Of a DNA stretch of 64,000 nucleotides, positions 1 through 64,000 are shown piece by piece. The position numbers and the translations under genes are program-made. The notes under the pieces were generated by a model that saw only the letters and a program-made list of their open reading frames with translations, made no database searches and was not told the origin of the DNA. The DNA lies in contig JANYDK010000083.1 in assembly GCA_025363655.1 (NCBI GenBank), forward strand, positions 62,001 to 126,000, read 5' to 3'. This stretch comes from Deltaproteobacteria bacterium (GTDB taxonomy: Bacteria; Myxococcota_A; Polyangia; Polyangiales; JADJMO01). Numbering within the stretch: position 1 is the first letter of the stretch; the number at the start of each line of letters is the position of its first letter.

Positions 1-1
1 T

Positions 2-298
2 CTCCCCAGGCCGAAGGGCGAAGACCTCCAGGGCAAGGCCTTCGCGGTCCTGGCGCAGCTCGCGCTCGACAAAGACAAGGTCGGTACCGACGCCGCCATC
101 ACGCTCGCGGAGCTCGGACACGACGAGATTCGTCCGCGTCTCGCCGAAGAGCTGAAAATTGCCTCGCCGATGCGTCCGCGCGTCGCGGCTGCGCTCGCCC
201 ACCTCGGTCACACGGCCGACGCACGCGCGCTCCTCGCGGCCGGCGACGTCGATCTACGCGACGCCGTGGCGTGCGCAATTCTCGGTGCCGGCCGCTGA
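2..298 (+). CDS. C-terminal end of a HEAT-repeat-like protein (partial)
   Basis: The reading frame is open from the window edge to TGA at 296-298 and gives about 98 residues rich in Ala, Leu, Asp and Arg. It shows repeated helix-pair patterns (LAELGHDEIRPRLAEEL, VAAALAHLGHTADARALLAAG) like those of HEAT or PBS-lyase-like repeats, which serve in protein-protein contacts. The N-terminus lies outside the window, so the function of the whole protein cannot be given. It is convergent with the lipoprotein gene ending at 324. Confidence 0.6.
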   Translation, partial: LPRPKGEDLQGKAFAVLAQLALDKDKVGTDAAITLAELGHDEIRPRLAEELKIASPMRPRVAAALAHLGHTADARALLAAGDVDLRDAVACAILGAGR

Positions 299-323
299 GA
301 AAACTGTGCCTGTGCCTCTGCGC

Positions 324-830
324 TCAGCCGCCGCCGCAAGTCGCCTTGCAGGAGCTCGCCCCGCTGGTATCGAGCACCGAGGTGCCGCCACTGTCCTTGC
401 ACGTATAGGCCGCCGAGAGGCAGTCGTAGAACGACGTGAGATCGCAAGCCGACTTGGTGTGGGTGCACCCCATCGCCGATGGTTCGTAGGGCGTGGGCAC
501 GCAGGGGAGCGTGTTGATGGTGTCGACCCACGCGCTGCACACGTTGTAGTTGTCGAAGCTGGCGCTGCTGCCGGTGTCGACGACCACGGTGCCTGTGTCC
601 TTCGGCGTCGACGTGCCGGTGTCGTTGTGCGTACCGGTGCCGGTGTCGGCGGTGGGGTTGCTGGTCTGGCCGGTGCCGACGCCACCAGGCCCGAGCACCG
701 ACGAGACGCCGCCCGCTTGGCCGAAGCCGCCGGGAGGACCGCCGATGGAGGGCGTGCCGGCGCCGCCGCTGCTGCAAGCGATGAACGCGGCCACGGGCGT
801 GAAGAAGGCAAGTGCGTGGAGGATGCGCAT
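324..830 (-). CDS. Cys-rich lipoprotein, unknown function
   Basis: A 168-residue predicted lipoprotein. The N-terminus has a short hydrophobic stretch ending in a lipobox, FIAC, near residue 19. A Gly/Thr/Asp-rich low-complexity linker (residues about 20-85) follows, then a compact C-terminal part with eight cysteines that probably form disulfides. This lipobox, linker and Cys-rich head layout recurs in this window (56365-56763, 59439-59873) and is common in Myxococcota. It starts 11 bases after the stop of the barrel protein at 842-1621, with GAGG about 10 bases before the ATG, so the two are probably co-transcribed. No enzymatic motif seen. Confidence 0.75.
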   Translation of the reverse strand: MRILHALAFFTPVAAFIACSSGGAGTPSIGGPPGGFGQAGGVSSVLGPGGVGTGQTSNPTADTGTGTHNDTGTSTPKDTGTVVVDTGSSASFDNYNVCSAWVDTINTLPCVPTPYEPSAMGCTHTKSACDLTSFYDCLSAAYTCKDSGGTSVLDTSGASSCKATCGGG

Positions 831-841
831 GGTCGTCGACC

Positions 842-1621
842 TCAGAAGTAGTAGATGGCAGCGACGTTCCCGCTGAAGATGTTCCAGGGGTTCGACATGG
901 TGAACGTCGAGATGGTGGTCTTCGAGGCCGACTGTTCGACCGAGTCGGTCTTCGTCTTGCCAGACACCGTATCGAACGCAAGTCCGACCGAGCCGACCAG
1001 CGCCAGCTCCGGAATACCGATGAAACCGAACTGGATTTCCGCACCCGCGGTGGCGCCGACGGCGATGCGCGTGCCGCTGAGATCGGTGTTCGGACCGGTG
1101 CCGGTCGGTTTGATGGTCTGCGTCGCGTAGCCGATGATCGCCTGCGGCTCCAAGACGAACGTGTAGTGCTTGCCGGTCGCCAGCGCGAGGGCGACGCCGC
1201 CTTTGAGCGCGAAGGCCGTCGCCGCCGGCCCGTCGCTCGTGTTGCCGGCAGCGGTCGTCGACGAAGATGTCGAGCCGAACCCGAGGCCGCCAGTGATCGC
1301 GAGCGTGGGGCTCGTCCAGTAGCGCATGCCGAGGATCTGCGCCGGCAGCGAGGCGCCGAGACCAAGGGGGATGTCGAGCTGCCCGAGGTAGCCGATGCCG
1401 ATCTTGCCGACGACCAAATCGTGGTCGTTGGGACCCGCGGCGGCCGCCGGCGTCACGGTGCTCGTCGACGCCACCGAGACGGAGGCCGCGGCCACCTTCG
1501 GCTTCGGTGCCTCTTCTTCCTCGCTCTCCTGGTCCTTCTTCTTGTCGTCGTCGGCAGCGAAGGAAGGAGCGGCGACCATGACGGCGGCGGCAAGTGCGGA
1601 GAAGATCAGCGAGATGCGCAT
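842..1621 (-). CDS. Outer-membrane beta-barrel-like protein
   Basis: 259 residues from the ATG at 1621, chosen because it opens with a clear signal peptide (MRISLIFSALAAAVMVAAPS, cleavage after SFA). An upstream extension in the same frame is low-complexity and would bury that signal. After an acidic/lysine-rich linker the protein is made of alternating Gly/aromatic/aliphatic stretches typical of membrane beta-strands (GIGYLGQLDIPLGLG, ALKGGVALALATG), and it ends in Phe (AAIYYF), the usual outer-membrane insertion signal. Probably an outer-membrane barrel, function unknown. The following lipoprotein gene is likely in the same operon. Confidence 0.75.
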   Translation of the reverse strand: MRISLIFSALAAAVMVAAPSFAADDDKKKDQESEEEEAPKPKVAAASVSVASTSTVTPAAAAGPNDHDLVVGKIGIGYLGQLDIPLGLGASLPAQILGMRYWTSPTLAITGGLGFGSTSSSTTAAGNTSDGPAATAFALKGGVALALATGKHYTFVLEPQAIIGYATQTIKPTGTGPNTDLSGTRIAVGATAGAEIQFGFIGIPELALVGSVGLAFDTVSGKTKTDSVEQSASKTTISTFTMSNPWNIFSGNVAAIYYF

Positions 1622-1865
1622 GGATGACTCGTTTCGTGGAGGAGAGGAGCGCCAGACTGCGTTGGCGCCCCTACCTAATCGCCCCCAACCTCGCGTCAAG
1701 CGCACCAACCTACTTATTTTCAGGCATTTGCGCATTTGAATATCGACGCCGAACAAGCGTCTCCCGTGGTTTCGCCGAGCGCCCACGCCGCCGTGCCCAT
1801 GCTCGCGCCCGCTCCCGGGGATCCCCCTTGACGCATTCGCCTCCCGCCCGCTACGCCACTCGTCC
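1622..1865. promoter_or_regulatory. Divergent intergenic region, likely promoters of the barrel operon and the TRAP operon
   Basis: This 244-base gap separates the minus-strand barrel gene from the plus-strand tatT gene. Its centre (about 1705-1745) is clearly AT-richer than the surroundings (tacttattttcaggcatt), as expected of a promoter zone. No convincing pair of -35/-10 boxes could be fixed on either strand. Confidence 0.35.
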
Positions 1866-2894
1866 ATGCGTCGCCCTTCTCCCCTCGCGCTCTCCCTCAC
1901 CCTCGCCCTCTCTCTCGGCACCTCCGGCTGCATCAAGAAGATGCTCGTCGACGGCCAAATCGAGGGCACGCGCAAGGGCTCGGCGGCGATGAACGGCACC
2001 GCCGACTACGAGGTCGCGCGCGCCGCCTCCTCTGCGGGCCTCGCGCAGTTCGAGGGCATGCACCTGCTCGCGCCCGACAACACCGACGGGTACTACTTGC
2101 TGGTCAAGGGCTACACGTCCTACGCGTTCGCCTTCGTCGAGGACGACATGGAGAACGCGTACCTCGCCAACGACGACGCGATGGGCGACTACCACCAGCA
2201 GCGCGCCAAGTCGCTCTACACGCGCGCGGTCGGCTACGGCACCGAGTGGCTCGACAAACAGCACGCCGGGTTCGACGCCGCCAGCAAGAGCGGCAACGAG
2301 AACTCGATCAAGCAGTACCTCGCGCAGTTCGACTCCAAAGAAGAAGTCGACATCATGTTCTGGACGGGCCAGGCGTGGATGGCGCGCGCGAACACGACCA
2401 AGGAGCCGGCCCTCGTCGGTACGCTCTACATCGGCCAAGCGATGATCGAGCGCGTGACGCAGCTCGCGCCCGACTACGAGCGCGGATCGCCGTGGGCGAC
2501 CACCGCTTCGTATTACGCGCGCACCGGCGCGGCGATGATCGGCGTCGAGTCCTTCGCCAAGTCGAAGGAGCTCTTCGAGAAGGCGAAGCAGATCAGCAAC
2601 AACACCGTGCTCCTCTTCGACGTGCAGATGGCGATGACCTACGCATGTCGCATGGCCGACGACTCGCCCGGCCGTCGCGCTTCGTTCGAGCTCTACGGCA
2701 AGCTGCTCAGCGGCGTGCTCATGGCCGAGGACACCTCGCCCGACACGCGCCTCCTCAACGCCATCGCCAAGCGTCGCGCGCGTCGCTATTTGTCGCAGCG
2801 TTGGATCGACGAGAACGGAACCGAGGACTGCGGGTGGGAGTTCGGCGCCATGCAAGGTGGCGCTCCTCGGCCGCCTGCTGCGCCCGCGCCCTGA
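1866..2894 (+). CDS. tatT: TatT-family TRAP transporter accessory lipoprotein
   Basis: 342 residues with a signal peptide and lipobox (GTSGC, Cys about residue 19), then an all-helical TPR-like body. Features such as the C-terminal lipid anchor sequence CIKKMLVDGQIEGTRKGS, the DGYYLLVKGYTSYAFAFVEDD segment (read in parts) and YTRAVGYG match the TAtT family. Its members (Tp0956 in Treponema) are periplasmic lipoproteins that assemble with a TRAP substrate-binding protein. The immediate downstream gene is that binding protein, then small and large permeases, the same T-P-Q-M order known from spirochaetes. The substrate of such TPR-associated TRAP systems is not established; hydrophobic ligands have been proposed. 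Confidence 0.85.
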   Translation: MRRPSPLALSLTLALSLGTSGCIKKMLVDGQIEGTRKGSAAMNGTADYEVARAASSAGLAQFEGMHLLAPDNTDGYYLLVKGYTSYAFAFVEDDMENAYLANDDAMGDYHQQRAKSLYTRAVGYGTEWLDKQHAGFDAASKSGNENSIKQYLAQFDSKEEVDIMFWTGQAWMARANTTKEPALVGTLYIGQAMIERVTQLAPDYERGSPWATTASYYARTGAAMIGVESFAKSKELFEKAKQISNNTVLLFDVQMAMTYACRMADDSPGRRASFELYGKLLSGVLMAEDTSPDTRLLNAIAKRRARRYLSQRWIDENGTEDCGWEFGAMQGGAPRPPAAPAP

Positions 2895-3052
2895 TTCGCC
2901 CTGCTCCCCGTCGCTTTCGGACCGTGATAACGTCTCCGGACGCTTTGCCGTCGGGCGTGAAGAATCTTCGTTACGTCTCCGTCTGACCCGACGGAGCGCG
3001 CTCACGACGCGACGCATTCGCCTACCGTCCTATCGAAATCTGGAGAGTCAGC

Positions 3053-4087
3053 ATGCTTGGCAAGGTTCTTCTCGGTCTCGGTGCAGCCGCCGTCTTCGTC
3101 GCCGCCACCAGCGGTTCTGCGAAGGCCGATCCGACCAAGCTCGCCATCGGCACCCCCGCGGCGAAGCAATCGCCCTGGGGCACCGTCTTCAAGACGTGGA
3201 AGGCGGCCGTCGAGGCGAAGACGAAAAACGCGGTCACCTTCGAGTTCTTCTACGGCTCCATCAAGGGCACCGAAGACGCGATGGTGACGAAGATGAAGGC
3301 GGGCGAGCTCGACGGCGCGGCGATCACGTCGCTCGGCCTCAGCAAGTTCGACAAGCGTCTCAACCTCATCCAGGTCCCCGGCGTCATCGCCAGCTGGAAG
3401 ACGGTCGACGCCATTCGCGACGCCCACGGCGCGATGTTCGAGAAGATGCTGACCGACTCGAAAATGACGCTCATCACCTGGGGCGACGTCGGCAACGCGC
3501 ACTTTCTTTCGAGCGGCTTCGGCGTCTCCGCGCCGGGCGACCTGTGCGGCCGGAAGCCCTGGGTCTACTCCGAAGACCCCATCCAAGCGGCGGTTTACAA
3601 GCAGCTCAACGCCACGTGTCCCGGCGACAAGCAAGTCGCACCGTTCAAGCAAGAGCTGATGAAGGTCCTCCCCGACATCAACTCCGGGAAGATCGACAGC
3701 ATGGTCGTCTCGGCCCTCGCCGCCGAGATGCTCCAGTGGAACTCGAAGTTCGATCACGGCACCGACGAGGTCGAAGGCATCGTCGTCGGCGCCGTCGTCA
3801 TGACGAGCGACTCGCTCAACAAGCTCCCGGGTGACGCCAAGGAAGCCGTCCTCGAGACGGGCAAGGCGATGGGCACGTCGAAGTCCGGCCTCAAGCAGAA
3901 GATTCGCGACGAGGACGCGGCGGCGTGGAAGCGCTTCGTCGACGCGCACGCCGGCAACATCTCCAAGGTCAGCGAGAAGGGTCCCTGGGACAAGGTCTTC
4001 ACCGCGGCTCGCAACGAGCTGAAGGGCAAGGCCGAGTTCAAGGACGTCATCGAGAAAATCGAGAAGACGGCCGCCGCCAACAAGTAA
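3053..4087 (+). CDS. dctP: TRAP transporter solute-binding protein (DctP/TatP family)
   Basis: 344 residues. A signal peptide ends near SAKA, followed by a mature two-lobed binding protein with DctP hallmarks: LAIGTPAAKQSPWG at the start, then FEFFYGSIKGTEDAMVTKMKAGELDGAAI in pieces, and a long C-terminal helix region (EDAAAWKRFVDAH). It captures the substrate in the periplasm and hands it to the permeases encoded downstream. The ATG is preceded by GGAGAG at about the right distance. A hairpin with a T run follows at 4118-4153, which could make this transcript more abundant than that of the permeases. The Arg usual for carboxylate binding in DctP could not be assigned with certainty, fitting the view that P subunits of T-type systems bind something else. 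Confidence 0.88.
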   Translation: MLGKVLLGLGAAAVFVAATSGSAKADPTKLAIGTPAAKQSPWGTVFKTWKAAVEAKTKNAVTFEFFYGSIKGTEDAMVTKMKAGELDGAAITSLGLSKFDKRLNLIQVPGVIASWKTVDAIRDAHGAMFEKMLTDSKMTLITWGDVGNAHFLSSGFGVSAPGDLCGRKPWVYSEDPIQAAVYKQLNATCPGDKQVAPFKQELMKVLPDINSGKIDSMVVSALAAEMLQWNSKFDHGTDEVEGIVVGAVVMTSDSLNKLPGDAKEAVLETGKAMGTSKSGLKQKIRDEDAAAWKRFVDAHAGNISKVSEKGPWDKVFTAARNELKGKAEFKDVIEKIEKTAAANK

Positions 4088-4117
4088 TCGGCGCGCGAAG
4101 GGCGCGAGGCCGACGAC

Positions 4118-4153
4118 GACGAGGGGGAGCCTTCTCTCCCTCGTCTGCTTTTT
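4118..4153 (+). terminator. Intrinsic terminator-like hairpin after dctP
   Basis: The arms 4118-4129 (GACGAGGGGGAG) and 4136-4145 (CTCCCTCGTC) pair with a two-base bulge around a 6-base loop. TGC and five Ts follow (4149-4153). It lies 30 bases after the dctP stop and 100 bases before the permease gene, where partial termination would raise binding protein over permease. Confidence 0.6.
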
Positions 4154-4238
4154 GTCCTCTTTTCGTCCTCTTTTCGTCGACCTTCCGAGGCCTTCGCCCC
4201 AGATGCTCTTCCTTCCCCAAACGGCCGCGAGAGGCTGA

Positions 4239-4244
4239 TAGCCT
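4239..4244 (+). promoter_or_regulatory. Possible -10 element (TAGCCT) nine bases before the DctQ start
   Basis: The hexamer sits 9 bases before ATG 4254 and no Shine-Dalgarno sequence is visible. It fits the TAnnnT-before-start pattern seen at many genes in this window, but no matching -35 is clear. Confidence 0.3.
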
Positions 4245-4253
4245 CGCCGTCTC

Positions 4254-6077
4254 ATGGAAGCTCGCGCCGCCGGGGCGAATACGCCCGGATCGACGTCCTC
4301 CACTGCGTCCAAGCCTGCGGGTTGGGTGCGTCCGTTCGTCCGCCTCGACGCGCTGTGGACGCGCATCGAGATGTACCTCGTCCTCAGCGTGCTGCTGGCG
4401 GCCATCCTCTACATGACGGGTTGGGTGACGCTCAACGCGTTCCACAACAAGGGTGGCAAGCTCGCGTACTACCCGGGCTCGGTGGTGACGTTCGCGGGCG
4501 TGGTCTCGCTCGTCTCGTGGATCCGGGGCAAAGAGCGGCGCCTCTCGCGCGGGCTCGTCTCGGTGGTCCTCCTCGCGGTCGGCGCCGTGCTGCTCCTCGT
4601 GGCGAAGAAGCAAGAATACTTCGCCAACATCGCGCACTGGCTCGCCGACGCTTCGCTCATCAAGTTGATGGGCACCCCCAACCTCGTCTCCGCGCGTCTC
4701 TTCACGATCTGGGTCGCGCTCCTCGGCGGCTCGCTCGCCACCGGCGCCGGTCGGCAGATCAACATCGACGTCGTGATGCGCTTCCTCGGGCCGAAGCCGC
4801 GCCTCGTCGTCGCGCTCATCAGCTACGTCGCCGCCGCGACGTCGTGCTTCGTCATCAGCTGGGCGTTCGTCGACTTCGTCGCCATCACCGGCTACGGCGC
4901 CGATCGCGAGGCCAAGGCGGGCGAAAAGGTCTCGACCATCCAGAAGGGCGTCGGTCGCCACATCTTCCTCGTTCGCAAGCAAATCGCCTTCGATTTCCGC
5001 TCTGTCGTCCACGTCGTCTTCAAGGGCGAGAAGTACGACGAGTGGTACACCGCCGACGAGTGGAACGCCGAGGTCAACTCCGGCGACTGGGCTACGGTCT
5101 ATCCGGCGCCGGTGCCGACGGCGGCCTTGCCCGCGGGCGCGCCGCCGTACTCGACGAAGCCGTGCCTCTCCGATCAAGAGAAGGAAGAGCTGAGCGCCAA
5201 GGGCGGGAGCGAGAACCCGGACTGGAAGCTGCCGCAGGTGTGCAGCTCGTCGGGTGGCAAGCGCGCGCCGGTGGTCGATGCGCCGAGCCCCGACGACAGC
5301 TCGCCGCTCGACGGCGATCTCGCGCTGCTCTTTCCCTGGGGCTTCTTCATCATCGGTTGTCGCTTCCTCTTGCGTGGCGTCCTCGCGGTCGGTGGTGCGG
5401 TGTCGACCGATCCCAACTCAGCTCACGGCGACGGCGACGCTCATGGTCCTCTCGCCGAACATCGCGTCGACGAAGAGGCGCTCGCGCACGTCGGCAAGGG
5501 CGCGCTCCCACCCGACGACGTCGATCCCGACGACAACGCACGCGCCGAGTCGCAGAAGCTGCGCGCCGGCGCCGAGAACGCCGACAGCGTGAAGCAAAGA
5601 ATTGCTGGCGAACCGGTGCACCACACCGTCGAAGACGTCGGCGATCCACACAGCCGCCGCAGCATCCGACAAGAAGCTGTCTCCTCGCGACGCATCACCG
5701 CCGCCTCCAAATCCGAGCCGCCGAAGGGCGAATCGAAGGCGGAGCTCGAGGCCAGGGAAGCTGCGCAGACGGAAGAGAAGAAGAAGCGTCTGCGTCCGGA
5801 AGACGTGCAGACGATCGCCTACGGTGGCGACGATCTGCCGCCCATCGCGACGCCGTCGGCGCCGCCTCCCGAAGGCGTTCCCACCGCCGAGCGCCTCGAG
5901 GCCGCGCAAGCCTTCGCCGAGCAAGAAGAGGAAGAGCGCACCCTCGTCGGCGACCTCAGCGAGCTCGCCCGCGCGCAGGAAGCGTTGGCGAAGCAAGAAG
6001 ACGAGCGCCGCAAAAAGGGCCTCCCGAGCACCATGCCGCCGCGGGGCGTGACCCCGAAGAAGAAGGGGGACGCATGA
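4254..6077 (+). CDS. dctQ: TRAP transporter small permease (DctQ/TatQ) with large extensions
   Basis: 607 residues, about three times the usual length for a small TRAP permease. Membrane segments lie near residues 41-63, 78-95, 100-117, 150-170 and 185-205, then a last one near 355-380 (LALLFPWGFFIIGCRFLLRG). Between the last two is an extra loop of about 130 residues with two cysteines (KPCLSDQ and PQVCSSS). The C-terminal 220 residues are charged, low-complexity and probably cytoplasmic. The stop overlaps the next start (ATGA at 6074-6077), so translation is coupled to the large permease. Family assignment rests on context and on the GRQINIDVVMRFL motif, typical of DctQ. Confidence 0.8.
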   Translation: MEARAAGANTPGSTSSTASKPAGWVRPFVRLDALWTRIEMYLVLSVLLAAILYMTGWVTLNAFHNKGGKLAYYPGSVVTFAGVVSLVSWIRGKERRLSRGLVSVVLLAVGAVLLLVAKKQEYFANIAHWLADASLIKLMGTPNLVSARLFTIWVALLGGSLATGAGRQINIDVVMRFLGPKPRLVVALISYVAAATSCFVISWAFVDFVAITGYGADREAKAGEKVSTIQKGVGRHIFLVRKQIAFDFRSVVHVVFKGEKYDEWYTADEWNAEVNSGDWATVYPAPVPTAALPAGAPPYSTKPCLSDQEKEELSAKGGSENPDWKLPQVCSSSGGKRAPVVDAPSPDDSSPLDGDLALLFPWGFFIIGCRFLLRGVLAVGGAVSTDPNSAHGDGDAHGPLAEHRVDEEALAHVGKGALPPDDVDPDDNARAESQKLRAGAENADSVKQRIAGEPVHHTVEDVGDPHSRRSIRQEAVSSRRITAASKSEPPKGESKAELEAREAAQTEEKKKRLRPEDVQTIAYGGDDLPPIATPSAPPPEGVPTAERLEAAQAFAEQEEEERTLVGDLSELARAQEALAKQEDERRKKGLPSTMPPRGVTPKKKGDA

Positions 6078-8086
6078 GCGCCGCAGCTGCACAGTCGCAA
6101 GCGCCGGTCCCCAAGCTCGGCCTCGTCGGCAAGATCCTCGCGCTCACCGCCGCCGTCAGCCTCGTCGCCTTCGGTCGCAAGGCCGGCGCGCTCATTCTCC
6201 TCGCCTTCATGGGCGTGCCCCTCTTCGCCATCATGGGTGGCGGCGCTGCGCTCGGTTGGCTCGGCATCCCCGAACCGGCGCGCCAACACGTCCGCTTCGT
6301 CGCCAGCGACGTGCTCCAACCGGAGTTCGCCGGCAGCCCCATCCTCGTCACCATCCCGCTCTTCACCTTCGTCGGCTACTTGATGGCCGAATCGAAGACA
6401 CCCGAGCGCATCGTCCGCGCGAGTCGCGCCTTCTTCGGTTGGATGCCGGGCGGCCTCGCGCTCGTCTGCATCGTCGCCTGCGCGTTCTTCACGACGCTCA
6501 CCGGCGCCAGCGGCGTCACCATCGTCGCCATCGGCGGTCTCCTCTATCCGGCGCTGCGTCAGGCCAAGTACCCCGACAACTTCAGCCTCGGCCTCGTCAC
6601 CGCCGGTGGCTCGCTCGGCCTGCTCCTCCCGCCGAGCCTCCCGATCCTCGTCTACTCGCTCGTCGCCTTCATCCCGGTGAACGAGACCTTCAAGGCAGGC
6701 CTCCTCCCCGGCCTTCTCGTGATGGTGATCCTCGGCATCTACTCCGCCTGGATCGCGATCAAGATGAAGGTCTCGCGCGAGCCCGCGAGCTGGGCGCACG
6801 TCGTCGCCTTCGTCTTCGGTCCCGTGCTCCTGCTCTGGCCGGTGAGCATCGTCCCGATGAAGAACCCGGTCCTCCGGGAAGCGCACGACTCGCTGTGGCT
6901 CATCAAGTGGGAGCTCCTCGTCCCGGTGATCATCCTCGGTGGTCTCGGCACCGGGCTCGCCGGTCTCGACGAGGTCGCCGCGATCACCGCGCTCTACACG
7001 CTGATCATCGAGGTGTTCGTCTACGGCGATCTCGGCATCAAGAAAGATTTGCCGCGCATCGCCAAGAACTCGATGGCCCTCGCCGGCGCCGTCATCCTCA
7101 TCCTCGCGATGGCCAACAGCCTCATCGACTACGTGAAGTCGGTGCCGTGGACGATGGGTGGACAGTCGGGCACCGGCGTCCCCGAGATGATCCTCACGTG
7201 GCTCGAGACGCACACGTCGCTCGACTCGACGTGGAAGTTCCTCATCGGCCTCAACATCTTCCTCCTCATCATCGGCATGCTCATGGACGGCTTCTCCGCC
7301 ATCCTCGTGAGCGTCCCGCTGATCATCCCGATCGCCGCCACGTTCAGGATGAACCCGTTCCACCTGGCGATGATCTTCCTCCTCAACCTCGAGCTCGCGT
7401 ACGTCTGTCCGCCGCTCGGGCTCAACCTCTACATCTCGAGCTTCCGCTTCGAGCGACCGGTGGTGTCGCTCTACAAGATCGTCCTCCCGTTCGTCGGCTT
7501 GCTCTTGCTCGCGCTCGGGCTCGTCACGTACATCCCGCGCATCTCCACCTTCCTCCTCGAGAAGGAAGTGGAAGAAGAGCGTCAGAAGGACATCTCCGCG
7601 CTCCAGCGGTGCGAGCGTCCTGCCTTCGAATACGATCGTCTCAGCTGCGTGCAGGCGAACCCGCTCATGCGTCGTCCGTGCAACGCGCGCAGCGAGCTCA
7701 TCCACTGCATGGTCGCGCCGTCGAACGAGGCCGACGACACCGAGTTCCAAGAGTACTGCGTCAAGGCCTACAAAAAGACCTGCATCGAGCACTTCTGGAA
7801 GGACCCGAACGAGGGCGAAGTCTGTCCCGGCAAGCCGTGGTCGGAGCGTTGGGTCGACGAACAAGCTCGCTGCGGCCGCGCGGCGCCTCCTCCTGCGACG
7901 GGCGCCGGCGACGACAACGGCGGTGGCGGCGAGGACGACGGCGTCGATCCGGCGCTGCTCAAGGAAATGGGCGGCGGTGGCAGCGAAACGGCGCCTTCCG
8001 GCTCAGCCGCACCGGCGGGCTCGGGCTCTGCAGCACCTTCGAGCGAAGAAGATCAGCTCCTCAAAGACATGATGGACGGCAAGTAA
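6074..8086 (+). CDS. dctM: TRAP transporter large permease (DctM/TatM) with a Cys-rich C-terminal tail
   Basis: 670 residues from the ATG that overlaps the dctQ stop. The first about 500 residues are the usual multi-span DctM permease: SPILVTIPLFTFVGYLMAES, GASGVTIVAIGGLLYPAL, GSLGLLLPPSLPILVYS and AMIFLLNLELAYVCPPLGLN are family signatures. It carries the Na+-coupled transport path. After the last span the protein continues for about 160 residues with eight cysteines (RCERP, SCVQ, PCNAR, HCMV, YCVK, TCIE, VCPG, RCGR) and a Gly/Ser/Ala-rich end. This tail is not part of standard DctM proteins and resembles a small disulfide-bonded periplasmic domain. The next gene is convergent. Confidence 0.9.
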   Translation: MSAAAAQSQAPVPKLGLVGKILALTAAVSLVAFGRKAGALILLAFMGVPLFAIMGGGAALGWLGIPEPARQHVRFVASDVLQPEFAGSPILVTIPLFTFVGYLMAESKTPERIVRASRAFFGWMPGGLALVCIVACAFFTTLTGASGVTIVAIGGLLYPALRQAKYPDNFSLGLVTAGGSLGLLLPPSLPILVYSLVAFIPVNETFKAGLLPGLLVMVILGIYSAWIAIKMKVSREPASWAHVVAFVFGPVLLLWPVSIVPMKNPVLREAHDSLWLIKWELLVPVIILGGLGTGLAGLDEVAAITALYTLIIEVFVYGDLGIKKDLPRIAKNSMALAGAVILILAMANSLIDYVKSVPWTMGGQSGTGVPEMILTWLETHTSLDSTWKFLIGLNIFLLIIGMLMDGFSAILVSVPLIIPIAATFRMNPFHLAMIFLLNLELAYVCPPLGLNLYISSFRFERPVVSLYKIVLPFVGLLLLALGLVTYIPRISTFLLEKEVEEERQKDISALQRCERPAFEYDRLSCVQANPLMRRPCNARSELIHCMVAPSNEADDTEFQEYCVKAYKKTCIEHFWKDPNEGEVCPGKPWSERWVDEQARCGRAAPPPATGAGDDNGGGGEDDGVDPALLKEMGGGGSETAPSGSAAPAGSGSAAPSSEEDQLLKDMMDGK

Positions 8087-8087
8087 C

Positions 8088-8930
8088 TCAACCTGGGCCG
8101 ATCCACGCGAGCACTCCGACGACGACGGTGATGGTCGCCAAGATCGCGCTCGTCGCGAGCCCTTCGACGAGGAGGGGACGCGCGAGCGCGGCGTCTCCTC
8201 GGCGCAAGGTGATGAAGCGCTCGGTCAGGCGATAGGGCGCCTCCGACGGCGTCGGGATCACGACATCGGGTCCGAGGCCGAAATCGTCGACGATCGGCGT
8301 TCCGGCGGCGACGCGCACGGCGCTCCTGGCGGTGCGCCAATCACGTGCGTCGCAGACGACGATCGTGATCGCCACGAGCGAGCTGACGATGGCGCACACG
8401 AAGCGAAGGGTGGTGAGGCGCGGTTGGTGGACGAAGAGGAACGTCGCCATCACCCCCGCGAGGCAAGCTGCGCCGGCGAAGTGACGACGACGGTGCATGC
8501 GATCGACGAGTGAGCCCGCCCTCGTCCGTCCGACGCCGCTCGTGCAGGCGGCGACGAGGAGAAAGGCGAACACGAACGGCAGCGCGAAGATGGCACCGAT
8601 GGGGACGCCGAGGAGCGCGCCGATCGGCATCATCATCGCCACCAGGAGGAGCCCGTTGAAGGCGCCTGCGAGGAGCGTCCCGAAGACGATGCGCCCCGGA
8701 CCGATTCGACCATCGCCTTGTCGTTTGGTCGTCAGCCAGAAGCCCAGTAGCGCCGAGTTGATCATCGTGATCGCGGCGAAAATAGGCTCCCAACCCTTCT
8801 CGGGCGTGAGCGAGCCGGTCAGCGCGCCGCCGAGGAGCCCGAGGGCCGCGAAGGTGATCGCATAAGGAGGCGATGGATATCGGATCGGCGCGTTCGTCGC
8901 GTCGACCATGCGTGCCTCGTCGGTCATCAC
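8088..8930 (-). CDS. Multi-pass membrane protein, unknown function
   Basis: 280 residues with six or seven hydrophobic segments (for example YAITFAALGLLGGALTG, GTLLAGAFNGLLLVAMMMP, VPIGAIFALPFVFAFLLVAA, LATSAILATITVVVGVLAWI). The middle carries a basic loop (VDRMHRRRHFAG). No family was recognised and no catalytic motif seen. ATG at 8930 is used; a second ATG lies directly after it. The gene converges with dctM two bases away and is separated from the Smr gene upstream by about 40 bases. Confidence 0.6.
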   Translation of the reverse strand: MMTDEARMVDATNAPIRYPSPPYAITFAALGLLGGALTGSLTPEKGWEPIFAAITMINSALLGFWLTTKRQGDGRIGPGRIVFGTLLAGAFNGLLLVAMMMPIGALLGVPIGAIFALPFVFAFLLVAACTSGVGRTRAGSLVDRMHRRRHFAGAACLAGVMATFLFVHQPRLTTLRFVCAIVSSLVAITIVVCDARDWRTARSAVRVAAGTPIVDDFGLGPDVVIPTPSEAPYRLTERFITLRRGDAALARPLLVEGLATSAILATITVVVGVLAWIGPG

Positions 8931-8969
8931 GACCTTGAGACGCTCGGCGTCACGACTGCTATTCCGCAG

Positions 8970-9824
8970 TTACGGTCGCAAGAGCACGTAAAGAGCGCCC
9001 TCGCCGCCGTCGTCGCGCCGCGCGGTGGCGAACGCAGCGACGTGTTGGGATGCGCGCCCTTGCGAGAGCCAGGCGGCGATTTCTCCGCGCAGGACCCCGA
9101 CACCACCGGGACTGTGCTCACCGCGACCGTGGATCACGAGCACGACTCGATCGCGCCGCGTGCGTCTCTCGCGAAGAAATTCGTCGAGCGTCGCCCGCGC
9201 TTCGTCGGCGGTCTTGCCGTGCAAATCGAGTCGACTGTCGACGGGCAGCTCGCCGAGCCGGAGCCTTCGCCAAGTCGAGGTGCCGAGATCGAGACGACGT
9301 CCTGCCAATCGAGCACCATCGTCTGTCACTTCGAATCGGGTCGCGCCCTCGACGAGATGCATCAGGTGATCGCGCACTTCGTCGTCGGCGGCAGCCTCGG
9401 CAGCTTGCACGTTCTGCTGCAGCTCGACCTTGCGCGGCTTCACCTCCGGCGCGGTCGTCACGCGACCTTGCTTCGCTTCGTCGAGCGGCTTCACGCCGGA
9501 CATCAGGCGCTGGAAGAAAAACTCGTCGTCGCGCGAGATCGGCGTCATCGACTCGAGCTCGCGTCGCTCTGCGGCGGTGAGGGTCGATGGTCGCGCAGCA
9601 GGTGCGCTCGCCGTCGTCGTCTTCGTCTTCGGGGGAGGAGCATTGCCCTTCGCTGGCGTCTTCGTCGGGGCGGCAACGGCAGCTTTCTTCGCCGCCGCGT
9701 CCTCTTCTTTCTTCTTCTGCGCGAGCGCCTTCAGCGCCCCTTCGAGTGGACGAAAGGTCGGCGCCGCCTGCGGCTTCTCGGGCTTGTCGCGCGTGTCGCG
9801 CTGCTCACGGTGCTGCTTCTTCAT
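8970..9824 (-). CDS. Smr (MutS2 C-terminal) domain protein
   Basis: 284 residues. The N-terminal half is charged and low-complexity with Lys/Ala runs. The C-terminal about 90 residues are an Smr domain: LDLHGKTADEARATLDEFL, VVLVIHGRGEHSPGG, and a final GGEGALYVLLRP. Smr domains bind branched DNA or stalled ribosomes and often have nicking or RNase activity; the LDLHG and HGRG elements are kept here. The start overlaps the upstream gene end by 20 bases, with GAGAGG eight bases before the ATG, so the two are translationally coupled. Confidence 0.85.
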   Translation of the reverse strand: MKKQHREQRDTRDKPEKPQAAPTFRPLEGALKALAQKKKEEDAAAKKAAVAAPTKTPAKGNAPPPKTKTTTASAPAARPSTLTAAERRELESMTPISRDDEFFFQRLMSGVKPLDEAKQGRVTTAPEVKPRKVELQQNVQAAEAAADDEVRDHLMHLVEGATRFEVTDDGARLAGRRLDLGTSTWRRLRLGELPVDSRLDLHGKTADEARATLDEFLRERRTRRDRVVLVIHGRGEHSPGGVGVLRGEIAAWLSQGRASQHVAAFATARRDDGGEGALYVLLRP

Positions 9825-10089
9825 CGCCGGACCTCTCGCCTTCGCCCTCGCCGCTCTCCCGGTTCTTCATCGCCCGCAAGGCGACCCGCACCGATTGGAT
9901 GCCGGCGAGGACCCCGTCTTCGTACTGCCAATCGGGATCGTCGAGATCGGGAAAATCGTGCGGGTTGCGGATGTCCTCGGCGGTGAGACCAGGACAGAGA
10001 CGGCGGGCGAGCTCGATGACCTTGTTCGCCTGGACCGTCTCGATGGCCCCGATCTCCGCGTCGATGCGCTCGTAGACCTGCTCGCTCAC
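9805..10089 (-). CDS. Small acidic protein, unknown function
   Basis: 94 residues, helical and acidic, opening MSEQVYERIDAEIGAIETVQ. A central segment, CPGLTAEDIRNPHDFPDLDD, and the region around WQYEDGVLAGIQSVRVALRAM look folded; the tail is Glu/Gly-rich. It lies seven bases after the stop of the large surface-protein gene and overlaps the Smr gene, so it belongs to the same transcription unit. No family recognised. Confidence 0.65.
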   Translation of the reverse strand: MSEQVYERIDAEIGAIETVQANKVIELARRLCPGLTAEDIRNPHDFPDLDDPDWQYEDGVLAGIQSVRVALRAMKNRESGEGEGERSGDEEAAP

Positions 10090-10096
10090 GGCGCGA

Positions 10097-13000
10097 TCAC
10101 GGCAGCGCGACGAGGCGCACGTTGCCGAGGATGACCGGATCGCCCGGCGTCCCCGAGACCTCGTCGGCTGCGGTGGTGCCCTTCATGCGGTAGAAGTTCG
10201 CCACCTGTCCGTCGATGATCGTCGGCCAGAAGCCGCCGAGGCCGTCTTGTTTGACGACGCCGCGGGTGAACTTCGCGGTCGGTCCGCCGGTGGCCTTCGC
10301 CCAGTGCAGCGTGCCCGCCGTCGAGTCTTGGTAGACGATGGTGACGTTGGTGCCGTTGACGACGATCGACGCGTCGTCGCCGACGAGGTGCTGTCCGTCG
10401 GTGAACTTGGTCGTGCCGTCGGAGGTGGTGCCATCGTCGATGACGACTGGGGTGATCGGCTTCGTCAAATCGCCGCCGGGAACGAAGGCGTAGAGCACCC
10501 ACTCCTTGATGCCGTCGACGTAGGCGACGTGCCAGTTGCCGGTGCTGTCGATCGCGAGCGTGGCAGCGACGCCGCGATCGCCCGTCTTCGCGTCCTTCGC
10601 GGCGTCACCGGTCCAGCCGTCGAGCGGAGCCGTCGCCGGCGTCACCGTCCACTTGCCGCCCTTCGACGAGGCCGCGCGGAGGTTGCCCTTCGTTCGGTCG
10701 TAGAAGACGAGGCCGAGATCGCCCGAAGGCGTGACCGCGAGCGAGTTGTACGAGCCGATGGCGTTGACGAAGCCGCCGAGCGCCGGCGCCGCCTTGAGAC
10801 ACGCCGGCTTGCCCGACGAGTTCTTGGTGCACACGTCGGCGCAGGAAGCGTCGCAACCGCTGGTGGTCGCGGCGCAGACCGCGCCGACCCCCGCCGTGGC
10901 GTCGCCGACCAGACACTTCTCGCCGGAGCCGCAAATGGCTTGAATACAAGGTCCTTTGTCGTCGACGACGACGTCTTCGGTCGACCAATCGCCGGTGCCC
11001 TGCGGAGCCTCGCTGCTCGCGCGTGCGATGCGCACCTTGGCCTTGCCCGCGCCGCCGGTGCCCTTCTCGAGCGTCTGATAGGCGATGACCGGCTTGCCGC
11101 CTGCCATCACCATCGACGTCCAGCGACCCGCCCAACCGGGGCTCTTCGATTCGACCGAGTGCGTCGACCACTTGTTGCCGTCGTAGGTCGCGACGCGGAG
11201 GCCGCCGTTGGTCTTGTCGTAGTAGGCGACGATTGGGTTCCCCTTCGAGTCGAGGACCATCGAGGTGTACTGACCGACGTTGTCACCGGGATCGAGGATG
11301 CCTCCGCGAAAGCCGGTCGAGTCGTAGTCGGGATCGGGAGCGACCGCGGGCACGCCGTCGACGGCGACCCACGAGACCTTGCTCCCGTCCCACTGTCCGA
11401 CGACGAGGTCGCCCTTGAAGTCGTCGGGTTGGCCCGTCGACGGATCGCCCTCGAAATAGCCGGCGATCCAGATCTTCCCGTCGCTGCTCTTGGCGGCGCT
11501 GGTGTGGCCGCCGATGACGTACGTCGGGATCGTCTTGGTGCCGTTCTTCGCGTCGTTGCCCGTATCGGAGGAAGGCGTCTCGGTGTTGCTGTTGCCGCAG
11601 CTGCAGCCGGAGGCTCCAGCCGAGAGCACCATCAGCGACGAGGCTGCGAGTCCGCCTGCAACACGTTGCGCGCGGGTGCGACGACGACGGCGTTCGAGGA
11701 CCGCGCCGAGCGCGCCGAGACCGGCGAGAACACCGACCGGCGTCGTGCCGTTCGAATCGTCGGCGCCCGGAATCGAGCAGCCGCAGCCGCTCTTGGCCGG
11801 CAACGATGGATCGGCGCGACCGCGAATGAGCGGCGAGCTCGTCTGCCCGATGTTGCCCGACTCGTCGGTGACCCGAACCTCGATGCTCGCCGCCGTCTCG
11901 GGGACGCGCACGAGCTGTTCGACCATCTTGCCGCTGATGGTCGCCGGCATGTCGACCGGGACCTTGGTCCACTCGCCGGAGTCGAGTCGGAACTCGACCG
12001 CGAGCGTGCTCGGGAGCGAGACCTGGTCGGTGGCCGTCACCTTCACGAGGCCATTCGTCGCGCCCGGTTGGATGCGCACGATCGGCTTGCCGACGTCGAG
12101 AATGATCGGCAGCTGGTAGGGCTCGCCTTCGCTGTTGGCGACGCCGACGACGCGCGAGGTGACGAAGATGGTGTGCTTGCCCTGGAGGAGGAAGAACGGC
12201 GACGTGACCGTGAAATCAGCGCCCTTCTCGAACGTCGTCCAGGTGCCGCCGTCGACTTTGTAGGCGTACTCGACCTCGTGCGTGCCGTCGTCGAGGTCGC
12301 TCTTGCCGTGCACCATCACCTCGACGGGGTGATCGCCGAACGTCTCGAGCTTCGAGAGGCTCGCTGCGTCGACCGTGTACTTGGTGATCTCGGCGGTGGT
12401 GCGCGCGGTCGGCGTGGCGCTGGTGGCGACGCCGAGCGTGGCGAAGATGGAGAGGAAGTTGTCGGTGCCCTTGGTCAGCTTGCGGATGCCATCGGGCGGA
12501 ATCGTCAGCGTGAGACCGAGCGAGGCCAGCGCCGAGTCGAGCTTGAACGGCTTGATCGCCGAGAGCGCCGACGTCGGGATGAGACCGCCGATCGACTCGA
12601 CGAGCTTGCCGACCTTGGTGTCGTCCTCGAGGAGGATGTTGTTGTTGGTGATGCGCGGATTCTTGAAGCTGATCGGGTTCTTCGGCGGCAGCTTGATGGC
12701 GAGGCCGTCTTTCCCGGCCTCGAGGTTGATCGGCACCTCGATGTCGATGCGGCCGGTGAAGATGCGGATGAAGCGCTCCTCCGACCAGACGTAGAAGTCG
12801 AGGTCGGTGTCCTTGAGGTTGAGGTCGAGGAGCGGGCTCTTGAAGTCGGCGGTGTTGTCCCCGACGGTGATCGTCGGCGGCTTCTGCGGACGAATCGCGA
12901 GGCCCATCGAGGGGTGCGAGTCGGCCGCCGAGAAGCCCTCGGAGAGCCCGTCGAGCGACGGCAAGAGGAGCTTGAAGAGGCCGGCGTCGAGCTGCGGGAT

Positions 13001-14335
13001 CTGCTCGCTGCTGATGCCGATGCAGAAGAGACCGCTGTTGTACGCGGCCGTCGCGGCGTGGTTGAGATAGCGCTCGGCGAGCCCGATGCCGAGGTGCGGC
13101 GGCGCGGGCTCGGCCCACGGCGTGATGGTGTTGGCCGAGAGCTCGTCGGGGAGCACGATGCCCGTCGGCAACGGGTTGGGCGCGGTCGGCACGCAGTTGG
13201 AGACGGGGAAGGGCTCGCCGCCGCCGAACATCGAAAGCGTCACGCCGTTGGTCTTCACGTCGGTGCCCGGCGCGGGGCTCATGTCGCCGCCAGAGGCGAG
13301 CATGAAATCGAGCCCGCCGCTCGTCCCGGGAGAGAGCGACGCGAGGAGCCCGGAGAGATCGAAGCGGGACTCGATGCCGAGGAGCATCGGCACGCACTCG
13401 TCGGTGTCCTTGGTGCCGTAGCGACACGTGCCGCCGACGTCGAAGGTGTCCTTCGGGCACTGCTTCGTGCCGTCCGGGAGGACGTTTTCCTTCATGCACG
13501 TGGCGTTCGAAAGCGGCGCGGTGAGGCTGCTCGTGAGACCGCCGGTGAGCGCGGGGAGGAGCACGCCCTTGAGCGCGTTGACGAGCGCGGTGAAAATCGT
13601 GTCCCAAACGCCGCCGGCGCTCTTGAGGCTGATGCTGGAGTTGAGCAGGTCCTTGTCGAACTCGAGCTTCTTGATGTTGATGCGCGTGTAGCCCGCGCGC
13701 GCTTTGTGAGTCGCGTCGTCGGGGACGGTCTCGAGCGAGATGTCGGCGGTGACCGGCATCTTCACGTACTTCGAGCCGTCGCCGCCTTCACCGAGCGCAG
13801 CCAAGCTCGTCGCGCCGAGCGCGTGCACCGGCAGACGCTGCAATCGCACTGGTAGACGCGCCGAGAGGTTGATGTCGTGCGGCCCGGTCGCGGTGATGAT
13901 CGGGTTCTTGTGCGCGTCGTCGGGGCCGGTGATGCCGGTGAGATCGATCTCGACGATGCACTCGGGCGGTGAGCCGGTCGGCTTCGGCCCGTCGGGGCAG
14001 ACGTCGGCGGTGATCGTCGTGATGAGGATGGAGAAGCTCGGGTGGCTCGTCGGAATCGGGAAGGTCAGCGGTCCACTGGCGCCGAGGAGCTTGGCAGCGA
14101 GCGCGCCCACGTTCTGCTCGAGGAAGTCGAGACCGGTGCGCGTGAGGCGCACGCCCGCGGAGTTCGTCACGCGTCCCTCTTTGGGGAAGCCGCCGGGGAT
14201 TACGCTCGATCCCGCGCAGCTACTGGTGCACCCGCCACCGGCGCAGCCCGCGGCCATCAACGTCGCGGCGACACCGAACGCGCTCCAGAGAAACGAAGCA
14301 GCAGGCGAGCGACCATTCGAAGCAAGAGAACGCAT
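10097..14335 (-). CDS. 1412-residue exported lipoprotein with an internal MYXO-CTERM-like motif followed by a second signal-like segment
   Basis: Start chosen at ATG 14335, which has GGGAGG six bases upstream and opens directly into a lipoprotein signal (lipobox MAAGC). Residues about 30-840 form a beta-rich region containing Ig-like or bacterial adhesion-like stretches (FRLDSGEWTKVPVDMP, EVRVTDESGNIGQ). At about 849-888 there is SGCGCSIPG, then a hydrophobic stretch GVLAGLGALGAVLE and five arginines: the layout of a MYXO-CTERM sorting signal, normally the end of a protein. Reading continues in frame into a second signal-like hydrophobic stretch ending GASGCSC (about 892-913), and about 500 more residues with repeated beta-propeller-like blades (GNPIVAYYDKTNGGLRVATY, LGLVFYDRTKGNLRAASS). 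It looks like two exported proteins fused. It heads the operon down to the Smr gene. Confidence 0.8.
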   Translation of the reverse strand: MRSLASNGRSPAASFLWSAFGVAATLMAAGCAGGGCTSSCAGSSVIPGGFPKEGRVTNSAGVRLTRTGLDFLEQNVGALAAKLLGASGPLTFPIPTSHPSFSILITTITADVCPDGPKPTGSPPECIVEIDLTGITGPDDAHKNPIITATGPHDINLSARLPVRLQRLPVHALGATSLAALGEGGDGSKYVKMPVTADISLETVPDDATHKARAGYTRINIKKLEFDKDLLNSSISLKSAGGVWDTIFTALVNALKGVLLPALTGGLTSSLTAPLSNATCMKENVLPDGTKQCPKDTFDVGGTCRYGTKDTDECVPMLLGIESRFDLSGLLASLSPGTSGGLDFMLASGGDMSPAPGTDVKTNGVTLSMFGGGEPFPVSNCVPTAPNPLPTGIVLPDELSANTITPWAEPAPPHLGIGLAERYLNHAATAAYNSGLFCIGISSEQIPQLDAGLFKLLLPSLDGLSEGFSAADSHPSMGLAIRPQKPPTITVGDNTADFKSPLLDLNLKDTDLDFYVWSEERFIRIFTGRIDIEVPINLEAGKDGLAIKLPPKNPISFKNPRITNNNILLEDDTKVGKLVESIGGLIPTSALSAIKPFKLDSALASLGLTLTIPPDGIRKLTKGTDNFLSIFATLGVATSATPTARTTAEITKYTVDAASLSKLETFGDHPVEVMVHGKSDLDDGTHEVEYAYKVDGGTWTTFEKGADFTVTSPFFLLQGKHTIFVTSRVVGVANSEGEPYQLPIILDVGKPIVRIQPGATNGLVKVTATDQVSLPSTLAVEFRLDSGEWTKVPVDMPATISGKMVEQLVRVPETAASIEVRVTDESGNIGQTSSPLIRGRADPSLPAKSGCGCSIPGADDSNGTTPVGVLAGLGALGAVLERRRRRTRAQRVAGGLAASSLMVLSAGASGCSCGNSNTETPSSDTGNDAKNGTKTIPTYVIGGHTSAAKSSDGKIWIAGYFEGDPSTGQPDDFKGDLVVGQWDGSKVSWVAVDGVPAVAPDPDYDSTGFRGGILDPGDNVGQYTSMVLDSKGNPIVAYYDKTNGGLRVATYDGNKWSTHSVESKSPGWAGRWTSMVMAGGKPVIAYQTLEKGTGGAGKAKVRIARASSEAPQGTGDWSTEDVVVDDKGPCIQAICGSGEKCLVGDATAGVGAVCAATTSGCDASCADVCTKNSSGKPACLKAAPALGGFVNAIGSYNSLAVTPSGDLGLVFYDRTKGNLRAASSKGGKWTVTPATAPLDGWTGDAAKDAKTGDRGVAATLAIDSTGNWHVAYVDGIKEWVLYAFVPGGDLTKPITPVVIDDGTTSDGTTKFTDGQHLVGDDASIVVNGTNVTIVYQDSTAGTLHWAKATGGPTAKFTRGVVKQDGLGGFWPTIIDGQVANFYRMKGTTAADEVSGTPGDPVILGNVRLVALP

Positions 14336-14478
14336 AGAGACCTCCCGAGCCGCACGACGGCGGTGTGCGGCGGAACCACGGACTGAACCGTGATTCATTG
14401 AGCGGCGAAGACGAGACGTCGCGTCGACCGACGAAAGGAAGGACGCGCGTGGAAGACGGTGATGAAATCTACGGCGTG

Positions 14479-14490
14479 CGTACCGGTACG
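14479..14490. promoter_or_regulatory. Palindromic operator-like site CGTACCGGTACG
   Basis: A perfect 12-base palindrome about 145 bases upstream of the large surface-protein start, in a non-coding stretch. It could be a repressor or activator site; no regulator can be named. Confidence 0.3.
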
Positions 14491-14590
14491 TTCAAGGACG
14501 ACCGTGCAATCTCACGCAAAATTTCCTGATATTTAGCACGCAAAGGATTTGCGCAGGTCGCCGTACACGCGGTCACATTGGGTCGTCCCG

Positions 14591-14634
14591 CGAAACAAAA
14601 ACGACGACGCCGACTTCGAAGTGAAGCCGGCGTC
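14591..14634 (-). terminator. Intrinsic terminator of the lipoprotein gene at 14718-15755
   Basis: Read on the minus strand, the arms at 14623-14634 and 14606-14617 form a 12-base stem with one G-T pair and a 5-base loop. GTCG and a run of five Ts (14597-14601) follow. It lies about 85 bases after the gene's stop codon. Confidence 0.7.
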
Positions 14635-14717
14635 ACCGTTCTGTGTCTTCTTCTCCGACGGCGCACCTGGCCTTGCCAGGGTAAGCGCTCGGGGCCCTGC
14701 CCATAGGCGGGGTGAGA

Positions 14718-15755
14718 CTACGGCGCTGCGATGTTCGCGCCGTAGGCCGAGAACGTCGCCGAGAGAAGGAAGGCGTCGTTCGTGGTGGTGACGGTGGCGT
14801 CGCCGATGTTGGGGATCTTGCCGTCCGCCCCGCGCTTGCAGGTCTTGCCCGAGACCTTGCTCGCGTCGTTGGCGAGGATCGCGCAGAGCGACTGACAGCC
14901 CGCCGACTTGACCGGGATGTGGTCGGCGTCTTCGACGGTGATCTTGCCGACGATCGCGCCGCCGGTGGTCCAGCCGAGCGAGTCGCCGTCACACCAGTAG
15001 TCCTTGTTCCACGAACCGATGCAGTTGCCGTCGGCCGAGATGGTGACGTTCTTGACGATGCCCTGCTGGATGGGGAGGACGATCGGCGTCGGCGCGCTGG
15101 CGTCGAAGATCGGGATGTTGATCTTGTCGATCTTGCTGCTGCTGAAGGTGTTGCCAGTGAAGACGACGGGCAGGGTGATCGGCGAGAGGTCGATCGGATC
15201 GGCGGGGCCGACGAAGCCCGGGCAGATGCCGCTGAGGTCGGCGCCGTTGACCTTCTTGGTGGAGAACGCCCAGGTCTTGGCGTCGGCGCTCTTCTCGGCG
15301 CCACCGGTCTTGATGGTGTTCGCCTTCTTGTCGATTTGGACGAGCCAGTTGAACGTCTCGGCGCCGTTGTTGGCGCACTTGGGGCTGACGTTCGGATCGA
15401 CCGCGAGGGGCGCGAGCGAGAGGAGCGCGTCAGGCGCCCAGAGGCGGATGCGGCCCATGCGCATGTTGAGGATGTCACCGGTCTGCTTGGCGACCGCCAT
15501 GCAGGCCGTGTCGCTCGGACACGAGGCGACCTCCGCCGTCGACTTGCACTTCGGCAGCGTCGGGTCGGGCGGACACGCGATGGGCGGGTCTTCCTTTGTG
15601 ACGACCTTGCAGGGATCGCCGCCGCCGGTGTCGGTGGTCGGCGTGCCGGTATCTGCAGGAGCCGCCGTGCCGCTGCTGCTGCTGCTGCAACCCGCGACGA
15701 ACAGCGCACCACACACGCTCGCAAACGCGAGCGACATCGACAGGGAACGATTCAT
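14718..15755 (-). CDS. Exported lipoprotein, unknown function
   Basis: 345 residues. Signal peptide with lipobox FVAGC and a Ser run, a Thr/Asp/Gly linker, then a folded region of about 300 residues with scattered cysteines (DPCKVV, PPIACPP, LPKCKS, ASCPSD, YWCDGDS, AGCQSLCAI, KTCKRG) and beta-rich segments (VVFTGNTFSSSKIDKINIPI). AGGAGG lies about 8 bases before the ATG. The last residues, SATFSAYGANIAAP, may form a final strand. No family recognised. A terminator follows, so it is probably monocistronic. Confidence 0.75.
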   Translation of the reverse strand: MNRSLSMSLAFASVCGALFVAGCSSSSSGTAAPADTGTPTTDTGGGDPCKVVTKEDPPIACPPDPTLPKCKSTAEVASCPSDTACMAVAKQTGDILNMRMGRIRLWAPDALLSLAPLAVDPNVSPKCANNGAETFNWLVQIDKKANTIKTGGAEKSADAKTWAFSTKKVNGADLSGICPGFVGPADPIDLSPITLPVVFTGNTFSSSKIDKINIPIFDASAPTPIVLPIQQGIVKNVTISADGNCIGSWNKDYWCDGDSLGWTTGGAIVGKITVEDADHIPVKSAGCQSLCAILANDASKVSGKTCKRGADGKIPNIGDATVTTTNDAFLLSATFSAYGANIAAP

Positions 15756-15892
15756 CGACGCAACCTCCTCCTACCTAACGAAGCCGAAGGACAGGACTAT
15801 ACTCGGATCAATCCCGCTGTGCATCGCTGCGTCGCAGCACACACAGGGTGGTCGTAGCTTTCCTCGGACCGACGTGACGTCGCGCCGCGCTC

Positions 15893-16879
15893 TCAGCGAA
15901 GGAGCGAGAGCGCCTCGGCGTCGTGCTCGACGTGGACGAGCTTGCGGAAGGCCTCGAGGCGAGCGCGCAATTCTGCCCCCGTGAGCGTGAGGAGGCGGCT
16001 CGGGCCGACCGCTTCGACGCAGAACGAGGCCATCGCGCTGCCGGCGAAAATGGCGCGACGGAGCGCGGCGCGATCGACCGTTCCGCCTTTGGAGTCGACG
16101 TGGGCGAGGTAGCCCATGAAGCCGCCGGCGAAGGTGTCGCCTGCCCCCGTGGGGTCGTAGACGTCTTCCAGCGGATAAGCAGGAGCGAAGAAGGTGCTCT
16201 GCTCGCTCGAGGGCGCGTCGAAGAGGAGGGCGCCGAACTCGCCGCGCTTCACGACGAGCATCTTCGGGCCCATCGCGCGAATCGCCTGTGCGGCGCGCGA
16301 GACGTTGTGGTGACCACCGAGCTGTCGGGCCTCTTCGTCGTTGATGACGAGGACGTCGATTTTCTCGAGGAGCTTGCCGAGGAGCGCGCGCTCGCCGGTG
16401 ATCCAGAAGTTCATCGTGTCGGCGACCACGAGCTTCGGCTTCTCGATTTGCTCGAGGACCTCGAGCTGGAGAGCCGGATGGATGTTGCCGAGCAGGACGA
16501 ACGGCGCGCGACGGCCGGCCGCGGGGATTTTCGGGCGAAAATCGGCGAAGACGTTGAGCTGCGTGTCGAGCGTGGTGCGCGACGAGAGTGTGCCGTCGTA
16601 GCGGCCAGCCCAGCGGAACGACTTGCCCTTGGCGCGCTCGACGCCGTGGACGTCGACGCCGTGGGTCTGAAGCGAGTCGAGGTGCGCTTGCGGGAAGTCG
16701 TCGCCGATGACGGCCACGAGATCGACGGGCGTGAAGAGCGACGCCGCGAGCGACGCGTACGAGGCGGAGCCGCCCCACACGTCTTTGTGCATCTCCCACT
16801 TGCCGGAGTTGGGCGGGGTGGGGACGGGGAGCTCGAGGTCGTCGAAGGCGACCGATCCGACGATGAGGAGACGGGACAC
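15893..16879 (-). CDS. PfkB-family sugar or nucleoside kinase
   Basis: 328 residues from GTG 16879. That start is chosen because AGGAG lies seven bases upstream and because the Rossmann-like strand SRLLIVGSVAFDD, the usual PfkB N-terminus, begins right after it; a longer version would add an unrelated basic stretch. It has the N-terminal GG-containing motif (DVWGGSASYASLAASL), the NDEEARQL segment, and the ATP/catalytic signature DPTGAGDTFAGGFMGYL with the catalytic Asp. PfkB enzymes phosphorylate a sugar or nucleoside hydroxyl with ATP. The exact substrate is not shown; the nearby MtnP gene makes adenosine or a related nucleoside a reasonable guess. Confidence 0.85.
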   Translation of the reverse strand: MSRLLIVGSVAFDDLELPVPTPPNSGKWEMHKDVWGGSASYASLAASLFTPVDLVAVIGDDFPQAHLDSLQTHGVDVHGVERAKGKSFRWAGRYDGTLSSRTTLDTQLNVFADFRPKIPAAGRRAPFVLLGNIHPALQLEVLEQIEKPKLVVADTMNFWITGERALLGKLLEKIDVLVINDEEARQLGGHHNVSRAAQAIRAMGPKMLVVKRGEFGALLFDAPSSEQSTFFAPAYPLEDVYDPTGAGDTFAGGFMGYLAHVDSKGGTVDRAALRRAIFAGSAMASFCVEAVGPSRLLTLTGAELRARLEAFRKLVHVEHDAEALSLLR

Positions 16880-16969
16880 GTGGACTCCTGCCGATTCGAG
16901 GAAGCGTTTTCGGGCGTACGAAGCGCCGGCGTTGTCGGCAAAAAGGCGCGGGGCGTCAACGTTCGCGGC

Positions 16970-16997
16970 GGCCAAAGTTGCGCAGCGATCTTTGGCC
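16970..16997. repeat. Palindromic element, copy A (GGCCAAAG-N12-CTTTGGCC)
   Basis: Perfect 8-base arms around TTGCGCAGCGAT, between the divergently transcribed kinase and the small lipoprotein. Nearly the same sequence occurs at 37663-37689 (copy B), the two agreeing at all but two positions. Part of the -35 zone of the downstream gene may lie inside it. Confidence 0.6.
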
Positions 16998-17001
16998 TCG
17001 A

Positions 17002-17007
17002 TATGTT
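17002..17007 (+). promoter_or_regulatory. Putative -10 element TATGTT, six bases before the start codon
   Basis: Followed by CGAGCG and ATG 17014. A possible -35 (TTGCGC) lies 18 bases upstream inside palindrome copy A. With no room for a ribosome-binding site, the transcript would be leaderless. Confidence 0.4.
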
Positions 17008-17013
17008 CGAGCG

Positions 17014-17370
17014 ATGCGCACCTCTTCCCTGGCTCTCGTTGGGCTCTTCGTCGTCTTCGGCGGTCTCGGCGGCTGCGGAAAGAAGGAGACGCCGTCCACC
17101 ACCACGAGTGGTTCGGGCGGCGGCACCCCGGCGATGCCTGGCGGTGGAGATTCGCCCGACTACAAATCGGCCAAGGCCTGCTGCGATGCCCTGATGCAGG
17201 CGGGCACCGATCCGAGCGATCCCGAGGGTTCGGCGGTGATTCAACGCGCGGCCTCGGCGTGCGTCGTCAAAGCGGGCGACGTCCTCGCCGGCAAAGCGAC
17301 CAAGGCCGACGTCCTCTCGGAGGTGAAGACGACCATCGGCAGCGGAAAGCTGCCCAGTCAGTGCAACTAG
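17014..17370 (+). CDS. Small lipoprotein, unknown function
   Basis: 118 residues from the ATG that begins the signal peptide (MRTSSLALVGLFVVFGGLGG, lipobox LGGC). After a Thr/Ser/Gly linker, the mature part is a short helical region with a Cys pair (AKACCDALMQAG), a further Cys (SACVVKAG) and a terminal one (SQCN). No function known. The stop TAG and the stop of the convergent mtnP lie in an inverted repeat, AACTAG-N10-CTAGTT (17365-17386). Confidence 0.7.
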   Translation: MRTSSLALVGLFVVFGGLGGCGKKETPSTTTSGSGGGTPAMPGGGDSPDYKSAKACCDALMQAGTDPSDPEGSAVIQRAASACVVKAGDVLAGKATKADVLSEVKTTIGSGKLPSQCN

Positions 17371-17380
17371 CTCCGCAGGA

Positions 17381-18259
17381 CTAGTTCCCGCCAGTCAAGA
17401 GGCGGTATTTTTCGCGCGTTTCGGCCGACAAAATCGCGGGATCGGTCATCACCGCGTTCTTCAACGCGCCGAACGCGATCGACTTCGTCGGATCGGGGAG
17501 AGACTTGGCGATGGCCGCGATGGCGCCGCGGGCTTTGGCGACGTTGCCCTTGAGGACCGCGACGACGGCGTCGACGCTGACGTCGTCATGACCTCCGTGC
17601 CAGCAGTCGTAATCGGTGGCGAGGGCGAGCGTGGCGAAGGGGAGCTCGGCCTCGCGGGCCAGCTTCGCTTCGGTGACGTTGGTCATGCCGATGACCGACA
17701 CGCCCCACGATCGGTAGAGCAGCGACTCGGCGCGGGTCGAGAATTGGGGCCCTTCGATGCAGACGTAGGTGCCGCCGCGATGCACGGTGGCGCCGGTCGT
17801 CGCCGCGGCATCGGCGAGCGCATCGGCGAGAGTTCGGCACGTCGGCTCGGCGAACGAGACGTGTGCGACCGGCGCGCCTTCGTCTTCGCCCGTCGGTGAC
17901 TGCGAGAAGAAGGTGCTGGCACGCCGACGGGTCAGATCGATGAACTGATCGACGATCACGAGGTGACCGGGGACGATTTCTTCCTTCATAGAGCCGACGG
18001 CGCTCACCGCCACGAGGTGCGTGGCGCCGAGCTTCTTCAGCGCGGCGACGTTCGCTCGGTAGTTGATCGCGCTCGGCGAGACGCGGTGACCACGACCGTG
18101 CCTCGGGAGGAAGAGCAGCTCGACGTCGCCGAGCCGTCCACGCACGACCGCGTCTGAAGGCTTTCCCCACGGCGTCTCGACGCGCTCTTCGCGCACGTCG
18201 GTGAGGCCGTCGATTTCATAGAGACCCGAACCACCGAGGACGCCGAGGCGATAGCTCAT
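17381..18259 (-). CDS. mtnP: S-methyl-5'-thioadenosine phosphorylase
   Basis: 292 residues from ATG 18259; an upstream alternative adds 12 residues lacking family similarity. The enzyme splits methylthioadenosine with phosphate to adenine and methylthioribose-1-phosphate in methionine salvage and polyamine metabolism. Family signatures: GVLGGSGLYEI at the N-terminus, LPRHGRGHRVSPSAINYRAN for phosphate binding, AVGSMKEEIVPGHLVIVDQF, YVCIEGPQFSTRAES and GMTNVTEAKLAREAELPFAT followed by LATDYDCW. It starts 36 bases downstream of the adenosyltransferase stop and is probably in an operon with it. Confidence 0.93.
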   Translation of the reverse strand: MSYRLGVLGGSGLYEIDGLTDVREERVETPWGKPSDAVVRGRLGDVELLFLPRHGRGHRVSPSAINYRANVAALKKLGATHLVAVSAVGSMKEEIVPGHLVIVDQFIDLTRRRASTFFSQSPTGEDEGAPVAHVSFAEPTCRTLADALADAAATTGATVHRGGTYVCIEGPQFSTRAESLLYRSWGVSVIGMTNVTEAKLAREAELPFATLALATDYDCWHGGHDDVSVDAVVAVLKGNVAKARGAIAAIAKSLPDPTKSIAFGALKNAVMTDPAILSAETREKYRLLTGGN

Positions 18260-18295
18260 GACCGCGTTCCTCTCCGAGCCGCGGCCGCGGGGCAA

Positions 18296-18871
18296 TCACT
18301 TCGAGGGAAGCCACGGCACGTCGGCCACGCCAGCGAGGTGATTGGCGCGACGGGCGAGCGTGAAGAGGAGATCGGAGAGACGGTTGAGGTAGACGATGCA
18401 CTCGCGGCGCACCGGCTCTTCGGCGGCGAGCGCCACCAGCAGCCGTTCGGCGCGACGCACGACGCAACGAGCGACGTGGAGCTCGGCGGCGGACTCGGTG
18501 CCTCCGGGGAGAACGAAGCTCTTCAGCGGCGGCAATCCTTCTTCCGCCGCGTCGATGGCGTGCTCGAGGGTGGTGGCGTCGGCCTCCTCGAGGAGCGCCA
18601 TTTTCAGCGCCAACTTTGCTTCCTTGGTCGGAGCGGTGGCGAGCTCGGCGCCGAGTGTGAAGAGATGGCTCTGGATGCGCGCGAGGAGCTCGTCGCTCTC
18701 GGCCGCCAGCGCCTGGCTCGTCGACGCGACCGCGAGGCGCGCACGACCGAGGACGGCGTTGGCCTCGTCGACCGTGCCGTAGGCCTCGACGCGGAGCGAC
18801 GCCTTGGGAACGCGCGCGCCGCCGAAGAGCCCCGTGTCACCATCGTCGCCCGTGCGCGTGTAGATCTTCAT
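18296..18871 (-). CDS. PduO-type corrinoid adenosyltransferase
   Basis: 191 residues, full length for the family. It transfers the adenosyl group of ATP to cob(I)alamin to give adenosylcobalamin. Signatures: the N-terminal ATP-binding YTRTGDDGDTGLFGGARVPK, EAYGTVDEANAVLG, the active-site helix FVLPGGTESAAELHVARCV with RRAER, and YLNRLSDLLFTLARRAN. The neighbouring MtnP handles another adenosine-derived compound, but no functional link is proven. No cobalamin riboswitch was found upstream. Confidence 0.93.
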   Translation of the reverse strand: MKIYTRTGDDGDTGLFGGARVPKASLRVEAYGTVDEANAVLGRARLAVASTSQALAAESDELLARIQSHLFTLGAELATAPTKEAKLALKMALLEEADATTLEHAIDAAEEGLPPLKSFVLPGGTESAAELHVARCVVRRAERLLVALAAEEPVRRECIVYLNRLSDLLFTLARRANHLAGVADVPWLPSK

Positions 18872-18940
18872 CGCGCGGCAGCTGAAGCAAGATTTCGTCG
18901 CGCGTCGAGCATGTCGCGCTGCACGGCCGGCGAAGGCCTA

Positions 18941-18955
18941 GATAATGTGATTATC
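18941..18955. promoter_or_regulatory. Perfect palindrome GATAAT-GTG-ATTATC
   Basis: This 15-base AT-rich palindrome stands out in high-GC surroundings. It overlaps the stop codon of the upstream membrane-protein gene and lies 70 bases before the adenosyltransferase start, a plausible operator or promoter site for the adenosyltransferase-mtnP unit. Confidence 0.4.
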
Positions 18956-19733
18956 GAGCGAAGCTGGCGACGAACGCCCAGCCGCTGAGGGTGACCGCGA
19001 CCAAGACGAGGAACGCCATCGAGCGCGAGGGCGCCTTGCGGGCGGGGTCGGCGGCCGGGCCCTCGAGCCCGTGCGCGTGGCGAAGCCATTCGGTGGCAGC
19101 GTCGCGGAAGAGCGTGGAGTTGCCCCGAGCCCGCTTTCGCGCCTCACGCAGCTCACCCGAGAAGAGCGAAGCGAGGACGCCGGCTGGCCCGGTCGCGAGG
19201 TCCCAACCGCACGCATAGAGACCGGCACGGAGCGCGGCAGCACGGGAAATGGGGCTCCCGAGTCGTCCGCCGGCGCGGGCGAGCGTCCATTGGTAGACGA
19301 CGTGGATGATGATCATCACCGGGATGAAGACCGCCGCGAGACGCCCGGTGAGGCCGGCGATGGCGCCGAGCAGGCGGAAGTCGTGCGTCAGCTGGTGGAC
19401 GAGGACGCCGAAGAGGAGGCCGAGGGGTGCGAGGATCGAGGCGACGGCGACCGTCTCGCAGGCGATGGCAAACGTGAGGCTGGGGCCGATGCCGCCGACG
19501 TCGTGTGCGCTCGCGCGAGCCCAGAGATCGAGGTCGCTCGCCGAGAGCATCGCCGTTCGCCAGAGCGCACGGAATGTCGGGGTCTCGCCGTCCTCCCAAG
19601 GGAGCTGACGCCGAATCGGCCTCTCGCCCGACATCTCGTGGTCGTGGCCCGGGCACGACGGATCACCGCACGTCGCACAAACGGCGACCGCAGGAAGCTC
19701 ACGCAGCTCCTCGGGATTCCGAGCTGCCGACAT
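18951..19733 (-). CDS. Membrane protein with an N-terminal zinc-ribbon-like segment
   Basis: 260 residues. Near residues 19-32 is a compact CATCGDPSCPGHDH motif that could bind a metal. Four or five membrane segments follow (VAVASILAPLGLLFGVLVH, RLAAVFIPVMIIIHVVYQW, GLYACGWDLATGPAGVLASL, and SMAFLVLVAVTLSGWAFVA near the end). The layout with two central spans and a short terminal span recalls the Yip1 family, but this is only an impression. No catalytic motif. Confidence 0.6.
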   Translation of the reverse strand: MSAARNPEELRELPAVAVCATCGDPSCPGHDHEMSGERPIRRQLPWEDGETPTFRALWRTAMLSASDLDLWARASAHDVGGIGPSLTFAIACETVAVASILAPLGLLFGVLVHQLTHDFRLLGAIAGLTGRLAAVFIPVMIIIHVVYQWTLARAGGRLGSPISRAAALRAGLYACGWDLATGPAGVLASLFSGELREARKRARGNSTLFRDAATEWLRHAHGLEGPAADPARKAPSRSMAFLVLVAVTLSGWAFVASFAR

Positions 19734-19828
19734 ACGCGGAAGAATGACTCTTAACTGCTCGGCCGGCCAGTCCGTCCGTCGGCGTGAAAACTTCCAGGAG
19801 CGCTCGGCGTGAGGAGAGCACGCTGGAC

Positions 19829-19834
19829 TATGCT
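19829..19834 (+). promoter_or_regulatory. Putative -10 element TATGCT, six bases before GTG
   Basis: TATGCT-GACGAC-GTG at 19829-19843. The same hexamer with the same 6-base spacing precedes the starts at 42387 and 63927. No clear -35. Confidence 0.4.
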
Positions 19835-19840
19835 GACGAC

Positions 19841-21454
19841 GTGCCTCGTAAGGACGCCGCGAAGGACACCGCGAAGGACGCCGCGAAGAACGCCCGAAAG
19901 GACGGACCCCACACGTCGCATAGCCTCCCTGCAGCGCGAGGACACGTCCTCGTCGTCGACGATCACGCGCCGCTGGCCGACAATCTCCGACAAATTCTCG
20001 CGAGTGGGGACGCCGACGACGACGAGGAGCCGAGCATCGAGGTGACCGTCCTCGGCACGGGGCGCGAGGCGCTCGAGGTGGCCCGCAGCCGCGGTTTCGA
20101 CGTCGCCATCGTCGACGTGAAGCTGCCCGACGGAAGCGGCGTCGATTTTCTCCCTGCGCTCCGTGAAGCCGCGCCGCTCGGGGAGGTCATCCTCATCACC
20201 GGTTTCGCCACCATCGACGCCGCCATCGCCGCGCTCCGTGGCGGCGCTTTCGCGTTGCTCCTCAAGAGCTTTCGCCCCGAAGAACTGCGTTCGACGGTCG
20301 ATCAAGCGCTGGTGAAGGTCGCCCTTCGGCGTGAACGCGACCTCCTCGAGCGTCGGTATCGGGCGCTCGTCGAGGTCGCCGACGTGCTCGTCATCGGTCT
20401 CGATCGACGCGGGCAAGCCGCGCTGATCAACCCCAAATTCACCGCGCTCACCGGCGTCACCGCGTCGGCCGCGATCGGCGAAGATCTCTGCGAGCGATGG
20501 ATCGACGCGGAAGATCGCCGGCGTTTTCGCGACGCGCTCGAGCAGGTCGCGAGCGCCGGCGCCCCGCGCGAGCTCGAAGCGCACTTGATCGTCGAGCGCC
20601 CCGACGGCGAGCGTGGTCATGCGCGCAGGCTCATCCGCTGGCTCCTCTCGGCCGAGGGGGTCGGTGGGCTCGTCTTCGGCATCGGCGTCGACGTCACCGA
20701 GCGGCGCGCGCTCGAACGCCGGGCCGCCAACGCGGAGGCGATCGCCACCATGGGTACGCTCGCGCTCGGCCTGGCGCACGAGGTGCGTAACCCACTCAAC
20801 GCCGCCGTGCTCCAGATGCACCTCCTCGGGAGGCAGGTCGAACGCGACGTCGCCGACTCCGTCCCTCGCTCCTCGATGCGCGATCGCGTGCAAATCGTGG
20901 TCGGTGAAATCAAGCGTCTCGGTCGCCTCCTCACCGAGTTCCTCGAGCTTGCCCGGCCGCGTGGGCTGGCGCGCGAGCCGGTGATCGTCGCGGAGCTCCT
21001 CGACGGCGTCCTCGAGCTCCATCGTGAGGAGGCGCAGCTCCGCGGAGTGGTCCTCGCGACCGACGCCGATGCTTCCCTCGCCGCCCTCGGCGATCGCGAA
21101 AAACTGCGGCAAGTGTTCGTCAATCTGGTCGTCAACGCCGTCGATGCGACGCCCAGTGGGGGGCGGGTCGTGCTCCATGCCGAGGCGCGCGGCGACCGCA
21201 TCGTCGTCACCGTCGAAGACAACGGTCCAGGCATCGCCGACGCCGATTTGCAGCGCCTCTTCGATCCGTTCTTCACCACCAAGCCGGGCGGCACGGGGCT
21301 CGGCCTCTCGATCGTCCGCAAGATTCTCGAACAGCACGACGGGAGTATCCGCATTCGCTCGGGAAGCTCGGGGAGTTCCGGGACTTCTGGAAGCGGCAGC
21401 GAGCTGAAGGGTACGACGGTCGAGGTCGAGCTCCCCGCCGCGACCGCTCATTGA
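19841..21454 (+). CDS. Hybrid receiver-PAS-histidine kinase
   Basis: 537 residues from GTG 19841, chosen for the TATGCT six bases before it; GTG 19784 would add 19 residues. Order of domains: a Lys/Ala/Asp-rich head; a receiver (HVLVVDDHAPLADNL, phospho-acceptor Asp in VAIVDVKLPDGSG, Lys in LLLKSFRPEEL where Ser replaces the usual Pro); a PAS domain (LIGLDRRGQAALINPKFTAL in part); a HisKA domain with the phosphorylated His in LGLAHEVRNPLNAAVLQM; and an HATPase domain with NLVVNAVDATPSGG, VEDNGPGIADADL and GGTGLGLSIVRKIL. Resembles NtrB-type kinases. The cognate output protein is not adjacent. The C-terminal Ser/Gly run is low-complexity. Confidence 0.9.
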   Translation: MPRKDAAKDTAKDAAKNARKDGPHTSHSLPAARGHVLVVDDHAPLADNLRQILASGDADDDEEPSIEVTVLGTGREALEVARSRGFDVAIVDVKLPDGSGVDFLPALREAAPLGEVILITGFATIDAAIAALRGGAFALLLKSFRPEELRSTVDQALVKVALRRERDLLERRYRALVEVADVLVIGLDRRGQAALINPKFTALTGVTASAAIGEDLCERWIDAEDRRRFRDALEQVASAGAPRELEAHLIVERPDGERGHARRLIRWLLSAEGVGGLVFGIGVDVTERRALERRAANAEAIATMGTLALGLAHEVRNPLNAAVLQMHLLGRQVERDVADSVPRSSMRDRVQIVVGEIKRLGRLLTEFLELARPRGLAREPVIVAELLDGVLELHREEAQLRGVVLATDADASLAALGDREKLRQVFVNLVVNAVDATPSGGRVVLHAEARGDRIVVTVEDNGPGIADADLQRLFDPFFTTKPGGTGLGLSIVRKILEQHDGSIRIRSGSSGSSGTSGSGSELKGTTVEVELPAATAH

Positions 21455-21557
21455 TCCATCGCAAGTTCGTCCCGGCTTTCAAAAAGTGCCCAAGTTGGGT
21501 GTCTTTTGGGCAAATCGACGGGCGAAACGACCGGCGCCCGACTACACTCCGTCTCGC

Positions 21558-23258
21558 GTGGCTTCGTCCCCCCCACATGACGTCAATTCCTCGGGGGGAC
21601 ACGCCGCTCTGACGGCTCCCCGTGTCGTAGGGCGCTATGCCCTCTACGGTGAGCTTGCCCGCGGCGGCATGGCCACCGTCCATTTCGGCCGCTTGCTCGG
21701 CCCGGTCGGCTTCAGTCGCACCGTCGCCATCAAGCGGTTGCACCCGCAGTACGCGGTCGATCCCGAGTTCGTCTCGATGTTCCTCGACGAGGCGCGGCTC
21801 GCGGCGCGCATTCGTCACCCCAACGTCGTCTCCACGCTCGACGTCGTCGCGCTCGAAGGCGAGCTGATGCTGGTGATGGAGTACGTGCAGGGCGAGTCGC
21901 TCTCACGGCTCCTCCATGCGATGCGCACACGGAAAGAGCGCGTGCCGCTCCGCATCGCCGTCGCCGCGATGATCGGCATCCTCGCCGGGCTCCACGCCGC
22001 GCACGAAGCCAAGAGCGAGCGAGGCGAGCCCCTCGGCCTCGTCCATCGCGACATGTCCCCGCAGAACGTGCTCATCGGCGTCGACGGCGCGGCGCGTGTG
22101 CTCGACTTCGGCATCGCCAAGGCCACCGGCCGCGTGCAGACGACGCGCGATGGACAGTTCAAGGGCAAGCTCGCCTACGTCGCGCCCGAGCAGCTCCGCG
22201 GCGATCAAGTCGACCGCCGATGCGACATCTACTCGGCGAGCGTCATCTTCTGGGAGATCCTCACGCTCGGGCGCCTTTTCAAGGGCGAGAGCGAGTGGGA
22301 CGTGATGAACAAGGTGCTGACGGGGCAAATCATCCCCGCCTCCAAGCTCGTCCCCGACTTGCCGCCGGCGCTCGATGAGCTGGTGATGCGTGGCCTCTCC
22401 AACGATCCTTCGCTGCGCTTCTCCAGCGCGCGCGAGATGGCCATCGCGCTCGAGCAGCTCGTGCCGCACGCCTCCACGCGTGAGGTCGCCGACTGGGCCG
22501 AGCTCGTCGCGGGTGATTCGCTCCGTCGTCGCGCGCAGCAGGTCGAGGAAATCGAGACCGCCTCGCACACCTTGATGATCGACTCCGGTGTGCGCGACTT
22601 GTCCGGCTTGATGGCGCGCCTGCCGACGAACCCCCCCGCCGAAGCGGGAAGCGGACCGAGCTCACGCCCGATGCCGCGCCCTTCGATCCCGACGCCGGGG
22701 ATGGCCTCTCTGCCGATCGAGCCGGTCGTTGCCAGTTCGAGCGCGCCGCAGTCATTTCCGGCCATGCACGAGCCGCCGCCGCAGCGATCGCGTGCGTTGC
22801 CGGTCGTGCTCTTCCTCCTCTTGATTGTCGGCGTCGGATCGGTGCTGCTCTTCGTCCGCCTGCGCGACGACGGGACGGGCAGCCCCTCGCGTGAGAAGAG
22901 CGACCTCAAGGCGGCGGCGTCGACCAAGGCCGAGTCCACCGGCAAGGCCGAACCCGCGCCGAAAGCCGAGGGCGACGACAAAGGCGAGGTCACGGTCGTG
23001 GCCACCGCCACGGCTGCCGATTCGGCGAGCGCGCCGACGGCGCCGACCAACAAACCGTGGCCGAAATTCACCGGCGCCATCTCCCCGAAGATCGCGCCGG
23101 CGGTGTCGGCGAAGACGTCCGCGCCCGTCGCTACCGAGACCGTCGCTGCGCCGCCGGTGCCGACCGAGACGGCGACAGCCGCTCCGGCAGCGAAGTGCAA
23201 CCCGCCTTTCACGATCGACGCCCAAGGCATCCGGCACCCGAAGCCCGAGTGCCTCTGA
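21558..23258 (+). CDS. Membrane-anchored Ser/Thr protein kinase
   Basis: 566 residues from GTG 21558 (TACACT nine bases before it); GTG 21486 would add 24. Kinase domain at about 25-300: glycine loop YGELARGGMATVHFG, VAIKRL lysine, catalytic loop VHRDMSPQNVLIG (Ser-Pro where Lys-Pro is usual, as often in myxobacterial kinases), DFGIAK and VAPEQL. A Pro/Ser linker leads to one membrane span (ALPVVLFLLLIVGVGSVLLF, about 435) and a low-complexity Lys/Ala/Thr outer region ending in a two-Cys stretch (AKCNPPFTID, HPKPECL). It phosphorylates proteins on Ser/Thr; the partner may be the downstream exported protein, 32 bases away. Confidence 0.88.
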   Translation: MASSPPHDVNSSGGHAALTAPRVVGRYALYGELARGGMATVHFGRLLGPVGFSRTVAIKRLHPQYAVDPEFVSMFLDEARLAARIRHPNVVSTLDVVALEGELMLVMEYVQGESLSRLLHAMRTRKERVPLRIAVAAMIGILAGLHAAHEAKSERGEPLGLVHRDMSPQNVLIGVDGAARVLDFGIAKATGRVQTTRDGQFKGKLAYVAPEQLRGDQVDRRCDIYSASVIFWEILTLGRLFKGESEWDVMNKVLTGQIIPASKLVPDLPPALDELVMRGLSNDPSLRFSSAREMAIALEQLVPHASTREVADWAELVAGDSLRRRAQQVEEIETASHTLMIDSGVRDLSGLMARLPTNPPAEAGSGPSSRPMPRPSIPTPGMASLPIEPVVASSSAPQSFPAMHEPPPQRSRALPVVLFLLLIVGVGSVLLFVRLRDDGTGSPSREKSDLKAAASTKAESTGKAEPAPKAEGDDKGEVTVVATATAADSASAPTAPTNKPWPKFTGAISPKIAPAVSAKTSAPVATETVAAPPVPTETATAAPAAKCNPPFTIDAQGIRHPKPECL

Positions 23259-23290
23259 CGTCGCCGCGTCGTTTGCGGTATACGAGCGAG

Positions 23291-24121
23291 ATGACGTCGG
23301 CACCCAAGCGGGCTCTCGCGGGTGGGCTTGCCCTCGCGCTCGTCCTCCCTGCTCTCCCGGCCGCGGCCATCGAGAAGGATCAGTGCATTGCCGCCTACGA
23401 GGCGACCCAGAAGCTGCGCAAAGAGGGCAAGCTCGGCGCCGCTCAGGAAAAAGCGCTCTTTTGCGCGCAAGACGGCTGCCCCGCGATGGTGCGCGACGAC
23501 TGCACCAGCTGGGCGACGGAGATCGACAAGAACGAGCCTTCGGTGATGCTCATCGTCACCGACGGCAGCGGCAAAGAGCTCGTCGACGTCAAGGTCGAGG
23601 TCGACGGCGTCGTCGTTCGTCAGCGCCTCGACGGCAAAGCGCTCCCGCTCGATCCCGGCAGTCACACGCTGCGCTTCTCCGCCGAAGGTCTCCCGTCGGT
23701 CGATCAAACGGTGGTCGCGCACGAGGGTGAGAAGAACAAGTCGGTGACGGTCAAGCTCGCGGCGCCCAGCTCCGCCACCACGTCTGCCGAAAGGCCCACG
23801 CCTTCCACCGTCTACGTCTTCACTGCCGTCGGCGCAGTCGGCGTCCTCGGCTTCGGCGTCTTCGGTTTGATGGGCAACTCGAAGAAGAGCGAGCTCGACG
23901 CCTGCAAGCCCAACTGCGCATCCAGCGACGTCGACGCGGTGAAGTCGAAGTATCGCCTCGCCGACATCTCGCTCGGCGTCGGCGTCGTCTCCCTCGGCAC
24001 CGCGCTGGTGCTCTACCTCACGCGCGGCGACTCGACTCCGGCGGCGACCACCACCGACGTGTCGTTCGACGTCCGCCCCGTCGTCGGCGGCGGCCTCGGA
24101 AGCTTCGCCGTCACGTTCTGA
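23291..24121 (+). CDS. Exported PEGA-like protein with two membrane segments
   Basis: 276 residues from ATG 23291, which opens a signal peptide (LALALVLPALPAAA). The mature part has a Cys-containing helical head (DQCIAAYEATQKLRKEGKLG; FCAQDGCPAMVRDDC), then a PEGA-like fold (LVDVKVEVDGVVVRQRLDGK, DPGSHTLRFSAEG), and two hydrophobic segments (VYVFTAVGAVGVLGFGVFGL and ISLGVGVVSLGTALVLYL). Such proteins are often found next to Ser/Thr kinases in Polyangiales, and the kinase gene ends 32 bases upstream. TATACG lies six bases before the start with no ribosome-binding site. Molecular role unknown. Confidence 0.75.
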   Translation: MTSAPKRALAGGLALALVLPALPAAAIEKDQCIAAYEATQKLRKEGKLGAAQEKALFCAQDGCPAMVRDDCTSWATEIDKNEPSVMLIVTDGSGKELVDVKVEVDGVVVRQRLDGKALPLDPGSHTLRFSAEGLPSVDQTVVAHEGEKNKSVTVKLAAPSSATTSAERPTPSTVYVFTAVGAVGVLGFGVFGLMGNSKKSELDACKPNCASSDVDAVKSKYRLADISLGVGVVSLGTALVLYLTRGDSTPAATTTDVSFDVRPVVGGGLGSFAVTF

Positions 24122-24194
24122 GCACGTTTCCCCGGCATTTTCGTCGCCTCGTAGGCCGCACGCAACCGGACGCTGGCTGCGGTCGAACAGGGGT

Positions 24195-24542
24195 ATGCCC
24201 ACCCGCCCCACGCTTCGTCATCTCGTCGCGCGTCACTACCCGCGCGTCGCCGAACGAGAGCTCTGGCAACGCCTCGCCCACGTCGTCGACGCCGCCCTCG
24301 ACGTCGCGGTCAGCGAAGGTGAGTTGCGTGCTCCCGCCGAGACCTTCCTCCGCGCGCGCGACGCGCTCTTCGTGCTCGAGGCCGCGCTCGGCGTCGCCTA
24401 CTCCATCGTCCACGAGCCCGAGGCCCGCGAGCCGATGATGCTGGCGCTGCACACGCTCGGCGAGAGCGGTGATCCCCCGTCGAAGGAAGACGAGCCGGTC
24501 GTCCTCGCGTTCGTGCCTCGCGACCGCGAACGCAGCGCATGA
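24195..24542 (+). CDS. Small helical protein, unknown function
   Basis: 115 residues, with helices around ARHYPRVAERELWQRLAHVV and FLRARDALFVLEAALGVAYS, and no signal peptide or membrane span. No family recognised. It sits between the PEGA-like protein and the signal-peptidase-like gene, all on the same strand. The ATG has only GAACAGGGGT in front, with a weak GGGG. Confidence 0.6.
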   Translation: MPTRPTLRHLVARHYPRVAERELWQRLAHVVDAALDVAVSEGELRAPAETFLRARDALFVLEAALGVAYSIVHEPEAREPMMLALHTLGESGDPPSKEDEPVVLAFVPRDRERSA

Positions 24543-24596
24543 CGGCGTCGGCACCCCTCGTGACTTTGCGATGGCGTGGGGGATACCATCGAGCTC

Positions 24597-25238
24597 ATGA
24601 AGGGCTGGATGAAGGCGGCGCTCTGGATCGCTGCCATTCTCGGCATCGTCTTCGGCATCCTCCGCATCTGGTTCATCGACTTCCACCGCGTCCCCACCGA
24701 TCGCGCCGACGCACGCAACTGGGCGAACGCTCCCAGCCTCGAGCCAGGCGATTTCGTGCTCGTCTGGCGCGGTGAGCCGCACGTCGGCGACCTCGTGCGT
24801 TGTCCCGACCCCTCCGATTCGTCGCGTTGGCTCGTCGCCCGCATCGTCGGCGTCGGCGGCGACAAAATCGAGTGGAACGAGGCCGGTCTCCGCATCAACA
24901 ATTTCCGTCTCAACACCTCGTCGTGCGTGACCGGCCCGCGCAAGTTGCAGCACCCCGAGCTCGGCGAGGTCGAGCTGACCTGTCAGGGTGAAGAGCTCGG
25001 CAGCACCAAGCACGACAGCTACACATCGAAAGACGTCCCGATGTTCACCGAGACGGTCGTCGAGGCAGGGAAGATCTTCGTCGTCAGCGACAACCGCGTC
25101 GACCCATGGACCCACGATTCGCGCCTCCCCGAGGTCGGTCAGGTCCCCCTCGAGAGCTGTCAGCAGCGCCTCCTCGTGCGGATGTGGAGCGCCAAGGGCT
25201 GGGGCGACAGCGAGCGGCGGCTCACGTTCTTGTGGTGA
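24597..25238 (+). CDS. Signal peptidase I-like (S26) protein lacking the Ser/Lys dyad
   Basis: 213 residues. One N-terminal membrane span (ALWIAAILGIVFGILRIWFI), then an S26-like fold: SLEPGDFVLVWRG, WLVARIVGVGGDKIEWNE, and the box-E segment VSDNRVDPWTHDSRLPEVGQVP (read in parts). In active enzymes Ser precedes Met eight residues before the GD, and a Lys precedes the R-I-V-G strand. Here those positions read Ala/Asn and Ala (NWANAPSLEPGD; LVARIVG). So the protein probably does not cleave signal peptides and may bind them or have another role. ATG 24597 is chosen (TACCAT seven bases before); GTG 24576 is also open. Confidence 0.75.
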   Translation: MKGWMKAALWIAAILGIVFGILRIWFIDFHRVPTDRADARNWANAPSLEPGDFVLVWRGEPHVGDLVRCPDPSDSSRWLVARIVGVGGDKIEWNEAGLRINNFRLNTSSCVTGPRKLQHPELGEVELTCQGEELGSTKHDSYTSKDVPMFTETVVEAGKIFVVSDNRVDPWTHDSRLPEVGQVPLESCQQRLLVRMWSAKGWGDSERRLTFLW

Positions 25239-25258
25239 CCGTGAGCCCGGCTTAGATT
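25230..25258 (+). promoter_or_regulatory. Promoter: TTGTGG-17-TAGATT
   Basis: -35 TTGTGG (25230-25235) and -10 TAGATT (25253-25258) with a 17-base spacer, seven bases before ATG 25266. It overlaps the end of the previous gene. The transcript would have almost no leader. Confidence 0.5.
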
Positions 25259-25265
25259 CCGCGAC

Positions 25266-26396
25266 ATGTCCCGCCCCCGACGCTTTCGTCCTGGCTTCGG
25301 TCTCGGCCTCGTCATCGCTACCGGTGCTTTCGGCGCGGTCGCGGCGCCGAAGAAGCCGGTCGTCGAAGTGCTTCCTCCGCCCTCGATCTCGCTGCGCGTC
25401 GATCCGCGCCAAGACGATCAATGGGTGATGGAGATTTCGAACGACGGTGAGGTGCCGTTGCGAGTCATCGCCGACGCGCGCCTTCTCCGCCTCGAGATCA
25501 CTCCGCCTCCGGTCGTCGTCTCGGCCGTGATCACGGCGCCGCCGCTGAAGGCCAAGCTCGTGGTCAAGACGGCCAAGACGAACAAAGCTGACGACGGCCA
25601 TCGCATCTGCGAGCTCCCGACGTCGATGCGCAGCTCCGAGCGCGTGCTCGAGCTGCCGCCGCACACGCGCTATCTCGAGGCGTTCGATCCGCGTCTTTTT
25701 TGCCTCGGCGCGTCGTCTTCGTTGCTCGTTCCTGGCTCGACGGTGGTCGCCAAGCTCGGGTGGGCGGCGCCGAAGAGTGGCGTCCTCGCACCTCCTTTCG
25801 CGGTCGCGCCTCCGCCTCCGCCGATCGCCAGCGCGTCCATCGACAAGCCGACGGTCGCCAGCGCCAAGGAGCTCGCCGGCGCGTCGTTCACGCTCAAGGC
25901 GAAGTCGCCGAAGCCGGGCCCCGCGAGCCCCCCGAAGTCGCCGGCGCTCGTCGCGAAGACCGGCGCGGCCCGTTCGGTGCTCGCCGAGAAAGACGCCGAC
26001 GTCACCCTCGTCGTGCGCAACGAGAGCGGCGACGACGTCATCATCTATGCGAGGCCGCAGCTGGTGGCTGCGCTCGTGCGAAGCCCGCGTGGCGATCGCA
26101 CGCTCTGCGAAGGCTGGAAACCGCCGCCGGCGCCGATCGTCGATTTCGTCACCAAGCTCAAGCCTGGTGGCGAGTGGTCGACGACCATCGGCATCGTCGG
26201 CCTCTGCCCGCCCGGCACGTTCGATCGCCCCGGCCTCTACGAGGTGCAGCCGGTCCTTCACGCGCAGCTGATTCCGAAGATCCCGAAGGCCTTCGTCGGC
26301 GACATCTACGCCAAAGAGCCGCAGCTCATTCGCATCGAGGAAGGCAAGAAGCCCTTCCACGATTTCCAGCCGTTCGCGCTGACGACCAGCGAGTGA
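25266..26396 (+). CDS. Exported protein, unknown function
   Basis: 376 residues with an Arg-rich N-region and a hydrophobic core (GLGLVIATGAFGAVAA) as a signal peptide. The mature part has two beta-rich halves with similar patterns (WVMEISNDGEVPLRVIADAR and VTLVVRNESGDDVIIYARPQ), each followed by a Cys pair (HRICELP/RLFCLG and RTLCEG/VGLCPPG), joined by a Pro/Ala/Lys linker. This suggests an internal duplication of an Ig-like fold. No family recognised. It converges with merR, with a short palindrome GCGAGTG-A-CACTCGC at 26389-26403 spanning the stop. Confidence 0.7.
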   Translation: MSRPRRFRPGFGLGLVIATGAFGAVAAPKKPVVEVLPPPSISLRVDPRQDDQWVMEISNDGEVPLRVIADARLLRLEITPPPVVVSAVITAPPLKAKLVVKTAKTNKADDGHRICELPTSMRSSERVLELPPHTRYLEAFDPRLFCLGASSSLLVPGSTVVAKLGWAAPKSGVLAPPFAVAPPPPPIASASIDKPTVASAKELAGASFTLKAKSPKPGPASPPKSPALVAKTGAARSVLAEKDADVTLVVRNESGDDVIIYARPQLVAALVRSPRGDRTLCEGWKPPPAPIVDFVTKLKPGGEWSTTIGIVGLCPPGTFDRPGLYEVQPVLHAQLIPKIPKAFVGDIYAKEPQLIRIEEGKKPFHDFQPFALTTSE

Positions 26397-26411
26397 CACT
26401 CGCGAGAGTGA

Positions 26412-26909
26412 TCAGCCGCCGAGGTCGCGGAGGAGACCCTCGACCTCGTGACGGATCTCGACGAGGGCCTCGCGCACGCGGTGGCTCATCATCACCGCCG
26501 GATCGTTCTCTTCGCGAGGCTCGGCGCCACGTGCGCGCAGTGCCTTCTTCGCGCCGGCGATGGTGAAGCCCTCTTCGTAGAGGAGCGTGCGGATGCGACG
26601 GAGGTGATCGACGTCGCGACGCGAATAGACGCGTTGGCCACGCTGCGATTTCGTCGGGCGAATCGAGCGGAATTCGTGCTCCCAGTAGCGGAGCACGTGG
26701 GGCTCGACGCCGACGAGGTGAGCGACCTCGCCGATGCGGAAATAAATCTTTTCGGGGATCGGGGGGAGCTCGACCGGCGCGTTCTTCGACTCGCGACGGG
26801 CAGGGGGGACGAGGCGCTGCGGCTCACGCGTGGTCTCGCGGCTCGTCCGCGGCTCGAGCGAGGAGCCATCGCCGTCACGTCCACCTCTCCGCAAGAACCT
26901 CACCGTCAT
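26412..26909 (-). CDS. MerR-family transcriptional regulator
   Basis: 165 residues. After a basic, unstructured head of about 45 residues comes a winged-helix MerR domain: [35 protein letters not shown], and [24 protein letters not shown]. No metal-binding cysteines are seen in the tail. It follows ihfA by 56 bases on the same strand; ihfA-merR is an arrangement conserved in many Gram-negative bacteria and the pair is probably one operon. Ligand and target genes are unknown. Confidence 0.88.
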
Positions 26910-26965
26910 GAGTCAATCTCCTCGCACGTTCGGCGTCCGCCCGGAAGGCTCGGCCGTCGCGATCG

Positions 26966-27355
26966 TCAGCGTCGCTCGCCGAAGGTCTGACCGGCGCGCC
27001 GCGCGGACGAGACGGCGGGCGAGGGCGGGGTGGCCGGCTGCGAGGCGCTCGTGGCCGGCGTATCGCTTTCGACGTCGTCGGGGTTGAGGATGGACTTGAG
27101 GATTTGGCTCGCCTTGAAGGTGAGCACGCGCCTTTCGGTGATGGTGAGCGGCTGCCCCGTCTGCGGATTGCGACCACGCCGCTGCCGCTTGTCGCGGAGG
27201 ACGAAGTTGCCGAAGCCGGAGATCTTGATCTTCTCGCCGCGGCCGAGCGTTTCCTTCACCGTTTCGAAGACCAGCTCGACGATGTCGGCTGCTTCTTTCT
27301 TCGAGAAACCCCCGACCTTCGCGTACACGGCGTGGACGATCTCGGACTTCGTCAT
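26966..27355 (-). CDS. ihfA: Integration host factor alpha subunit (HU/IHF family)
   Basis: 129 residues. The first about 93 are a complete HU/IHF fold: MTKSEIVHAVYAKVGGFSKK, EAADIVELVFETVKETLGRG, EKIKISGFGNFVLRDKRQRR, GRNPQTGQPLTITERRVLTF and KASQILKSILN. The RNPQTG segment holds the Pro that wedges into DNA. It bends DNA in transcription, replication and recombination. The additional 36 residues at the C-terminus are Ser/Thr/Pro/Ala-rich and end basic (SSARRAGQTFGERR); such tails are unusual for IHF. Followed by merR. Confidence 0.92.
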   Translation of the reverse strand: MTKSEIVHAVYAKVGGFSKKEAADIVELVFETVKETLGRGEKIKISGFGNFVLRDKRQRRGRNPQTGQPLTITERRVLTFKASQILKSILNPDDVESDTPATSASQPATPPSPAVSSARRAGQTFGERR

Positions 27356-27403
27356 CGGGGTCCCCCCAAGGGCCGCGCCGGTGGGATGGCGCAGGTGCCG
27401 TCG

Positions 27404-27431
27404 AGGATAGACACACAGGAAAAAGGCACAA
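27404..27431 (-). promoter_or_regulatory. Promoter of ihfA-merR: TTGTGC-16-TATCCT
   Basis: On the minus strand TTGTGC (27426-27431) and TATCCT (27404-27409) are separated by 16 bases, about 50 bases before the ihfA start. Just upstream is an inverted repeat CAAGAG-N9-CTCTTG around GAGACGTCTC (27429-27450), a possible operator. Confidence 0.45.
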
Positions 27432-27515
27432 GAGGCGAGACGTCTCTTGGAAAGTTAACTTCACGGGCGCCCCTGGTCTGGCGCGACCCACCCCGGCGTG
27501 GTAGCCGCAGCGCCC

Positions 27516-28628
27516 ATGGGACTCGCGTGCGGAATCGTCGGGCTGCCGAACGTCGGTAAGAGCACTCTCTTCAACGCGCTCTCCAGCGCCAAGGCCGAGG
27601 CGGCCAATTACCCATTTTGCACGATCGAGCCGAACGTCGGCGTCGTCATGGTGCCGGACGAGCGGCTCGCCGCCCTCGCCGAGGTGGTGAAGCCGGAGCG
27701 CATCCTCCCCGCCACCATCAACTTCGTCGACATCGCCGGCCTCGTGCGCGGCGCGAGCAAAGGCGAAGGGCTCGGCAACCAGTTCCTCAGCCACATCCGC
27801 GAGTGCGACGCGATCATGCAGGTGGCGCGCTGCTTCGACGACGACAACGTGATCCACGTGGAAAACAAGGTCGATCCGGTCAGCGACGTGCAGACCATCA
27901 CCTTCGAGCTCTGCCTCAAAGACCTCGACACCGTGCAGAAGCGGAGCGAGCGCGGACGTAAGAACAGCAAGACGCCGGGCAAGGTCGGCGAGCTGGAGAA
28001 GCGCGCGATGGAGGTCTGCGAGGTCCTCGCGAAGTCGCTCGACACGGGCAAGCCTGCGCGCCTCGTGTCCTTCGACGACGAGCCCGGTCAGGCGATCGTC
28101 AAGGAGATGCAGCTTCTCACGAGCAAGCCGACTTTCTACGTCGCCAACGTCGACGAAGCGACGCTCGCCGACCCGATGAAGAACAAGCACTTCGTCGCGC
28201 TCAAGGCCTTCGCCGACGCCGAGGGCGCCAAGCTCGTCGCCATCTGCGCCGCCATCGAGTCGCAGATCGCCGAGCTCGCGCCGGAAGATCGCCCCGAGTT
28301 CCTCGCCTCCGCGGGTCTCAAAGAGCCGGGCCTCAACATTCTATCGCGCACCGCGTTCGATCTCCTCGGGCTCATCACCTACTTCACCGCCGGCGTGCAG
28401 GAGGTCCGCGCCTGGACCATCCATCGCGGCGATCGCGCCCCGCAGGCGGCCGGCGTCATCCACACCGACTTCGAGCGCGGCTTCATCAAGGCCGAGGTCA
28501 TCTGGTGGGAAGACTTCATCGCCCTCGGCGGCGAGGCCAAGGCCCGCGAGAAGGGCAAGCTCGGCATCGAAGGCAAGGAGTACGTCGTCCGCGACGGCGA
28601 CGTCATGCACTTCAGGTTCAACGTCTAG
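27516..28628 (+). CDS. ychF: YchF-type ATPase of the Obg family
   Basis: 370 residues, full length. P-loop GLPNVGKSTLFNALSS, switch region FVDIAGLVRGASKGEGLGNQ, and the altered specificity loop NVDE in YVANVDEATL, which makes the family prefer ATP over GTP. The C-terminal TGS domain holds TYFTAGVQEVRAWTIHRGDRAPQAAGVIHTDFERGFI in pieces and DVMHFRFNV at the end. It acts on ribosomes and redox stress responses. ATG 27516 is taken; the six residues before it are not conserved. The stop overlaps the stop of the convergent gene in CTAG (28625-28628). Confidence 0.95.
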   Translation: MGLACGIVGLPNVGKSTLFNALSSAKAEAANYPFCTIEPNVGVVMVPDERLAALAEVVKPERILPATINFVDIAGLVRGASKGEGLGNQFLSHIRECDAIMQVARCFDDDNVIHVENKVDPVSDVQTITFELCLKDLDTVQKRSERGRKNSKTPGKVGELEKRAMEVCEVLAKSLDTGKPARLVSFDDEPGQAIVKEMQLLTSKPTFYVANVDEATLADPMKNKHFVALKAFADAEGAKLVAICAAIESQIAELAPEDRPEFLASAGLKEPGLNILSRTAFDLLGLITYFTAGVQEVRAWTIHRGDRAPQAAGVIHTDFERGFIKAEVIWWEDFIALGGEAKAREKGKLGIEGKEYVVRDGDVMHFRFNV

Positions 28629-29452
28629 TCCATGCCGTCGAGGACGAAGGTGACGTGGCCGCCGGCGGTCCAGTTGAGGGTGGAGTCGAAGTGGGAGCGG
28701 GTCGTGGAGTCGACGAGGCCGTAGCCGCCGACGCTCATCCAGTCGGTGAGCGGGAACCCGCCCTTGAAGAGGACGCCGCCGCGGTTGTCGAAGTCGCCGA
28801 CGCCGAGGACGAGGAGGCCGACGCCGACCTCGCCGCCCTCTTTGAAGCCGTATTTCCCGAGCGCGTAGATGGAGTAGAAGCGCGTGAGGCCGGCGATCGG
28901 TGGTGCGCCGGCGCCGAGCTCGAGCCCGAGCCCCTTCGGTTTGCCGATGCGCATGTGGAGCGCGGGGAGCGGCAGATACTTGGCGTGGAACGCGTTGCCG
29001 TTCTCCGACGAAGCGATGCCGTAATAGCCGAGCCCGCCGAGGAGCGAGAAGTTTCCCCAGTCCCATCCGGCGGAGAACTGCGCGGCGCCGAGGTAGTGTG
29101 CGCGACCGAGCTCGCCATTCTTCAACGCGAGCGCCTTGGTCTGCACCTCGGCATCGTCGTTTTGGGTGTCGACGTCGACGAGCTTGGTGCTTCCGCCACC
29201 AGCGCGCAGATCGATCGCGGCGCCTTCTCCAGGGGCGTGCGTAGGGTCGCCTTCGAAGACGCGTTGATAGTGGAGGCCGCCGCTGGCGTGTCGCACGCGC
29301 ACGTCGGGACCACACGTCACGTGCCCGTCGTTGGCGCCGAACGATCCACCCGCAGAGAGCGAGCTCGGGTCACGGAGTGCGTGCGCGCGGCGTGCAGTGA
29401 GGGGGACGAGCGCCGCGGCACTCGCGAGGAGGATCCAACGTCGGGCCGACAT
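28625..29452 (-). CDS. Exported beta-barrel-like protein, unknown function
   Basis: 275 residues with a signal peptide (MSARRWILLASAAALVPLTA, cleavage near AHA). The rest is Gly- and aromatic-rich with alternating strands (AQFSAGWDWGNFSLLGGLGYYG, RFYSIYALGKYGFKEGGEVG, VGVGLLVLGVGDFDN), suggesting an outer-membrane or periplasmic beta structure. Its C-terminus is not the usual aromatic residue. Stop codon shared in part with ychF. Upstream, an AT-rich patch (29455-29500) with several TATAC-like sequences is the likely promoter. Confidence 0.65.
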   Translation of the reverse strand: MSARRWILLASAAALVPLTARRAHALRDPSSLSAGGSFGANDGHVTCGPDVRVRHASGGLHYQRVFEGDPTHAPGEGAAIDLRAGGGSTKLVDVDTQNDDAEVQTKALALKNGELGRAHYLGAAQFSAGWDWGNFSLLGGLGYYGIASSENGNAFHAKYLPLPALHMRIGKPKGLGLELGAGAPPIAGLTRFYSIYALGKYGFKEGGEVGVGLLVLGVGDFDNRGGVLFKGGFPLTDWMSVGGYGLVDSTTRSHFDSTLNWTAGGHVTFVLDGMD

Positions 29453-29627
29453 GGTTCGATACCAATCTGGAAAATGGATAGTATGTATACAGGTGACCGA
29501 CGTCCGCTCTCTTCACTATCCCCCATTCAATCGCGGCGATAAAGCCAGCTGGGGGCGTTCGTCGAACTCCCTTGACCTGCTTCGTCGCGGCTCACTACCC
29601 TCCGCTCCCGCTGTCCAGAGCTCCCCA

Positions 29628-30431
29628 ATGAAGAAGACCGAAGAGCGAGAAAAAGTCGTCGTCCCCAAGGGCTCCATCGAAGAGCGTTGGGCCAAAATCG
29701 AATTGCGTGTCGGGAAGGCCGACGCTGACTTCCGCATGAACTTCTGGGAGAGCATGGACATGTCGTGGATCTTCCACGACAGCGCCCTCGAGGGCACGGT
29801 CTACACCTTCCACGAGCTGAAGACGGCGATCGATCCCAACATCACCGTCGTGCCCGACTCGTCGCTGCAGCCCATCTGCGAAGAGATTCGCCGCCATCGC
29901 GAGGCCCTCAACTGGGTCCGCGACTACGCGAGCAAGAAGCGCCAGGCGATCAACCTCGACACGCTCAAGAAGATCTACCTCATCCTCCATCCGGAAGAGG
30001 GCGACCTGAAGACGGTCAAGTACCGCAAAGACGTGCCGCAGCACCGCCTCTACTTCCACGAGTACACGGCGCCCGACAAGATTCACTACAAGGTGAAACA
30101 GGTGATGGATTGGCTCGGCGAACCCGAGACCAAGCGCACCCGTTCGCCGGTGCGCATCGCGTCTCGCGCGCACTACGATCTCGTCCGCAGCTTCCCCTTC
30201 CAGACCGACAGCGGCAAGGTCGGGCGGCTGTTCATGAACCTGCTGCTCCTCCGCGCGGGGTATCCGCCGGCGATCGTCCACCACACCGAGCGTCAGCGCT
30301 ACTACGAGGCGCTCAAGGGTTCGGCGGCGACGATGAACAGCATCGTCCAAGAGTCCATCGACAACGCGCTCATGAGCAGCGAGAAGCTCCTCGACGAGCA
30401 CGAGACCCGCACCCGCGCCTTCATCACCTGA
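29628..30431 (+). CDS. Fic-like protein with a degenerate active site
   Basis: 267 residues. Fic enzymes transfer AMP or similar groups to proteins through the motif HPFxDGNGRxxR. Here the equivalent segment is SFPFQTDSGKVGRLF (about 188-202): the catalytic His is Phe, Asp and Asn are replaced and Arg is Lys. The surroundings still match the family: SALEGTVYTFHEL (52-64) near the usual inhibitory or substrate-flap position, LKKIYLILHPEEG, and MNLLLLRAGYPPAIV after the loop. It probably no longer catalyses the reaction and may act as a binding protein. ATG 29628 is chosen; the frame upstream is open but unstructured. Confidence 0.75.
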   Translation: MKKTEEREKVVVPKGSIEERWAKIELRVGKADADFRMNFWESMDMSWIFHDSALEGTVYTFHELKTAIDPNITVVPDSSLQPICEEIRRHREALNWVRDYASKKRQAINLDTLKKIYLILHPEEGDLKTVKYRKDVPQHRLYFHEYTAPDKIHYKVKQVMDWLGEPETKRTRSPVRIASRAHYDLVRSFPFQTDSGKVGRLFMNLLLLRAGYPPAIVHHTERQRYYEALKGSAATMNSIVQESIDNALMSSEKLLDEHETRTRAFIT

Positions 30432-30577
30432 ACGGTCGCCCGGCAACGTCGGCGCCAAGGGACTGTACAGGCGGCCAGTCACGATCTTCCGTGCGCGCGC
30501 TCGCGGTGGGCACGGCTCTGCCCGTTTGCACTTGGGCGAGGTCGATTGCAGTTGGCGATCTTCTGGCCGCATCCGCG

Positions 30578-30583
30578 TATACT
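30578..30583 (+). promoter_or_regulatory. Putative -10 element TATACT upstream of the HD-GYP regulator
   Basis: TATACT lies 77 bases before ATG 30661, giving an ordinary leader. A TTGGCG at 30552-30557 would give a 20-base spacer, too long for a standard sigma-70 promoter, so the -35 is uncertain. Confidence 0.35.
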
Positions 30584-30660
30584 GAGGTCCTCGCGCGTCG
30601 GCGTAGGTCGGGCGCGACGGTCCTCTCGCTTCGGGCTCGGGTCCCTCTCGAAAAATCAGC

Positions 30661-32358
<1,698 letters not shown>

Positions 32359-32373
32359 CTGGCGAGCCTATTT

Positions 32374-33120
32374 TTAGGCCTGTTTCCGCGCCCACATGAA
32401 ACGCTCCCGATTCCCATCGGGGCCCGCGATCACGCAATCTTCTTCGCCGAGCACGTCGAAGCCCAAGCCCTTCGCGGCCTCGGCGACCTCCGCGCTGGCG
32501 CGTAACCGAAGCCCATCGTCACGGACGATGCCGCCCTTGCCGACCTCTTCCTTGCGCACTTGGAACTGCGGTTTCACCAGCGCCACCAGGTCGCCACCGG
32601 GGCGAAGGACGGTGGCGATCGCGGGGAGCAATTTTTCGAGACCGATGAACGATGCGTCGACGACGACGAGGTCGACGATCGGCGCGTCGAGGCCGAGGGT
32701 CTCGAGGGTCATCGTGCGCGCGTTGGTGCGCTCGAGGCTGACGACACGCGGATCTTGGCGGAGCTTCTCGTGGAGCTGGCCGTAGCCGACGTCGACGGCG
32801 ATGACCTTCGTCGCGCCGCGCTGGAGGACCACGTCGGTGAAGCCGCCGGTCGAGGCTCCGACGTCGAGCACGAGTCGTCCGGAAGGATCGACGCCGAAGC
32901 TGTCGAGGGCGCCCGCGAGCTTGACGCCGCCGCGGGAGACGTAGGGATGATCTTCGCCGCGGACCGAGAGCGGCGCGTCGTTCGCCAGCAAATCGCCTGA
33001 TTTTTCCACGCGTTTGTCGCCGACGTAGACGAGGCCGGCCATGATCAGCGCCTGCGCACGGGTGCGCGAGGGCGCGAGCTCGCGGGTGACGAGGAGCTGA
33101 TCGGCGCGGGTCTTCTTCAC
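32374..33120 (-). CDS. tlyA: TlyA-family rRNA methyltransferase
   Basis: 248 residues from GTG 33120, the point where the S4 RNA-binding domain begins (RADQLLVTRELAPSRTRAQA, VYVGDKRVEKSG). The FtsJ-like methyltransferase domain has the SAM motif VLDVGASTGGFTDVVLQRGA, VIAVDVGYGQLHEKLR, and the tetrad region VDASFIGLEKLLP and LVKPQFQVRKEEVGKGGIV. TlyA proteins 2'-O-methylate cytidines in 16S and 23S rRNA, which sensitises some bacteria to capreomycin. It begins seven bases after the stop of the PolX-like gene, so the two are likely co-transcribed. Confidence 0.92.
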   Translation of the reverse strand: MKKTRADQLLVTRELAPSRTRAQALIMAGLVYVGDKRVEKSGDLLANDAPLSVRGEDHPYVSRGGVKLAGALDSFGVDPSGRLVLDVGASTGGFTDVVLQRGATKVIAVDVGYGQLHEKLRQDPRVVSLERTNARTMTLETLGLDAPIVDLVVVDASFIGLEKLLPAIATVLRPGGDLVALVKPQFQVRKEEVGKGGIVRDDGLRLRASAEVAEAAKGLGFDVLGEEDCVIAGPDGNRERFMWARKQA

Positions 33121-33127
33121 GACTTCT

Positions 33128-34855
33128 TCAAGACGGCGAGGCGGCCTGGCCGAGACGCGCGCGCCCTTCTGCACGTCGCATCCGAAGCGTCTCGACGATG
33201 TCGTCGACGCCCCGTGAGTTGAGGACTTGATCGCTGCGGAGCGCGGCGCGGCGAGCTTGGGCGACCCCGAGCGGGACGTCGGCGAAGCCCCGTGGCTCGT
33301 GCGCGTCGGGGTTGATGCAGAAGCGCGCACCGAGCTCGGCGGCGCGACGGATCATCTCCGGGCACAAATCGAGGCGCTGCGGGCTGGCGTTGATCTCGAG
33401 GAAGACGCCGCCGAGGGCAGCTGCGCGGGCGACCTCGTCGAGATCGAAGGTGTAGCCCGCACGTCCGAGGAGGAGCCGACCCGTCGGGTGACCGAGGATG
33501 GTCACCAGCGGATGTCCGAGCGCGCGCACCATGCGCTTCGTCTGCGCGGCGACGTCGAGCGTGAAGTGTGTGTGTACCGAGGCGACGACGAAGTCGAGGG
33601 ACGCGAGCGTGTCGTCGGGGAGATCGAGCGAGCCGTCTTCGAGGACGTCGACCTCGACGCCGTGGAGGATGACGACGCCAGGCACTTCTCGCCGCGCGGC
33701 CTCGATTTCAACTCGTTGTGCCGCGAGCCGGGCCGGATCGAGACCGTTCGCGTAGACCGCGGCGCGCGAGTGATCGCTGATGCCGACGTAGCCGAAGCCC
33801 GCCTCGGCTGCGGCGCGGGCCATCTCGGCGATCGATGCCGTGCCGTCGCTCCACGTGGTGTGGACGTGAAACACGCCTTGGACGCCGCGCACCGGCAAGA
33901 GGCCGCGCGGCGGGGTGATCAGGCCTTCTTCGCGGAGCTCGGCGGGGACGAATGGGAGGTCGAGGGACGCGTAGAGATCTTCTTCGAGCGCGAGATCGTG
34001 GCACGCGGCCGCGAGCGTGGTTCCGCGTTCGATTGCGCGCGCTTCGAGGGCGGCGACGTGCACATCGCTCCCTGTCTCGCGCACGAGCGTCTCGAGGAAT
34101 TGCGCGGCGTCGGAGGTGATGACGCGCAGGGGAGGTCCGAGGTTGGCCGGCGGCTTGGCGACGAGCGTGCGAGCGTCGCGCGAGACGATCGCGAGGGCAG
34201 CGTGCTCGCCGCGCGGCTCGATCACGGCAGCGACAGCCTCGATTTCGAGCCCCTCGACGATCAGCGTCAGCTCTTCGACCAGCTCGTGCCCGCGACGAAC
34301 GGGGCCGGCCGTTCGCACGCGCGGCGCACCGGCGGCGAGGAGCTGCGGGATGATGAACGACGCAAGGCCATGTGCTTGCGCGAGGAGCACGTACGCGGTC
34401 GCAGCGCTGGCGGCTCTCGCCTCTTCGAGGAGCTGCGCGACGTTCTTGGCGGTGAAGCCCGAGAGCTTGGCGACGCGACCGTCGACGCACGCGAGGGCGA
34501 GCTCGTCGAGATCGGTCACGCCTGCTTCCTTCCACAATTTTCGAACTTTGTTCGACGTCAGCGTCGGAAGCTCGAGCAGCTTGCGCACGCTCACCGGCAC
34601 TTGATCGCGCGCCCGTTGGAGGCTGCGCATCGTTCCGCCGGCGAGCAGCTCACGCACCTTGCCTGCGATGGCTTTGCCGACGCCCGGCATCGATTCGAGC
34701 TCGCCGCGCGCTTCGATGGCCGCGAGCGGCTCGGTCACCGTGCGCGCGACCTCGGCGAAGGCTCGGTACGCGCGAACCTTGAAGGGAGACTCGCCCTCGA
34801 GCTCGTGGAGGAGGGCAAGCTCCTCGAAGGCGAGGGCGACGTGACCGTTGACCAT
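33128..34855 (-). CDS. PolX-like protein: degenerate polymerase half, intact PHP phosphoesterase
   Basis: 575 residues, the usual length of bacterial PolX. The N-terminal helix-hairpin-helix region is present (ELEGESPFKVRAYRAF, SMPGVGKAIAGKVREL, LTSNKVRKLWKEAGV). In the palm, where active enzymes read GS-x-RR...GDID, this protein reads GPVRRGHELVEELT, so the first two metal-binding aspartates are Glu and Thr and the polymerase is probably dead. The PHP domain is complete: HVHTTWSDGT, GISDHSR, LHGVEVDVL, VVASVHTH, ILGHPTGRLL, EINASPQRLDL and INPDAHEPRG. It may work as a 3'-5' exonuclease or other phosphoesterase in repair. Confidence 0.85.
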   Translation of the reverse strand: MVNGHVALAFEELALLHELEGESPFKVRAYRAFAEVARTVTEPLAAIEARGELESMPGVGKAIAGKVRELLAGGTMRSLQRARDQVPVSVRKLLELPTLTSNKVRKLWKEAGVTDLDELALACVDGRVAKLSGFTAKNVAQLLEEARAASAATAYVLLAQAHGLASFIIPQLLAAGAPRVRTAGPVRRGHELVEELTLIVEGLEIEAVAAVIEPRGEHAALAIVSRDARTLVAKPPANLGPPLRVITSDAAQFLETLVRETGSDVHVAALEARAIERGTTLAAACHDLALEEDLYASLDLPFVPAELREEGLITPPRGLLPVRGVQGVFHVHTTWSDGTASIAEMARAAAEAGFGYVGISDHSRAAVYANGLDPARLAAQRVEIEAARREVPGVVILHGVEVDVLEDGSLDLPDDTLASLDFVVASVHTHFTLDVAAQTKRMVRALGHPLVTILGHPTGRLLLGRAGYTFDLDEVARAAALGGVFLEINASPQRLDLCPEMIRRAAELGARFCINPDAHEPRGFADVPLGVAQARRAALRSDQVLNSRGVDDIVETLRMRRAEGRARLGQAASPS

Positions 34856-34919
34856 CGCTGGGGACTGTGGCGCGACGAGCAGCAGAAGGAAAGCCGCGGG
34901 CGCGAGCGCCAGCGCGGAG

Positions 34920-35675
34920 TCAGGCGCAGAGAAGGTGGTAGGCCGCGGAGAGCTCGGCGAGGGCGGCGTGGAGGCGGGCGCGTTCGGGGGCAGGGAGCGA
35001 CTGGTGCCGATCGGGGTGAACGCGAGCGGCGGCGTTGCGGAAGGCGCGACGAATGGTGGCCGCGTCGGCGCCGGGAGAGACGCCGAGGAGGCGCAGAGCG
35101 CGGAGGCGTTCGAGCGCGGGCGGACGTTCGCTGATCGGCTGCGCGGGCTGGCTGGCCTGCGTCGACGGAGGACGGGGCGATACGTCACGAGCGCGGGGGC
35201 GGCCGTGGAGGAATTCGAGAGGGGAGAGCGGCGGCGTTTTTGCGCGGGGTCGTGGGGCGGAGATGCCGATGAGGAAGCGAAGCTCGGCGTCTCGCGTATC
35301 GAGCAGCGAGAAGAGCGCGTCGAGTCGGAGGCGCGCCTGTCTCCGCAGCGCAGCGTCGCGGACCTCGGTGGTGAGGACCCCGGCGCGGACCAGGAGCTCC
35401 CCTTGCGGCAGCGAGTCGCCGAGCTGTGCATGCGTGCGCAAGACGTCGTCGATGCGGGCGCGTGAGGCGAGACCTTCTTGCGCGAGGACGTCGCCGAGAC
35501 GCGCCGGGGGTACCTCGACGTCGAGATCGACGCTGGCGACGAAGCCGCGCTGGAGGTGAATGCGATGGCGACGTCCTCCGGCGCGAAGCTCGAGCGTGCC
35601 CGACTGACCGGCGCGGTGGAGCGACCCGAGGAGATCACCGAGCGTGGTGCGCGCCAGGCGGCCGGGGAGCTGCAT
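34920..35675 (-). CDS. DUF4388-DnaJ domain fusion protein
   Basis: 251 residues. The N-terminal about 160 resemble DUF4388 (PATAN-like) domains of gliding and regulatory proteins: LGDLLGSLHRAGQSGTLEL, IHLQRGFVASVDLD, LGDVLAQEGLASRARIDDVL, GELLVRAGVLT. After a Pro-rich linker, a J domain occupies the last about 65 residues: LRLLGVSPGADAATIRRAFR and the intact HPD in ARVHPDRHQSL, then ALAELSAAYHLL. HPD is needed to stimulate Hsp70 ATPase, in contrast to the J-like proteins at 41-46 kb. The start has no strong ribosome-binding site; TAGCTC lies about six bases before ATG. Confidence 0.85.
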   Translation of the reverse strand: MQLPGRLARTTLGDLLGSLHRAGQSGTLELRAGGRRHRIHLQRGFVASVDLDVEVPPARLGDVLAQEGLASRARIDDVLRTHAQLGDSLPQGELLVRAGVLTTEVRDAALRRQARLRLDALFSLLDTRDAELRFLIGISAPRPRAKTPPLSPLEFLHGRPRARDVSPRPPSTQASQPAQPISERPPALERLRALRLLGVSPGADAATIRRAFRNAAARVHPDRHQSLPAPERARLHAALAELSAAYHLLCA

Positions 35676-35814
35676 GTGCCGGAGCTAGCGGAGGCAGGAA
35701 CCACGGGCCAACTCGGTGGCTCGGAGGCAGGCGCGCGGAGCCGTGATAGGGTCGGCACCGCACGGAGAAAACAGCCCCGCCCGGCGTCGCCGGGTCTCGC
35801 GCAGGAGACATCGA

Positions 35815-36732
35815 ATGGCCACCGATCGCGTCAAAGAAATCCTCTCCTGGTACCCGTCCGACAACCCCGGGACGCTCACCAATCTCTATCGCTTGCTCAA
35901 CACCGGCACCCTCGCCGGCACCGGCAAGCTGGTCATCCTCCCGGTCGATCAAGGCTTCGAGCACGGTCCGATGCGCTCGTTCCAGCCGAACGTCGGTGGC
36001 TACGATCCCGAGTACCACATCCAGCTCGCCATCGACTCCGGCTGCAACGCCTACGCGGCGCCGCTCGGGCAGCTCGAAGCGGTCGCCGGCAAGTACGCCG
36101 GGCAGATGCCGCTCATCCTCAAGCTCAACAACAGCGACACGCTCGCCAAGATCGACCAGCCGTGCAGCGCCGTCACCGGCTCGGTCGACGACGCCATCCG
36201 CCTCGGCTGCGTCGCCATCGGCTACACGATTTACCCCGGCAGCGGGCAGCGCAACCGCATGTACGAAGACCTCCGCGAGCTCACCAAAGAGGCGAAGGCG
36301 AAGGGCCTCGCGGTCATCACGTGGGCCTACCCGCGTGGCGCCGGCATCTCCAAGGACGGCGAGACGGCCGTCGACGTCTGCGCCTACGCCGCGCAGATCA
36401 CCGCGCAGCTCGGCTCGCACGTCATCAAGGTGAAGCCGCCGAAAGATTTCATCGAACAGGCCGAGGCGAAGAAGGTCTTCGAGAAGTTCGCGGTCCCGAC
36501 CAAGACGCTCGCCGATCGCGTGCGTCACGTCGTGCAGTCGGCCTTCAACGGCAAGCGCATCGTCATCTTCAGCGGCGGCGAAGCGAAGGGCACCGATGAG
36601 CTCCTCGAAGAGGTGAAGGGTCTCCGCGACGGCGGCGCCTTCGGCTCGATCATGGGCCGCAACGCCTTCCAGCGCCCCAAGGCGGAGGCCGTCAAGCTGC
36701 TCAAGGACGTGATGAAGGTCTTCGCCTCCTGA
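35815..36732 (+). CDS. fbaB: Class I fructose-bisphosphate aldolase, DhnA/FbaB type
   Basis: 305 residues. Signatures of the archaeal-type family: VILPVDQGFEHGPMRSF, DPEYHIQLAIDSGCNAYAAP, LILKLNNSDTLAK, VAIGYTIYPGSGQRNRMYED, HVIKVKPPKDFIEQAEAKKV with the Schiff-base Lys region, and IVIFSGGEAKGTDELLEE followed by GSIMGRNAFQRP. It cleaves or makes fructose-1,6-bisphosphate in glycolysis and gluconeogenesis. AGGAGA lies eight bases before the ATG. Its TGA overlaps the probable CTG start of the next gene. Confidence 0.93.
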   Translation: MATDRVKEILSWYPSDNPGTLTNLYRLLNTGTLAGTGKLVILPVDQGFEHGPMRSFQPNVGGYDPEYHIQLAIDSGCNAYAAPLGQLEAVAGKYAGQMPLILKLNNSDTLAKIDQPCSAVTGSVDDAIRLGCVAIGYTIYPGSGQRNRMYEDLRELTKEAKAKGLAVITWAYPRGAGISKDGETAVDVCAYAAQITAQLGSHVIKVKPPKDFIEQAEAKKVFEKFAVPTKTLADRVRHVVQSAFNGKRIVIFSGGEAKGTDELLEEVKGLRDGGAFGSIMGRNAFQRPKAEAVKLLKDVMKVFAS

Positions 36733-37505
36733 CTCTCTACGATCACGTCGTCTTCGTCACCGGCGCGAGCTCGGGAATCGGTGCTGCCATCGCGCGTCGA
36801 TTCGCCAAAGCAGGTGCGCGCCTCGTGCTCACGGGCCGCCGCGAGGAGATGCTCCGCGCGGTGGTCCGCGAATGCGACGCCCTCGGAGCGTCCGCGGTCC
36901 ACCAGGCGACGCTCGACGTCCGCGATCGCGCGCGGGTCGAACGCGTCGTCGATGATCTCCCGGCGCCCTTTTTGAACGTCTCGATCCTCGTCAACAACGC
37001 GGGCCTCGCGCTCGGCCTCGAGCCAGCGCACGCCGCCAACGTCGACGAGTGGGAGACGATGATCGACACCAACGTCAAAGGCCTCGCTTGGGTCACGCGC
37101 GCCATTCTTCCTGGGATGGTCGCCCGCGATCGCGGCCACGTGATCAACCTCGGCTCGGTCGCCGGCGAATACGCCTATCCCGGCGGCAACGTCTACGGCG
37201 CGACCAAGGCGTTCGTTCGCAATTTCTCGATGCAGCTGCGCGCCGACCTCCTCGGCAAGCGCGTCCGTGTCACCGACGTCGAGCCCGGCATGGTCGAAGG
37301 CACCGAGTTCTCGGTCGTTCGCTTCCAAGGCGACGTCGACAAGGCGAAGAACGTCTACCGCGGCTTCCAACCACTCACCCCCGACGACATCGCCGAGACT
37401 GTCTTCTGGGTCAGCTCCCAGCCGCCGCACGTCAACGTCAACAGCATCGAGCTGATGCCGGTGATGCAGTCCTTCGCCGGATTCGCGATCAAACGTGAGG
37501 GTTGA
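36729..37505 (+). CDS. Short-chain dehydrogenase/reductase, apparent CTG start
   Basis: 258 residues. A classical SDR: cofactor loop FVTGASSGIGAAIARRF, NNAG in ILVNNAGLALGL, catalytic Ser in NLGSVAGEYAYPGG, and the YGATKAF motif with Tyr and Lys. The Arg in VLTGRREEM favours NADPH. Homologues include serine/3-hydroxy acid dehydrogenases (YdfG type). The first ATG (36825) would cut off the cofactor-binding strand. The frame upstream has no ATG, GTG or TTG between that strand and the preceding gene; the only reasonable start is CTG 36729, in CTGA overlapping the aldolase stop, with GAAGG about ten bases before. So translation seems coupled. Confidence 0.85.
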   Translation: MTLYDHVVFVTGASSGIGAAIARRFAKAGARLVLTGRREEMLRAVVRECDALGASAVHQATLDVRDRARVERVVDDLPAPFLNVSILVNNAGLALGLEPAHAANVDEWETMIDTNVKGLAWVTRAILPGMVARDRGHVINLGSVAGEYAYPGGNVYGATKAFVRNFSMQLRADLLGKRVRVTDVEPGMVEGTEFSVVRFQGDVDKAKNVYRGFQPLTPDDIAETVFWVSSQPPHVNVNSIELMPVMQSFAGFAIKREG

Positions 37506-37626
37506 GCGGTCGACCCGCCTGCGGCCGCTGCCGTGGCCTCTCACGCCACACGACATCCCGTAAAAAATCGTCGATTCTTCCCCTGCGGCATTGCATCACC
37601 TGCGTTGCCCATCCGTCTCGCCCAAG

Positions 37627-37689
37627 ACTTCGGCCACCGAGCGAAGCGAGATTGTCCGAAGTGGCCAAAGTTGCGAAGCAATCTTTGGC
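37627..37689. repeat. Tandem hairpin element including palindrome copy B
   Basis: First hairpin: ACTTCGG (37627-37633) with CCGAAGT (37656-37662) around a 22-base loop. It abuts a second: GGCCAAAG (37663-37670), TTGCGAAGCAAT, CTTTGGC (37683-37689). The second matches the element at 16970-16997 with two differences. It is intergenic, about 55 bases before the next start. Confidence 0.6.
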
Positions 37690-37743
37690 AAAACGCGAAG
37701 GATCGACTCGCACGCGGGCCGATGTCCATTTCCGGAGGAAACC

Positions 37744-38826
37744 ATGCGCCGCACGACCGTCACCGCCGTGAGCTCGCTCCTTGCCCTCAGCGCCGCTGCG
37801 CTCTTCGCGCCGGCTGCGTTCGGCGATCCGCCGATCATCCCGGGCATGCCGCCGATTCCGACGGGGTTACCGACGGGGCTGCCGGGCGTGCCAAACTTGC
37901 CGGGCGCTCCAGTGGTGCCGGGAGCGAACGACGCGCTCAACAACTTCGTCCTTCCGCCCTGTCCTCCGTCCCTCGCGGATCTTCCGGTCGGCGTCGCCAC
38001 CGTCACCGGCACCGTACAAACTCCATCAGGTGCATATGCACTCGCGGGCGCCAAGGTCACGCTCGTGAACTCCGCGGGCGCCGAGGTCGGAAGCACGCTG
38101 AGCGACGGTTGCGGCCGCTTCCGACTCGACTCGGTGGTCGCCGGGAAATACACGGTCAAGTTCGGGGTCCGCACCTTCAAGGGCTCGGCGGCGGTCGACG
38201 TCCCGATCACCGGCACCAAGGTCACCCTCAAGGCCGACGTCTCGTTCATCAAGATCGCGGTCTTCGAAGGCGAGTGGGATCACATCGAGAAGATCCTCGC
38301 CAAGATCGGCGTGCCGTTCACCAAGTTCCCGGCGCGTTCGGTCGGTCAGCAAGACCTCAGCAAGTTCAACGTCGTCTTCATCAACTGCGGCGAGACGAAC
38401 GACAGCACCGTCACCGCCAACGACAAGAAGAAGCTCACCGACTTCGTCGACGGCGGCGGCGCGCTCTACGTCTCCGATCGCGCGGTTCCCTATCTCACGC
38501 AGACGTTCCCCGGGGCGATCAACGCCGGCGAAAACAGTGGCCCGGCGGGGATGCGCAAGGGAAACGTCATCGACGTCCAGCTCGGCTCGTTCCTCCGCGG
38601 CTCGGTCGCCATTCCGCTCAACTACAACCTCGGCGGTTGGCGTCGTCTCTCGAAGAACCAGCCGGCGACCACGTTCACGCTGCTCCGTGACTCCGAGTCG
38701 CAAGAGCCGTCGATCGTCACCTTCTTCCACGGCAGCGGCTTCGTCGGCTACACGACGTTCCACGACGAGGCGCAGATGAACGACGGCATGACGTACTCGC
38801 TCATCTTCTTCATCACGCGCATGTGA
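37744..38826 (+). CDS. Exported protein with a carboxypeptidase-regulatory-like and a ThuA-like domain
   Basis: 360 residues with GGAGG six bases before ATG 37744. Signal peptide (SLLALSAAALFAPAAFG), a Pro/Gly-rich linker (IPGMPPIPTGLPTGLPG), then a beta-sandwich like CarboxypepD_reg domains (VTGTVQTPSGAYALAGAKVT, DGCGRFRLDSVVAGKYTVKF). The C-terminal half has an alpha/beta fold: IKIAVFEGEWDHIEKILAK, NVVFINCGETNDSTV, VDGGGALYVSDRAVPYL, and GYTTFHDEAQMNDGMTYSLI, like the glutamine-amidotransferase-like or ThuA families. Catalytic residues cannot be assigned. Probably periplasmic. Confidence 0.75.
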   Translation: MRRTTVTAVSSLLALSAAALFAPAAFGDPPIIPGMPPIPTGLPTGLPGVPNLPGAPVVPGANDALNNFVLPPCPPSLADLPVGVATVTGTVQTPSGAYALAGAKVTLVNSAGAEVGSTLSDGCGRFRLDSVVAGKYTVKFGVRTFKGSAAVDVPITGTKVTLKADVSFIKIAVFEGEWDHIEKILAKIGVPFTKFPARSVGQQDLSKFNVVFINCGETNDSTVTANDKKKLTDFVDGGGALYVSDRAVPYLTQTFPGAINAGENSGPAGMRKGNVIDVQLGSFLRGSVAIPLNYNLGGWRRLSKNQPATTFTLLRDSESQEPSIVTFFHGSGFVGYTTFHDEAQMNDGMTYSLIFFITRM

Positions 38827-38911
38827 ATCGGCGCGGGGACGCGCAACCGGGGACGAGGTCGTGTCGAGATGGATTCGTCCATCTCGCCAACCTCTTCCTC
38901 GGGAGTCGCCC

Positions 38912-39499
38912 ATGTTCGCCGTCGATCGTCGTTTGCGTCGTTTGCCACGGTTTTCCGGCATTTTTGCCGCCGTCTTGCCGCTCTTGCTGCTCGGCGCTTG
39001 CAAGCCGCAACGCATTCTCGAGCCGTCGCGCGCCGTCGAGCCGGCCATCGCGGTGGCTGAGGTGCGCAGCGCCCTCGCGGCCAGCGGCGTCAACTGTCAG
39101 GTGGTGAAGGAGACCTTCCTCGCCTGTCAGACCGTTTCGAGCAAGGTCATCATCGGCGCCACCGCCACCCCGAGCGGCCCGACGCTGTTCCTGGCCGCGG
39201 CTTGGAAACAGCCGGCGTGCGAAGACGCGAGCTTTCGGGCTCGAATTCAAGCGTACAACGCCGAGTACGTCTTCACCACCGCGCGCTGCGAAGACGGGAT
39301 GTTGCTCATCACCCATCAGTCGCACCTCTTCACCGATGGTCTCGAGGCCGCCGACGTCGCGAGCATGGTCGACTTCTTCTCGCGCGTGGCGAGCGGTTCG
39401 GCGAACGAGGCCCATTTGCTCGACGCTCCGGGCGCGACCAGCGGCACGAAACCGAAGAAGGACGCGGCCAAGGACGACCCGGCCGGCGGGAAGATGTGA
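38912..39499 (+). CDS. Lipoprotein, first of a tandem paralogous pair
   Basis: 195 residues. Signal peptide with lipobox LLGAC after a basic start; GGGAG lies seven bases before the ATG. The mature part includes VRSALAASGVNCQVVKETFL, ACQTVSSKVIIGATA, then WKQPACEDASFRARIQAYNA and VFTTARCEDGMLL. The next gene encodes a similar protein in which WTQPLCSDSVFRARVDAFN and GTTAYCSATEKG occupy equal positions, so the two arose by duplication. Both end in a Lys/Asp/Thr-rich tail. Function unknown. Confidence 0.75.
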   Translation: MFAVDRRLRRLPRFSGIFAAVLPLLLLGACKPQRILEPSRAVEPAIAVAEVRSALAASGVNCQVVKETFLACQTVSSKVIIGATATPSGPTLFLAAAWKQPACEDASFRARIQAYNAEYVFTTARCEDGMLLITHQSHLFTDGLEAADVASMVDFFSRVASGSANEAHLLDAPGATSGTKPKKDAAKDDPAGGKM

Positions 39500-39504
39500 A
39501 ACCG

Positions 39505-40077
39505 ATGAACACTCGCATCCTCCCCGCGCTCATTTCCCTCGTCGCGCTCTCGTACTCGTACGGCTGCGCCGCTCCGAAAATTCTCACGCAGGCCACGATC
39601 TCCGACGACGCCATCACCAAGAGCCAACTCGGCGCTGCGCTCGCGAAGAACAAGTGGGAGTGCAAGCTGGCCGAGTCGAGCGACACCGGCATCTTCGTCG
39701 CTTGCCTCGGCGAGCCGGCCAACCTCTTCGTCGAGGTCCACTCGCACAAAGTGTCGGCGCCCTATGCGTCGTTCTTCACCTCGTGGACGCAACCGCTCTG
39801 CAGCGACTCGGTCTTCCGCGCGCGCGTCGATGCCTTCAATGGCCGTGAATTCGGCACCACCGCGTACTGCTCCGCGACCGAAAAAGGCGTCTCGACGCTC
39901 TCCTTCCGCATCGACAGTTACTTGCCGCACGCGGGGCTCGGATCGCTCGAGCTCTCCGCGTTCGTGCATCGGTGGGTCGAGCAGACCATCGAGCAAGGCA
40001 ACGCGCTCGGGCTCTTCGCCTCGGCCGACGAAGAAGCGGAAGAGCCGACGCCGGCTTCGAAGGACCGCACCAAGTAG
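39505..40077 (+). CDS. Lipoprotein, second of a tandem paralogous pair
   Basis: 190 residues starting five bases after the previous stop. Signal peptide with lipobox SYGC near residue 21. It shares with the gene upstream the order of conserved features: a helical start with SQLGAALAKNKWECKLAES, a Cys strand VACLGEPANLFVEV, WTQPLCSDSVFRARVDAFNG and YCSATEKGVSTLSFRIDSYL, and a final helix FVHRWVEQTIEQG. Two conserved Cys pairs suggest disulfides. Function unknown; the pair is probably one operon. Confidence 0.75.
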   Translation: MNTRILPALISLVALSYSYGCAAPKILTQATISDDAITKSQLGAALAKNKWECKLAESSDTGIFVACLGEPANLFVEVHSHKVSAPYASFFTSWTQPLCSDSVFRARVDAFNGREFGTTAYCSATEKGVSTLSFRIDSYLPHAGLGSLELSAFVHRWVEQTIEQGNALGLFASADEEAEEPTPASKDRTK

Positions 40078-40082
40078 CGAGC

Positions 40083-40409
40083 TCAGTTCGGCAGCGCCAC
40101 GACGATTCGAAAGTAGATCGTGCGTGGCGTGCCGCATTGGGTGCAGCGAGCGGTGACGACGCGGAGAGGCGCGCCGTCCATCGTCTTGGCGGCGTGCTCG
40201 TCGACGCGCAACGTGCCGCCGCAACGAGTGCACCCCGACGACGACGCGATCGGCTCGATCACCGATGCGCTCGGAACGACGATCGGTCTCTCGGGTGCGC
40301 CGCCCTCCGCGAGCTTGGCGAGCTTGTCGCGATCGGCGAGATCTTTGCGCACTTCGCGATCGCCTTCGCGCCTGGCCGCACGAGCCGACGTCGGCTTCTT
40401 CTTCCGCAT
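40083..40409 (-). CDS. Small zinc-ribbon protein
   Basis: 108 residues with a Lys/Arg-rich head (MRKKKPTSARAARREGDREV) and a C-terminal treble of CxxC pairs: GCTRCGGTLRVDEH and ARCTQCGTPRTIYF, about 25 residues apart, as in zinc ribbons. ATG 40409 is used. TAAGCT sits eight bases before it on the minus strand with no ribosome-binding site. It could bind nucleic acid or protein; no family name can be given. Confidence 0.7.
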   Translation of the reverse strand: MRKKKPTSARAARREGDREVRKDLADRDKLAKLAEGGAPERPIVVPSASVIEPIASSSGCTRCGGTLRVDEHAAKTMDGAPLRVVTARCTQCGTPRTIYFRIVVALPN

Positions 40410-40478
40410 CGAGGTCGAGCTTACCAGTGCAGCCTTGCCTTGCGAGCCGTCGCCACCAGTCCTAGGAGCGAGCTCGCA

Positions 40479-41192
40479 ATGGCGGATGCACCCAAGTCGT
40501 CGTTCCTTCCCGGCATCCTCATCGGCGCGGCGATCGCCGGGGCGGCGGTCTACGCCCTCACGCGCAACGACAAGCCGAACGGTCCCGGACCGAGCCCCAG
40601 CAATGGCATCGTCGCGACGCCGCCAGGCGAGCTGCCGCAAGGGCACCCGAGCGTTCCGCCGGGCGCGATGCCTCCCGGACATCCGGAGATGAATGGCAAT
40701 GGCGCGCCGGCGATGCCCACGCAACCCACACAACCGGAGGCGGCGGTCATCGTCTGGACGCCACCGGCGGCGTGGAAGTCGATCCCCAACGCCAGCACCA
40801 TGCGCCTCGCGACGTACGAAATTCCGCGCGCTGCGGGCGACACCGAGAGCCCGCAGCTCTCCGTCATCCGCGCCGGCGGCGACACCAAAGCGAACATCGA
40901 TCGTTGGATCGGTCAGTTCGACGAGCCTTCGAAGGCGACGGCCAAGCAAGAAGAGCGCACCGTCGCCGGGATGAGGGCGAGCATCCTCCACATCGAGGGC
41001 ACCTTCAGCGGCGGCATGGGGATGGGCATGGGCGGCGCAACAGGTCCACAAGCGGGCTACGCCCTCCTCGGCGCCGTCGTCGAAACGCCGGGCGGCGGCG
41101 CGCACTTCTTCAAGATGACGGGACCGAAGGCGAGCGTCGCCGCGGCACGCGCGCAGTTCGACGAGCTGCTCGCGAGCATCAAGCCGAAGTGA
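40479..41192 (+). CDS. Membrane-anchored protein with a Pro/Gly/Met-rich linker
   Basis: 237 residues. An N-terminal span (FLPGILIGAAIAGAAVYALT) anchors it, a Pro/Gly/His/Met-rich linker (about 30-85; GHPSVPPGAMPPGHPEMNG) follows, then a compact beta-rich domain of about 140 residues: VIVWTPPAAWKSIPNASTMR, LATYEIPRAAGD, SILHIEGTFSGGMG, HFFKMTGPKASVAAARAQF. That domain resembles small periplasmic folds of unknown function common in Myxococcota. AGGAG about 10 bases before ATG. Its TGA overlaps an open GTG of the next gene. Confidence 0.7.
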   Translation: MADAPKSSFLPGILIGAAIAGAAVYALTRNDKPNGPGPSPSNGIVATPPGELPQGHPSVPPGAMPPGHPEMNGNGAPAMPTQPTQPEAAVIVWTPPAAWKSIPNASTMRLATYEIPRAAGDTESPQLSVIRAGGDTKANIDRWIGQFDEPSKATAKQEERTVAGMRASILHIEGTFSGGMGMGMGGATGPQAGYALLGAVVETPGGGAHFFKMTGPKASVAAARAQFDELLASIKPK

Positions 41193-41209
41193 GTCGGGTG
41201 AGACCTGAC

Positions 41210-42286
41210 ATGACCCCGCGGAGTGATTGCGCGCGCGATGAGCCTCGTGAGCCCACGGTCGAGGAAGCGCTGCGGACGCTCGGGGTCGCCGACGCAGCCG
41301 ACCGTGTCGATTGCGATCACGCTTATGCCCAGTTGCTGAAGAAGAGCCCGCCTCATCAGGCCGCGGCGGCCTTCGTTCGACTGCGCGACGCACACGCCGT
41401 CGCCATCGCGCGCTTCCCCGAAGCCGATGCAGCGTTTCCGTTGCCCGCATATCTCGAGGTCCTCGCGACGAGTGAGCAGGCCCTGCGCGAACGCCATCTC
41501 GACGAAGCGGCGGGTACGCTAGGAGAGGCGCTCGGCGTCGAGGACGAGCCAGTCGGTCCGCTCCTCCCGCTCTCCGTGCACCTCTATTTCTCGATGCAGG
41601 CTGACGGAAATCTCGCCGGTGCCCACCGACTCCTCGAGCGGCTGCGGGTCGCGGTCGCACACGCCGAGAGTGAAGAAGAGGCCGTCGGCGTCTTTGGTCC
41701 TTCCTACGAACGGGCGAAGGAGCTCGGTCGCGTTTCTCCGTTGGTGAGCGGTGCGATGGTTTGCGCGCTCGCCGACGCGATCCTCCGATCGGACTTCGCG
41801 GAAGTACGCCGCGCACTCGACCTCGCCGATTCGGCGACGCGGATCGCGATGGCTGAACAAGCTCCCCGTCTCTTCGCCGATGCGAGCGGCTCGAAGCCTG
41901 CCCACCCACGGAAGACGCAGAGTGGACGTCGGTTGGCCGTGCTCGGCGGCATCTTCGTCGTGCTGTATGCGATCTTCCGCCTCGTCGTTCGAGCGCCGCT
42001 TCCGCAGGGGGCCTCGGTGTCGCAAGTGCCAGCCGACGCCATCCCCGTCGTCGAAGCCATCCATGTGTTCGACGACAAGGTGTTGGCGCTCAGCCCCCGT
42101 ACCGACGTGCTTCACGGCAAGGTCGACACCCTTCGCGCCGATCTCGCCGGCAAGAACTGTTCGGTGATTCTTGGTGATCTCCGCGCCATCGACTTCGAAT
42201 ACGAGCGTCTCGGTGTGTCCGACGAGACGGTCGTGCTTCCGTCGCTCCAATCTCTGCGCAAAGCGGTGCGCCTGTACTGTCCGTGA
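41210..42286 (+). CDS. Membrane-anchored J-like protein, paralogue 1
   Basis: 358 residues from ATG 41210 (GGTGAG seven bases before). GTG 41189, overlapping the previous stop as GTGA, would add seven residues. The N-terminus is a weak J-like domain (VEEALRTLGVADAADRVDCD, AYAQLLKKSPPHQAAAAF) with no HPD. A helical middle follows, then a membrane span (RRLAVLGGIFVVLYAIFRLV, about residue 240) and a C-terminal region of about 100 residues. That region ends in a pattern shared with the two later paralogues: a Cys (KNCSVILGDLRA), about 35 residues, and LYCP at the end. Probably a partner of the Hsp70 encoded downstream. Confidence 0.72.
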   Translation: MTPRSDCARDEPREPTVEEALRTLGVADAADRVDCDHAYAQLLKKSPPHQAAAAFVRLRDAHAVAIARFPEADAAFPLPAYLEVLATSEQALRERHLDEAAGTLGEALGVEDEPVGPLLPLSVHLYFSMQADGNLAGAHRLLERLRVAVAHAESEEEAVGVFGPSYERAKELGRVSPLVSGAMVCALADAILRSDFAEVRRALDLADSATRIAMAEQAPRLFADASGSKPAHPRKTQSGRRLAVLGGIFVVLYAIFRLVVRAPLPQGASVSQVPADAIPVVEAIHVFDDKVLALSPRTDVLHGKVDTLRADLAGKNCSVILGDLRAIDFEYERLGVSDETVVLPSLQSLRKAVRLYCP

Positions 42287-42374
42287 TGCGGAGCCAGGAA
42301 GGGACTCCGTCATGACCAATGACCCCGCGGGGTGAGTCGCGCGGCCTCCGACGGACGAGTGAGCTTCGCTTGGC

Positions 42375-42380
42375 TATGCT
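42375..42380 (+). promoter_or_regulatory. Putative -10 element TATGCT, six bases before GTG
   Basis: TATGCT-CGCGGT-GTG, the same as at 19829 and 63915. No clear -35. It would give the chaperone operon its own leaderless transcript. Confidence 0.4.
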
Positions 42381-42386
42381 CGCGGT

Positions 42387-43691
42387 GTGACGTTGGACGA
42401 AGCCTTCGAGCTGCTCGGCGTCGGGCGTGACTCCGAGCCCGACGATCGTCGTCGCGCGTATCTGCGCCTCCTGAAGAAGCACAAGCCGGAGACCGATCCA
42501 GAGGGTTTTCGCCGCTTGCGCGAGGCCTACGAGCTGGCCGCCCACGCGCCCCAGCTCTTCGTCGAAGCGCTGCCCGAAACGAATGGGCCGCCGATTCCGA
42601 TGCTCGAGCGTCTGGTCGTCCCGCCGCCGAAGTCGCCGAAGGCGCCGAGCGAGCTCGAAAGCTCGGGAGCGACTTCCGGACAGTCGCTCGTGTTGCCGGC
42701 GGTCTTCGTCGCGATGGCCGAGGCGCAGCGACATCTCGAGCACGAGGAGGTGCGGGAGGCTGGCGAAGTGCTCGTCGCCTACTTCGACGCCTCTCACGAG
42801 TCGCCGGCGCCCCTCGCGGGGCTGACGTTGCGCGTCTTCTTCATGCTGCACGCGGAGAATCGACGTGAGGCCGCGGGGCTTCTTTTCAGGGCATTTCATG
42901 GCGTGTTGCGACGGACGCTCTCCGAGTCGTCGGCGCTCCGCGGACAAGGCGCGGTCGTCTATCTCCTCGCGGGCGAGCTCGACGTCGTCTCGCGCAAGGT
43001 CCCGTTGAAGTTCGCGCAAGAGCTGGCGATCGGCATGTTGATCGGCGAGTTCGGTGCGGCACGACGGTCACTCCTCGCCAACACGAAGTCGTCGCTCGAG
43101 CTGCTGACGTCGATGGAGCGCGGCGCGCCGCAGCTCTTGCAGCTGGTCGGCGTCCGTCGCGTGCAGCCGAAGCCTTCGCCACCGAAGCGCTTCTACGAGC
43201 AAAAGTGGACGTGGGCTCTGCTGCCGCTCATCGGCATCCTCTCGCAGCTCTCGCGGGGGCCGTGCAACGGCAGCCTCCCCGACTACACGAGCTCGACGAC
43301 GCAGGACATGTCGCTGCCCGAACCTGGAAACGTCGGAATGAAGCCGCAGAAGCCGCTCCTACCCGGCATCCCCACCGAGCTGACCGAGATGCCGACGACC
43401 GCGCCCGTCCCAAGCACCCTGCCGCCACGCGCGCGAGGCTTTCTCGCGGCGCAGAACGTCGAAACGGTCGCCAAGAGAGTGCCGCACACCGATCCTCTGC
43501 TGGCGGTCCTGAAGCCGCTCCTCGTGGCCATTCCGCGCTACGACTGCACCGTCATCGAAGCGGCCATGCGCGACGTCGAACGCGAGGTCGAAAAGCTCTC
43601 GACGTCCGACAAAACAAGCATATTTCTACAGCTCGACGCTCTCCGCACGGTCCTCGCAGAGATTTGCCCGAAGGGAGGAGACGCCCAGTGA
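42387..43691 (+). CDS. Membrane-anchored J-like protein, paralogue 2
   Basis: 434 residues. J-like domain at 1-55: [40 protein letters not shown] and [12 protein letters not shown]. The positions of the HPD loop read KPE within KHKPETDP, so helix II and III signatures remain but the Hsp70-activating tripeptide is changed. A long helical middle (about 90-270) follows, then a short membrane span ([18 protein letters not shown], about 275-292), and an outer C-terminal domain with the shared pattern ([20 protein letters not shown] ... LAEICP). The TGA overlaps the Hsp70 GTG start (GTGA), so the two are translated together. Confidence 0.82.
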
Positions 43692-45418
43692 GTCGCATCA
43701 TCGGCATCGATCTCGGCACGACGTACTCGCTCGTCTCGTACATGGCGGCCGACGGTCCGCGCATCATCCCCAATCGGCTCGGCGAGTCGCTGACGCCGAG
43801 CGCGGTGGCGCTCCTGCCCGATGGCACCACCGTCGTCGGTGCGCCGGCGCGCGCGCGTGCGACGACCGATCCCGAACGCACCGCGCGCTCCTTCAAACGC
43901 GACATGGGGACCGCGCGCCCTCTTCGCCTCGGTGCCCGCACGTTCTCGCCTCCCGAGCTCTCGGCGCTGGTGCTGTCGTCCCTGCGAAGCGACGCCGAGG
44001 AGCACCTCGGGGAGAAAATCGAAGAGGCGGTGATCACGGTTCCGGCATATTTCAACGACCTTCAGCGCCAAGCGACGCGTGACGCGGGGGCCATCGCCGG
44101 GCTCAAGGTCGAGCGACTCCTCAACGAACCGACCGCCGCAGCGCTCGCCTATGGCCTCAATCGCCGGGAAAAAGAGGCCCGCGTCGCCGTCCTCGATCTC
44201 GGCGGCGGCACCTTCGACGTCACCGTCCTCGAGATCATCGAGGGCGTCGTCGAGATCCAAGCGACGGCCGGCGACGTCGCGCTCGGTGGCGACGATTTCG
44301 ACGTGGCCATCGCCCGCCACCTCGCCACCCGCGATGGCTTCGATCGACTCGACACCGACGATCCGGTGACCGCGGCAAGGCTCCTCGAAGTCGCGCACCA
44401 AGCGAAGCACGCCCTCAGTCACGAAGAGACGACGCGCGTGGTGTTGGTCGACGCGCTCCTCCGCTCCGGAAAGCGTCACGATCTCGAGCTCGAGCTCTCG
44501 CGCACCGAGGCCGAGGGAGCTTTCGTCGAGCTCGTCGAGCGGATGCGCGCCCCGATTTTTCGTGCCCTCGCCGACGCCGGGAAGACGCCGGGGCAAATCG
44601 ACGAGGTGCTGCTCGTCGGTGGCTCGACGCGGATGCCATGTGTCTCGCGAATGGGAGCGCAGCTCTTCGGACGCCTGCCGCTGCGCACGCTTCCCCCCGA
44701 CGAGGCGGTGGCGCTCGGCGCTGCGGTGCAGGCGGCGCTCAAGGCGGACGACGCGGCGGTCGAAGATCTCGTCGTCACCGACGTGGCGCCTTTCTCCCTC
44801 GGCATCGCTGTCGCCGAGAGCTTCGGTGCCCGGCACGTCGACGGCGTCTTTCGTCCCTTGCTCGAGCGCGGAACGGTCATTCCCGCCAGTCGCGAGTCGC
44901 GCTTCTCGACGATGCACGAGGGGCAAAGGGAGATCCACGTCGAGGTCTACCAGGGCGAGCATGCGCTCTGTCGCGACAACCTCAAGCTCGGCGAATACAA
45001 GATCACCGGCCTGATGCCCGGGCCGGCCGGCGAGCAGACCATCGACGTGCGCTTCACCTACGACTTGAACGGTCTCCTCGAGGTCGACGTCAAGGTGACG
45101 AAGACGGGCCTCGGCGGCACCTTGGTCATCGAGCGCGGGGCGGGTGCGATGACGCCAGCGCAGGTCGAAGCCGCACGCAAGGCGATGGCGCGCCTCAAGC
45201 TCCATCCACGCGAGGCTTTGCCCAACACCACCGCTCTCGCCCGCGCCGATGCCCTCTACGCCGAGCTCACCGGCGACATGCGCGCGTTCCTCGGCCAACA
45301 CATCGCCGCCTTCCGCGATGCGATGGAGCGCCAAGAACCGAAGGCCATCGAAGCGATGCGCGATTCCCTCACCCGCATCACCCGCGATCTACGCGGGGCT
45401 CGCCCGTCGCGAAGTTAG
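43688..45418 (+). CDS. hscC: HscC-like Hsp70 chaperone
   Basis: 576 residues, shorter than DnaK and close to HscC length. GGAGGAG lies eight bases before GTG 43688. ATPase domain: [81 protein letters not shown]. Substrate-binding part: [60 protein letters not shown]. It lacks the long acidic lid end and EEVD-like tails of DnaK. E. coli HscC also works with membrane-bound J proteins (DjlB, DjlC), and here the gene sits between J-like genes. Confidence 0.92.
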
Positions 45419-45420
45419 CG

Positions 45421-46557
45421 ATGCGCCTCACCCTCGACGAAGCCTTGGAAATTCTCGGCGTCGACCGAGAAGCCGCCCGCGAGGTCCGTCGTCGCGCGTA
45501 TCTGCGTTTGTTGAAGAAGCACAAGCCGGAGAAAGATCCCGACGGATTTCGCCGCGTGCGAGAGGCCTACGAGGTCGCGGAGTCCGAGAACGGCGAGGCC
45601 GAGGAAATCGTGCTCGCGCCTGCGCCTGCGCCCGCGCCTGCGCCTGCACCCGCGCCTGCACCCGCGCCCGCGCTTGCGCCCGCGCCCTTCCTCGCGCTCA
45701 CCAACGCCGACGCCCTCCTTACCCAAGGCCTTCCCCTCGACGCCGCCATCACCCTCCGCACATCCCTCGACTCCTCCTCCGCCACTCCCGCCGTCCTCGC
45801 ACTCCTCTCCCTCCGCACCTGCTTGCTCCTCCACGCTCTCGCGCATCGCTCCGAGGCGTCTCTCCTCCTTGCGAGCCTTCGCGCCTCGCTCACGCGAACG
45901 GGCACGGAAGTGAGTGCGATCGGCGCGGAGCTGGTGTCGCTCTACCTCCTCGTGCGTGAGCTCGACCAGGTGGCGCCCCTGCTCGGGAGCCGGTTCGTGG
46001 CTACCCTCGCGCGAGGGGTTCTCGATGACGACTACGCGGCGGCCAAGCAGGTCCTCAGCGCCGATCTTCCGCAGGTCGATGCCGCGCTCGACGTGCTCGG
46101 AAAACGGGCACCCCATCTGCTCGGGGTGGTCGGCGCTCGTCGGATCGTGCAGTCCGGGCCGTGGAAGGTGGCGCGGTTCGTCGGGTCGACGACGGTATGG
46201 GGAATCCTCGTCGCCGTGCTCATCGGCCTGGCGTTGACGCGGCACCGGAGCGGGCCTCGCGAACCCGGTACGACGCAGAAAATCCAGGCGCGCGTGCTCT
46301 TCGAACAAAGGGCGCGCGCGCTCGCGCACGAGGTCGAGGCATGGGGGCCGAAATCGGCGAGGTTGCAGGCGCAAGCGATCGGACTCGCGGATGCCTCCGT
46401 GGCGTTGGTCGAATGCACGACACTGGAGACCGGGGTCGTCGACGTCGAAGCGTCGGTGGCAGCGCTCGAGCCGTCCGATCGAGCAACGTTGGCGACGCAG
46501 CTCGATGCACTTCGCTTTGCCTATCGCGAGCTCTGCCCTTCGAGCTCCGCGAAGTAG
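45421..46557 (+). CDS. Membrane-anchored J-like protein, paralogue 3
   Basis: 378 residues, starting two bases after the Hsp70 stop. J-like domain at 1-57: [55 protein letters not shown] again replaces HPD. An Ala-Pro repeat linker follows (about 62-88), then a helical middle, a span (VWGILVAVLIGLALTRH, about 250-268) and the shared outer domain: VECTTLETGVVDVEASVAAL, about 35 residues to YRELCPSSSAK. The end overlaps the convergent Dph6-like gene by 37 bases. Confidence 0.82.
   Translation: MRLTLDEALEILGVDREAAREVRRRAYLRLLKKHKPEKDPDGFRRVREAYEVAESENGEAEEIVLAPAPAPAPAPAPAPAPAPALAPAPFLALTNADALLTQGLPLDAAITLRTSLDSSSATPAVLALLSLRTCLLLHALAHRSEASLLLASLRASLTRTGTEVSAIGAELVSLYLLVRELDQVAPLLGSRFVATLARGVLDDDYAAAKQVLSADLPQVDAALDVLGKRAPHLLGVVGARRIVQSGPWKVARFVGSTTVWGILVAVLIGLALTRHRSGPREPGTTQKIQARVLFEQRARALAHEVEAWGPKSARLQAQAIGLADASVALVECTTLETGVVDVEASVAALEPSDRATLATQLDALRFAYRELCPSSSAK
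45613..45689 (+). repeat. Ala-Pro coding repeat (GCGCCT/GCGCCC/GCACCC units)
   Basis: About a dozen 6-base units encode an Ala-Pro run inside paralogue 3 of the J-like proteins. Such runs are stiff spacers and can change length by slippage. Confidence 0.7.
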
Positions 46558-47213
46558 TACGTCGCATCTCCCCACGCGTGCTTGGCGTCGTGCCGCGAGA
46601 CCCGCGCCACCCGATGCTCGACTGGCGCGACGAAGCCCGGCCCGTCGAAGACGAAGGTGTGAAATTCCCCGTTTTCTCCGCAATGATCGACACCTTCGGG
46701 CAAGTCGTTCAGCAGCGACTCGTCGAAGATGCGTCCGGCGAAGCTCTCGCCCAGCCACTTGCCGTTCACGCAGACGATGCGCGCGCGGATGCCGAGCGAA
46801 AGCACCTCGCGCACCACCTCGTCGCGGCGCAGGTGCCACAGCGGCAGAAGCGCGCGCAATTCGGCGGCGGCGCAGACCTTCTCTTCCCATTCCCGGTGCG
46901 GATCGAGATCGATGTCGCCGAAGACCATCTCGGTGAGACGGTGCGCCTCCCGCAGCTCGCGCAAGGTGGCGATGAAGCTCGCTTCGTAGTCGCTCCACGA
47001 GGCGGCCTTGCAGACGACCTGGAGGCCGAGCGCTGCGCCTTGGGCTTCGACCAGCACGCGAGGAACGCCGTGCGACCGCGAACGCTCGCTGGTCTCCTCG
47101 AGCATGCAGAGGACGCCGACGATCTCGACGCCGAGCTCCCGCGCGCGATGGAGCGCGAGCATCGAGTCCTTGCCGCCGCTGAAGCTGACGAAGGCGCGCC
47201 GCGTCGTATTCAC
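46521..47213 (-). CDS. Dph6-like ATP pyrophosphatase (PP-loop) protein
   Basis: 230 residues from GTG 47213, seven bases after the ketosynthase stop and so likely the last gene of the lipid operon. PP-loop AFVSFSGGKDSMLALHRARE; further signatures of the diphthine-ammonia ligase-like family are HGVPRVLVEAQGAALGLQV, VFGDIDLDPHREWEEKVC, PLWHLRRDEVVREVL and GVDHCGENGEFHTFVFDGP. In archaea and eukaryotes the enzyme makes the amide of diphthamide. Bacteria have no diphthamide, so here it probably adenylates some carboxyl group to form an amide. The substrate is unknown. Confidence 0.85.
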   Translation of the reverse strand: MNTTRRAFVSFSGGKDSMLALHRARELGVEIVGVLCMLEETSERSRSHGVPRVLVEAQGAALGLQVVCKAASWSDYEASFIATLRELREAHRLTEMVFGDIDLDPHREWEEKVCAAAELRALLPLWHLRRDEVVREVLSLGIRARIVCVNGKWLGESFAGRIFDESLLNDLPEGVDHCGENGEFHTFVFDGPGFVAPVEHRVARVSRHDAKHAWGDATYYFAELEGQSSR

Positions 47214-47220
47214 AATCGGA

Positions 47221-48555
47221 TCATGCGCTGGGATATCGCTCGAAGACGATGGCGCAGTTGTGTCCGCCGAAGCCGGCCGACTCTTTGATGGCGTAGCGGA
47301 AGTCGAGGGCCCGCGGACCGCCGCGCACGAGATCGAGCGTGAATATAGGGTCGATTTCGTCGAGGTTGATCGACGGGTGCACGCGCTGATCGCGCAGCGA
47401 GCACACCACCGCGATCGCTTCGGCCGCCGCGGCGCCGCCGAGGAGGTGACCGATCATCGACTTGGTCGCCGAGATGGGAATGCGCGGAAGGCGCTCGCCG
47501 AAGACGCGGGTGAGGGCGCGGAACTCGGCGACGTCGCCCTGCGTGGTCGAGGTCGCGTGCGGGTTGATGTACCCGATGTCGGCCGCGGTGATGCCCGCGC
47601 GCGCTATCGCCCGCTCCATCGCCAGGGCCAGTCCGGAGCCATCGGGGAGGGGGCTCGTGAGGTGCGCCGCGTCGCTCGTCATGCCGAAGCCGGCGACGTA
47701 CGCGAGCGGTTTCGCGCCTCGCTGCAGCGCGTGCTGCTCTTCTTCGAGCACCAGCGCGCCAGCGCCTTCGCCCATGACGAAGCCGGTTCGCTTCTTGTCG
47801 AAAGGACGGCTGGCGCGCGTCGGATCGCCTTCGAAGGCACGGGCCAGCGCGCGTGCGTTGCCGAAGCCAGCGACGCAGTTCTGACGGGTCGCTGCCTCGG
47901 CACCGCCGGCGACCATGACGTCGACGTCGCCCGCTTCGATCATCATCGCGCAGGTGGAGATCGAGTGCGCGCCGGTCGCGCACGCGCTCGCCATGCTGTA
48001 CGAGGGACCCTGCAGCCCGTAGCGCATCGTCACCAACGCCGCGCCGCCGTTGGGCATGACGCCGGGGATGAAGAACGGCGAGACGGCACGTGGCCCGCGC
48101 GCTGCGCTCTTGGCGACCTCTTGTTCGAAGATGTCGACCGAGCCCATGCCAGTGGAGAAGAGACAGCCGATGCGCGAGCGATCGAGACCATCCTCGAGGC
48201 TGTCGAGTTTGGCGTGTGCCGTCGCGATTGCTTCCGTTTCTTCTTCCGACTGCCCCTTCACCGGACGCGGAATCGGCGCAATTTTCGCCATTTCCAGCGC
48301 TTCGGCGCATGCGCCGATCGTGAAGTGGGTGACGCGTCCATAGATCTCGCTCTCTTTGCGGGAGAGGAATTTGAGCGGATCGAAGTCCTTCACGCTGGCG
48401 GCGATGTCGCTGCGCAGCTTGTCGGTCGGGAACATGTCGATGAACGACACGCCCGAACGACCTTCGAGCAGGTTGGCGAAGAAGGTGGCGACGTCGTTGC
48501 CAATCGGCGTGACGACCCCCAGCCCGGTAATGACGACGCGACGACGAGTGCTCAC
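47221..48555 (-). CDS. Beta-ketoacyl-ACP synthase II-like enzyme
   Basis: 444 residues, with GTG start 15 bases after the desaturase stop. Condensing-enzyme fold with the full catalytic triad: Cys in SMASACATGAHSISTCAMM, His in YINPHATSTTQGD, Lys and His in TKSMIGHLLGGAAAAEA. Gly-rich end GFGGHNCAIVFERY. It condenses malonyl-ACP with an acyl-ACP, adding two carbons. Given its neighbours it is more likely dedicated to one product than to general fatty-acid synthesis, as no other fab genes are present. Confidence 0.92.
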   Translation of the reverse strand: MSTRRRVVITGLGVVTPIGNDVATFFANLLEGRSGVSFIDMFPTDKLRSDIAASVKDFDPLKFLSRKESEIYGRVTHFTIGACAEALEMAKIAPIPRPVKGQSEEETEAIATAHAKLDSLEDGLDRSRIGCLFSTGMGSVDIFEQEVAKSAARGPRAVSPFFIPGVMPNGGAALVTMRYGLQGPSYSMASACATGAHSISTCAMMIEAGDVDVMVAGGAEAATRQNCVAGFGNARALARAFEGDPTRASRPFDKKRTGFVMGEGAGALVLEEEQHALQRGAKPLAYVAGFGMTSDAAHLTSPLPDGSGLALAMERAIARAGITAADIGYINPHATSTTQGDVAEFRALTRVFGERLPRIPISATKSMIGHLLGGAAAAEAIAVVCSLRDQRVHPSINLDEIDPIFTLDLVRGGPRALDFRYAIKESAGFGGHNCAIVFERYPSA

Positions 48556-48570
48556 GTCGGACTGCTTACT

Positions 48571-49413
48571 TCACTCTTCCGCGGAGCTGGAGCCGGAGAG
48601 CGCCTTGGCATCATCAACGGCCTGGCGCGCGTGGATCGCCGCGCCTTGGGCCTTCAAGATCTCGTGTCGCGAGACGTCGAGGTACTTGAGGATCGGGAAG
48701 TAGACCTTCTGGATGAAGACCTGACGATCGATGCCCGCTTCACGCATCTTGAGGATGCGCGAGTCGTAGTCGGGGACGAGGTCGACGCCCGGCATCTTGA
48801 AGTTGGCGAAGACGTGCGCCATGTCGCGCAGCGTGCCTTCGCGGTCTTCCTCGAGGAGAACTTTGATGACGTTCTCGTAGAAGCGGCAGTGCGCGATCTC
48901 GTCTTTGGCGACGTACTCGTAGACCTGACGAAGGGCCTCGTCGCCCTCTTTCGCCGCGCGATCGCGGTGCTTCAGGTAGATGATGAAGGTCGCCATCTCC
49001 TGCACGCAGCCGTAGAACGTCATCTGGCGCGCGGTCGAGAAGGGGAGCTCCCACTTCCTCTCCAAGATGCTGTTCTGCAGATCGAACATCTGCTCTTCGC
49101 TGCGGCGGCCGCTCTTGATCAGCCACTGGGTGAGGGCGAGCGAGTGCTTGCTCTCTTCGTAGGCCCAGTTCGCCTGGAACCACGCTTGACCGAAGTACCT
49201 GCGGACGACGTTGATGCCGCCGGCGACGTAGTCGGGCAGGTACATCTCGACCGAGCAGAAGGTCTCGGCGCAGAGCGCGAGGTCCTCGGACGCGTCCTTG
49301 TTCACCTTGTCCCAGGGGATGTCGGTGAAGACGTTCCAACGACGCTCGCGCTCGGCCTTCTCGAAGAAGGTCATGTACTCGCGGTAGAGGCGCTCTTCGA
49401 GGCGGGTTTTCAT
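48571..49413 (-). CDS. Ferritin-like diiron acyl-ACP desaturase-type protein
   Basis: 280 residues, all-helical. Two EXXH-type iron ligands are visible: NWAYEESKHSLALTQWL and YVAKDEIAHCRFYENVIKVL; further acidic residues lie in AETFCSVEMYLPDY and CVQEMATFIIYLKHRD. Spacing and the WDKVNKDASEDLALCAETF region recall acyl-ACP desaturases (FA_desaturase_2). These insert a double bond into the ACP-bound chain using O2 and a reductant. An ACP gene lies 16 bases upstream. Other diiron oxidations (hydroxylation, for instance) cannot be ruled out. Confidence 0.82.
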   Translation of the reverse strand: MKTRLEERLYREYMTFFEKAERERRWNVFTDIPWDKVNKDASEDLALCAETFCSVEMYLPDYVAGGINVVRRYFGQAWFQANWAYEESKHSLALTQWLIKSGRRSEEQMFDLQNSILERKWELPFSTARQMTFYGCVQEMATFIIYLKHRDRAAKEGDEALRQVYEYVAKDEIAHCRFYENVIKVLLEEDREGTLRDMAHVFANFKMPGVDLVPDYDSRILKMREAGIDRQVFIQKVYFPILKYLDVSRHEILKAQGAAIHARQAVDDAKALSGSSSAEE

Positions 49414-49429
49414 GGCGATTCCGAGTGTT

Positions 49430-49672
49430 TCAGGCAGGCAAGCGCGCTTCGATCTTCTTGCAGAGATCGCCGACGGTGACGAGCTCGACCAAGTCTTCGT
49501 CGGGGATCATGATCCCGAGCTCGGACTCCATCTCACCGACGATTTGCATCATCGAGAGCGAGTCGATGCCGAGGTCGGTGATCACCGATTCGCGGCTGAC
49601 GTTGGGGAATTCTTTGTGATCGACGCGGGAAGCGACGAGCTTGAACGTGGCGAGGAGATCGGGCTTTCCCAT
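49430..49672 (-). CDS. Acyl carrier protein
   Basis: 80 residues with the phosphopantetheine site Ser in ITDLGIDSLSMMQIVGEMES. Other helices: MGKPDLLATFKLVASRVDH and IPDEDLVELVTVGDLCKKIE. Acidic as usual. It is three bases after the methyltransferase stop and before the desaturase. It is the likely carrier on which the FAAL loads a fatty acid and on which the other enzymes work. Confidence 0.93.
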   Translation of the reverse strand: MGKPDLLATFKLVASRVDHKEFPNVSRESVITDLGIDSLSMMQIVGEMESELGIMIPDEDLVELVTVGDLCKKIEARLPA

Positions 49673-49675
49673 GAC

Positions 49676-50557
49676 TTAGTCGATCCTTCGGAGCTCGAAC
49701 TGAGCGAGCGAGCTGTAGTGCATGTCGAACGAACGGACGCAGGTGCTGAGGTAACGGTCGTAGTCGTCGAAGATTTTGTCGCCCCAGCGTTCGCGGATGG
49801 TCTTCTCGTGGCCGCGCATGCGGTGCAACCACTCGGCGGTGGTGCGCTGGTAGTGCTCGCGGCGCGAGTTGACTTGCATCACCTCGAAATGCGGGTTCAC
49901 CGCCTGGATGATGTCTTCGAGGCGCGGGTTGAGGCCGCCGGGGAAGATGACGTGCGTGCAGAAGTACACGTCCTCGAGGTCCTTCTTGATCCGCGGGGTG
50001 CGGTTTCGGAGGATCGCCTGGAGGCCGAAGTGCGCGCCCTTGTTGGTGAGCGCGTGCACGCGGCGGAAGTACTCGCGATAGATGTCGACCGCCTTGCCGA
50101 GGCGCGCTTCCTGCGGCGAGCAGAGGTGATCGATCATGCAGATGGAGATGACCGAGTCGAACTTCTCGGCGCTCTCCCACTTCATGAAGTCGGCCCCGAT
50201 GCACTCGGCGTTGGGGATTTTTCGGTCGTTCACTTCCTTCGCCTGTTCGGTCGAGAGGGTGACGCCGACGACGCGCTTGGCGTTGCGAACGGAGGATTGG
50301 TACTCCATGCAAGCGCCCCAGCCGCAGCCGATGTCGAGCACGCTCTTCTCGGGCGTCACGCGGGCGAAGTCCGAGAGGATCTTCAGCTTGTTGAGCTGCG
50401 CCTGCTCGAGCGTCTGGCCGCCTTGGCCCATCGCCCCCGTCTGCTCGATCGTCTCGTAGACGGCGCAGGTGTAGTTCATGCGCTCGTCCAGCCAGAGCCG
50501 GAAGAACTCGTTGGACACGTCGTAGCTGACTTCGACTTCTTGCTTACTCGATCCCAT
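49676..50557 (-). CDS. CFA synthase-like SAM methyltransferase
   Basis: 293 residues from ATG 50557, with GAGAGG eight bases before, overlapping the FAAL end by 14 bases. N-terminal signature YDVSNEFFRLWLDERMNYTC resembles cyclopropane and mycolic-acid methyltransferases (YNLGNDFYxLWLDxxMxYSC). SAM motif SVLDIGCGWGACMEYQ; then VVGVTLSTEQAKEVNDR and ICMIDHL. These enzymes add methyl carbon across a double bond to give a cyclopropane, methyl or methylene branch. With the desaturase two genes downstream, the chain would be desaturated then methylated. Confidence 0.9.
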   Translation of the reverse strand: MGSSKQEVEVSYDVSNEFFRLWLDERMNYTCAVYETIEQTGAMGQGGQTLEQAQLNKLKILSDFARVTPEKSVLDIGCGWGACMEYQSSVRNAKRVVGVTLSTEQAKEVNDRKIPNAECIGADFMKWESAEKFDSVISICMIDHLCSPQEARLGKAVDIYREYFRRVHALTNKGAHFGLQAILRNRTPRIKKDLEDVYFCTHVIFPGGLNPRLEDIIQAVNPHFEVMQVNSRREHYQRTTAEWLHRMRGHEKTIRERWGDKIFDDYDRYLSTCVRSFDMHYSSLAQFELRRID

Positions 50558-52355
50558 CGGTGACCTCTCGTGTCGATACGGACGCGCGCGACGCCTCCTC
50601 CGAGATCTCGGAAGACGAAGGGGGAGGCAGAGAAAGCGATGATTCACGGTCGATCGAGAGGAGCTCGCCGGTCTCGAGGCGACGCTTGGTCTCGCGACGG
50701 CGGACCTTTCCACTCGACGTCTTGGGGAGGGTGCCGCGCCGGATGAGGTGCACTTCGTCGAGCGTGAGCCCGGTCTCGGCGCGCACGGCTTGGATGATCT
50801 TGGCGACGATGGCCTCGCCCTCGACGCCGCCCTTGCGACCTTCGGCGACGATGACCGCGTGCTCGGCGCCGCTGTCGTCGAGGCGCGAGAAGGCGACACA
50901 CTGCTGCTCGCGCACGCCCTCGACGCTGGAGACGACGCGCTCGATGTCCTGCGGGTAGTAGTTCTTCCCGTTGAGGATGATGAGGTCTTTGCAGCGGCCG
51001 CAGATGAAGAGCTCGCCGTCGGCGAGATAGCCGAGATCGCCCGTGCGTAGCCAGCCCGCATTTTCCGCGTCGAACGCGGCTGCGGTGGCTTCGCGATCCT
51101 TGAAATAGCCGCCGGTCACGCTCGGACCGCGGAACCAGATTTCGCCGACCATGCGATCGGTCATGCGCGCGCCGTCGTCGCCGACGATCGCCAACTCGTG
51201 TCCGGGGAAGGCCTTTCCGCAGCCGACGAGCTCGAGGGCGGGACGCTCGTCGGTGGCGCCGACGGCGATCGCTTTGCCGGTGCGCATCGCCTCGACGCAG
51301 ACCTTGTCGACGCGCATCGGCGTACCGAGCTCGTGGAAGGTGATGGCGAGGGTGGCTTCGGCCATGCCGTAGCAAGGAAGGAGCGTCTCCGGACGCAGCC
51401 CCTGCGCGTGGAAGCGTTTGACGAACGCCTCGAGGACGCTCGCTTGAATCGGTTCGGCGCCGCAGCCGAGGACGCGCACGCGAGACAGATCCCACTCCTT
51501 CGTCTGACGCTCTTGCACCGCGCGGGTGGCGAGCGCGTAGGCGAAGTTCGGCGCGAAGCTGATGGTGCCCTTGAAGCGATGAAGTGCGTCGAGCCAGAGC
51601 GACGGACGACGGATGAAGCTCGCGGTCGGGAGGAACATCACCTCGACCTGCGCGTAGAGCGGCGCCACCACGAAGCCGATGAGGCCCATGTCGTGATAGA
51701 GCGGCAGCCAGCAGACGCCGCGATCTTCGGGGGTCGCCTTGAGCCCGTCGAACATGATGCAGTGGCTGTTCGCCGAGAGGTTCGCGTGGGTGACGCAGAC
51801 GCCCTTCGGCTTGCTCGTCGAGCCCGAGGTGAACTGGAGGAACGCGAGATCGCCGAGCGCGACGGTGAAGTCGAGCGCCTCCGAAGAGAGCGCGTCGCCA
51901 CGCACGTCACGTTCGAGCAAGAGGCGCGTGTCGAACTCGCGGGCGCGTTCGCCGTCGCCACCCTCGGCGCCGAGGAGGTGCTCTTCGAGCATCGGCAGGA
52001 GCGCTTCGCTGGTGACGAGAATTTTCGCGCCCGAGCCGGTAAGCACGTGGCGGACGGTCTCGCCGTAGGCCTCGAGCTTTGCCAGCGTCGCCGGCGGATA
52101 GATCGGAACGGCGACGATGCCGCCCATCAGCGCGCCGAGGAACGTGAGGACGAACTCTTGCGGATCGTGGAGGACGATCGCCAGTCGATCGCCGCGGACG
52201 AGACCTTGCGCATGAAGCGCTCGCGCCCTGCGGTTGGCGGCGGCGTAGACCTCGGGGAACGAGACGCGGACTTCCTCACCCGTCGCGCGGACGAAGGTGA
52301 TGGCACGGTCCGCATGGCGGGCGTTGTCGCGGAGGATATCGAGGAGCGTCTGCAT
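50544..52355 (-). CDS. Fatty acyl-AMP ligase (FAAL)
   Basis: 603 residues. Adenylate-forming motifs: FLQFTSGSTSKPKGVCVTHA, WLPLYHDMGLIGFVVAPLYA, PCYGMAEATLAITFHE, LRTGDLGYLADGELFICGR, CKDLIILNGKNYYPQDIE, and the catalytic Lys in LPKTSSGKVRRRET. The YHDMGLIG and NYYPQDIE forms are characteristic of FAAL rather than acyl-CoA ligases. The enzyme activates a free fatty acid as acyl-AMP and passes it to an ACP, here the one two genes downstream. It opens the operon. The C-terminal about 30 residues are Ser/Pro/Glu-rich. Confidence 0.93.
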   Translation of the reverse strand: MQTLLDILRDNARHADRAITFVRATGEEVRVSFPEVYAAANRRARALHAQGLVRGDRLAIVLHDPQEFVLTFLGALMGGIVAVPIYPPATLAKLEAYGETVRHVLTGSGAKILVTSEALLPMLEEHLLGAEGGDGERAREFDTRLLLERDVRGDALSSEALDFTVALGDLAFLQFTSGSTSKPKGVCVTHANLSANSHCIMFDGLKATPEDRGVCWLPLYHDMGLIGFVVAPLYAQVEVMFLPTASFIRRPSLWLDALHRFKGTISFAPNFAYALATRAVQERQTKEWDLSRVRVLGCGAEPIQASVLEAFVKRFHAQGLRPETLLPCYGMAEATLAITFHELGTPMRVDKVCVEAMRTGKAIAVGATDERPALELVGCGKAFPGHELAIVGDDGARMTDRMVGEIWFRGPSVTGGYFKDREATAAAFDAENAGWLRTGDLGYLADGELFICGRCKDLIILNGKNYYPQDIERVVSSVEGVREQQCVAFSRLDDSGAEHAVIVAEGRKGGVEGEAIVAKIIQAVRAETGLTLDEVHLIRRGTLPKTSSGKVRRRETKRRLETGELLSIDRESSLSLPPPSSSEISEEASRASVSTREVTDGIE

Positions 52356-52563
52356 GTAGTTCCGATCACGCGTTCGAGGTAGCCGAGCGATCGTGCAAGC
52401 GAACGGCCAGTCGGCATCGGCACGAGCGGGGCGGGCTCCCGGCGCGATTCGTCGTGAATCGACGCGATCACGACTGCCGCGTCAAGTCACCGAACCCCTA
52501 GTTTTGCCGCGTAATTTGCTACGCATGAGCCTTCCTCGCTACAGATCCGCGCGACGCTCCGTG

Positions 52564-52587
52564 AAAACGTCCACTTTCGCCAAGTGG
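52564..52587 (-). terminator. Terminator-like hairpin after the kinase-receiver gene
   Basis: On the minus strand CCACTT-GGCGA-AAGTGG (52571-52587) is followed by ACG and TTTT. It lies about 45 bases after the stop at 52633. The stem is short, so it may be weak. Confidence 0.45.
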
Positions 52588-52632
52588 TTTAACCTCACGG
52601 GCCGCGTGGGGGACTGGGCCGATCGGCGCGGC

Positions 52633-53958
52633 TCAGTCGCCTTGGCGGAGCTCTTTGAGGAGGGCGACGATCTTCTTCGACAGCTCCTCGTCCTTGCGGA
52701 CGAAGTGGGTGATGCCGAGCTGCTGCAGCAAGCTGACGTCGTGCTGTTGGGCGCCGGCGCTGACCGAGACGATGGTGCACTGCTCGGCGATCTGGGTGCC
52801 GCGTAGGTACATGCACACCTCGATGCCGTTCATACGCGGCATGTGGAGGTCGAGGAGGAGCACGTCGGGTGGGTGCTGGTGCATGGCGTCGAGTGCGGCT
52901 TCGGCCTCGTTGACGATGCGGATGTCCGCGTCGGGCACGGCCTTCTTCGCGTAGAAACCGAGGAGCCGCGCCAGCTCCTTGTCGTCGTCGACGACGAGCA
53001 CCGACCAAGGTTTCGACGGCGTCGGCTCGGGCGGCGCGAGGGCGATCGGCGCGGGGGCCTTTCCGATTTGCCGCAGCTGGAAGGCGACCGACTCCATGCT
53101 CTGCGGCCGCTCGGCGGCGTCCTTGGCCATCAAATCGCGGATGAGGCGCGAGAGGCGCGGCGGGCAATCGGAGCGAAGGAGCCCGACGTCCGGCACCTCG
53201 TCGTGGACGTGCGCCTTGAGGATGTCGGCGATGCTGTCGCCATCGTACGGGAGCTCGCCGATGAGGAGCTCGAAGCCGATGATCCCGAGCGCGTACATGT
53301 CGACGAGGAAGGCGCCGCCCTTCTCCATGCTGTCGGTGATCGTCTCGGGCGCCATGTAGCCGGGCGATCCGCTCATGGTGCCGCTGCGGCGCGCGTCGAT
53401 CTCGGGGAGAACGATGCCGAAGTCCATGAGGATGGTCCGGTTGCCCGGCGCGATCATGATGTTCTCGGGCTTGATGTCGCGGTGCGCGACGCCGGCGCGG
53501 TGCACCGCCGAGAGGCCTTCGGCGATCGACGCCAGGAGATCGAGCGTCTCGGCGATGGTGAAGGGGACCTGCGAGTGCAGTCGCTTGTCGATGTGGTGAT
53601 CGAGGCTGACGCCGTAGATGCGCTCCATCACCACGTATTCCATGCCGCGGTGCACGCCGAGGCAGTAGACGGTGATCATGCTCGGGTGACGGATGGCGGC
53701 GATCGCCTGCGCCTCCTTCTTCAAGCTCTGCGCGGTGACGTGCGGCCACGCCGCCTTGATGGCGACGCGTCGGTTGAGGCCGCGATCGTGCGCTTCGAAG
53801 ACCTGTCCCATGCCGCCGGCGCCGATGACCGAACGGATCTCGTAGTTCTCGCCGAGCACTTCTCCGACCGTGAAGATGTCCTTCTTGGTCGGCGGTGGTC
53901 CCGACGAGTCGTGCGACGGATCCAGGTCGGTCGGCGCACGCAGGGGGGACTTCGACAT
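52633..53958 (-). CDS. Ser/Thr kinase with a C-terminal receiver domain
   Basis: 441 residues, soluble. Kinase at about 35-300: IGAGGMGQVFEAHDR, VAIKAAWPHVTA, catalytic loop AHRDIKPENIMIAP, LMDFGIVLPEID, GYMAPETITDS. Then a receiver at about 322-440: VLVVDDDKELARLLGFYAKK, Asp in VLLLDLHMPRMNGIEV, IVSVSAGAQQHDVSLL and Lys in HFVRKDEEL. In a receiver, a histidine kinase would phosphorylate the Asp, so this protein links a two-component input to Ser/Thr phosphorylation. It has no membrane span, unlike the kinase at 21558. Confidence 0.92.
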   Translation of the reverse strand: MSKSPLRAPTDLDPSHDSSGPPPTKKDIFTVGEVLGENYEIRSVIGAGGMGQVFEAHDRGLNRRVAIKAAWPHVTAQSLKKEAQAIAAIRHPSMITVYCLGVHRGMEYVVMERIYGVSLDHHIDKRLHSQVPFTIAETLDLLASIAEGLSAVHRAGVAHRDIKPENIMIAPGNRTILMDFGIVLPEIDARRSGTMSGSPGYMAPETITDSMEKGGAFLVDMYALGIIGFELLIGELPYDGDSIADILKAHVHDEVPDVGLLRSDCPPRLSRLIRDLMAKDAAERPQSMESVAFQLRQIGKAPAPIALAPPEPTPSKPWSVLVVDDDKELARLLGFYAKKAVPDADIRIVNEAEAALDAMHQHPPDVLLLDLHMPRMNGIEVCMYLRGTQIAEQCTIVSVSAGAQQHDVSLLQQLGITHFVRKDEELSKKIVALLKELRQGD

Positions 53959-53967
53959 CTCCCGGTG

Positions 53968-53996
53968 ATTCTAGGGGTTTGTCGACATCGCGACAA
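53968..53996 (-). promoter_or_regulatory. Promoter: TTGTCG-17-TAGAAT
   Basis: On the minus strand TTGTCG (53991-53996) and TAGAAT (53968-53973) with a 17-base spacer. Nine bases separate the -10 from the ATG, so the leader is at most a few bases. Confidence 0.55.
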
Positions 53997-54017
53997 ACTC
54001 CAGGCGAGCATTCGGAG

Positions 54018-55208
54018 TCACTTCGGGTTCGGACCTTGGTAGCCGAGCTCGGCGAGCTTGCGCTCGTCGTGCGCCCAGCCTTCCTCGACGCGAACGTAGA
54101 GCGCGAGGTGAATGCGCCGGCCGAGCGTGGCTTCGATGCTCATCCGCGCGGCCATGCCGATGTGCTTGATGCGTTCACCACCTTGGCCGATGACGATCTT
54201 GCGCTGAGCTTCCTTGTCGACGTGGACGGTGGCCTCGATGCGCGTCACCTGCTTCGCGTTGGAAGGCTCCTCCCACGAGTCGATGGTGACCGCGATCGCG
54301 TAAGGAATTTCGTCGCGCGTCTGGCGAATCACCTGCTCGCGGACCTGCTCGGCGGCGAGGAAGCGCTCGGGGCGATCGGTCAGCTCGTCTTCGGGGAAGA
54401 GGAGGGGACCCTTCGGCAGGCGCGCGCTCACCTCGTCGAGGAGACGATCGAGCCCGCTCGAGCCACCTTCACCGCCGCGCGCCGCCATGATCGGGACGTA
54501 GGCCGCGAAATCGTGGAGCTTGCCGTAGGCCTCGAGCGCACGGAAGAGCACCTTCTTGTCCTTCGCGCGATCGACCTTGTTGAGCGCGAGGACGATCGGC
54601 GTACCGTCGCGCATCGCCGATTTCACGCGGGCGAAGGTCTCTTCGTCGGGAGCCGTCGGCGTGTCGTCTTCACGACCGCGGGCCATCACCTCGGTCACCC
54701 AGACGATGACGTCGGCGCCGCGCGCTGCCTCTTCGGCGTGCGCGTTCATTTGCACGCCGAGCTTGTTCTTCGCTGCGTGGAGGCCGGGCGTGTCGAGGAA
54801 GACGAGCTGCGCTTGATACGGAGGCGTGTCCTCGCCTTCCCGCGGGGCGATCTCGCGCGTGAGGACGCCGAGGATGCGATCGCGCGTGGTCTGCGGTTTC
54901 GGCGTGGCGATGGAGAGTCGGAAGCCGAGGAGCGCGTTGACGAGCGTCGACTTGCCGACGTTCGGGCGGCCGACGATGGCGACCATGCCGCAGCGGCTAC
55001 GGACGTCCGGGGCGCGCGGCTCTTCGCTCTTCGCACCCTTTGCGATCTTCGCGCTGTTCGTACTCTTCGCGCTGTTCGTGCTCTTCGCGCCCTTGCCACC
55101 CTCGGCGCTCGCGCTCGAGAGGCCCTTCTTCGTGCCCTTCGAGACCGATCCGGTGTGCGAGCTCGAGAGCCGAGGTCGCGGCTTCTGTTCGCGCTTGCCT
55201 GCTGCCAT
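54018..55208 (-). CDS. era: GTPase Era with an N-terminal low-complexity extension
   Basis: 396 residues against about 300 usual. From about residue 75 it is a normal Era: P-loop MVAIVGRPNVGKSTLVNALL, switch KPQTTRDRILG, FLDTPGLHAAKNKLG, ALNKVDRAKD, and the KH domain (RIEATVHVDKEAQRKIVIGQ, GERIKHIGMAARMSIEATLG, RRIHLALYVRVEEGWAHDER). It helps 16S rRNA maturation and 30S assembly. The first about 70 residues are Lys/Ser/Ala/Gly-rich and contain a repeated STNSAK unit; they may add a basic RNA-binding tail. ATG 55208 is chosen as the first ATG that does not add an unrelated stretch. Confidence 0.92.
   Translation of the reverse strand: MAAGKREQKPRPRLSSSHTGSVSKGTKKGLSSASAEGGKGAKSTNSAKSTNSAKIAKGAKSEEPRAPDVRSRCGMVAIVGRPNVGKSTLVNALLGFRLSIATPKPQTTRDRILGVLTREIAPREGEDTPPYQAQLVFLDTPGLHAAKNKLGVQMNAHAEEAARGADVIVWVTEVMARGREDDTPTAPDEETFARVKSAMRDGTPIVLALNKVDRAKDKKVLFRALEAYGKLHDFAAYVPIMAARGGEGGSSGLDRLLDEVSARLPKGPLLFPEDELTDRPERFLAAEQVREQVIRQTRDEIPYAIAVTIDSWEEPSNAKQVTRIEATVHVDKEAQRKIVIGQGGERIKHIGMAARMSIEATLGRRIHLALYVRVEEGWAHDERKLAELGYQGPNPK
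55047..55090. repeat. 18-base tandem repeat in the Era N-terminal extension
   Basis: Two copies of CTTCGCGCTGTTCGTNCT (55047-55064 and 55065-55082) and part of a third. They encode the repeated STNSAK unit. Confidence 0.7.
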
Positions 55209-55285
55209 CGCCGGGCTCGTAGCCTTTCGTCGGCCCGCCGTCGATCGGTCGCCAAAGGCGCGACGATGCATAATGACCTGATGCT

Positions 55286-56368
55286 TCAGGCGACGAGCGC
55301 GCGTGCGGCGAGGGAGAGGCGGGCGCCGCCGAGCAGCTCGAGGAGTTCGGGTGCGTTGGCTACGGCATCACCGACCCGGAGATAAGCCGGCAGATAGATG
55401 CGTTCGCGGGCGACTCCGCTGCGCGTCTCGCCTTGTCGGCGATGTCCCCCACGCTGCACGCGTGAGGCGGTGGCGAGCGAGTGCTCGACCGAGAGACCAC
55501 GACCGATCAGCGTGCGGACCACCTCGACGTAGGTGGCGCCGGCGGCGACGATGCGCGCGGCGAGGTGCCGACCGCCGAGGGCCACGCGACGACGAGCGTC
55601 GAGGCCGCCGCTGCGCTCTTCGAGGAGGAGGGCGCGCCCCTCTTCGTCTTCACTCGCGCCGGCGCTGCCGAGGGTGTTGAGGCCTGGACGCGCACGACGA
55701 CCACGCTCTCGCGGCAAGACGTGTCCCTCGATTTCGTGGAGGACGACGCGACGGGCCTCGGCCTCGCGGGTGCGCCGCCCGCGGGCGACGATGACCACGC
55801 CATCCCCGGCGGCGGCGAGCGCTCCGATGCGATCGTGGACGACGACACGCACGCCGAGCCCGTGTCGGAAGAGGGCGCTGCGCATCTGCGTGAGCAGCGA
55901 GCGAGGATCGCGCTCGTCGTCGGTGGCGATGGTCTCTTCGGAGTCGTTCTCGGGCGCGATCACGCGCGTCTCGAGCCACTCTTCGGCGAGCGCGTCGGCG
56001 CGTGCGTCGTGCGGCGTCGGCGGAAAACGCGCCAGAGAAGCCTCGCCGATGGCCTGCGTGAAGGCGGCGTCGACGATGGCGAGCTCGCGGACGCACTCGC
56101 CGAGGCGTTCGCGATAGAGGACGAGCCAAGGATCTTCTTCGCCGACGAGCGCGTCGCGGGCGCGATCGAGCGTACGGCGCGCGGTGCCGAGCGCGCGACG
56201 ATCGGGCATCGGCGCTTCCCAGGTCGGCGAGGTCTGGTCACCGCGCGACCAGGCCGCCAGCAGGCGCTTCTGCTCGACAGCAGCGTTCACCGGCGTCGAC
56301 CAGCCGAGAATGGGAAAGCGGGCCTCGACTTCGCGCAAGAGCGTGTCGAGGCTGCGTGTCAGCGTCAT
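55286..56368 (-). CDS. DUF1704-family (MATCAP-like) putative metallopeptidase
   Basis: 360 residues. A zinc-site motif HEIEGH at about 211-216 and, some 28 residues on, DEEGRALLLEERSGG, correspond to the HExxxH and QEGLA-like elements of DUF1704 proteins. The eukaryotic members of that family remove the C-terminal Tyr of tubulin; bacterial roles are unknown. The start overlaps the stop of the small lipoprotein gene upstream (ATGA on the minus strand), so the two are coupled. Cytoplasmic, no signal peptide. Confidence 0.72.
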   Translation of the reverse strand: MTLTRSLDTLLREVEARFPILGWSTPVNAAVEQKRLLAAWSRGDQTSPTWEAPMPDRRALGTARRTLDRARDALVGEEDPWLVLYRERLGECVRELAIVDAAFTQAIGEASLARFPPTPHDARADALAEEWLETRVIAPENDSEETIATDDERDPRSLLTQMRSALFRHGLGVRVVVHDRIGALAAAGDGVVIVARGRRTREAEARRVVLHEIEGHVLPRERGRRARPGLNTLGSAGASEDEEGRALLLEERSGGLDARRRVALGGRHLAARIVAAGATYVEVVRTLIGRGLSVEHSLATASRVQRGGHRRQGETRSGVARERIYLPAYLRVGDAVANAPELLELLGGARLSLAARALVA

Positions 56369-56763
56369 CCGCCTCCGCCTCCGTCGCTGGTGTCGGCGGC
56401 GTCGGTCGTGTCGGAGCTGGTCGCGTCAGTCGCGTCAGTCGCGTCAGTCGCGCCTGCGTCGGAGCCAGAGTCGATCGGCGTCGTGTCGGGCGGGTTGCCG
56501 TCCATCGCCGAGTCGACGCCGCCGTCCGATTTGCACTTGAAGCCTGCGTTCTGGCAGGTGCCGTGGGCCACGACCTCGTCGGAGCCGTCTTCGCCCGTCG
56601 GCCGCGTGAGCACGCACGCGCACACGTACGGCGCGGCACACTGGATGTCCTCGTCGCACAAATCGCCCTTCTGGAGCAGTGCGTTTTGCGAGGAGGTGCA
56701 GGCGACGGCGCCGAACGCCGAAGCGAGCGCGAACGTCGTGATGAAAGCGAACCGCCGAACCAT
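56365..56763 (-). CDS. Small Cys-rich lipoprotein with an Asp/Thr/Ala repeat tail
   Basis: 132 residues. Signal peptide with lipobox VAC near residue 22, a Cys-rich core (LCDEDIQCAAPYVCACVL, HGTCQNAGFKCKSDGG) and a low-complexity tail of Asp, Thr, Ala and Gly. Similar proteins occur at 324 and 59439. TAGTAT lies seven bases before the ATG with no ribosome-binding site. The repeat (56421-56452) may slip. Confidence 0.75.
   Translation of the reverse strand: MVRRFAFITTFALASAFGAVACTSSQNALLQKGDLCDEDIQCAAPYVCACVLTRPTGEDGSDEVVAHGTCQNAGFKCKSDGGVDSAMDGNPPDTTPIDSGSDAGATDATDATDATSSDTTDAADTSDGGGGG
56421..56452. repeat. 9-base tandem repeat TCGCGTCAG
   Basis: Three full copies and a part of a fourth, encoding the Ala-Thr-Asp repeats of the lipoprotein tail. 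Confidence 0.75.
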
Positions 56764-56823
56764 CGGTCGGATACTAATACAGGACCGCGACGCTTTCTCG
56801 TCGGATGTGTGCGCCGTGCACGA

Positions 56824-57762
56824 TCACACGCCTCGAGGGTGCGCCCGTCGATGCGCCTCACGGACGTGATCGCGCGCCACGTGGGTGTAGATCTCGGTGG
56901 TCGCGATGTCGGCGTGCCCGAGCATCGTCTGCACCGCGCGGAGATCGGCGCCACCAGCGACGAGGTGCGTCGCGAACGAATGCCGCAGCTTGTGAGGAGA
57001 GATCGGCCGCGAGATTCCTGCCGTGAGCAGGTGAACGCGGAGGATCTTGAAGAAGCCCATGCGCGAGAAGGGGGCGCCGCGCGGAGAAAGAAAGACAGTC
57101 GCCTCCGCCTTCTTCGTCGCCTTTCCGGTGGTCCCATGTTTGGCCACGGCTTTGGCCAAGGCGAGCGGACGCGCTTCTTCCAGGTAACGGGCGACGAGGG
57201 CGAGGGCGCGATCGGCGACGGGAATGACGCGGCGTTTTCCGCCCTTTCCGAGGGGGGTCACGGTGCCCCGTTGCGCGTCGAGCTCGCCGAGTTGGAGCCC
57301 CACGAGCTCGGAGACGCGGAGGCCACTCGCGTACATGAGCGTGATCATCGCCGCGTCGCGGAGGCCACGCGGCGTCGAGGTCTCGGGCGCGGCGAGCAGC
57401 CTCCCGACCTCGTCGATGCTGAGGAAGACCGGGAGCTTGCGGGAGAGTCGTGGCATGTCGACGAGCGTCGTCGGGTCGACTGGAATCAGGCGTTCGCGGA
57501 CGAGGAAGCGCGCGAAGCCACGCACCGCGGAGAGGTGACGCGCCGACGATCGCGCCGAGAGGCCGGCCTTCGAGAGCTCGACGACGAACGCGCTCACGTC
57601 GCTGGCGTCGAGCTCACGGACGTCGCCGCTCCGTCCCGCCAACGCCTTCTCGGTGAACGTGGTGAATTTGTCCAGATCGCGCGCGTACGCCTCGAGCGTG
57701 TTGGCGGAGAGACCGCGCTCGACGCGGAGGTGATCGAGGTAGGCGTCGACGTGGCTGTGCAT
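56824..57762 (-). CDS. xerD: XerC/XerD-type tyrosine recombinase
   Basis: 312 residues from ATG 57762. N-terminal core-binding domain (VDAYLDHLRVERGLSANTLE, AYARDLDKFTTFTEKAL, VVELSKAGLSARSSARHLSA) and a catalytic domain with the RHRHY set: first Arg in YASGLRVSELVGLQL, His-Arg in SPHKLRHSFATHLVAGGA, and His and Tyr in MLGHADIATTEIYTHVARDH. XerC/D resolve chromosome dimers at dif. The extra Lys/Ala/Thr insert (AKAVAKHGTTGKATKKAE) in the catalytic domain is longer than usual. No phage genes are nearby, so it is probably chromosomal. Confidence 0.9.
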   Translation of the reverse strand: MHSHVDAYLDHLRVERGLSANTLEAYARDLDKFTTFTEKALAGRSGDVRELDASDVSAFVVELSKAGLSARSSARHLSAVRGFARFLVRERLIPVDPTTLVDMPRLSRKLPVFLSIDEVGRLLAAPETSTPRGLRDAAMITLMYASGLRVSELVGLQLGELDAQRGTVTPLGKGGKRRVIPVADRALALVARYLEEARPLALAKAVAKHGTTGKATKKAEATVFLSPRGAPFSRMGFFKILRVHLLTAGISRPISPHKLRHSFATHLVAGGADLRAVQTMLGHADIATTEIYTHVARDHVREAHRRAHPRGV

Positions 57763-57810
57763 TCGCCACCGAGGATTGACACGAAGCGGCGGCATCGGCC
57801 AAGTGAGGAG

Positions 57811-58665
57811 GTGCTCCTCGTTCCCGACCGCGCGCCGCTCAAGGCCACGCTCCTCGCGCATTTCACGAACCTCGCGCACCTCGCGAAGGATGCCGAGCTC
57901 GCGCACTTCGCGAACCTGCGCGCGCAACCGTGGACCCGCGGCTCGGTCGCCTTCGGGGCCGTAGGTCAGGACGACGCGCTCGACGATCGCGACGATCCCT
58001 CGATCGATCGCCAGGCTCTCCGCGCCAGCCTCGCGCGCGCTGGCGTGCCGAATGCGGCGACGGGGCCGCTCGCCGATGCGATCGTCGATCGCGAGGGCGT
58101 GCTCGATCTCGGCGCCTCCACGCCGGGTCCCGATCGTCCTCTCACCCTCTTCGAATACGCGGCTTTTCGCGACGTCCTCGGCGACGAGCTGAGCGCGCTC
58201 CTCTCCGTGGACGACGTGGTCGTCGATCGCGCGATCTTGCCGGACGGCGCACAGAATCACTGCGTCCACGAAGGCGGCCGTGCGCGCATCCGCTTGCTCG
58301 GGACCAACGGGACCACGCTCGCCGGTCGAGCGCACACCGTCGTCCACGAGCTCCTCCACGCGCTCGTCGGCGTCGTCGGGGCGCGTGGAACTCGCTACGC
58401 CGCGAGCTATGGTCAGCCCGATTATGGCCGTTTTCTCCGTGCGGAATCGTTCGGCGAGGTAGTCGACGAGGAAGCGTTGGCGCATCTCGTCGCCGACGCT
58501 TGGCTCCTTCGACGCACGGCGGTGACTTGGTCACGCACCTGGCCCGGCGCCATTCATCCCGCCGGCCGCGATCTCCACGCCGACGATCTCGCGGCCTTCG
58601 CTCGCTTCCGCCTCGCACAAGGGCTCGGCCTCCCGCACGAGCCCGTGCGCGTGCATCGCATCTAG
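57811..58665 (+). CDS. Putative zinc metalloprotein (HELLH)
   Basis: About 284 residues. HELLH near residues 179-183 (AHTVVHELLHALVGV), followed some 30 residues later by an acidic helix (FGEVVDEEALAHLVADAW) that may hold the third ligand, as in gluzincin-like peptidases. N-terminal repeats AHFTNLAHLAKDAELAHFAN suggest a small helical module. GTG 57811 has AGGAG touching it, so the real start could lie slightly downstream. It is divergent from xerD with TTGACA at 57776-57781 between. A compact hairpin AGCTTC-N6-GAAGCT (58664-58681) lies between its stop and that of the convergent GST gene. Confidence 0.6.
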   Translation: MLLVPDRAPLKATLLAHFTNLAHLAKDAELAHFANLRAQPWTRGSVAFGAVGQDDALDDRDDPSIDRQALRASLARAGVPNAATGPLADAIVDREGVLDLGASTPGPDRPLTLFEYAAFRDVLGDELSALLSVDDVVVDRAILPDGAQNHCVHEGGRARIRLLGTNGTTLAGRAHTVVHELLHALVGVVGARGTRYAASYGQPDYGRFLRAESFGEVVDEEALAHLVADAWLLRRTAVTWSRTWPGAIHPAGRDLHADDLAAFARFRLAQGLGLPHEPVRVHRI

Positions 58666-58681
58666 CTTCGTCGATGAAGCT
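58664..58681. terminator. Hairpin between convergent genes
   Basis: AGCTTC-GTCGAT-GAAGCT is a perfect six-base stem with a six-base loop between the stop codons of the HELLH protein gene and the GST gene. There is no T run, so termination is only a possibility. Confidence 0.35.
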
Positions 58682-59304
58682 CAGGCGTCGGGCTTCATCA
58701 CCTTGACGTAGGCGGGACGAGCGATGCCTGCCTTCACGTAGGCTTGCAGCGTCGGATACTTCGCGAGCGCGAAGCCACACATCTCGACGTAGTGCGCCCA
58801 GCCGACGAGGTGGGAGTCGACGAGCGAGAACGAGCTGCCGACGATGAAGTTCTTCCCGGTGAGCGCCTGATCGAGGATCGACAGCCGCGCCTCGACGTCG
58901 GCCTTGGCGATCTCGGCTGCCTTCGCGTTGTGCTGCTCTTTGGGGATGCGCTCGGACGTGTTGCGCTGATGACGAGAGAGCGCCTCGCCGAGCGTGACGT
59001 TGCACCAGACGAGCCACTGGAAGGCCTTCGCCCGCTCGAGACCGGCCGCCGGGAAGAGCCCCTTCTTCTCGCCGTAGCTCTCGCCGAGATGGAGGATGAT
59101 CGCGACCGATTCGAAGATCGGCGCGCCATCTTGCACGAGCAGCGGCACGACGCCGTTGGGGTTGAGCGCCAAGAACTCGGGCTTCTTCGTCTCGCCCTTT
59201 TGCAAGTCGATGCGCACCTTCTCGTAGGGAATACCGAGCTCTTCGAGCACGGCGTGGACCGTCGAGGCGCTGGAGAACGGCGAGTAGTAGAACGTGAGGC
59301 TCAT
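58681..59304 (-). CDS. Glutathione S-transferase family protein
   Basis: 207 residues with AAGGAG seven bases before the ATG. N-terminal thioredoxin-like domain: LTFYYSPFSSASTVHAVLEE with a Ser at the usual catalytic position, VRIDLQKGETKKPEFLALNP, NGVVPLLVQDGAPIFESVAI (Pro-loop and ES glutathione motif). C-terminal helical domain with DQALTGKNFIVGSSFSLVDS. Probably cytosolic and acting in detoxification; substrate unknown. Confidence 0.9.
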   Translation of the reverse strand: MSLTFYYSPFSSASTVHAVLEELGIPYEKVRIDLQKGETKKPEFLALNPNGVVPLLVQDGAPIFESVAIILHLGESYGEKKGLFPAAGLERAKAFQWLVWCNVTLGEALSRHQRNTSERIPKEQHNAKAAEIAKADVEARLSILDQALTGKNFIVGSSFSLVDSHLVGWAHYVEMCGFALAKYPTLQAYVKAGIARPAYVKVMKPDA

Positions 59305-59438
59305 GGGAGTGCTCCTTGTCCGACGATGCGACGAGCCCGAAAGGTGACCGTCGTTCGCCGGGAATGGCAAGGTCTCACACACCGATGACAGGCGGATGTC
59401 AGGTTTGTGAATCGACGGGAAAACGTGCTCGAATCGTC

Positions 59439-59873
59439 TCAGAGGCCGCACGGAATGCGGCAGTGGGCGAGCGCGCAATCGAGCAGCTCCGCGAGCTTGT
59501 AGTTGCTCGACGTGCCGTCGGGGTCCTTCGATTTGGCGACGCAAACGTTCCAGCAATCGATGTCGCCGGGCGCACACGCGTTGACGCAGTCGACGGCTTC
59601 GCTGCACTGCGTCTCGAGGACGCACAGCTCGTATTCCCCCGAGCAGTGGTCGGTCATGCAGGCCGCGCACGTGCCGCCTGCGTCCGGTGGGACGACGGGA
59701 GAGCCTGTGTCGACGATGGGCACCTTCGTATCGGCCGGCGCGACGTCGACCGGCGTAGCATCGACGAGCCCTGGACCGGCGTCGCGTTCACCGCCGTCGA
59801 GGTCGGTCCCGGCGACCTTCCCGCCGCATCCAGCCAACGCAAGAAGCAGAAGCGACGCGAGCCGTGAGCGCAT
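59439..59873 (-). CDS. Cys-rich lipoprotein, unknown function
   Basis: 144 residues. Signal peptide with lipobox LAGC (residue 16), an Asp/Val/Pro-rich linker, and a C-terminal Cys-rich module with about 11 cysteines (TCAACMTDHCSGEYELCVLE, TQCSEAVDCVNACAPGDIDC, ALAHCRIPCG). The CxxC...C...C pattern resembles the small Cys-rich domain found in many Myxococcota surface lipoproteins. TACTCT sits six bases before the ATG with no ribosome-binding site. Confidence 0.75.
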   Translation of the reverse strand: MRSRLASLLLLALAGCGGKVAGTDLDGGERDAGPGLVDATPVDVAPADTKVPIVDTGSPVVPPDAGGTCAACMTDHCSGEYELCVLETQCSEAVDCVNACAPGDIDCWNVCVAKSKDPDGTSSNYKLAELLDCALAHCRIPCGL

Positions 59874-60341
59874 GATGCGAGAGTAGCGAAGAGGCCCGCG
59901 GCTTTCTTCCCGGGCCTACGGAAGCCTTGCGCGCGCACAAGACGAGGGCCTCTCTCGAGCGAGTCGAGAGAGAAAAGAACCTCCCGATGTACGTCGCGAT
60001 GGGTCAGCGCCGGGTCGTTCTTGCCGTCGTGCGCGGGGCCTTTCCACGAAGACGATCGGCGCGCAAGCGGCGTCGAATCCGGAGTCTCCGGAGATCTCGG
60101 ACGAGCCTTGGGCCGACGCGTCGACGTCGCATCCAGCGCCGGCGACGCTCCCGAGGCGAGCGCGACGATCCGACGCGAAGTCCGCAACGTGGGCGAGGTC
60201 ACGGCGTGCCTCGACCCCAGCAAAAAAGCGCCTCTCCATCGCGTTGGTTCGTGATGGCGCCGGGGAAGAGAAATCCGCTGAATTTCTCGGCCGAATCTCC
60301 TTGCGGGACCCCCCTCGCGCGACTACCTGAACGAGGCAGAG
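59874..60341. other. 468-base intergenic region upstream of gyrA, with two strong hairpins
   Basis: No gene here looks real: the longest open frames are Arg-rich or low-complexity. It holds AGGCCCG-N12-CGGGCCT (59892-59917) and CTCTCTCGA-GCGAG-TCGAGAGAG (59950-59972), the latter followed by AAAAG. A divergent promoter for the lipoprotein lies at its left end and the gyrA promoter must lie inside, but no good boxes were found. Confidence 0.5.
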
Positions 60342-63032
<2,691 letters not shown>

Positions 63033-63055
63033 GACGGTCTAGCGAGGCGATGCCC

Positions 63056-63895
63056 ATGATGCGTGAATCAGGCCTCTCGGCGGCGGAGCTCGATCAGTTC
63101 CGCCGCGACGGGTACCTCGTGGTGCCCGATCTCGTCTCGCGCGACACGTGCGCATCCCTCGTCGAGCGCGCGCGCAACCTCGTCGACGCCCTCGACCCGT
63201 CGGTGGTCTCCATCTTCTCCACCCAAGAGCAGACCCGCACCAGCGACGATCATTTTCTCGGCTCGGGCGACAAGGTTCGCTTCTTCTTCGAAGAGGAGGC
63301 CTTCCTCCCCGACGGCTCGCTGCGTCAGGCGAAGGCCGACAGCATCAACAAAATCGGCCACGCCCTCCACTCGCAAGATCCCGTCTTCGAGCCCTTCTCC
63401 ACGCAGCGTTCCTTCTTGGCGATCATCTCGTCGCTCGGTCAGAAGAAGCCGGCGCTCGTGCAGTCGATGTACATCTTCAAGAACCCGCACATCGGCGGTG
63501 ACGTCGCCTGTCACCAAGACGCGACCTTCCTCTACACCGAGCCGACCAGCGTCCTCGGCCTCTGGTTCGCGCTCGAAGACGCCACCCTCGACAACGGCTG
63601 TCTCTGGGCGCTCCCCGGTGGCCATCACGAGCCGTTGCGAAAACGCTTCGTGCGCAATTCCGGCGGCAGTGGCACGTCGTTCCTCCCGCTCGATCCGCAG
63701 CCACTCCCGCCGGTGACCACCGCTGCGCCATGGGTCCCGCTCGAAGCGAAGGCCGGCACCCTTGTGGTTTTGCACGGCCTCCTCCCGCACTTCAGCTGCG
63801 CCAATCGTTCGCCGAGGTCACGGCACGCCTACTCGCTGCACTACGTCGACGACGCGTGCCGATACCCGACCGACAACTGGCTGCAGCGCAACTGA
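63056..63895 (+). CDS. Phytanoyl-CoA dioxygenase family protein (PhyH)
   Basis: 279 residues from ATG 63056 (GAGG about eight bases before); ATGs at 63050 and 63059 are also possible. Signatures: LDQFRRDGYLVVPDLVSRDT, then the metal-binding HxD in DVACHQDATFLYTEP, and the distal His and Arg in GTLVVLHGLLPHFSCANRSP and SRHAYSLHYVDD. It is an Fe(II)/2-oxoglutarate dioxygenase hydroxylating some small molecule or lipid; related enzymes act on phytanoyl-CoA or ectoine. It begins just after gyrA, but a functional link is not expected. Confidence 0.88.
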   Translation: MMRESGLSAAELDQFRRDGYLVVPDLVSRDTCASLVERARNLVDALDPSVVSIFSTQEQTRTSDDHFLGSGDKVRFFFEEEAFLPDGSLRQAKADSINKIGHALHSQDPVFEPFSTQRSFLAIISSLGQKKPALVQSMYIFKNPHIGGDVACHQDATFLYTEPTSVLGLWFALEDATLDNGCLWALPGGHHEPLRKRFVRNSGGSGTSFLPLDPQPLPPVTTAAPWVPLEAKAGTLVVLHGLLPHFSCANRSPRSRHAYSLHYVDDACRYPTDNWLQRN

Positions 63896-63920
63896 CGAGT
63901 CCCTACTTGTTGCGTATGCT
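63892..63920 (+). promoter_or_regulatory. Promoter: CTGACG-17-TATGCT
   Basis: -35-like CTGACG (63892-63897) and -10 TATGCT (63915-63920) with a 17-base spacer, six bases before ATG 63927. It overlaps the stop of the dioxygenase. Confidence 0.5.
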
Positions 63921-63926
63921 TCCGGC

Positions 63927-64000
63927 ATGGCAGCAGGTGGCATCATCGCGGCGGCTGCAGCCGCGGCGCATCGGCAGGCAGTAGAGACGGCCAACAAAGC
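63927..64000 (+). CDS. Start of an unidentified gene (partial)
   Basis: The frame opens ATG and reads Met-Ala-Ala-Gly-Gly-Ile-Ile, then an Ala run and HRQAVETANK to the window edge. Only 24 residues are visible; no function can be given. The promoter-like TATGCT six bases before the ATG supports it as a real start. Confidence 0.5.
   Translation, partial: MAAGGIIAAAAAAAHRQAVETANK

Follow-up and report, generated by a model that had tools for sequence, protein, structure and literature searches.

A fused open reading frame of Polyangiales with an internal MYXO-CTERM signal and a lipoprotein-type signal, and its likely processing into two surface proteins

We identified in a 64,000-nucleotide stretch of a Polyangiales genome (here called the window) an open reading frame of 1,412 amino acids which joins two proteins through an internal MYXO-CTERM sorting signal and a directly following lipoprotein-type signal. 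The frame is likely to encode a polyprotein that is cut by a myxosortase and by LspA and yields two surface proteins, with the topology, the lipidation, both cuts and the final location being predicted. This explanation is the best one given how the junction is built and conserved, that some relatives are naturally split at it, that similar junctions recur in unrelated families and that the genome encodes the enzymes.

Anatomy of the fused open reading frame

The reading frame lies on the minus strand (ATG at 14335, stop at 10097) and its relatives start at the equivalent methionine; an alternative upstream in-frame ATG at 14398 (minus strand) would give a frame of 1,433 amino acids. All features below are on the minus strand. 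The strand, position and residue numbers of the initial annotation of this DNA were correct, with the junction elements placed exactly. The protein starts with a lipoprotein signal peptide (residues 1–30, 14246..14335) followed by the lipid cysteine Cys31 (MAAGC), which is invariant in an alignment of 19 members.

An internal MYXO-CTERM signal is found at residues 849–886 (11678..11791; residues 870–907 in the 1,433-amino-acid reading). It consists of SGCGCSIPG (residues 849–857), a helix (residues 863–881) and an arginine cluster, with C851 and C853 invariant. The TIGR03901 model gives the mid-protein MYXO-CTERM-like signal noticed earlier 29.4 bits (curated cut-off 20), the highest TIGR03901 score in the 9.0-Mb genome to which the window belongs. 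MYXO-CTERM signals are C-terminal by definition, and in this frame 526 residues are still to come after the signal. The junction signal is hence an internal variant of MYXO-CTERM and no standard member.

The signal runs into an arginine-rich loop, RRRRRTRAQR (residues 882–891, 11663..11692), which is predicted to be cytoplasmic and in which R883 is invariant and R882 nearly so. It is followed by a second hydrophobic helix (residues 892–910, 11606..11662) that ends in GASG, with G910 invariant, and by Cys911 of the lipobox GASGC (11603..11605), the predicted lipidated N-terminus of a second product. The second in-frame lipoprotein-type signal of the initial annotation is thus present, and so is its fusion without punctuation: the window frame has no stop between the halves and no usable in-frame start codon before the second helix. 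The NF058595 'lipo-invert' model, which is described for a C-terminal anchor, weakly matched the arginine loop, helix and lipobox at their internal position (19.8 bits, cut-off 37), and membership of that family was rejected on this score. Other NF058595 matches in the genome are mostly ordinary N-terminal lipoprotein signals. One of the matches (L033, G000:C34:63429-63662, minus strand) is a helix-arginine-helix-lipobox hairpin that lacks the MYXO-CTERM cysteine.

Residues 56–637 of the N-terminal half (12425..14170; mature residues 26–607) were modelled with AlphaFold2 at a pLDDT of 83.6. Foldseek matched the model to BPI (E 1e-17), and VIA-align gave Z 13.5–15.1 to BPI, LBP and CETP over 417–434 of about 456 residues, the next rows being below 10. 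Foldseek and VIA-align also placed two fibronectin-type-III-like (FN3) domains at residues 640–839 (11819..12418). At fold level only, the N-terminal half therefore models as a BPI/LBP/CETP-type pseudodimer of two TULIP domains, with two FN3-like domains behind it. No Pfam model matched this half and no PDB sequence match to BPI was found; PDB sequence searches with both halves gave nothing useful. DUF4403 is a bacterial BPI-like TULIP family with two TULIP domains (Levine, 2019; PMC6791001). The N-terminal half shares the BPI-like two-TULIP arrangement with DUF4403, and differs in lacking a Pfam match and in carrying two FN3 domains and a MYXO-CTERM. The model fold and a predicted surface location would make it a family of BPI-like TULIPs at the myxobacterial surface which escapes Pfam.

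The beta-propeller-like domain suspected after the second signal was borne out by a high-confidence AlphaFold2 model of the C-terminal half (residues 911–1412, 10100..11605; pLDDT 91.8). Foldseek matched it to PLL/PHL lectins and neuraminidases, with a target-normalised TM of 0.64–0.70 to several PLL/PHL lectins. It models as a lectin/sialidase-type propeller with a cysteine-rich insert, nearest to PLL/PHL lectins and sialidases at fold level. Directly upstream of the polyprotein gene lies a gene for a 345-amino-acid lipoprotein (14718..15755), which adjoins it in 40/74 loci. Since a lipid-binding fold, a glycan-binding fold and this conserved lipoprotein neighbour occur together, we would guess at a role of the TULIP/propeller pair in lipid or glycolipid handling at the outer surface. 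Further upstream, at 15893-16975 (minus strand), is a gene for a 360-amino-acid protein with the look of a PfkB-family sugar kinase; in about 40/74 loci the lipoprotein and PfkB-like genes are conserved beside the polyprotein gene.

Conservation of the junction and natural split forms

The full-length fused protein is present throughout the order. In the set of named genomes 61 of 74 loci are fused, including those of the complete genomes of Sorangium cellulosum So ce26, So ceGT47 and So0157-2 and of a draft of Polyangium fumosum. Of the other 13 loci, most are truncated at the end of a contig, two have the halves as split genes, and a few consist of a solo N-terminal half. In other classes of the phylum, which were searched with the single protein, both halves are in one frame in 28 of the 30 loci fetched, mostly with about 27–33% identity over the N-terminal half. 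The look-up of separate and fused homologues called for by the initial annotation thus gave 89 fused relatives, all of which keep both signals, and two lineages split at the junction.

The MYXO-CTERM cysteine and the lipobox cysteine are kept in 61/61 fused relatives of the named-genome set, a count that describes conservation and not independent events because the 61 were found as homologues. The residue before the lipobox cysteine is Gly in 58 and Ala in 3, and the distance from the arginine cluster to this cysteine varies from 17 to 64 amino acids. A hydrophobic stretch followed by a small residue and Cys is present at all 61 junctions, which exceeds chance: the control windows of 70 amino acids show it in 1.4% of cases when taken from other parts of these proteins and in 2.8% when taken from all open reading frames. 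By the last five residues of a PS51257-type pattern, 45/61 junction lipoboxes fit and 16 miss, mostly at positions −2 and −3. As judged by eye, cysteine, helix, arginines, helix and cysteine also follow one another in this order in the 28 members from other classes. Within the junction of the divergent 19-member alignment, the only invariant residues are C851, C853, R883, G910 and C911.

In a tree of the N-terminal half (quick method, midpoint root) the root separates two groups that both contain fused members, and the split and solo forms branch from among the fused ones. The fusion is therefore old, and from the tree the split forms look derived.

In the two split lineages the halves are two genes with an overlap of a few bases, which falls exactly on the arginine loop. 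Gene 1 ends after its own MYXO-CTERM, and gene 2 begins with an ordinary lipoprotein signal, so that the signal which is internal at residues 892–911 of the fused frame is N-terminal in these two relatives. In L226 (the same locus as G017) gene 1 stops after the arginine tail in a TGATG overlap with gene 2, MNARTCLVGALALTLAGVANPGC; L238 is split likewise through a GTGA overlap, MNRTKLFLFSVASFAGVFQGC. One of the split second genes has Pro at −2 of the lipobox. Judged from these gene structures, the split forms suggest that the fused chain serves as two proteins. L227, L232 and L247 are solo N-terminal halves. A separate solo paralogue of the TULIP half (L191, on the same contig as L115 in genome G003) ends at its own MYXO-CTERM in a genome that also has a fused copy.

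Internal MYXO-CTERM signals in two genomes

A complete TIGR03901 census, in which every match was checked, was made for two genomes: that of the window and genome G006. The window's own genome has 34 matches (32 terminal, 2 internal) and G006 has 78 (71 terminal, 7 internal), so that 103 of the 112 signals are terminal and 9 internal. G006 was picked since the junction profile had already shown four internal cases there, and its internal share is biased upward for this reason. All nine internal signals are followed by an arginine-rich loop, a hydrophobic stretch and a Gly-Cys lipobox, among them four which were first met through the plain MYXO-CTERM model (L333, L353 and L362 of G006, and L098 of the window's own genome). 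This suggests, at the level of sequence, that internal MYXO-CTERMs form a class with a rule and are not stray fusions.

The families with internal junctions are unrelated. They include MopE-repeat proteins, of which one has a second part that contains an FGE-sulfatase domain, and other junctions precede an M2 peptidase or a GDSL lipase; at L111:3945-6923 (plus strand) a complete M2 (ACE-like) peptidase domain (723 bits) stands behind the MYXO-CTERM/lipobox junction. The 2,112-amino-acid protein L098 (G000:C127, 3450-9785, plus strand) is a fused tandem duplicate (28% identity over 979 amino acids), and a Pfam search with it gave no match. Its first copy starts with a lipoprotein signal, a MYXO-CTERM and a lipobox stand at the junction, and its second copy ends with a MYXO-CTERM; the internal lipobox signal is placed where copy 1 has its true N-terminal signal.

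Taken over the phylum, we lean towards a general strategy of Myxococcota, somewhat less firmly than we hold the reading of the window protein, in which a removable hairpin of MYXO-CTERM and lipoprotein signal joins pairs of unrelated surface proteins and would be cut out by two cysteine-recognising membrane proteases, giving the partners 1:1. The pairs in this more general reading would be TULIP/propeller proteins, MopE-repeat proteins, M2 peptidase, GDSL lipase and tandem duplicates.

Proposed processing, alternatives and known systems

The window's genome encodes the myxosortase MrtC (NF040594, 246.2 bits, cut-off 195) as well as LspA and GspD, both over their cut-offs. The cut by myxosortase falls at the MYXO-CTERM cysteine, probably once this has been lipidated, and the type II secretion system takes the product to the surface (PMC11980579). 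In our proposal Sec would export the chain via the N-terminal lipoprotein signal, the MYXO-CTERM helix would stop transfer and leave the arginine loop in the cytoplasm, and the next helix would act as an internal lipoprotein signal that sends the C-terminal half across the membrane. The two helices would form a hairpin that places its two flanking cysteines on the periplasmic side of the membrane, on which both proteases act. The predicted cut of MrtC follows the MYXO-CTERM cysteine and that of LspA precedes the lipobox cysteine, after which the hairpin would be discarded and two lipid-anchored proteins, the BPI/LBP-like lipid-binding TULIP and the lectin-like propeller, would remain in a 1:1 ratio. 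The hairpin bears both the 'end' signal of the first protein and the 'start' signal of its successor, so that a single gene probably supplies the two in equal numbers. Of the two options in the initial annotation, the polyprotein that is cleaved at the sorting motif to give two surface proteins fits all the comparative evidence; cleavage is a prediction in both versions, and ours adds the second cut at the lipobox. Counting against this reading are the 16 lipoboxes off the PROSITE-type pattern, the Pro at −2 in a split second gene, the definition of MYXO-CTERM as C-terminal, with myxosortase action on an internal motif as yet a proposal (PMC11980579), and the Lgt matches just under the cut-off.

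The alternative that survives best, though we consider it rather unlikely, is an uncleaved two-headed membrane protein, in which the hairpin is retained and holds the two periplasmic domains at the inner membrane, and the cysteines may be lipidated as extra anchors. Such a topology works without any cut and a fusion kept over long evolution is consistent with it; however, the residues that are invariant at the junction are only those of processing sites, and a mere anchor needs neither CxC nor Gly-Cys. The split forms and solo N-terminal halves further show that the linkage is dispensable, and a myxosortase is encoded. A little less probable still is a single cut, with the hairpin kept on one product as its membrane anchor. 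Irregular junction lipoboxes would fit this, as does the proposal of Guo et al. (PMC11980579) that only the N part of MXAN_5598 is processed, whereas the equal invariance of both cysteines argues for two cuts. We regard it as very improbable that the halves are separate translation products made from an internal start at the junction. An in-frame ATG, GTG or TTG before the second helix is within reach in 30/61 fused genes, but 31/61 and the window gene have none, and a start with a Shine-Dalgarno-like motif occurs in only 4/61; separate translation is therefore not the general route and was rejected as such. A recent fusion, the other option of the initial annotation, or the loss of a stop through an error in sequencing or assembly could be imagined from a single genome viewed alone or from the separate genes of two relatives, and both are refuted by the 89 fused relatives, some in complete isolate genomes and other classes, and by the nesting of the split and solo forms.

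Guo, Haft and Wall (2025; PMC11980579) describe internal MYXO-CTERMs as rare, and treat MXAN_5598 of Myxococcus xanthus as a likely fusion for which processing of the N part, and thus myxosortase action on an internal motif, is proposed only. MXAN_5598 resembles the window protein in being a single open reading frame with an internal MYXO-CTERM. Its C part is an OmpA-type beta-barrel protein as opposed to the lectin-like propeller found here, and it is set apart by description, as the available part of PMC11980579 mentions neither a paired lipobox nor a conserved hairpin for it, and neither a polyprotein family nor relatives that are split. The TraA/MrtX-type MYXO-CTERM proteins described there share with ours the motif, helix, arginine tail and a genome-encoded myxosortase; known MYXO-CTERM proteins end at the arginine tail, whereas the window protein continues for about 520 residues and has a second export signal there. 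Our literature search for tandem sorting signals or LspA-cut polyproteins found nothing beyond MXAN_5598.

The junction signal has the positive n-region, hydrophobic h-region and Gly-Cys lipobox of Sec/LspA lipoprotein signal peptides, from which it differs in that it is internal and would insert into the membrane from a cytoplasmic loop belonging to its own chain. To our knowledge, few cellular polyproteins of bacteria carry two export signals. The rhizobial cytochrome b/c1 precursor FbcH is a bacterial polyprotein cut at an internal signal sequence; unlike the polyprotein proposed here, it is a respiratory-chain precursor cut by signal peptidase I and has no sorting-enzyme site. New here are the pairing of the MYXO-CTERM with a lipobox, its conservation across the phylum, the split forms that serve as controls, the finding that such junctions recur in unrelated families, and the modelled folds of both products. 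The polyprotein is old, phylum-wide and recurrent, and its natural splits are a built-in control. The system makes it possible to test myxosortase action on internal motifs, lipidation before the myxosortase cut and LspA action on an internal signal.

The best Lgt match in the window's genome scores 106 bits against a cut-off of 118.9. There are three Lgt-like genes (on C144, C123 and C67), all under this cut-off, and one of them could encode the acyltransferase for MYXO-CTERM cysteines.

Follow-up and report, generated by a model that had tools for sequence, protein, structure and literature searches.

The five-gene operon and its conservation

The question raised by this locus is what kind of lipid would call for its own ligase, methyltransferase, carrier protein, desaturase and ketosynthase, and whether an adjacent ATP pyrophosphatase has a part in making it. 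We analysed a stretch of 64,000 nucleotides (the window) from a soil myxobacterium, in which a compact operon of five genes lies entirely on the minus strand. Its first gene codes for a stand-alone fatty acyl-AMP ligase (FAAL; 50544..52355, 603 aa; AMP-binding, 1.6e-65), followed by a short CMAS-type C-methyltransferase (MT; 49676..50557, 293 aa; CMAS, 2e-57), a dedicated acyl carrier protein (ACP; 49430..49672, 80 aa; PP-binding, 1.3e-11), a protein of the soluble diiron acyl-ACP desaturase type (DES; 48571..49413, 280 aa; FA_desaturase_2, 3.7e-20) and a FabF-like ketosynthase (KS; 47221..48555, 444 aa; ketoacyl-synt, 2.4e-44). FAAL and MT overlap by 14 bp, and the remaining genes are separated by 3 bp (MT-ACP), 16 bp (ACP-DES) and 15 bp (DES-KS). 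All these reading frames, and that of the sixth gene discussed below, are open and intact, and no thioesterase, reductase or transferase gene for release was found within the five-gene unit. Spacings, frames and family matches agree with the original prediction of a compact lipid operon.

That prediction was to stand or fall with the conservation of the neighbours in related genomes, and here it passed: the order FAAL-MT-ACP-DES-KS, on one strand, recurs at nine further loci within the order, among them those of four Sorangium cellulosum strains, which places the arrangement beyond chance. Four genomes of a single genus (G318, G360, G386 and G388) carry FAAL-MT-ACP-KS without DES, and an orthologue of the FAAL is the first gene in the nine five-gene and the four four-gene operons alike. 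No DES was found anywhere in these four genomes when all first-look candidates were scored. Their MTs nest within the DES-bearing clade of the MT family tree, which leaves out the short fragments L100 and L045 in addition to the two records omitted from the residue comparison below. Since four genomes keep the operon without it, DES is removable and was rejected as an essential partner of the MT; neither MT nor KS needs a DES-made double bond.

In a scan of the phylum in which at most six candidates were scored per genome, DES was detected in at least 12 and the MT in at least 88 of 377 genomes, both counts being lower bounds; one DES-bearing genome (G002) is absent from the matches, having been either missed or not drawn. 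In each of the 12 genomes detected with the DES profile, an ACP-coding stretch adjoins DES, and an MT of the same family is also present. In G047 and G028 the contig with DES is not the one with the MT; in G053 about 10.6 kb separate the two genes. For the family f5, neither a FAAL nor a KS of the operon type was found in the stretches examined, two of which are contigs of less than 10 kb. Many MTs of the family have no operon partner within 5 kb. A separate scan of genome contigs used exact peptide words, and its reach is therefore confined to close kin.

The Dph6-like gene

A gene for a Dph6-like ATP pyrophosphatase (46521..47213; Diphthami_syn_2, 6.2e-37) starts 7 bp downstream of the KS on the same strand. 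This position, together with the match to the ATP-pyrophosphatase family, is what speaks for the earlier suggestion that the sixth gene has a place in the pathway and converts the fatty acid to an amide. Against it, all 14 other operon loci lack such a gene within 5 kb of the MT, and the four other genomes of the host's family gave no match. Homologues of 39-43% identity were recovered from nine of 55 other relatives; where such a genome also has the MT or DES, they are on another contig or some 200-245 kb away (G030, G015). The protein scores 87.9 bits against the NCBIfam equivalog for the diphthine-ammonia ligase Dph6, below its cut-off of 197.3. We accordingly rejected the gene as a member of the operon: it is present here but does not travel with the other five, leaving the amide product unsupported and, in our estimate, very improbable.

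Ligase, carrier protein, desaturase and ketosynthase

Among solved structures the FAAL best matches the E. coli fatty acyl-adenylate ligase (3pbk, 7e-97), followed by FadD32, FadD23 and FadD28 types, some chains of which were deposited under the labels acyl-CoA synthase or adenylation domain; the CoA synthetase FadD13 appears only at rank 19 (4e-32). Its best NCBIfam match is the FAAL subfamily PRK09192, with 482.9 bits against a cut-off of 600. The FAAL-specific insertion is present: the stretch after the YGMAE motif, which we take to be the site of this insertion, aligns to the E. coli FAAL with no gap longer than one residue. By sequence the protein is closer to FAALs than to acyl-CoA ligases. 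The ACP has its phosphopantetheine serine in a GIDSL motif, of which G35, D37 and S38 are invariant in 14 aligned ACPs.

DES belongs to the acyl-ACP desaturase family (PF03405) and keeps E56, E87, H90, E139, E172 and H175, presumably the six carboxylate and histidine ligands of a diiron centre, invariant in an alignment of 12; five of these sites were aligned to the castor enzyme, and E56 was placed by motif. Its predicted structure likewise resembles the castor stearoyl-ACP desaturase. That the diiron protein is instead a hydroxylase or other oxygenase seems improbable: related dimetal-carboxylate halogenases of the CylC type do occur with FAAL and ACP genes (PMC8406957) and the fold matches further down include R2-like ligand-binding oxidases, but acyl-ACP desaturases are the closest neighbours in sequence and fold, ahead of the oxidases, and a CMAS-type partner needs an olefin.

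Alignment of the KS to FabF revealed the catalytic Cys-His-His residues in the motifs SACATG, NPHATST and KSMIGH, and the His and GFGG motifs are seen in 14 of 14 operon KSs. The protein exceeds the cut-off of NCBIfam PRK07314 (460.7 bits against 387) and falls below that of fabF TIGR03150 (470.9 against 493.75). As the genome already has a separate housekeeping FabF (565 bits), the KS is an extra ketosynthase; neither a second full-length CMAS nor a second FA_desaturase_2 match was found in the host's own genome. FAAL activation, carrier-bound desaturation and KS extension, as originally proposed, would each be consistent with the features described above.

The methyltransferase: ring or branch

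At 293 aa, compared with 382 in E. coli Cfa, the MT lacks the ~100 residues with which phospholipid-type synthases begin, its residues 4-289 aligning to 108-373 of a Lactobacillus synthase. Both the profile match (PF02353, 2e-57) and Foldseek place it in the CMAS family and fold, the top structural matches being PcaA, MmaA2 and CmaA2 at a TM of ~0.5 and rmsd of ~12 for a globally poor model with mean pLDDT 78 (structure models were built on 8 and 12 sequences). The active-site set is C140/D143/Q180/Y236. At the positions of C139, E239, H266, I268 and Y317, which we take to be the bicarbonate-site set of cyclopropane synthases, the MT has C, D, Q, I and Y, and hence departs from the full set. 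Gln occupies the H266 position in 53 of 53 myxobacterial MTs compared (a set that omits the partial L110 and also L016, whose contig is as long as that of L039 and which we treated as a duplicate of it), and the complete canonical set is found in eight of ten His-bearing comparison proteins. For this reason we did not file the MT as a cyclopropane synthase, and a cyclopropane ring would be an unsafe guess.

The MT could still close a ring on an ACP-bound olefin in the manner of the mycolic acid cyclopropane synthases, giving an elongated cyclopropane fatty acid. The predicted fold matches point that way, as do the four of five site residues that are kept or conservatively replaced (C139, E239 to D, I268 and Y317) and the existence of medium-chain cyclopropane acids and of cyclopropane-bearing myxobacterial imidacins (PMC6213206, PMC11301661). 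Set against these, the uniform replacement of His by Gln makes ring closure possible but doubtful. Since the MT is without the bicarbonate-site His of the ring-closing enzymes, its sequence makes an open-chain methyl branch, with a shifted double bond or an exomethylene group, somewhat likelier. Of the earlier suggestion that the double bond is methylated or cyclopropanated, cyclopropanation is thus weakened, both by the Gln and by the four genomes without DES, and methylation remains the favoured reading.

The link from Gln to open-chain chemistry is indirect, the methylene-forming BfaB having been chosen for its bicarbonate-site conservation (PMC7791843); it is also strained by two His-bearing Streptomyces rows of the wider MT clade.

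Relatives of the module in other phyla

Short CMAS-like MTs also occur beside a FAAL, and usually an ACP, on plasmids of Pseudomonadota and Actinomycetota, and form with the myxobacterial MT family one supported clade of 27 rows; a lone mycobacterial CMAS row falls just outside it on a long branch. In all seven plasmid records of other phyla with a related MT, the MT is accompanied by a FAAL; six of the records include an ACP, and five include a desaturase. Judged by these sequence comparisons, the operon is a variant of a wider FAAL-MT(-ACP) module. In Thalassospira, Pseudonocardia and Polaromonas, plasmid-borne clusters resemble it in having a clade-mate MT next to an ACP, a FAAL and a desaturase; in contrast to the operon, these desaturases are annotated as acyl-CoA or fatty acid desaturases, not as the soluble DES type, and a P450 with a hydrolase, or a PKS, takes the place of the FabF-like KS. 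A plasmid search with DES itself gave six records, 23-29% identical.

The two Streptomyces members of the 27-row clade have KAS III and an FAD oxidoreductase as neighbours; as they bear His, Gln is not universal in the clade. The MTs of ufa-type (furan fatty acid) plasmid operons share Gln at 266 with the myxobacterial MTs and branch apart from the 27-row clade in the free tree. In AU tests, a common Gln clade with the two nested Streptomyces rows forced out gave p 0.0024, whereas it was not rejected when these rows were let in (p 0.38) or left out of the tree (p 0.26); the tests are therefore compatible with a common as well as a separate origin of Gln in the ufa-type MTs. The equation of these plasmid MTs with UfaM is not secure, given that UfaM differs in location: in R. 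sphaeroides it is RSP2144, outside the ufa operon, RSP1089 inside the operon being dispensable, and in R. palustris it is RPA2569, numbered next to ufaO and ufaD.

A candidate pathway and its relation to known systems

We consider it fairly probable that the operon is a self-contained carrier-protein module that loads, desaturates, methylates and extends a free fatty acid. We infer the substrate, the order of steps, the chemistry, the product and its fate to be as follows. The FAAL would adenylate a free fatty acid and load it onto the operon's own ACP, on which DES would desaturate the chain; the MT would then move a methyl group from SAM to a C=C bond, either DES-made or pre-existing. The KS would take the modified chain from the ACP and condense it with malonyl-ACP, and the chain, two carbons longer, would either enter the general fatty acid synthase of the host or go to a later enzyme.

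Alternatively, the operon might make a starter acid for a secondary metabolite, with the KS working in trans with other carrier or PKS proteins and the chain never entering membrane lipid. In other orders FAAL-MT-ACP lies ahead of a PKS that includes an alpha-oxoamine synthase domain (L089, L093), the ACP-DES pair of G047 and G028 adjoins a KS/chain-length-factor-like pair, and the plasmid relatives sit with P450s or PKS. However, at a Sorangium locus (L013) the six scanned neighbours are non-biosynthetic, with ABC transporter-type and DUF4340 proteins upstream and DsbH and OmpA downstream, and we regard a starter role as unlikely. Returning to the remodelling module, we tentatively propose a broader scheme: the MT would belong to an undescribed clade, spanning Myxococcota, Pseudomonadota and Actinomycetota, that acts on FAAL-loaded, carrier-bound acyl chains, Gln for His turning cyclopropane chemistry to open-chain methylation with a double-bond shift. 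The partners (soluble or membrane desaturase, P450, KS, or PKS with oxoamine synthase) would set the product; here the KS would return the branched chain to fatty acid synthesis, from which a membrane or signal lipid with a methyl branch would result.

Among the literature matches listed, no myxobacterial fatty acid profile named such a product. Nor was the earlier statement that no described pathway with exactly this set is known contradicted among the papers listed on that question, although the module has close relatives in other phyla. The mycobacterial meromycolate toolkit (FadD32, AcpM, DesA1/DesA2, CmaA/MmaA and KasA/B) presumably corresponds to the operon's five enzyme types; its genes are scattered, and its FAAL acts late. 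The operon's MT further differs from the meromycolate CMAS in having Gln for His. In the jamaicamide pathway the desaturase is membrane-bound. At 10 loci, including that of the window, a single operon combines a stand-alone FAAL and a discrete ACP with a chain-modifying oxidase, as in a JamABC-like module. In the JamABC system, as proposed for our operon, a free acid is loaded by a FAAL onto a separate ACP, where a desaturase acts, in that case before PKS extension (PMC11837247), but the Jam desaturase makes an alkyne, and the Jam passage of that paper mentions no CMAS-type methyltransferase. The UfaM-UfaD-UfaO pathway pairs a CFA-family methyltransferase that does not close a ring with desaturation (PMC7380195), but its products are found in phospholipids and it has no FAAL, ACP or KS; all six genes examined here, the five of the operon and the Dph6-like one, match families other than the UfaD flavoprotein and UfaO (DUF1365). 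The CFA-family MT of the BfaAB 10-methyl fatty acid operons introduces a methylene branch at an olefin, but there the substrate is a phospholipid, the partner is a flavin reductase and the bicarbonate site is kept (PMC7791843).

If the proposal is correct, the operon would offer a minimal, movable module with which a methyl carbon can be placed inside a free fatty acid bound to a carrier. The engineering of branched lipids would gain a part from it, and the residue that decides whether enzymes of the cyclopropane synthase family form a ring or a branch could be tested directly. For the cultured genus Sorangium it also supplies a hypothesis on lipids: the operon of So ce26 (with DES) and that of a relative, G360 (without), have a downstream flank in common and form a natural comparison.

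Organization and integrity of the operon

The original prediction of a row of six same-strand genes was confirmed by coordinates, spacings and Pfam families. The row spans 46521-52355 on the minus strand of the window and begins with a fatty acyl-AMP ligase (FAAL; 50544-52355, AMP-binding), which overlaps by 14 bp a short CMAS-type methyltransferase (MT; 49676-50557, CMAS). There follow, after 3 bp, an ACP (49430-49672, PP-binding), after 16 bp, a soluble diiron desaturase (DES; 48571-49413, FA_desaturase_2), after 15 bp, a FabF-like ketosynthase (KS; 47221-48555, ketoacyl synthase) and, starting 7 bp past the KS, a Dph6-like gene (Diphthami_syn_2). A gap of 277 bp separates the FAAL from a kinase-like gene upstream that ends at 52633; by sequence reading this protein kinase-like gene (52633-53958, operon strand) has a receiver-like C-terminal part. 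Similar reading shows a plus-strand DnaK/Hsp70-like gene with a J-domain-like gene on either side, these two being related to each other (42387-46557); the group converges on the operon end.

The best match of the FAAL is the E. coli FAAL, the FadD13 CoA synthetase not appearing until rank 19, and its score falls below the NCBIfam FAAL-subfamily cut-off. The ACP carries GIDSL. The DES matches the castor stearoyl-ACP desaturase both in sequence and in fold (Foldseek 4e-6, TM 0.63), and E56, E87, H90, E139, E172 and H175 are kept in all 12 aligned sequences; its Foldseek list also includes DesA2 of M. tuberculosis. The operon may be compared with the meromycolate system. The alignment of the KS with FabF covers the catalytic Cys and both His, and its motif NPHATST is unusual, the PHATST portion being present in 14/14 operon KSs. 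Elsewhere, the window genome encodes a separate housekeeping FabF (above cut-off), and has eight membrane-desaturase matches (two in one frame), eight CMAS matches (one full-length) and one FA_desaturase_2 match.

Going by family chemistry, the steps probably run from loading through desaturation and methylation to extension: the FAAL would load the acid, desaturation would take place on the ACP, methylation would occur at a double bond and the KS would extend the chain. Because the unit has no release enzyme, we suggest that the KS itself is the exit, through which the chain would join the general synthase at its malonyl-ACP.

Conservation of the operon and of the Dph6-like gene

All five genes from FAAL to KS recur in identical order and strand in the window and nine further loci (L012-L015, L017, L039 and L041-L043), among them four from named Sorangium cellulosum strains (L013, L014, L015, L017) and one from a Sorangium MAG (L012); the Byssovorax MAG locus L016 was treated as one record with L039. 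At L009, from a genome of the same family as the window (G002), FAAL-MT-ACP-DES stand together with the KS on the opposite strand. No Dph6 gene was found within 5 kb of the MT in the nine five-gene loci, in L009 or in four operons lacking the DES (see below). Of 56 relatives, own genome counted, 10 have a homologue of the Dph6-like gene (39-43% outside the window genome); the other four members of the window's family have none.

In Sorangium L013 the genes after the KS are DsbH and OmpA by Pfam, and the bare flanks of this locus mildly favor a membrane lipid as the product; the alternative of a metabolite draws on the PKS-linked cousins of the operon. Among the literature matches listed for the gene set, no title or abstract describes a FAAL-MT-ACP-DES-KS operon. 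FAALs and Jam logic are treated in PMC11837247, whose main text contains none of the terms Sorangium, myxobacter- and cyclopropan-. CylC-type halogenases have FAAL and ACP genes upstream and a PKS downstream (PMC8406957), CFAS (cyclopropane fatty acid synthase) genes have been proposed for medium-chain cyclopropane acids (PMC6213206), and Stigmatella yields cyclopropane imidacins (PMC11301661).

The MT active site

At the sites matching residues 139, 239, 266, 268 and 317 of E. coli Cfa, which we take to be the active-site residue set of that enzyme, the MT of the window carries C, D, Q, I and Y; the letters were checked. Gln occupies 266 in 53/53 myxobacterial MTs. Ten of 31 proteins compared have His there, namely Cfa-type proteins from E. 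coli, Vibrio and L. curvatus, an M. branderi CMAS, four other CFA-family members and two from Streptomyces, and Tyr 317 is retained in all save the two Streptomyces proteins. Bicarbonate is the base for ring formation (PMC10491745), and UfaM, a CFA homologue without ring closure, converts vaccenate to 11-methyl-12-trans-18:1 (PMC7380195, PMC10876521). A simple Gln-versus-His rule is, however, countered by BfaB, which makes a methylene branch and yet was picked for its conserved bicarbonate site.

Plasmid MTs beside flavoprotein and DUF1365 genes (H3, H4) likewise have Gln at 266 and are at most candidate UfaM proteins. These ufa-type MTs branch apart in the free tree, but AU tests do not reject one common Gln-type clade either with nested Streptomyces rows allowed in (p 0.38) or with them left out (p 0.26), the AU p of 0.0024 against it having arisen from forcing those rows out.

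Operons lacking the desaturase

Four genomes of a single genus (G318, G360, G386, G388) carry FAAL-MT-ACP-KS, with ACP and KS 9-11 bp apart, and no DES was found anywhere in these genomes when every first-look candidate was scored. In G360 the gene after the KS and the next labelled gene cluster with those of Sorangium L013. The MT tree groups the four with the DES-bearing L039 (SH-aLRT 98), nested in a 14-row operon clade (SH-aLRT 96). The FAAL and KS trees place them within an 11-row set (93 and 96, respectively) that also contains Sorangium, L039 and the window, separate from the DES-bearing L041-L043 and without finer resolution. The DES was thus most simply lost. The remainder of the unit works, or at least is retained, without it. 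G360 has 10 membrane desaturase matches, and such enzymes could supply olefins to these operons.

Genomic company of the DES and MT

The DES profile recovered 12/377 genomes, which is a lower bound. In all 12 an ACP-coding stretch adjoins the DES and an MT of the same protein family as the window MT is present, although G047 and G028 have DES and MT on separate contigs. In these two ACP-DES stands divergent to a pair of KSs, one of them chain-length-factor-like, joined in G047 by an oxoamine-synthase-like PLP gene; locus L007 (5180-10413) has ACP-DES-ACP divergent from an oxoamine-synthase-like PLP gene, a KS and a KS of the chain-length-factor-like kind.

The MT is commoner than the DES, being found in at least 88/377 genomes at 1e-40. 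At position 140 the 53 compared MTs have Cys (19), Glu (31) or Gly (three distant ones). A FAAL lies within 5 kb of 18/19 Cys-140 MTs, the exception (L090) being near a contig end, and a labelled FAAL within 5 kb of 0/31 Glu-140 MTs, some on short contigs. Other Myxococcota orders combine FAAL-MT-ACP with a membrane desaturase (L089 1738-12486 and L092 8075-12009, both desaturase-FAAL-MT-ACP) and/or with a downstream PKS having an alpha-oxoamine synthase domain (L089; L093 2107-11712, read by Pfam as KS-AT-ACP-KR-DH-oxoamine synthase), suggesting long-chain amino-ketone lipids as products.

In L044 (5953-7971) and L077 (7453-9434) the MT overlaps or abuts a member of the ERG4/ERG24 sterol reductases, the family that Pfam assigns to the homologue L040 14629-15783. 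ERG4 acts in exomethylene reduction in sterols, and a methylene-then-reduction route is conceivable for these pairs.

Related modules on plasmids

Plasmid records were searched with the window MT and then with the Polaromonas MT. The former query found desaturase-ACP-MT-P450-hydrolase-FAAL in Thalassospira and FAAL-desaturase-ACP-MT-desaturase-KS-PKS in Polaromonas; the latter found Pseudonocardia, with six genes identical in kind to the Thalassospira set, two Sphingobium records, Tistrella and Rhodococcus. Within the seven records examined that have a Gln-type short MT, a set chosen rather than randomly sampled, the cluster includes a FAAL in 7/7, an annotated or matched ACP in 6/7 (Rhodococcus has only a short carrier-like match) and a desaturase in 5/7. 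The MTs of these records and the myxobacterial ones form one 27-row clade (100/99), which includes two Streptomyces MTs with His.

One cluster (desaturase, MT, P450, hydrolase, FAAL) recurs on plasmids from two phyla, in Pseudonocardia (L151 6746-12625), Thalassospira (L140 12671-18839) and Rhodococcus (L150 7800-13214), with an ACP annotated in L151 and L140. In the Sphingobium plasmids an annotated acyl-homoserine-lactone synthase (L152 6911-10791) or its 79% homologue (L154 6878-10639) is followed by ACP-MT-FAAL with a Gln-type MT, and these clusters possibly make a methylated-acyl signal from a free fatty acid.
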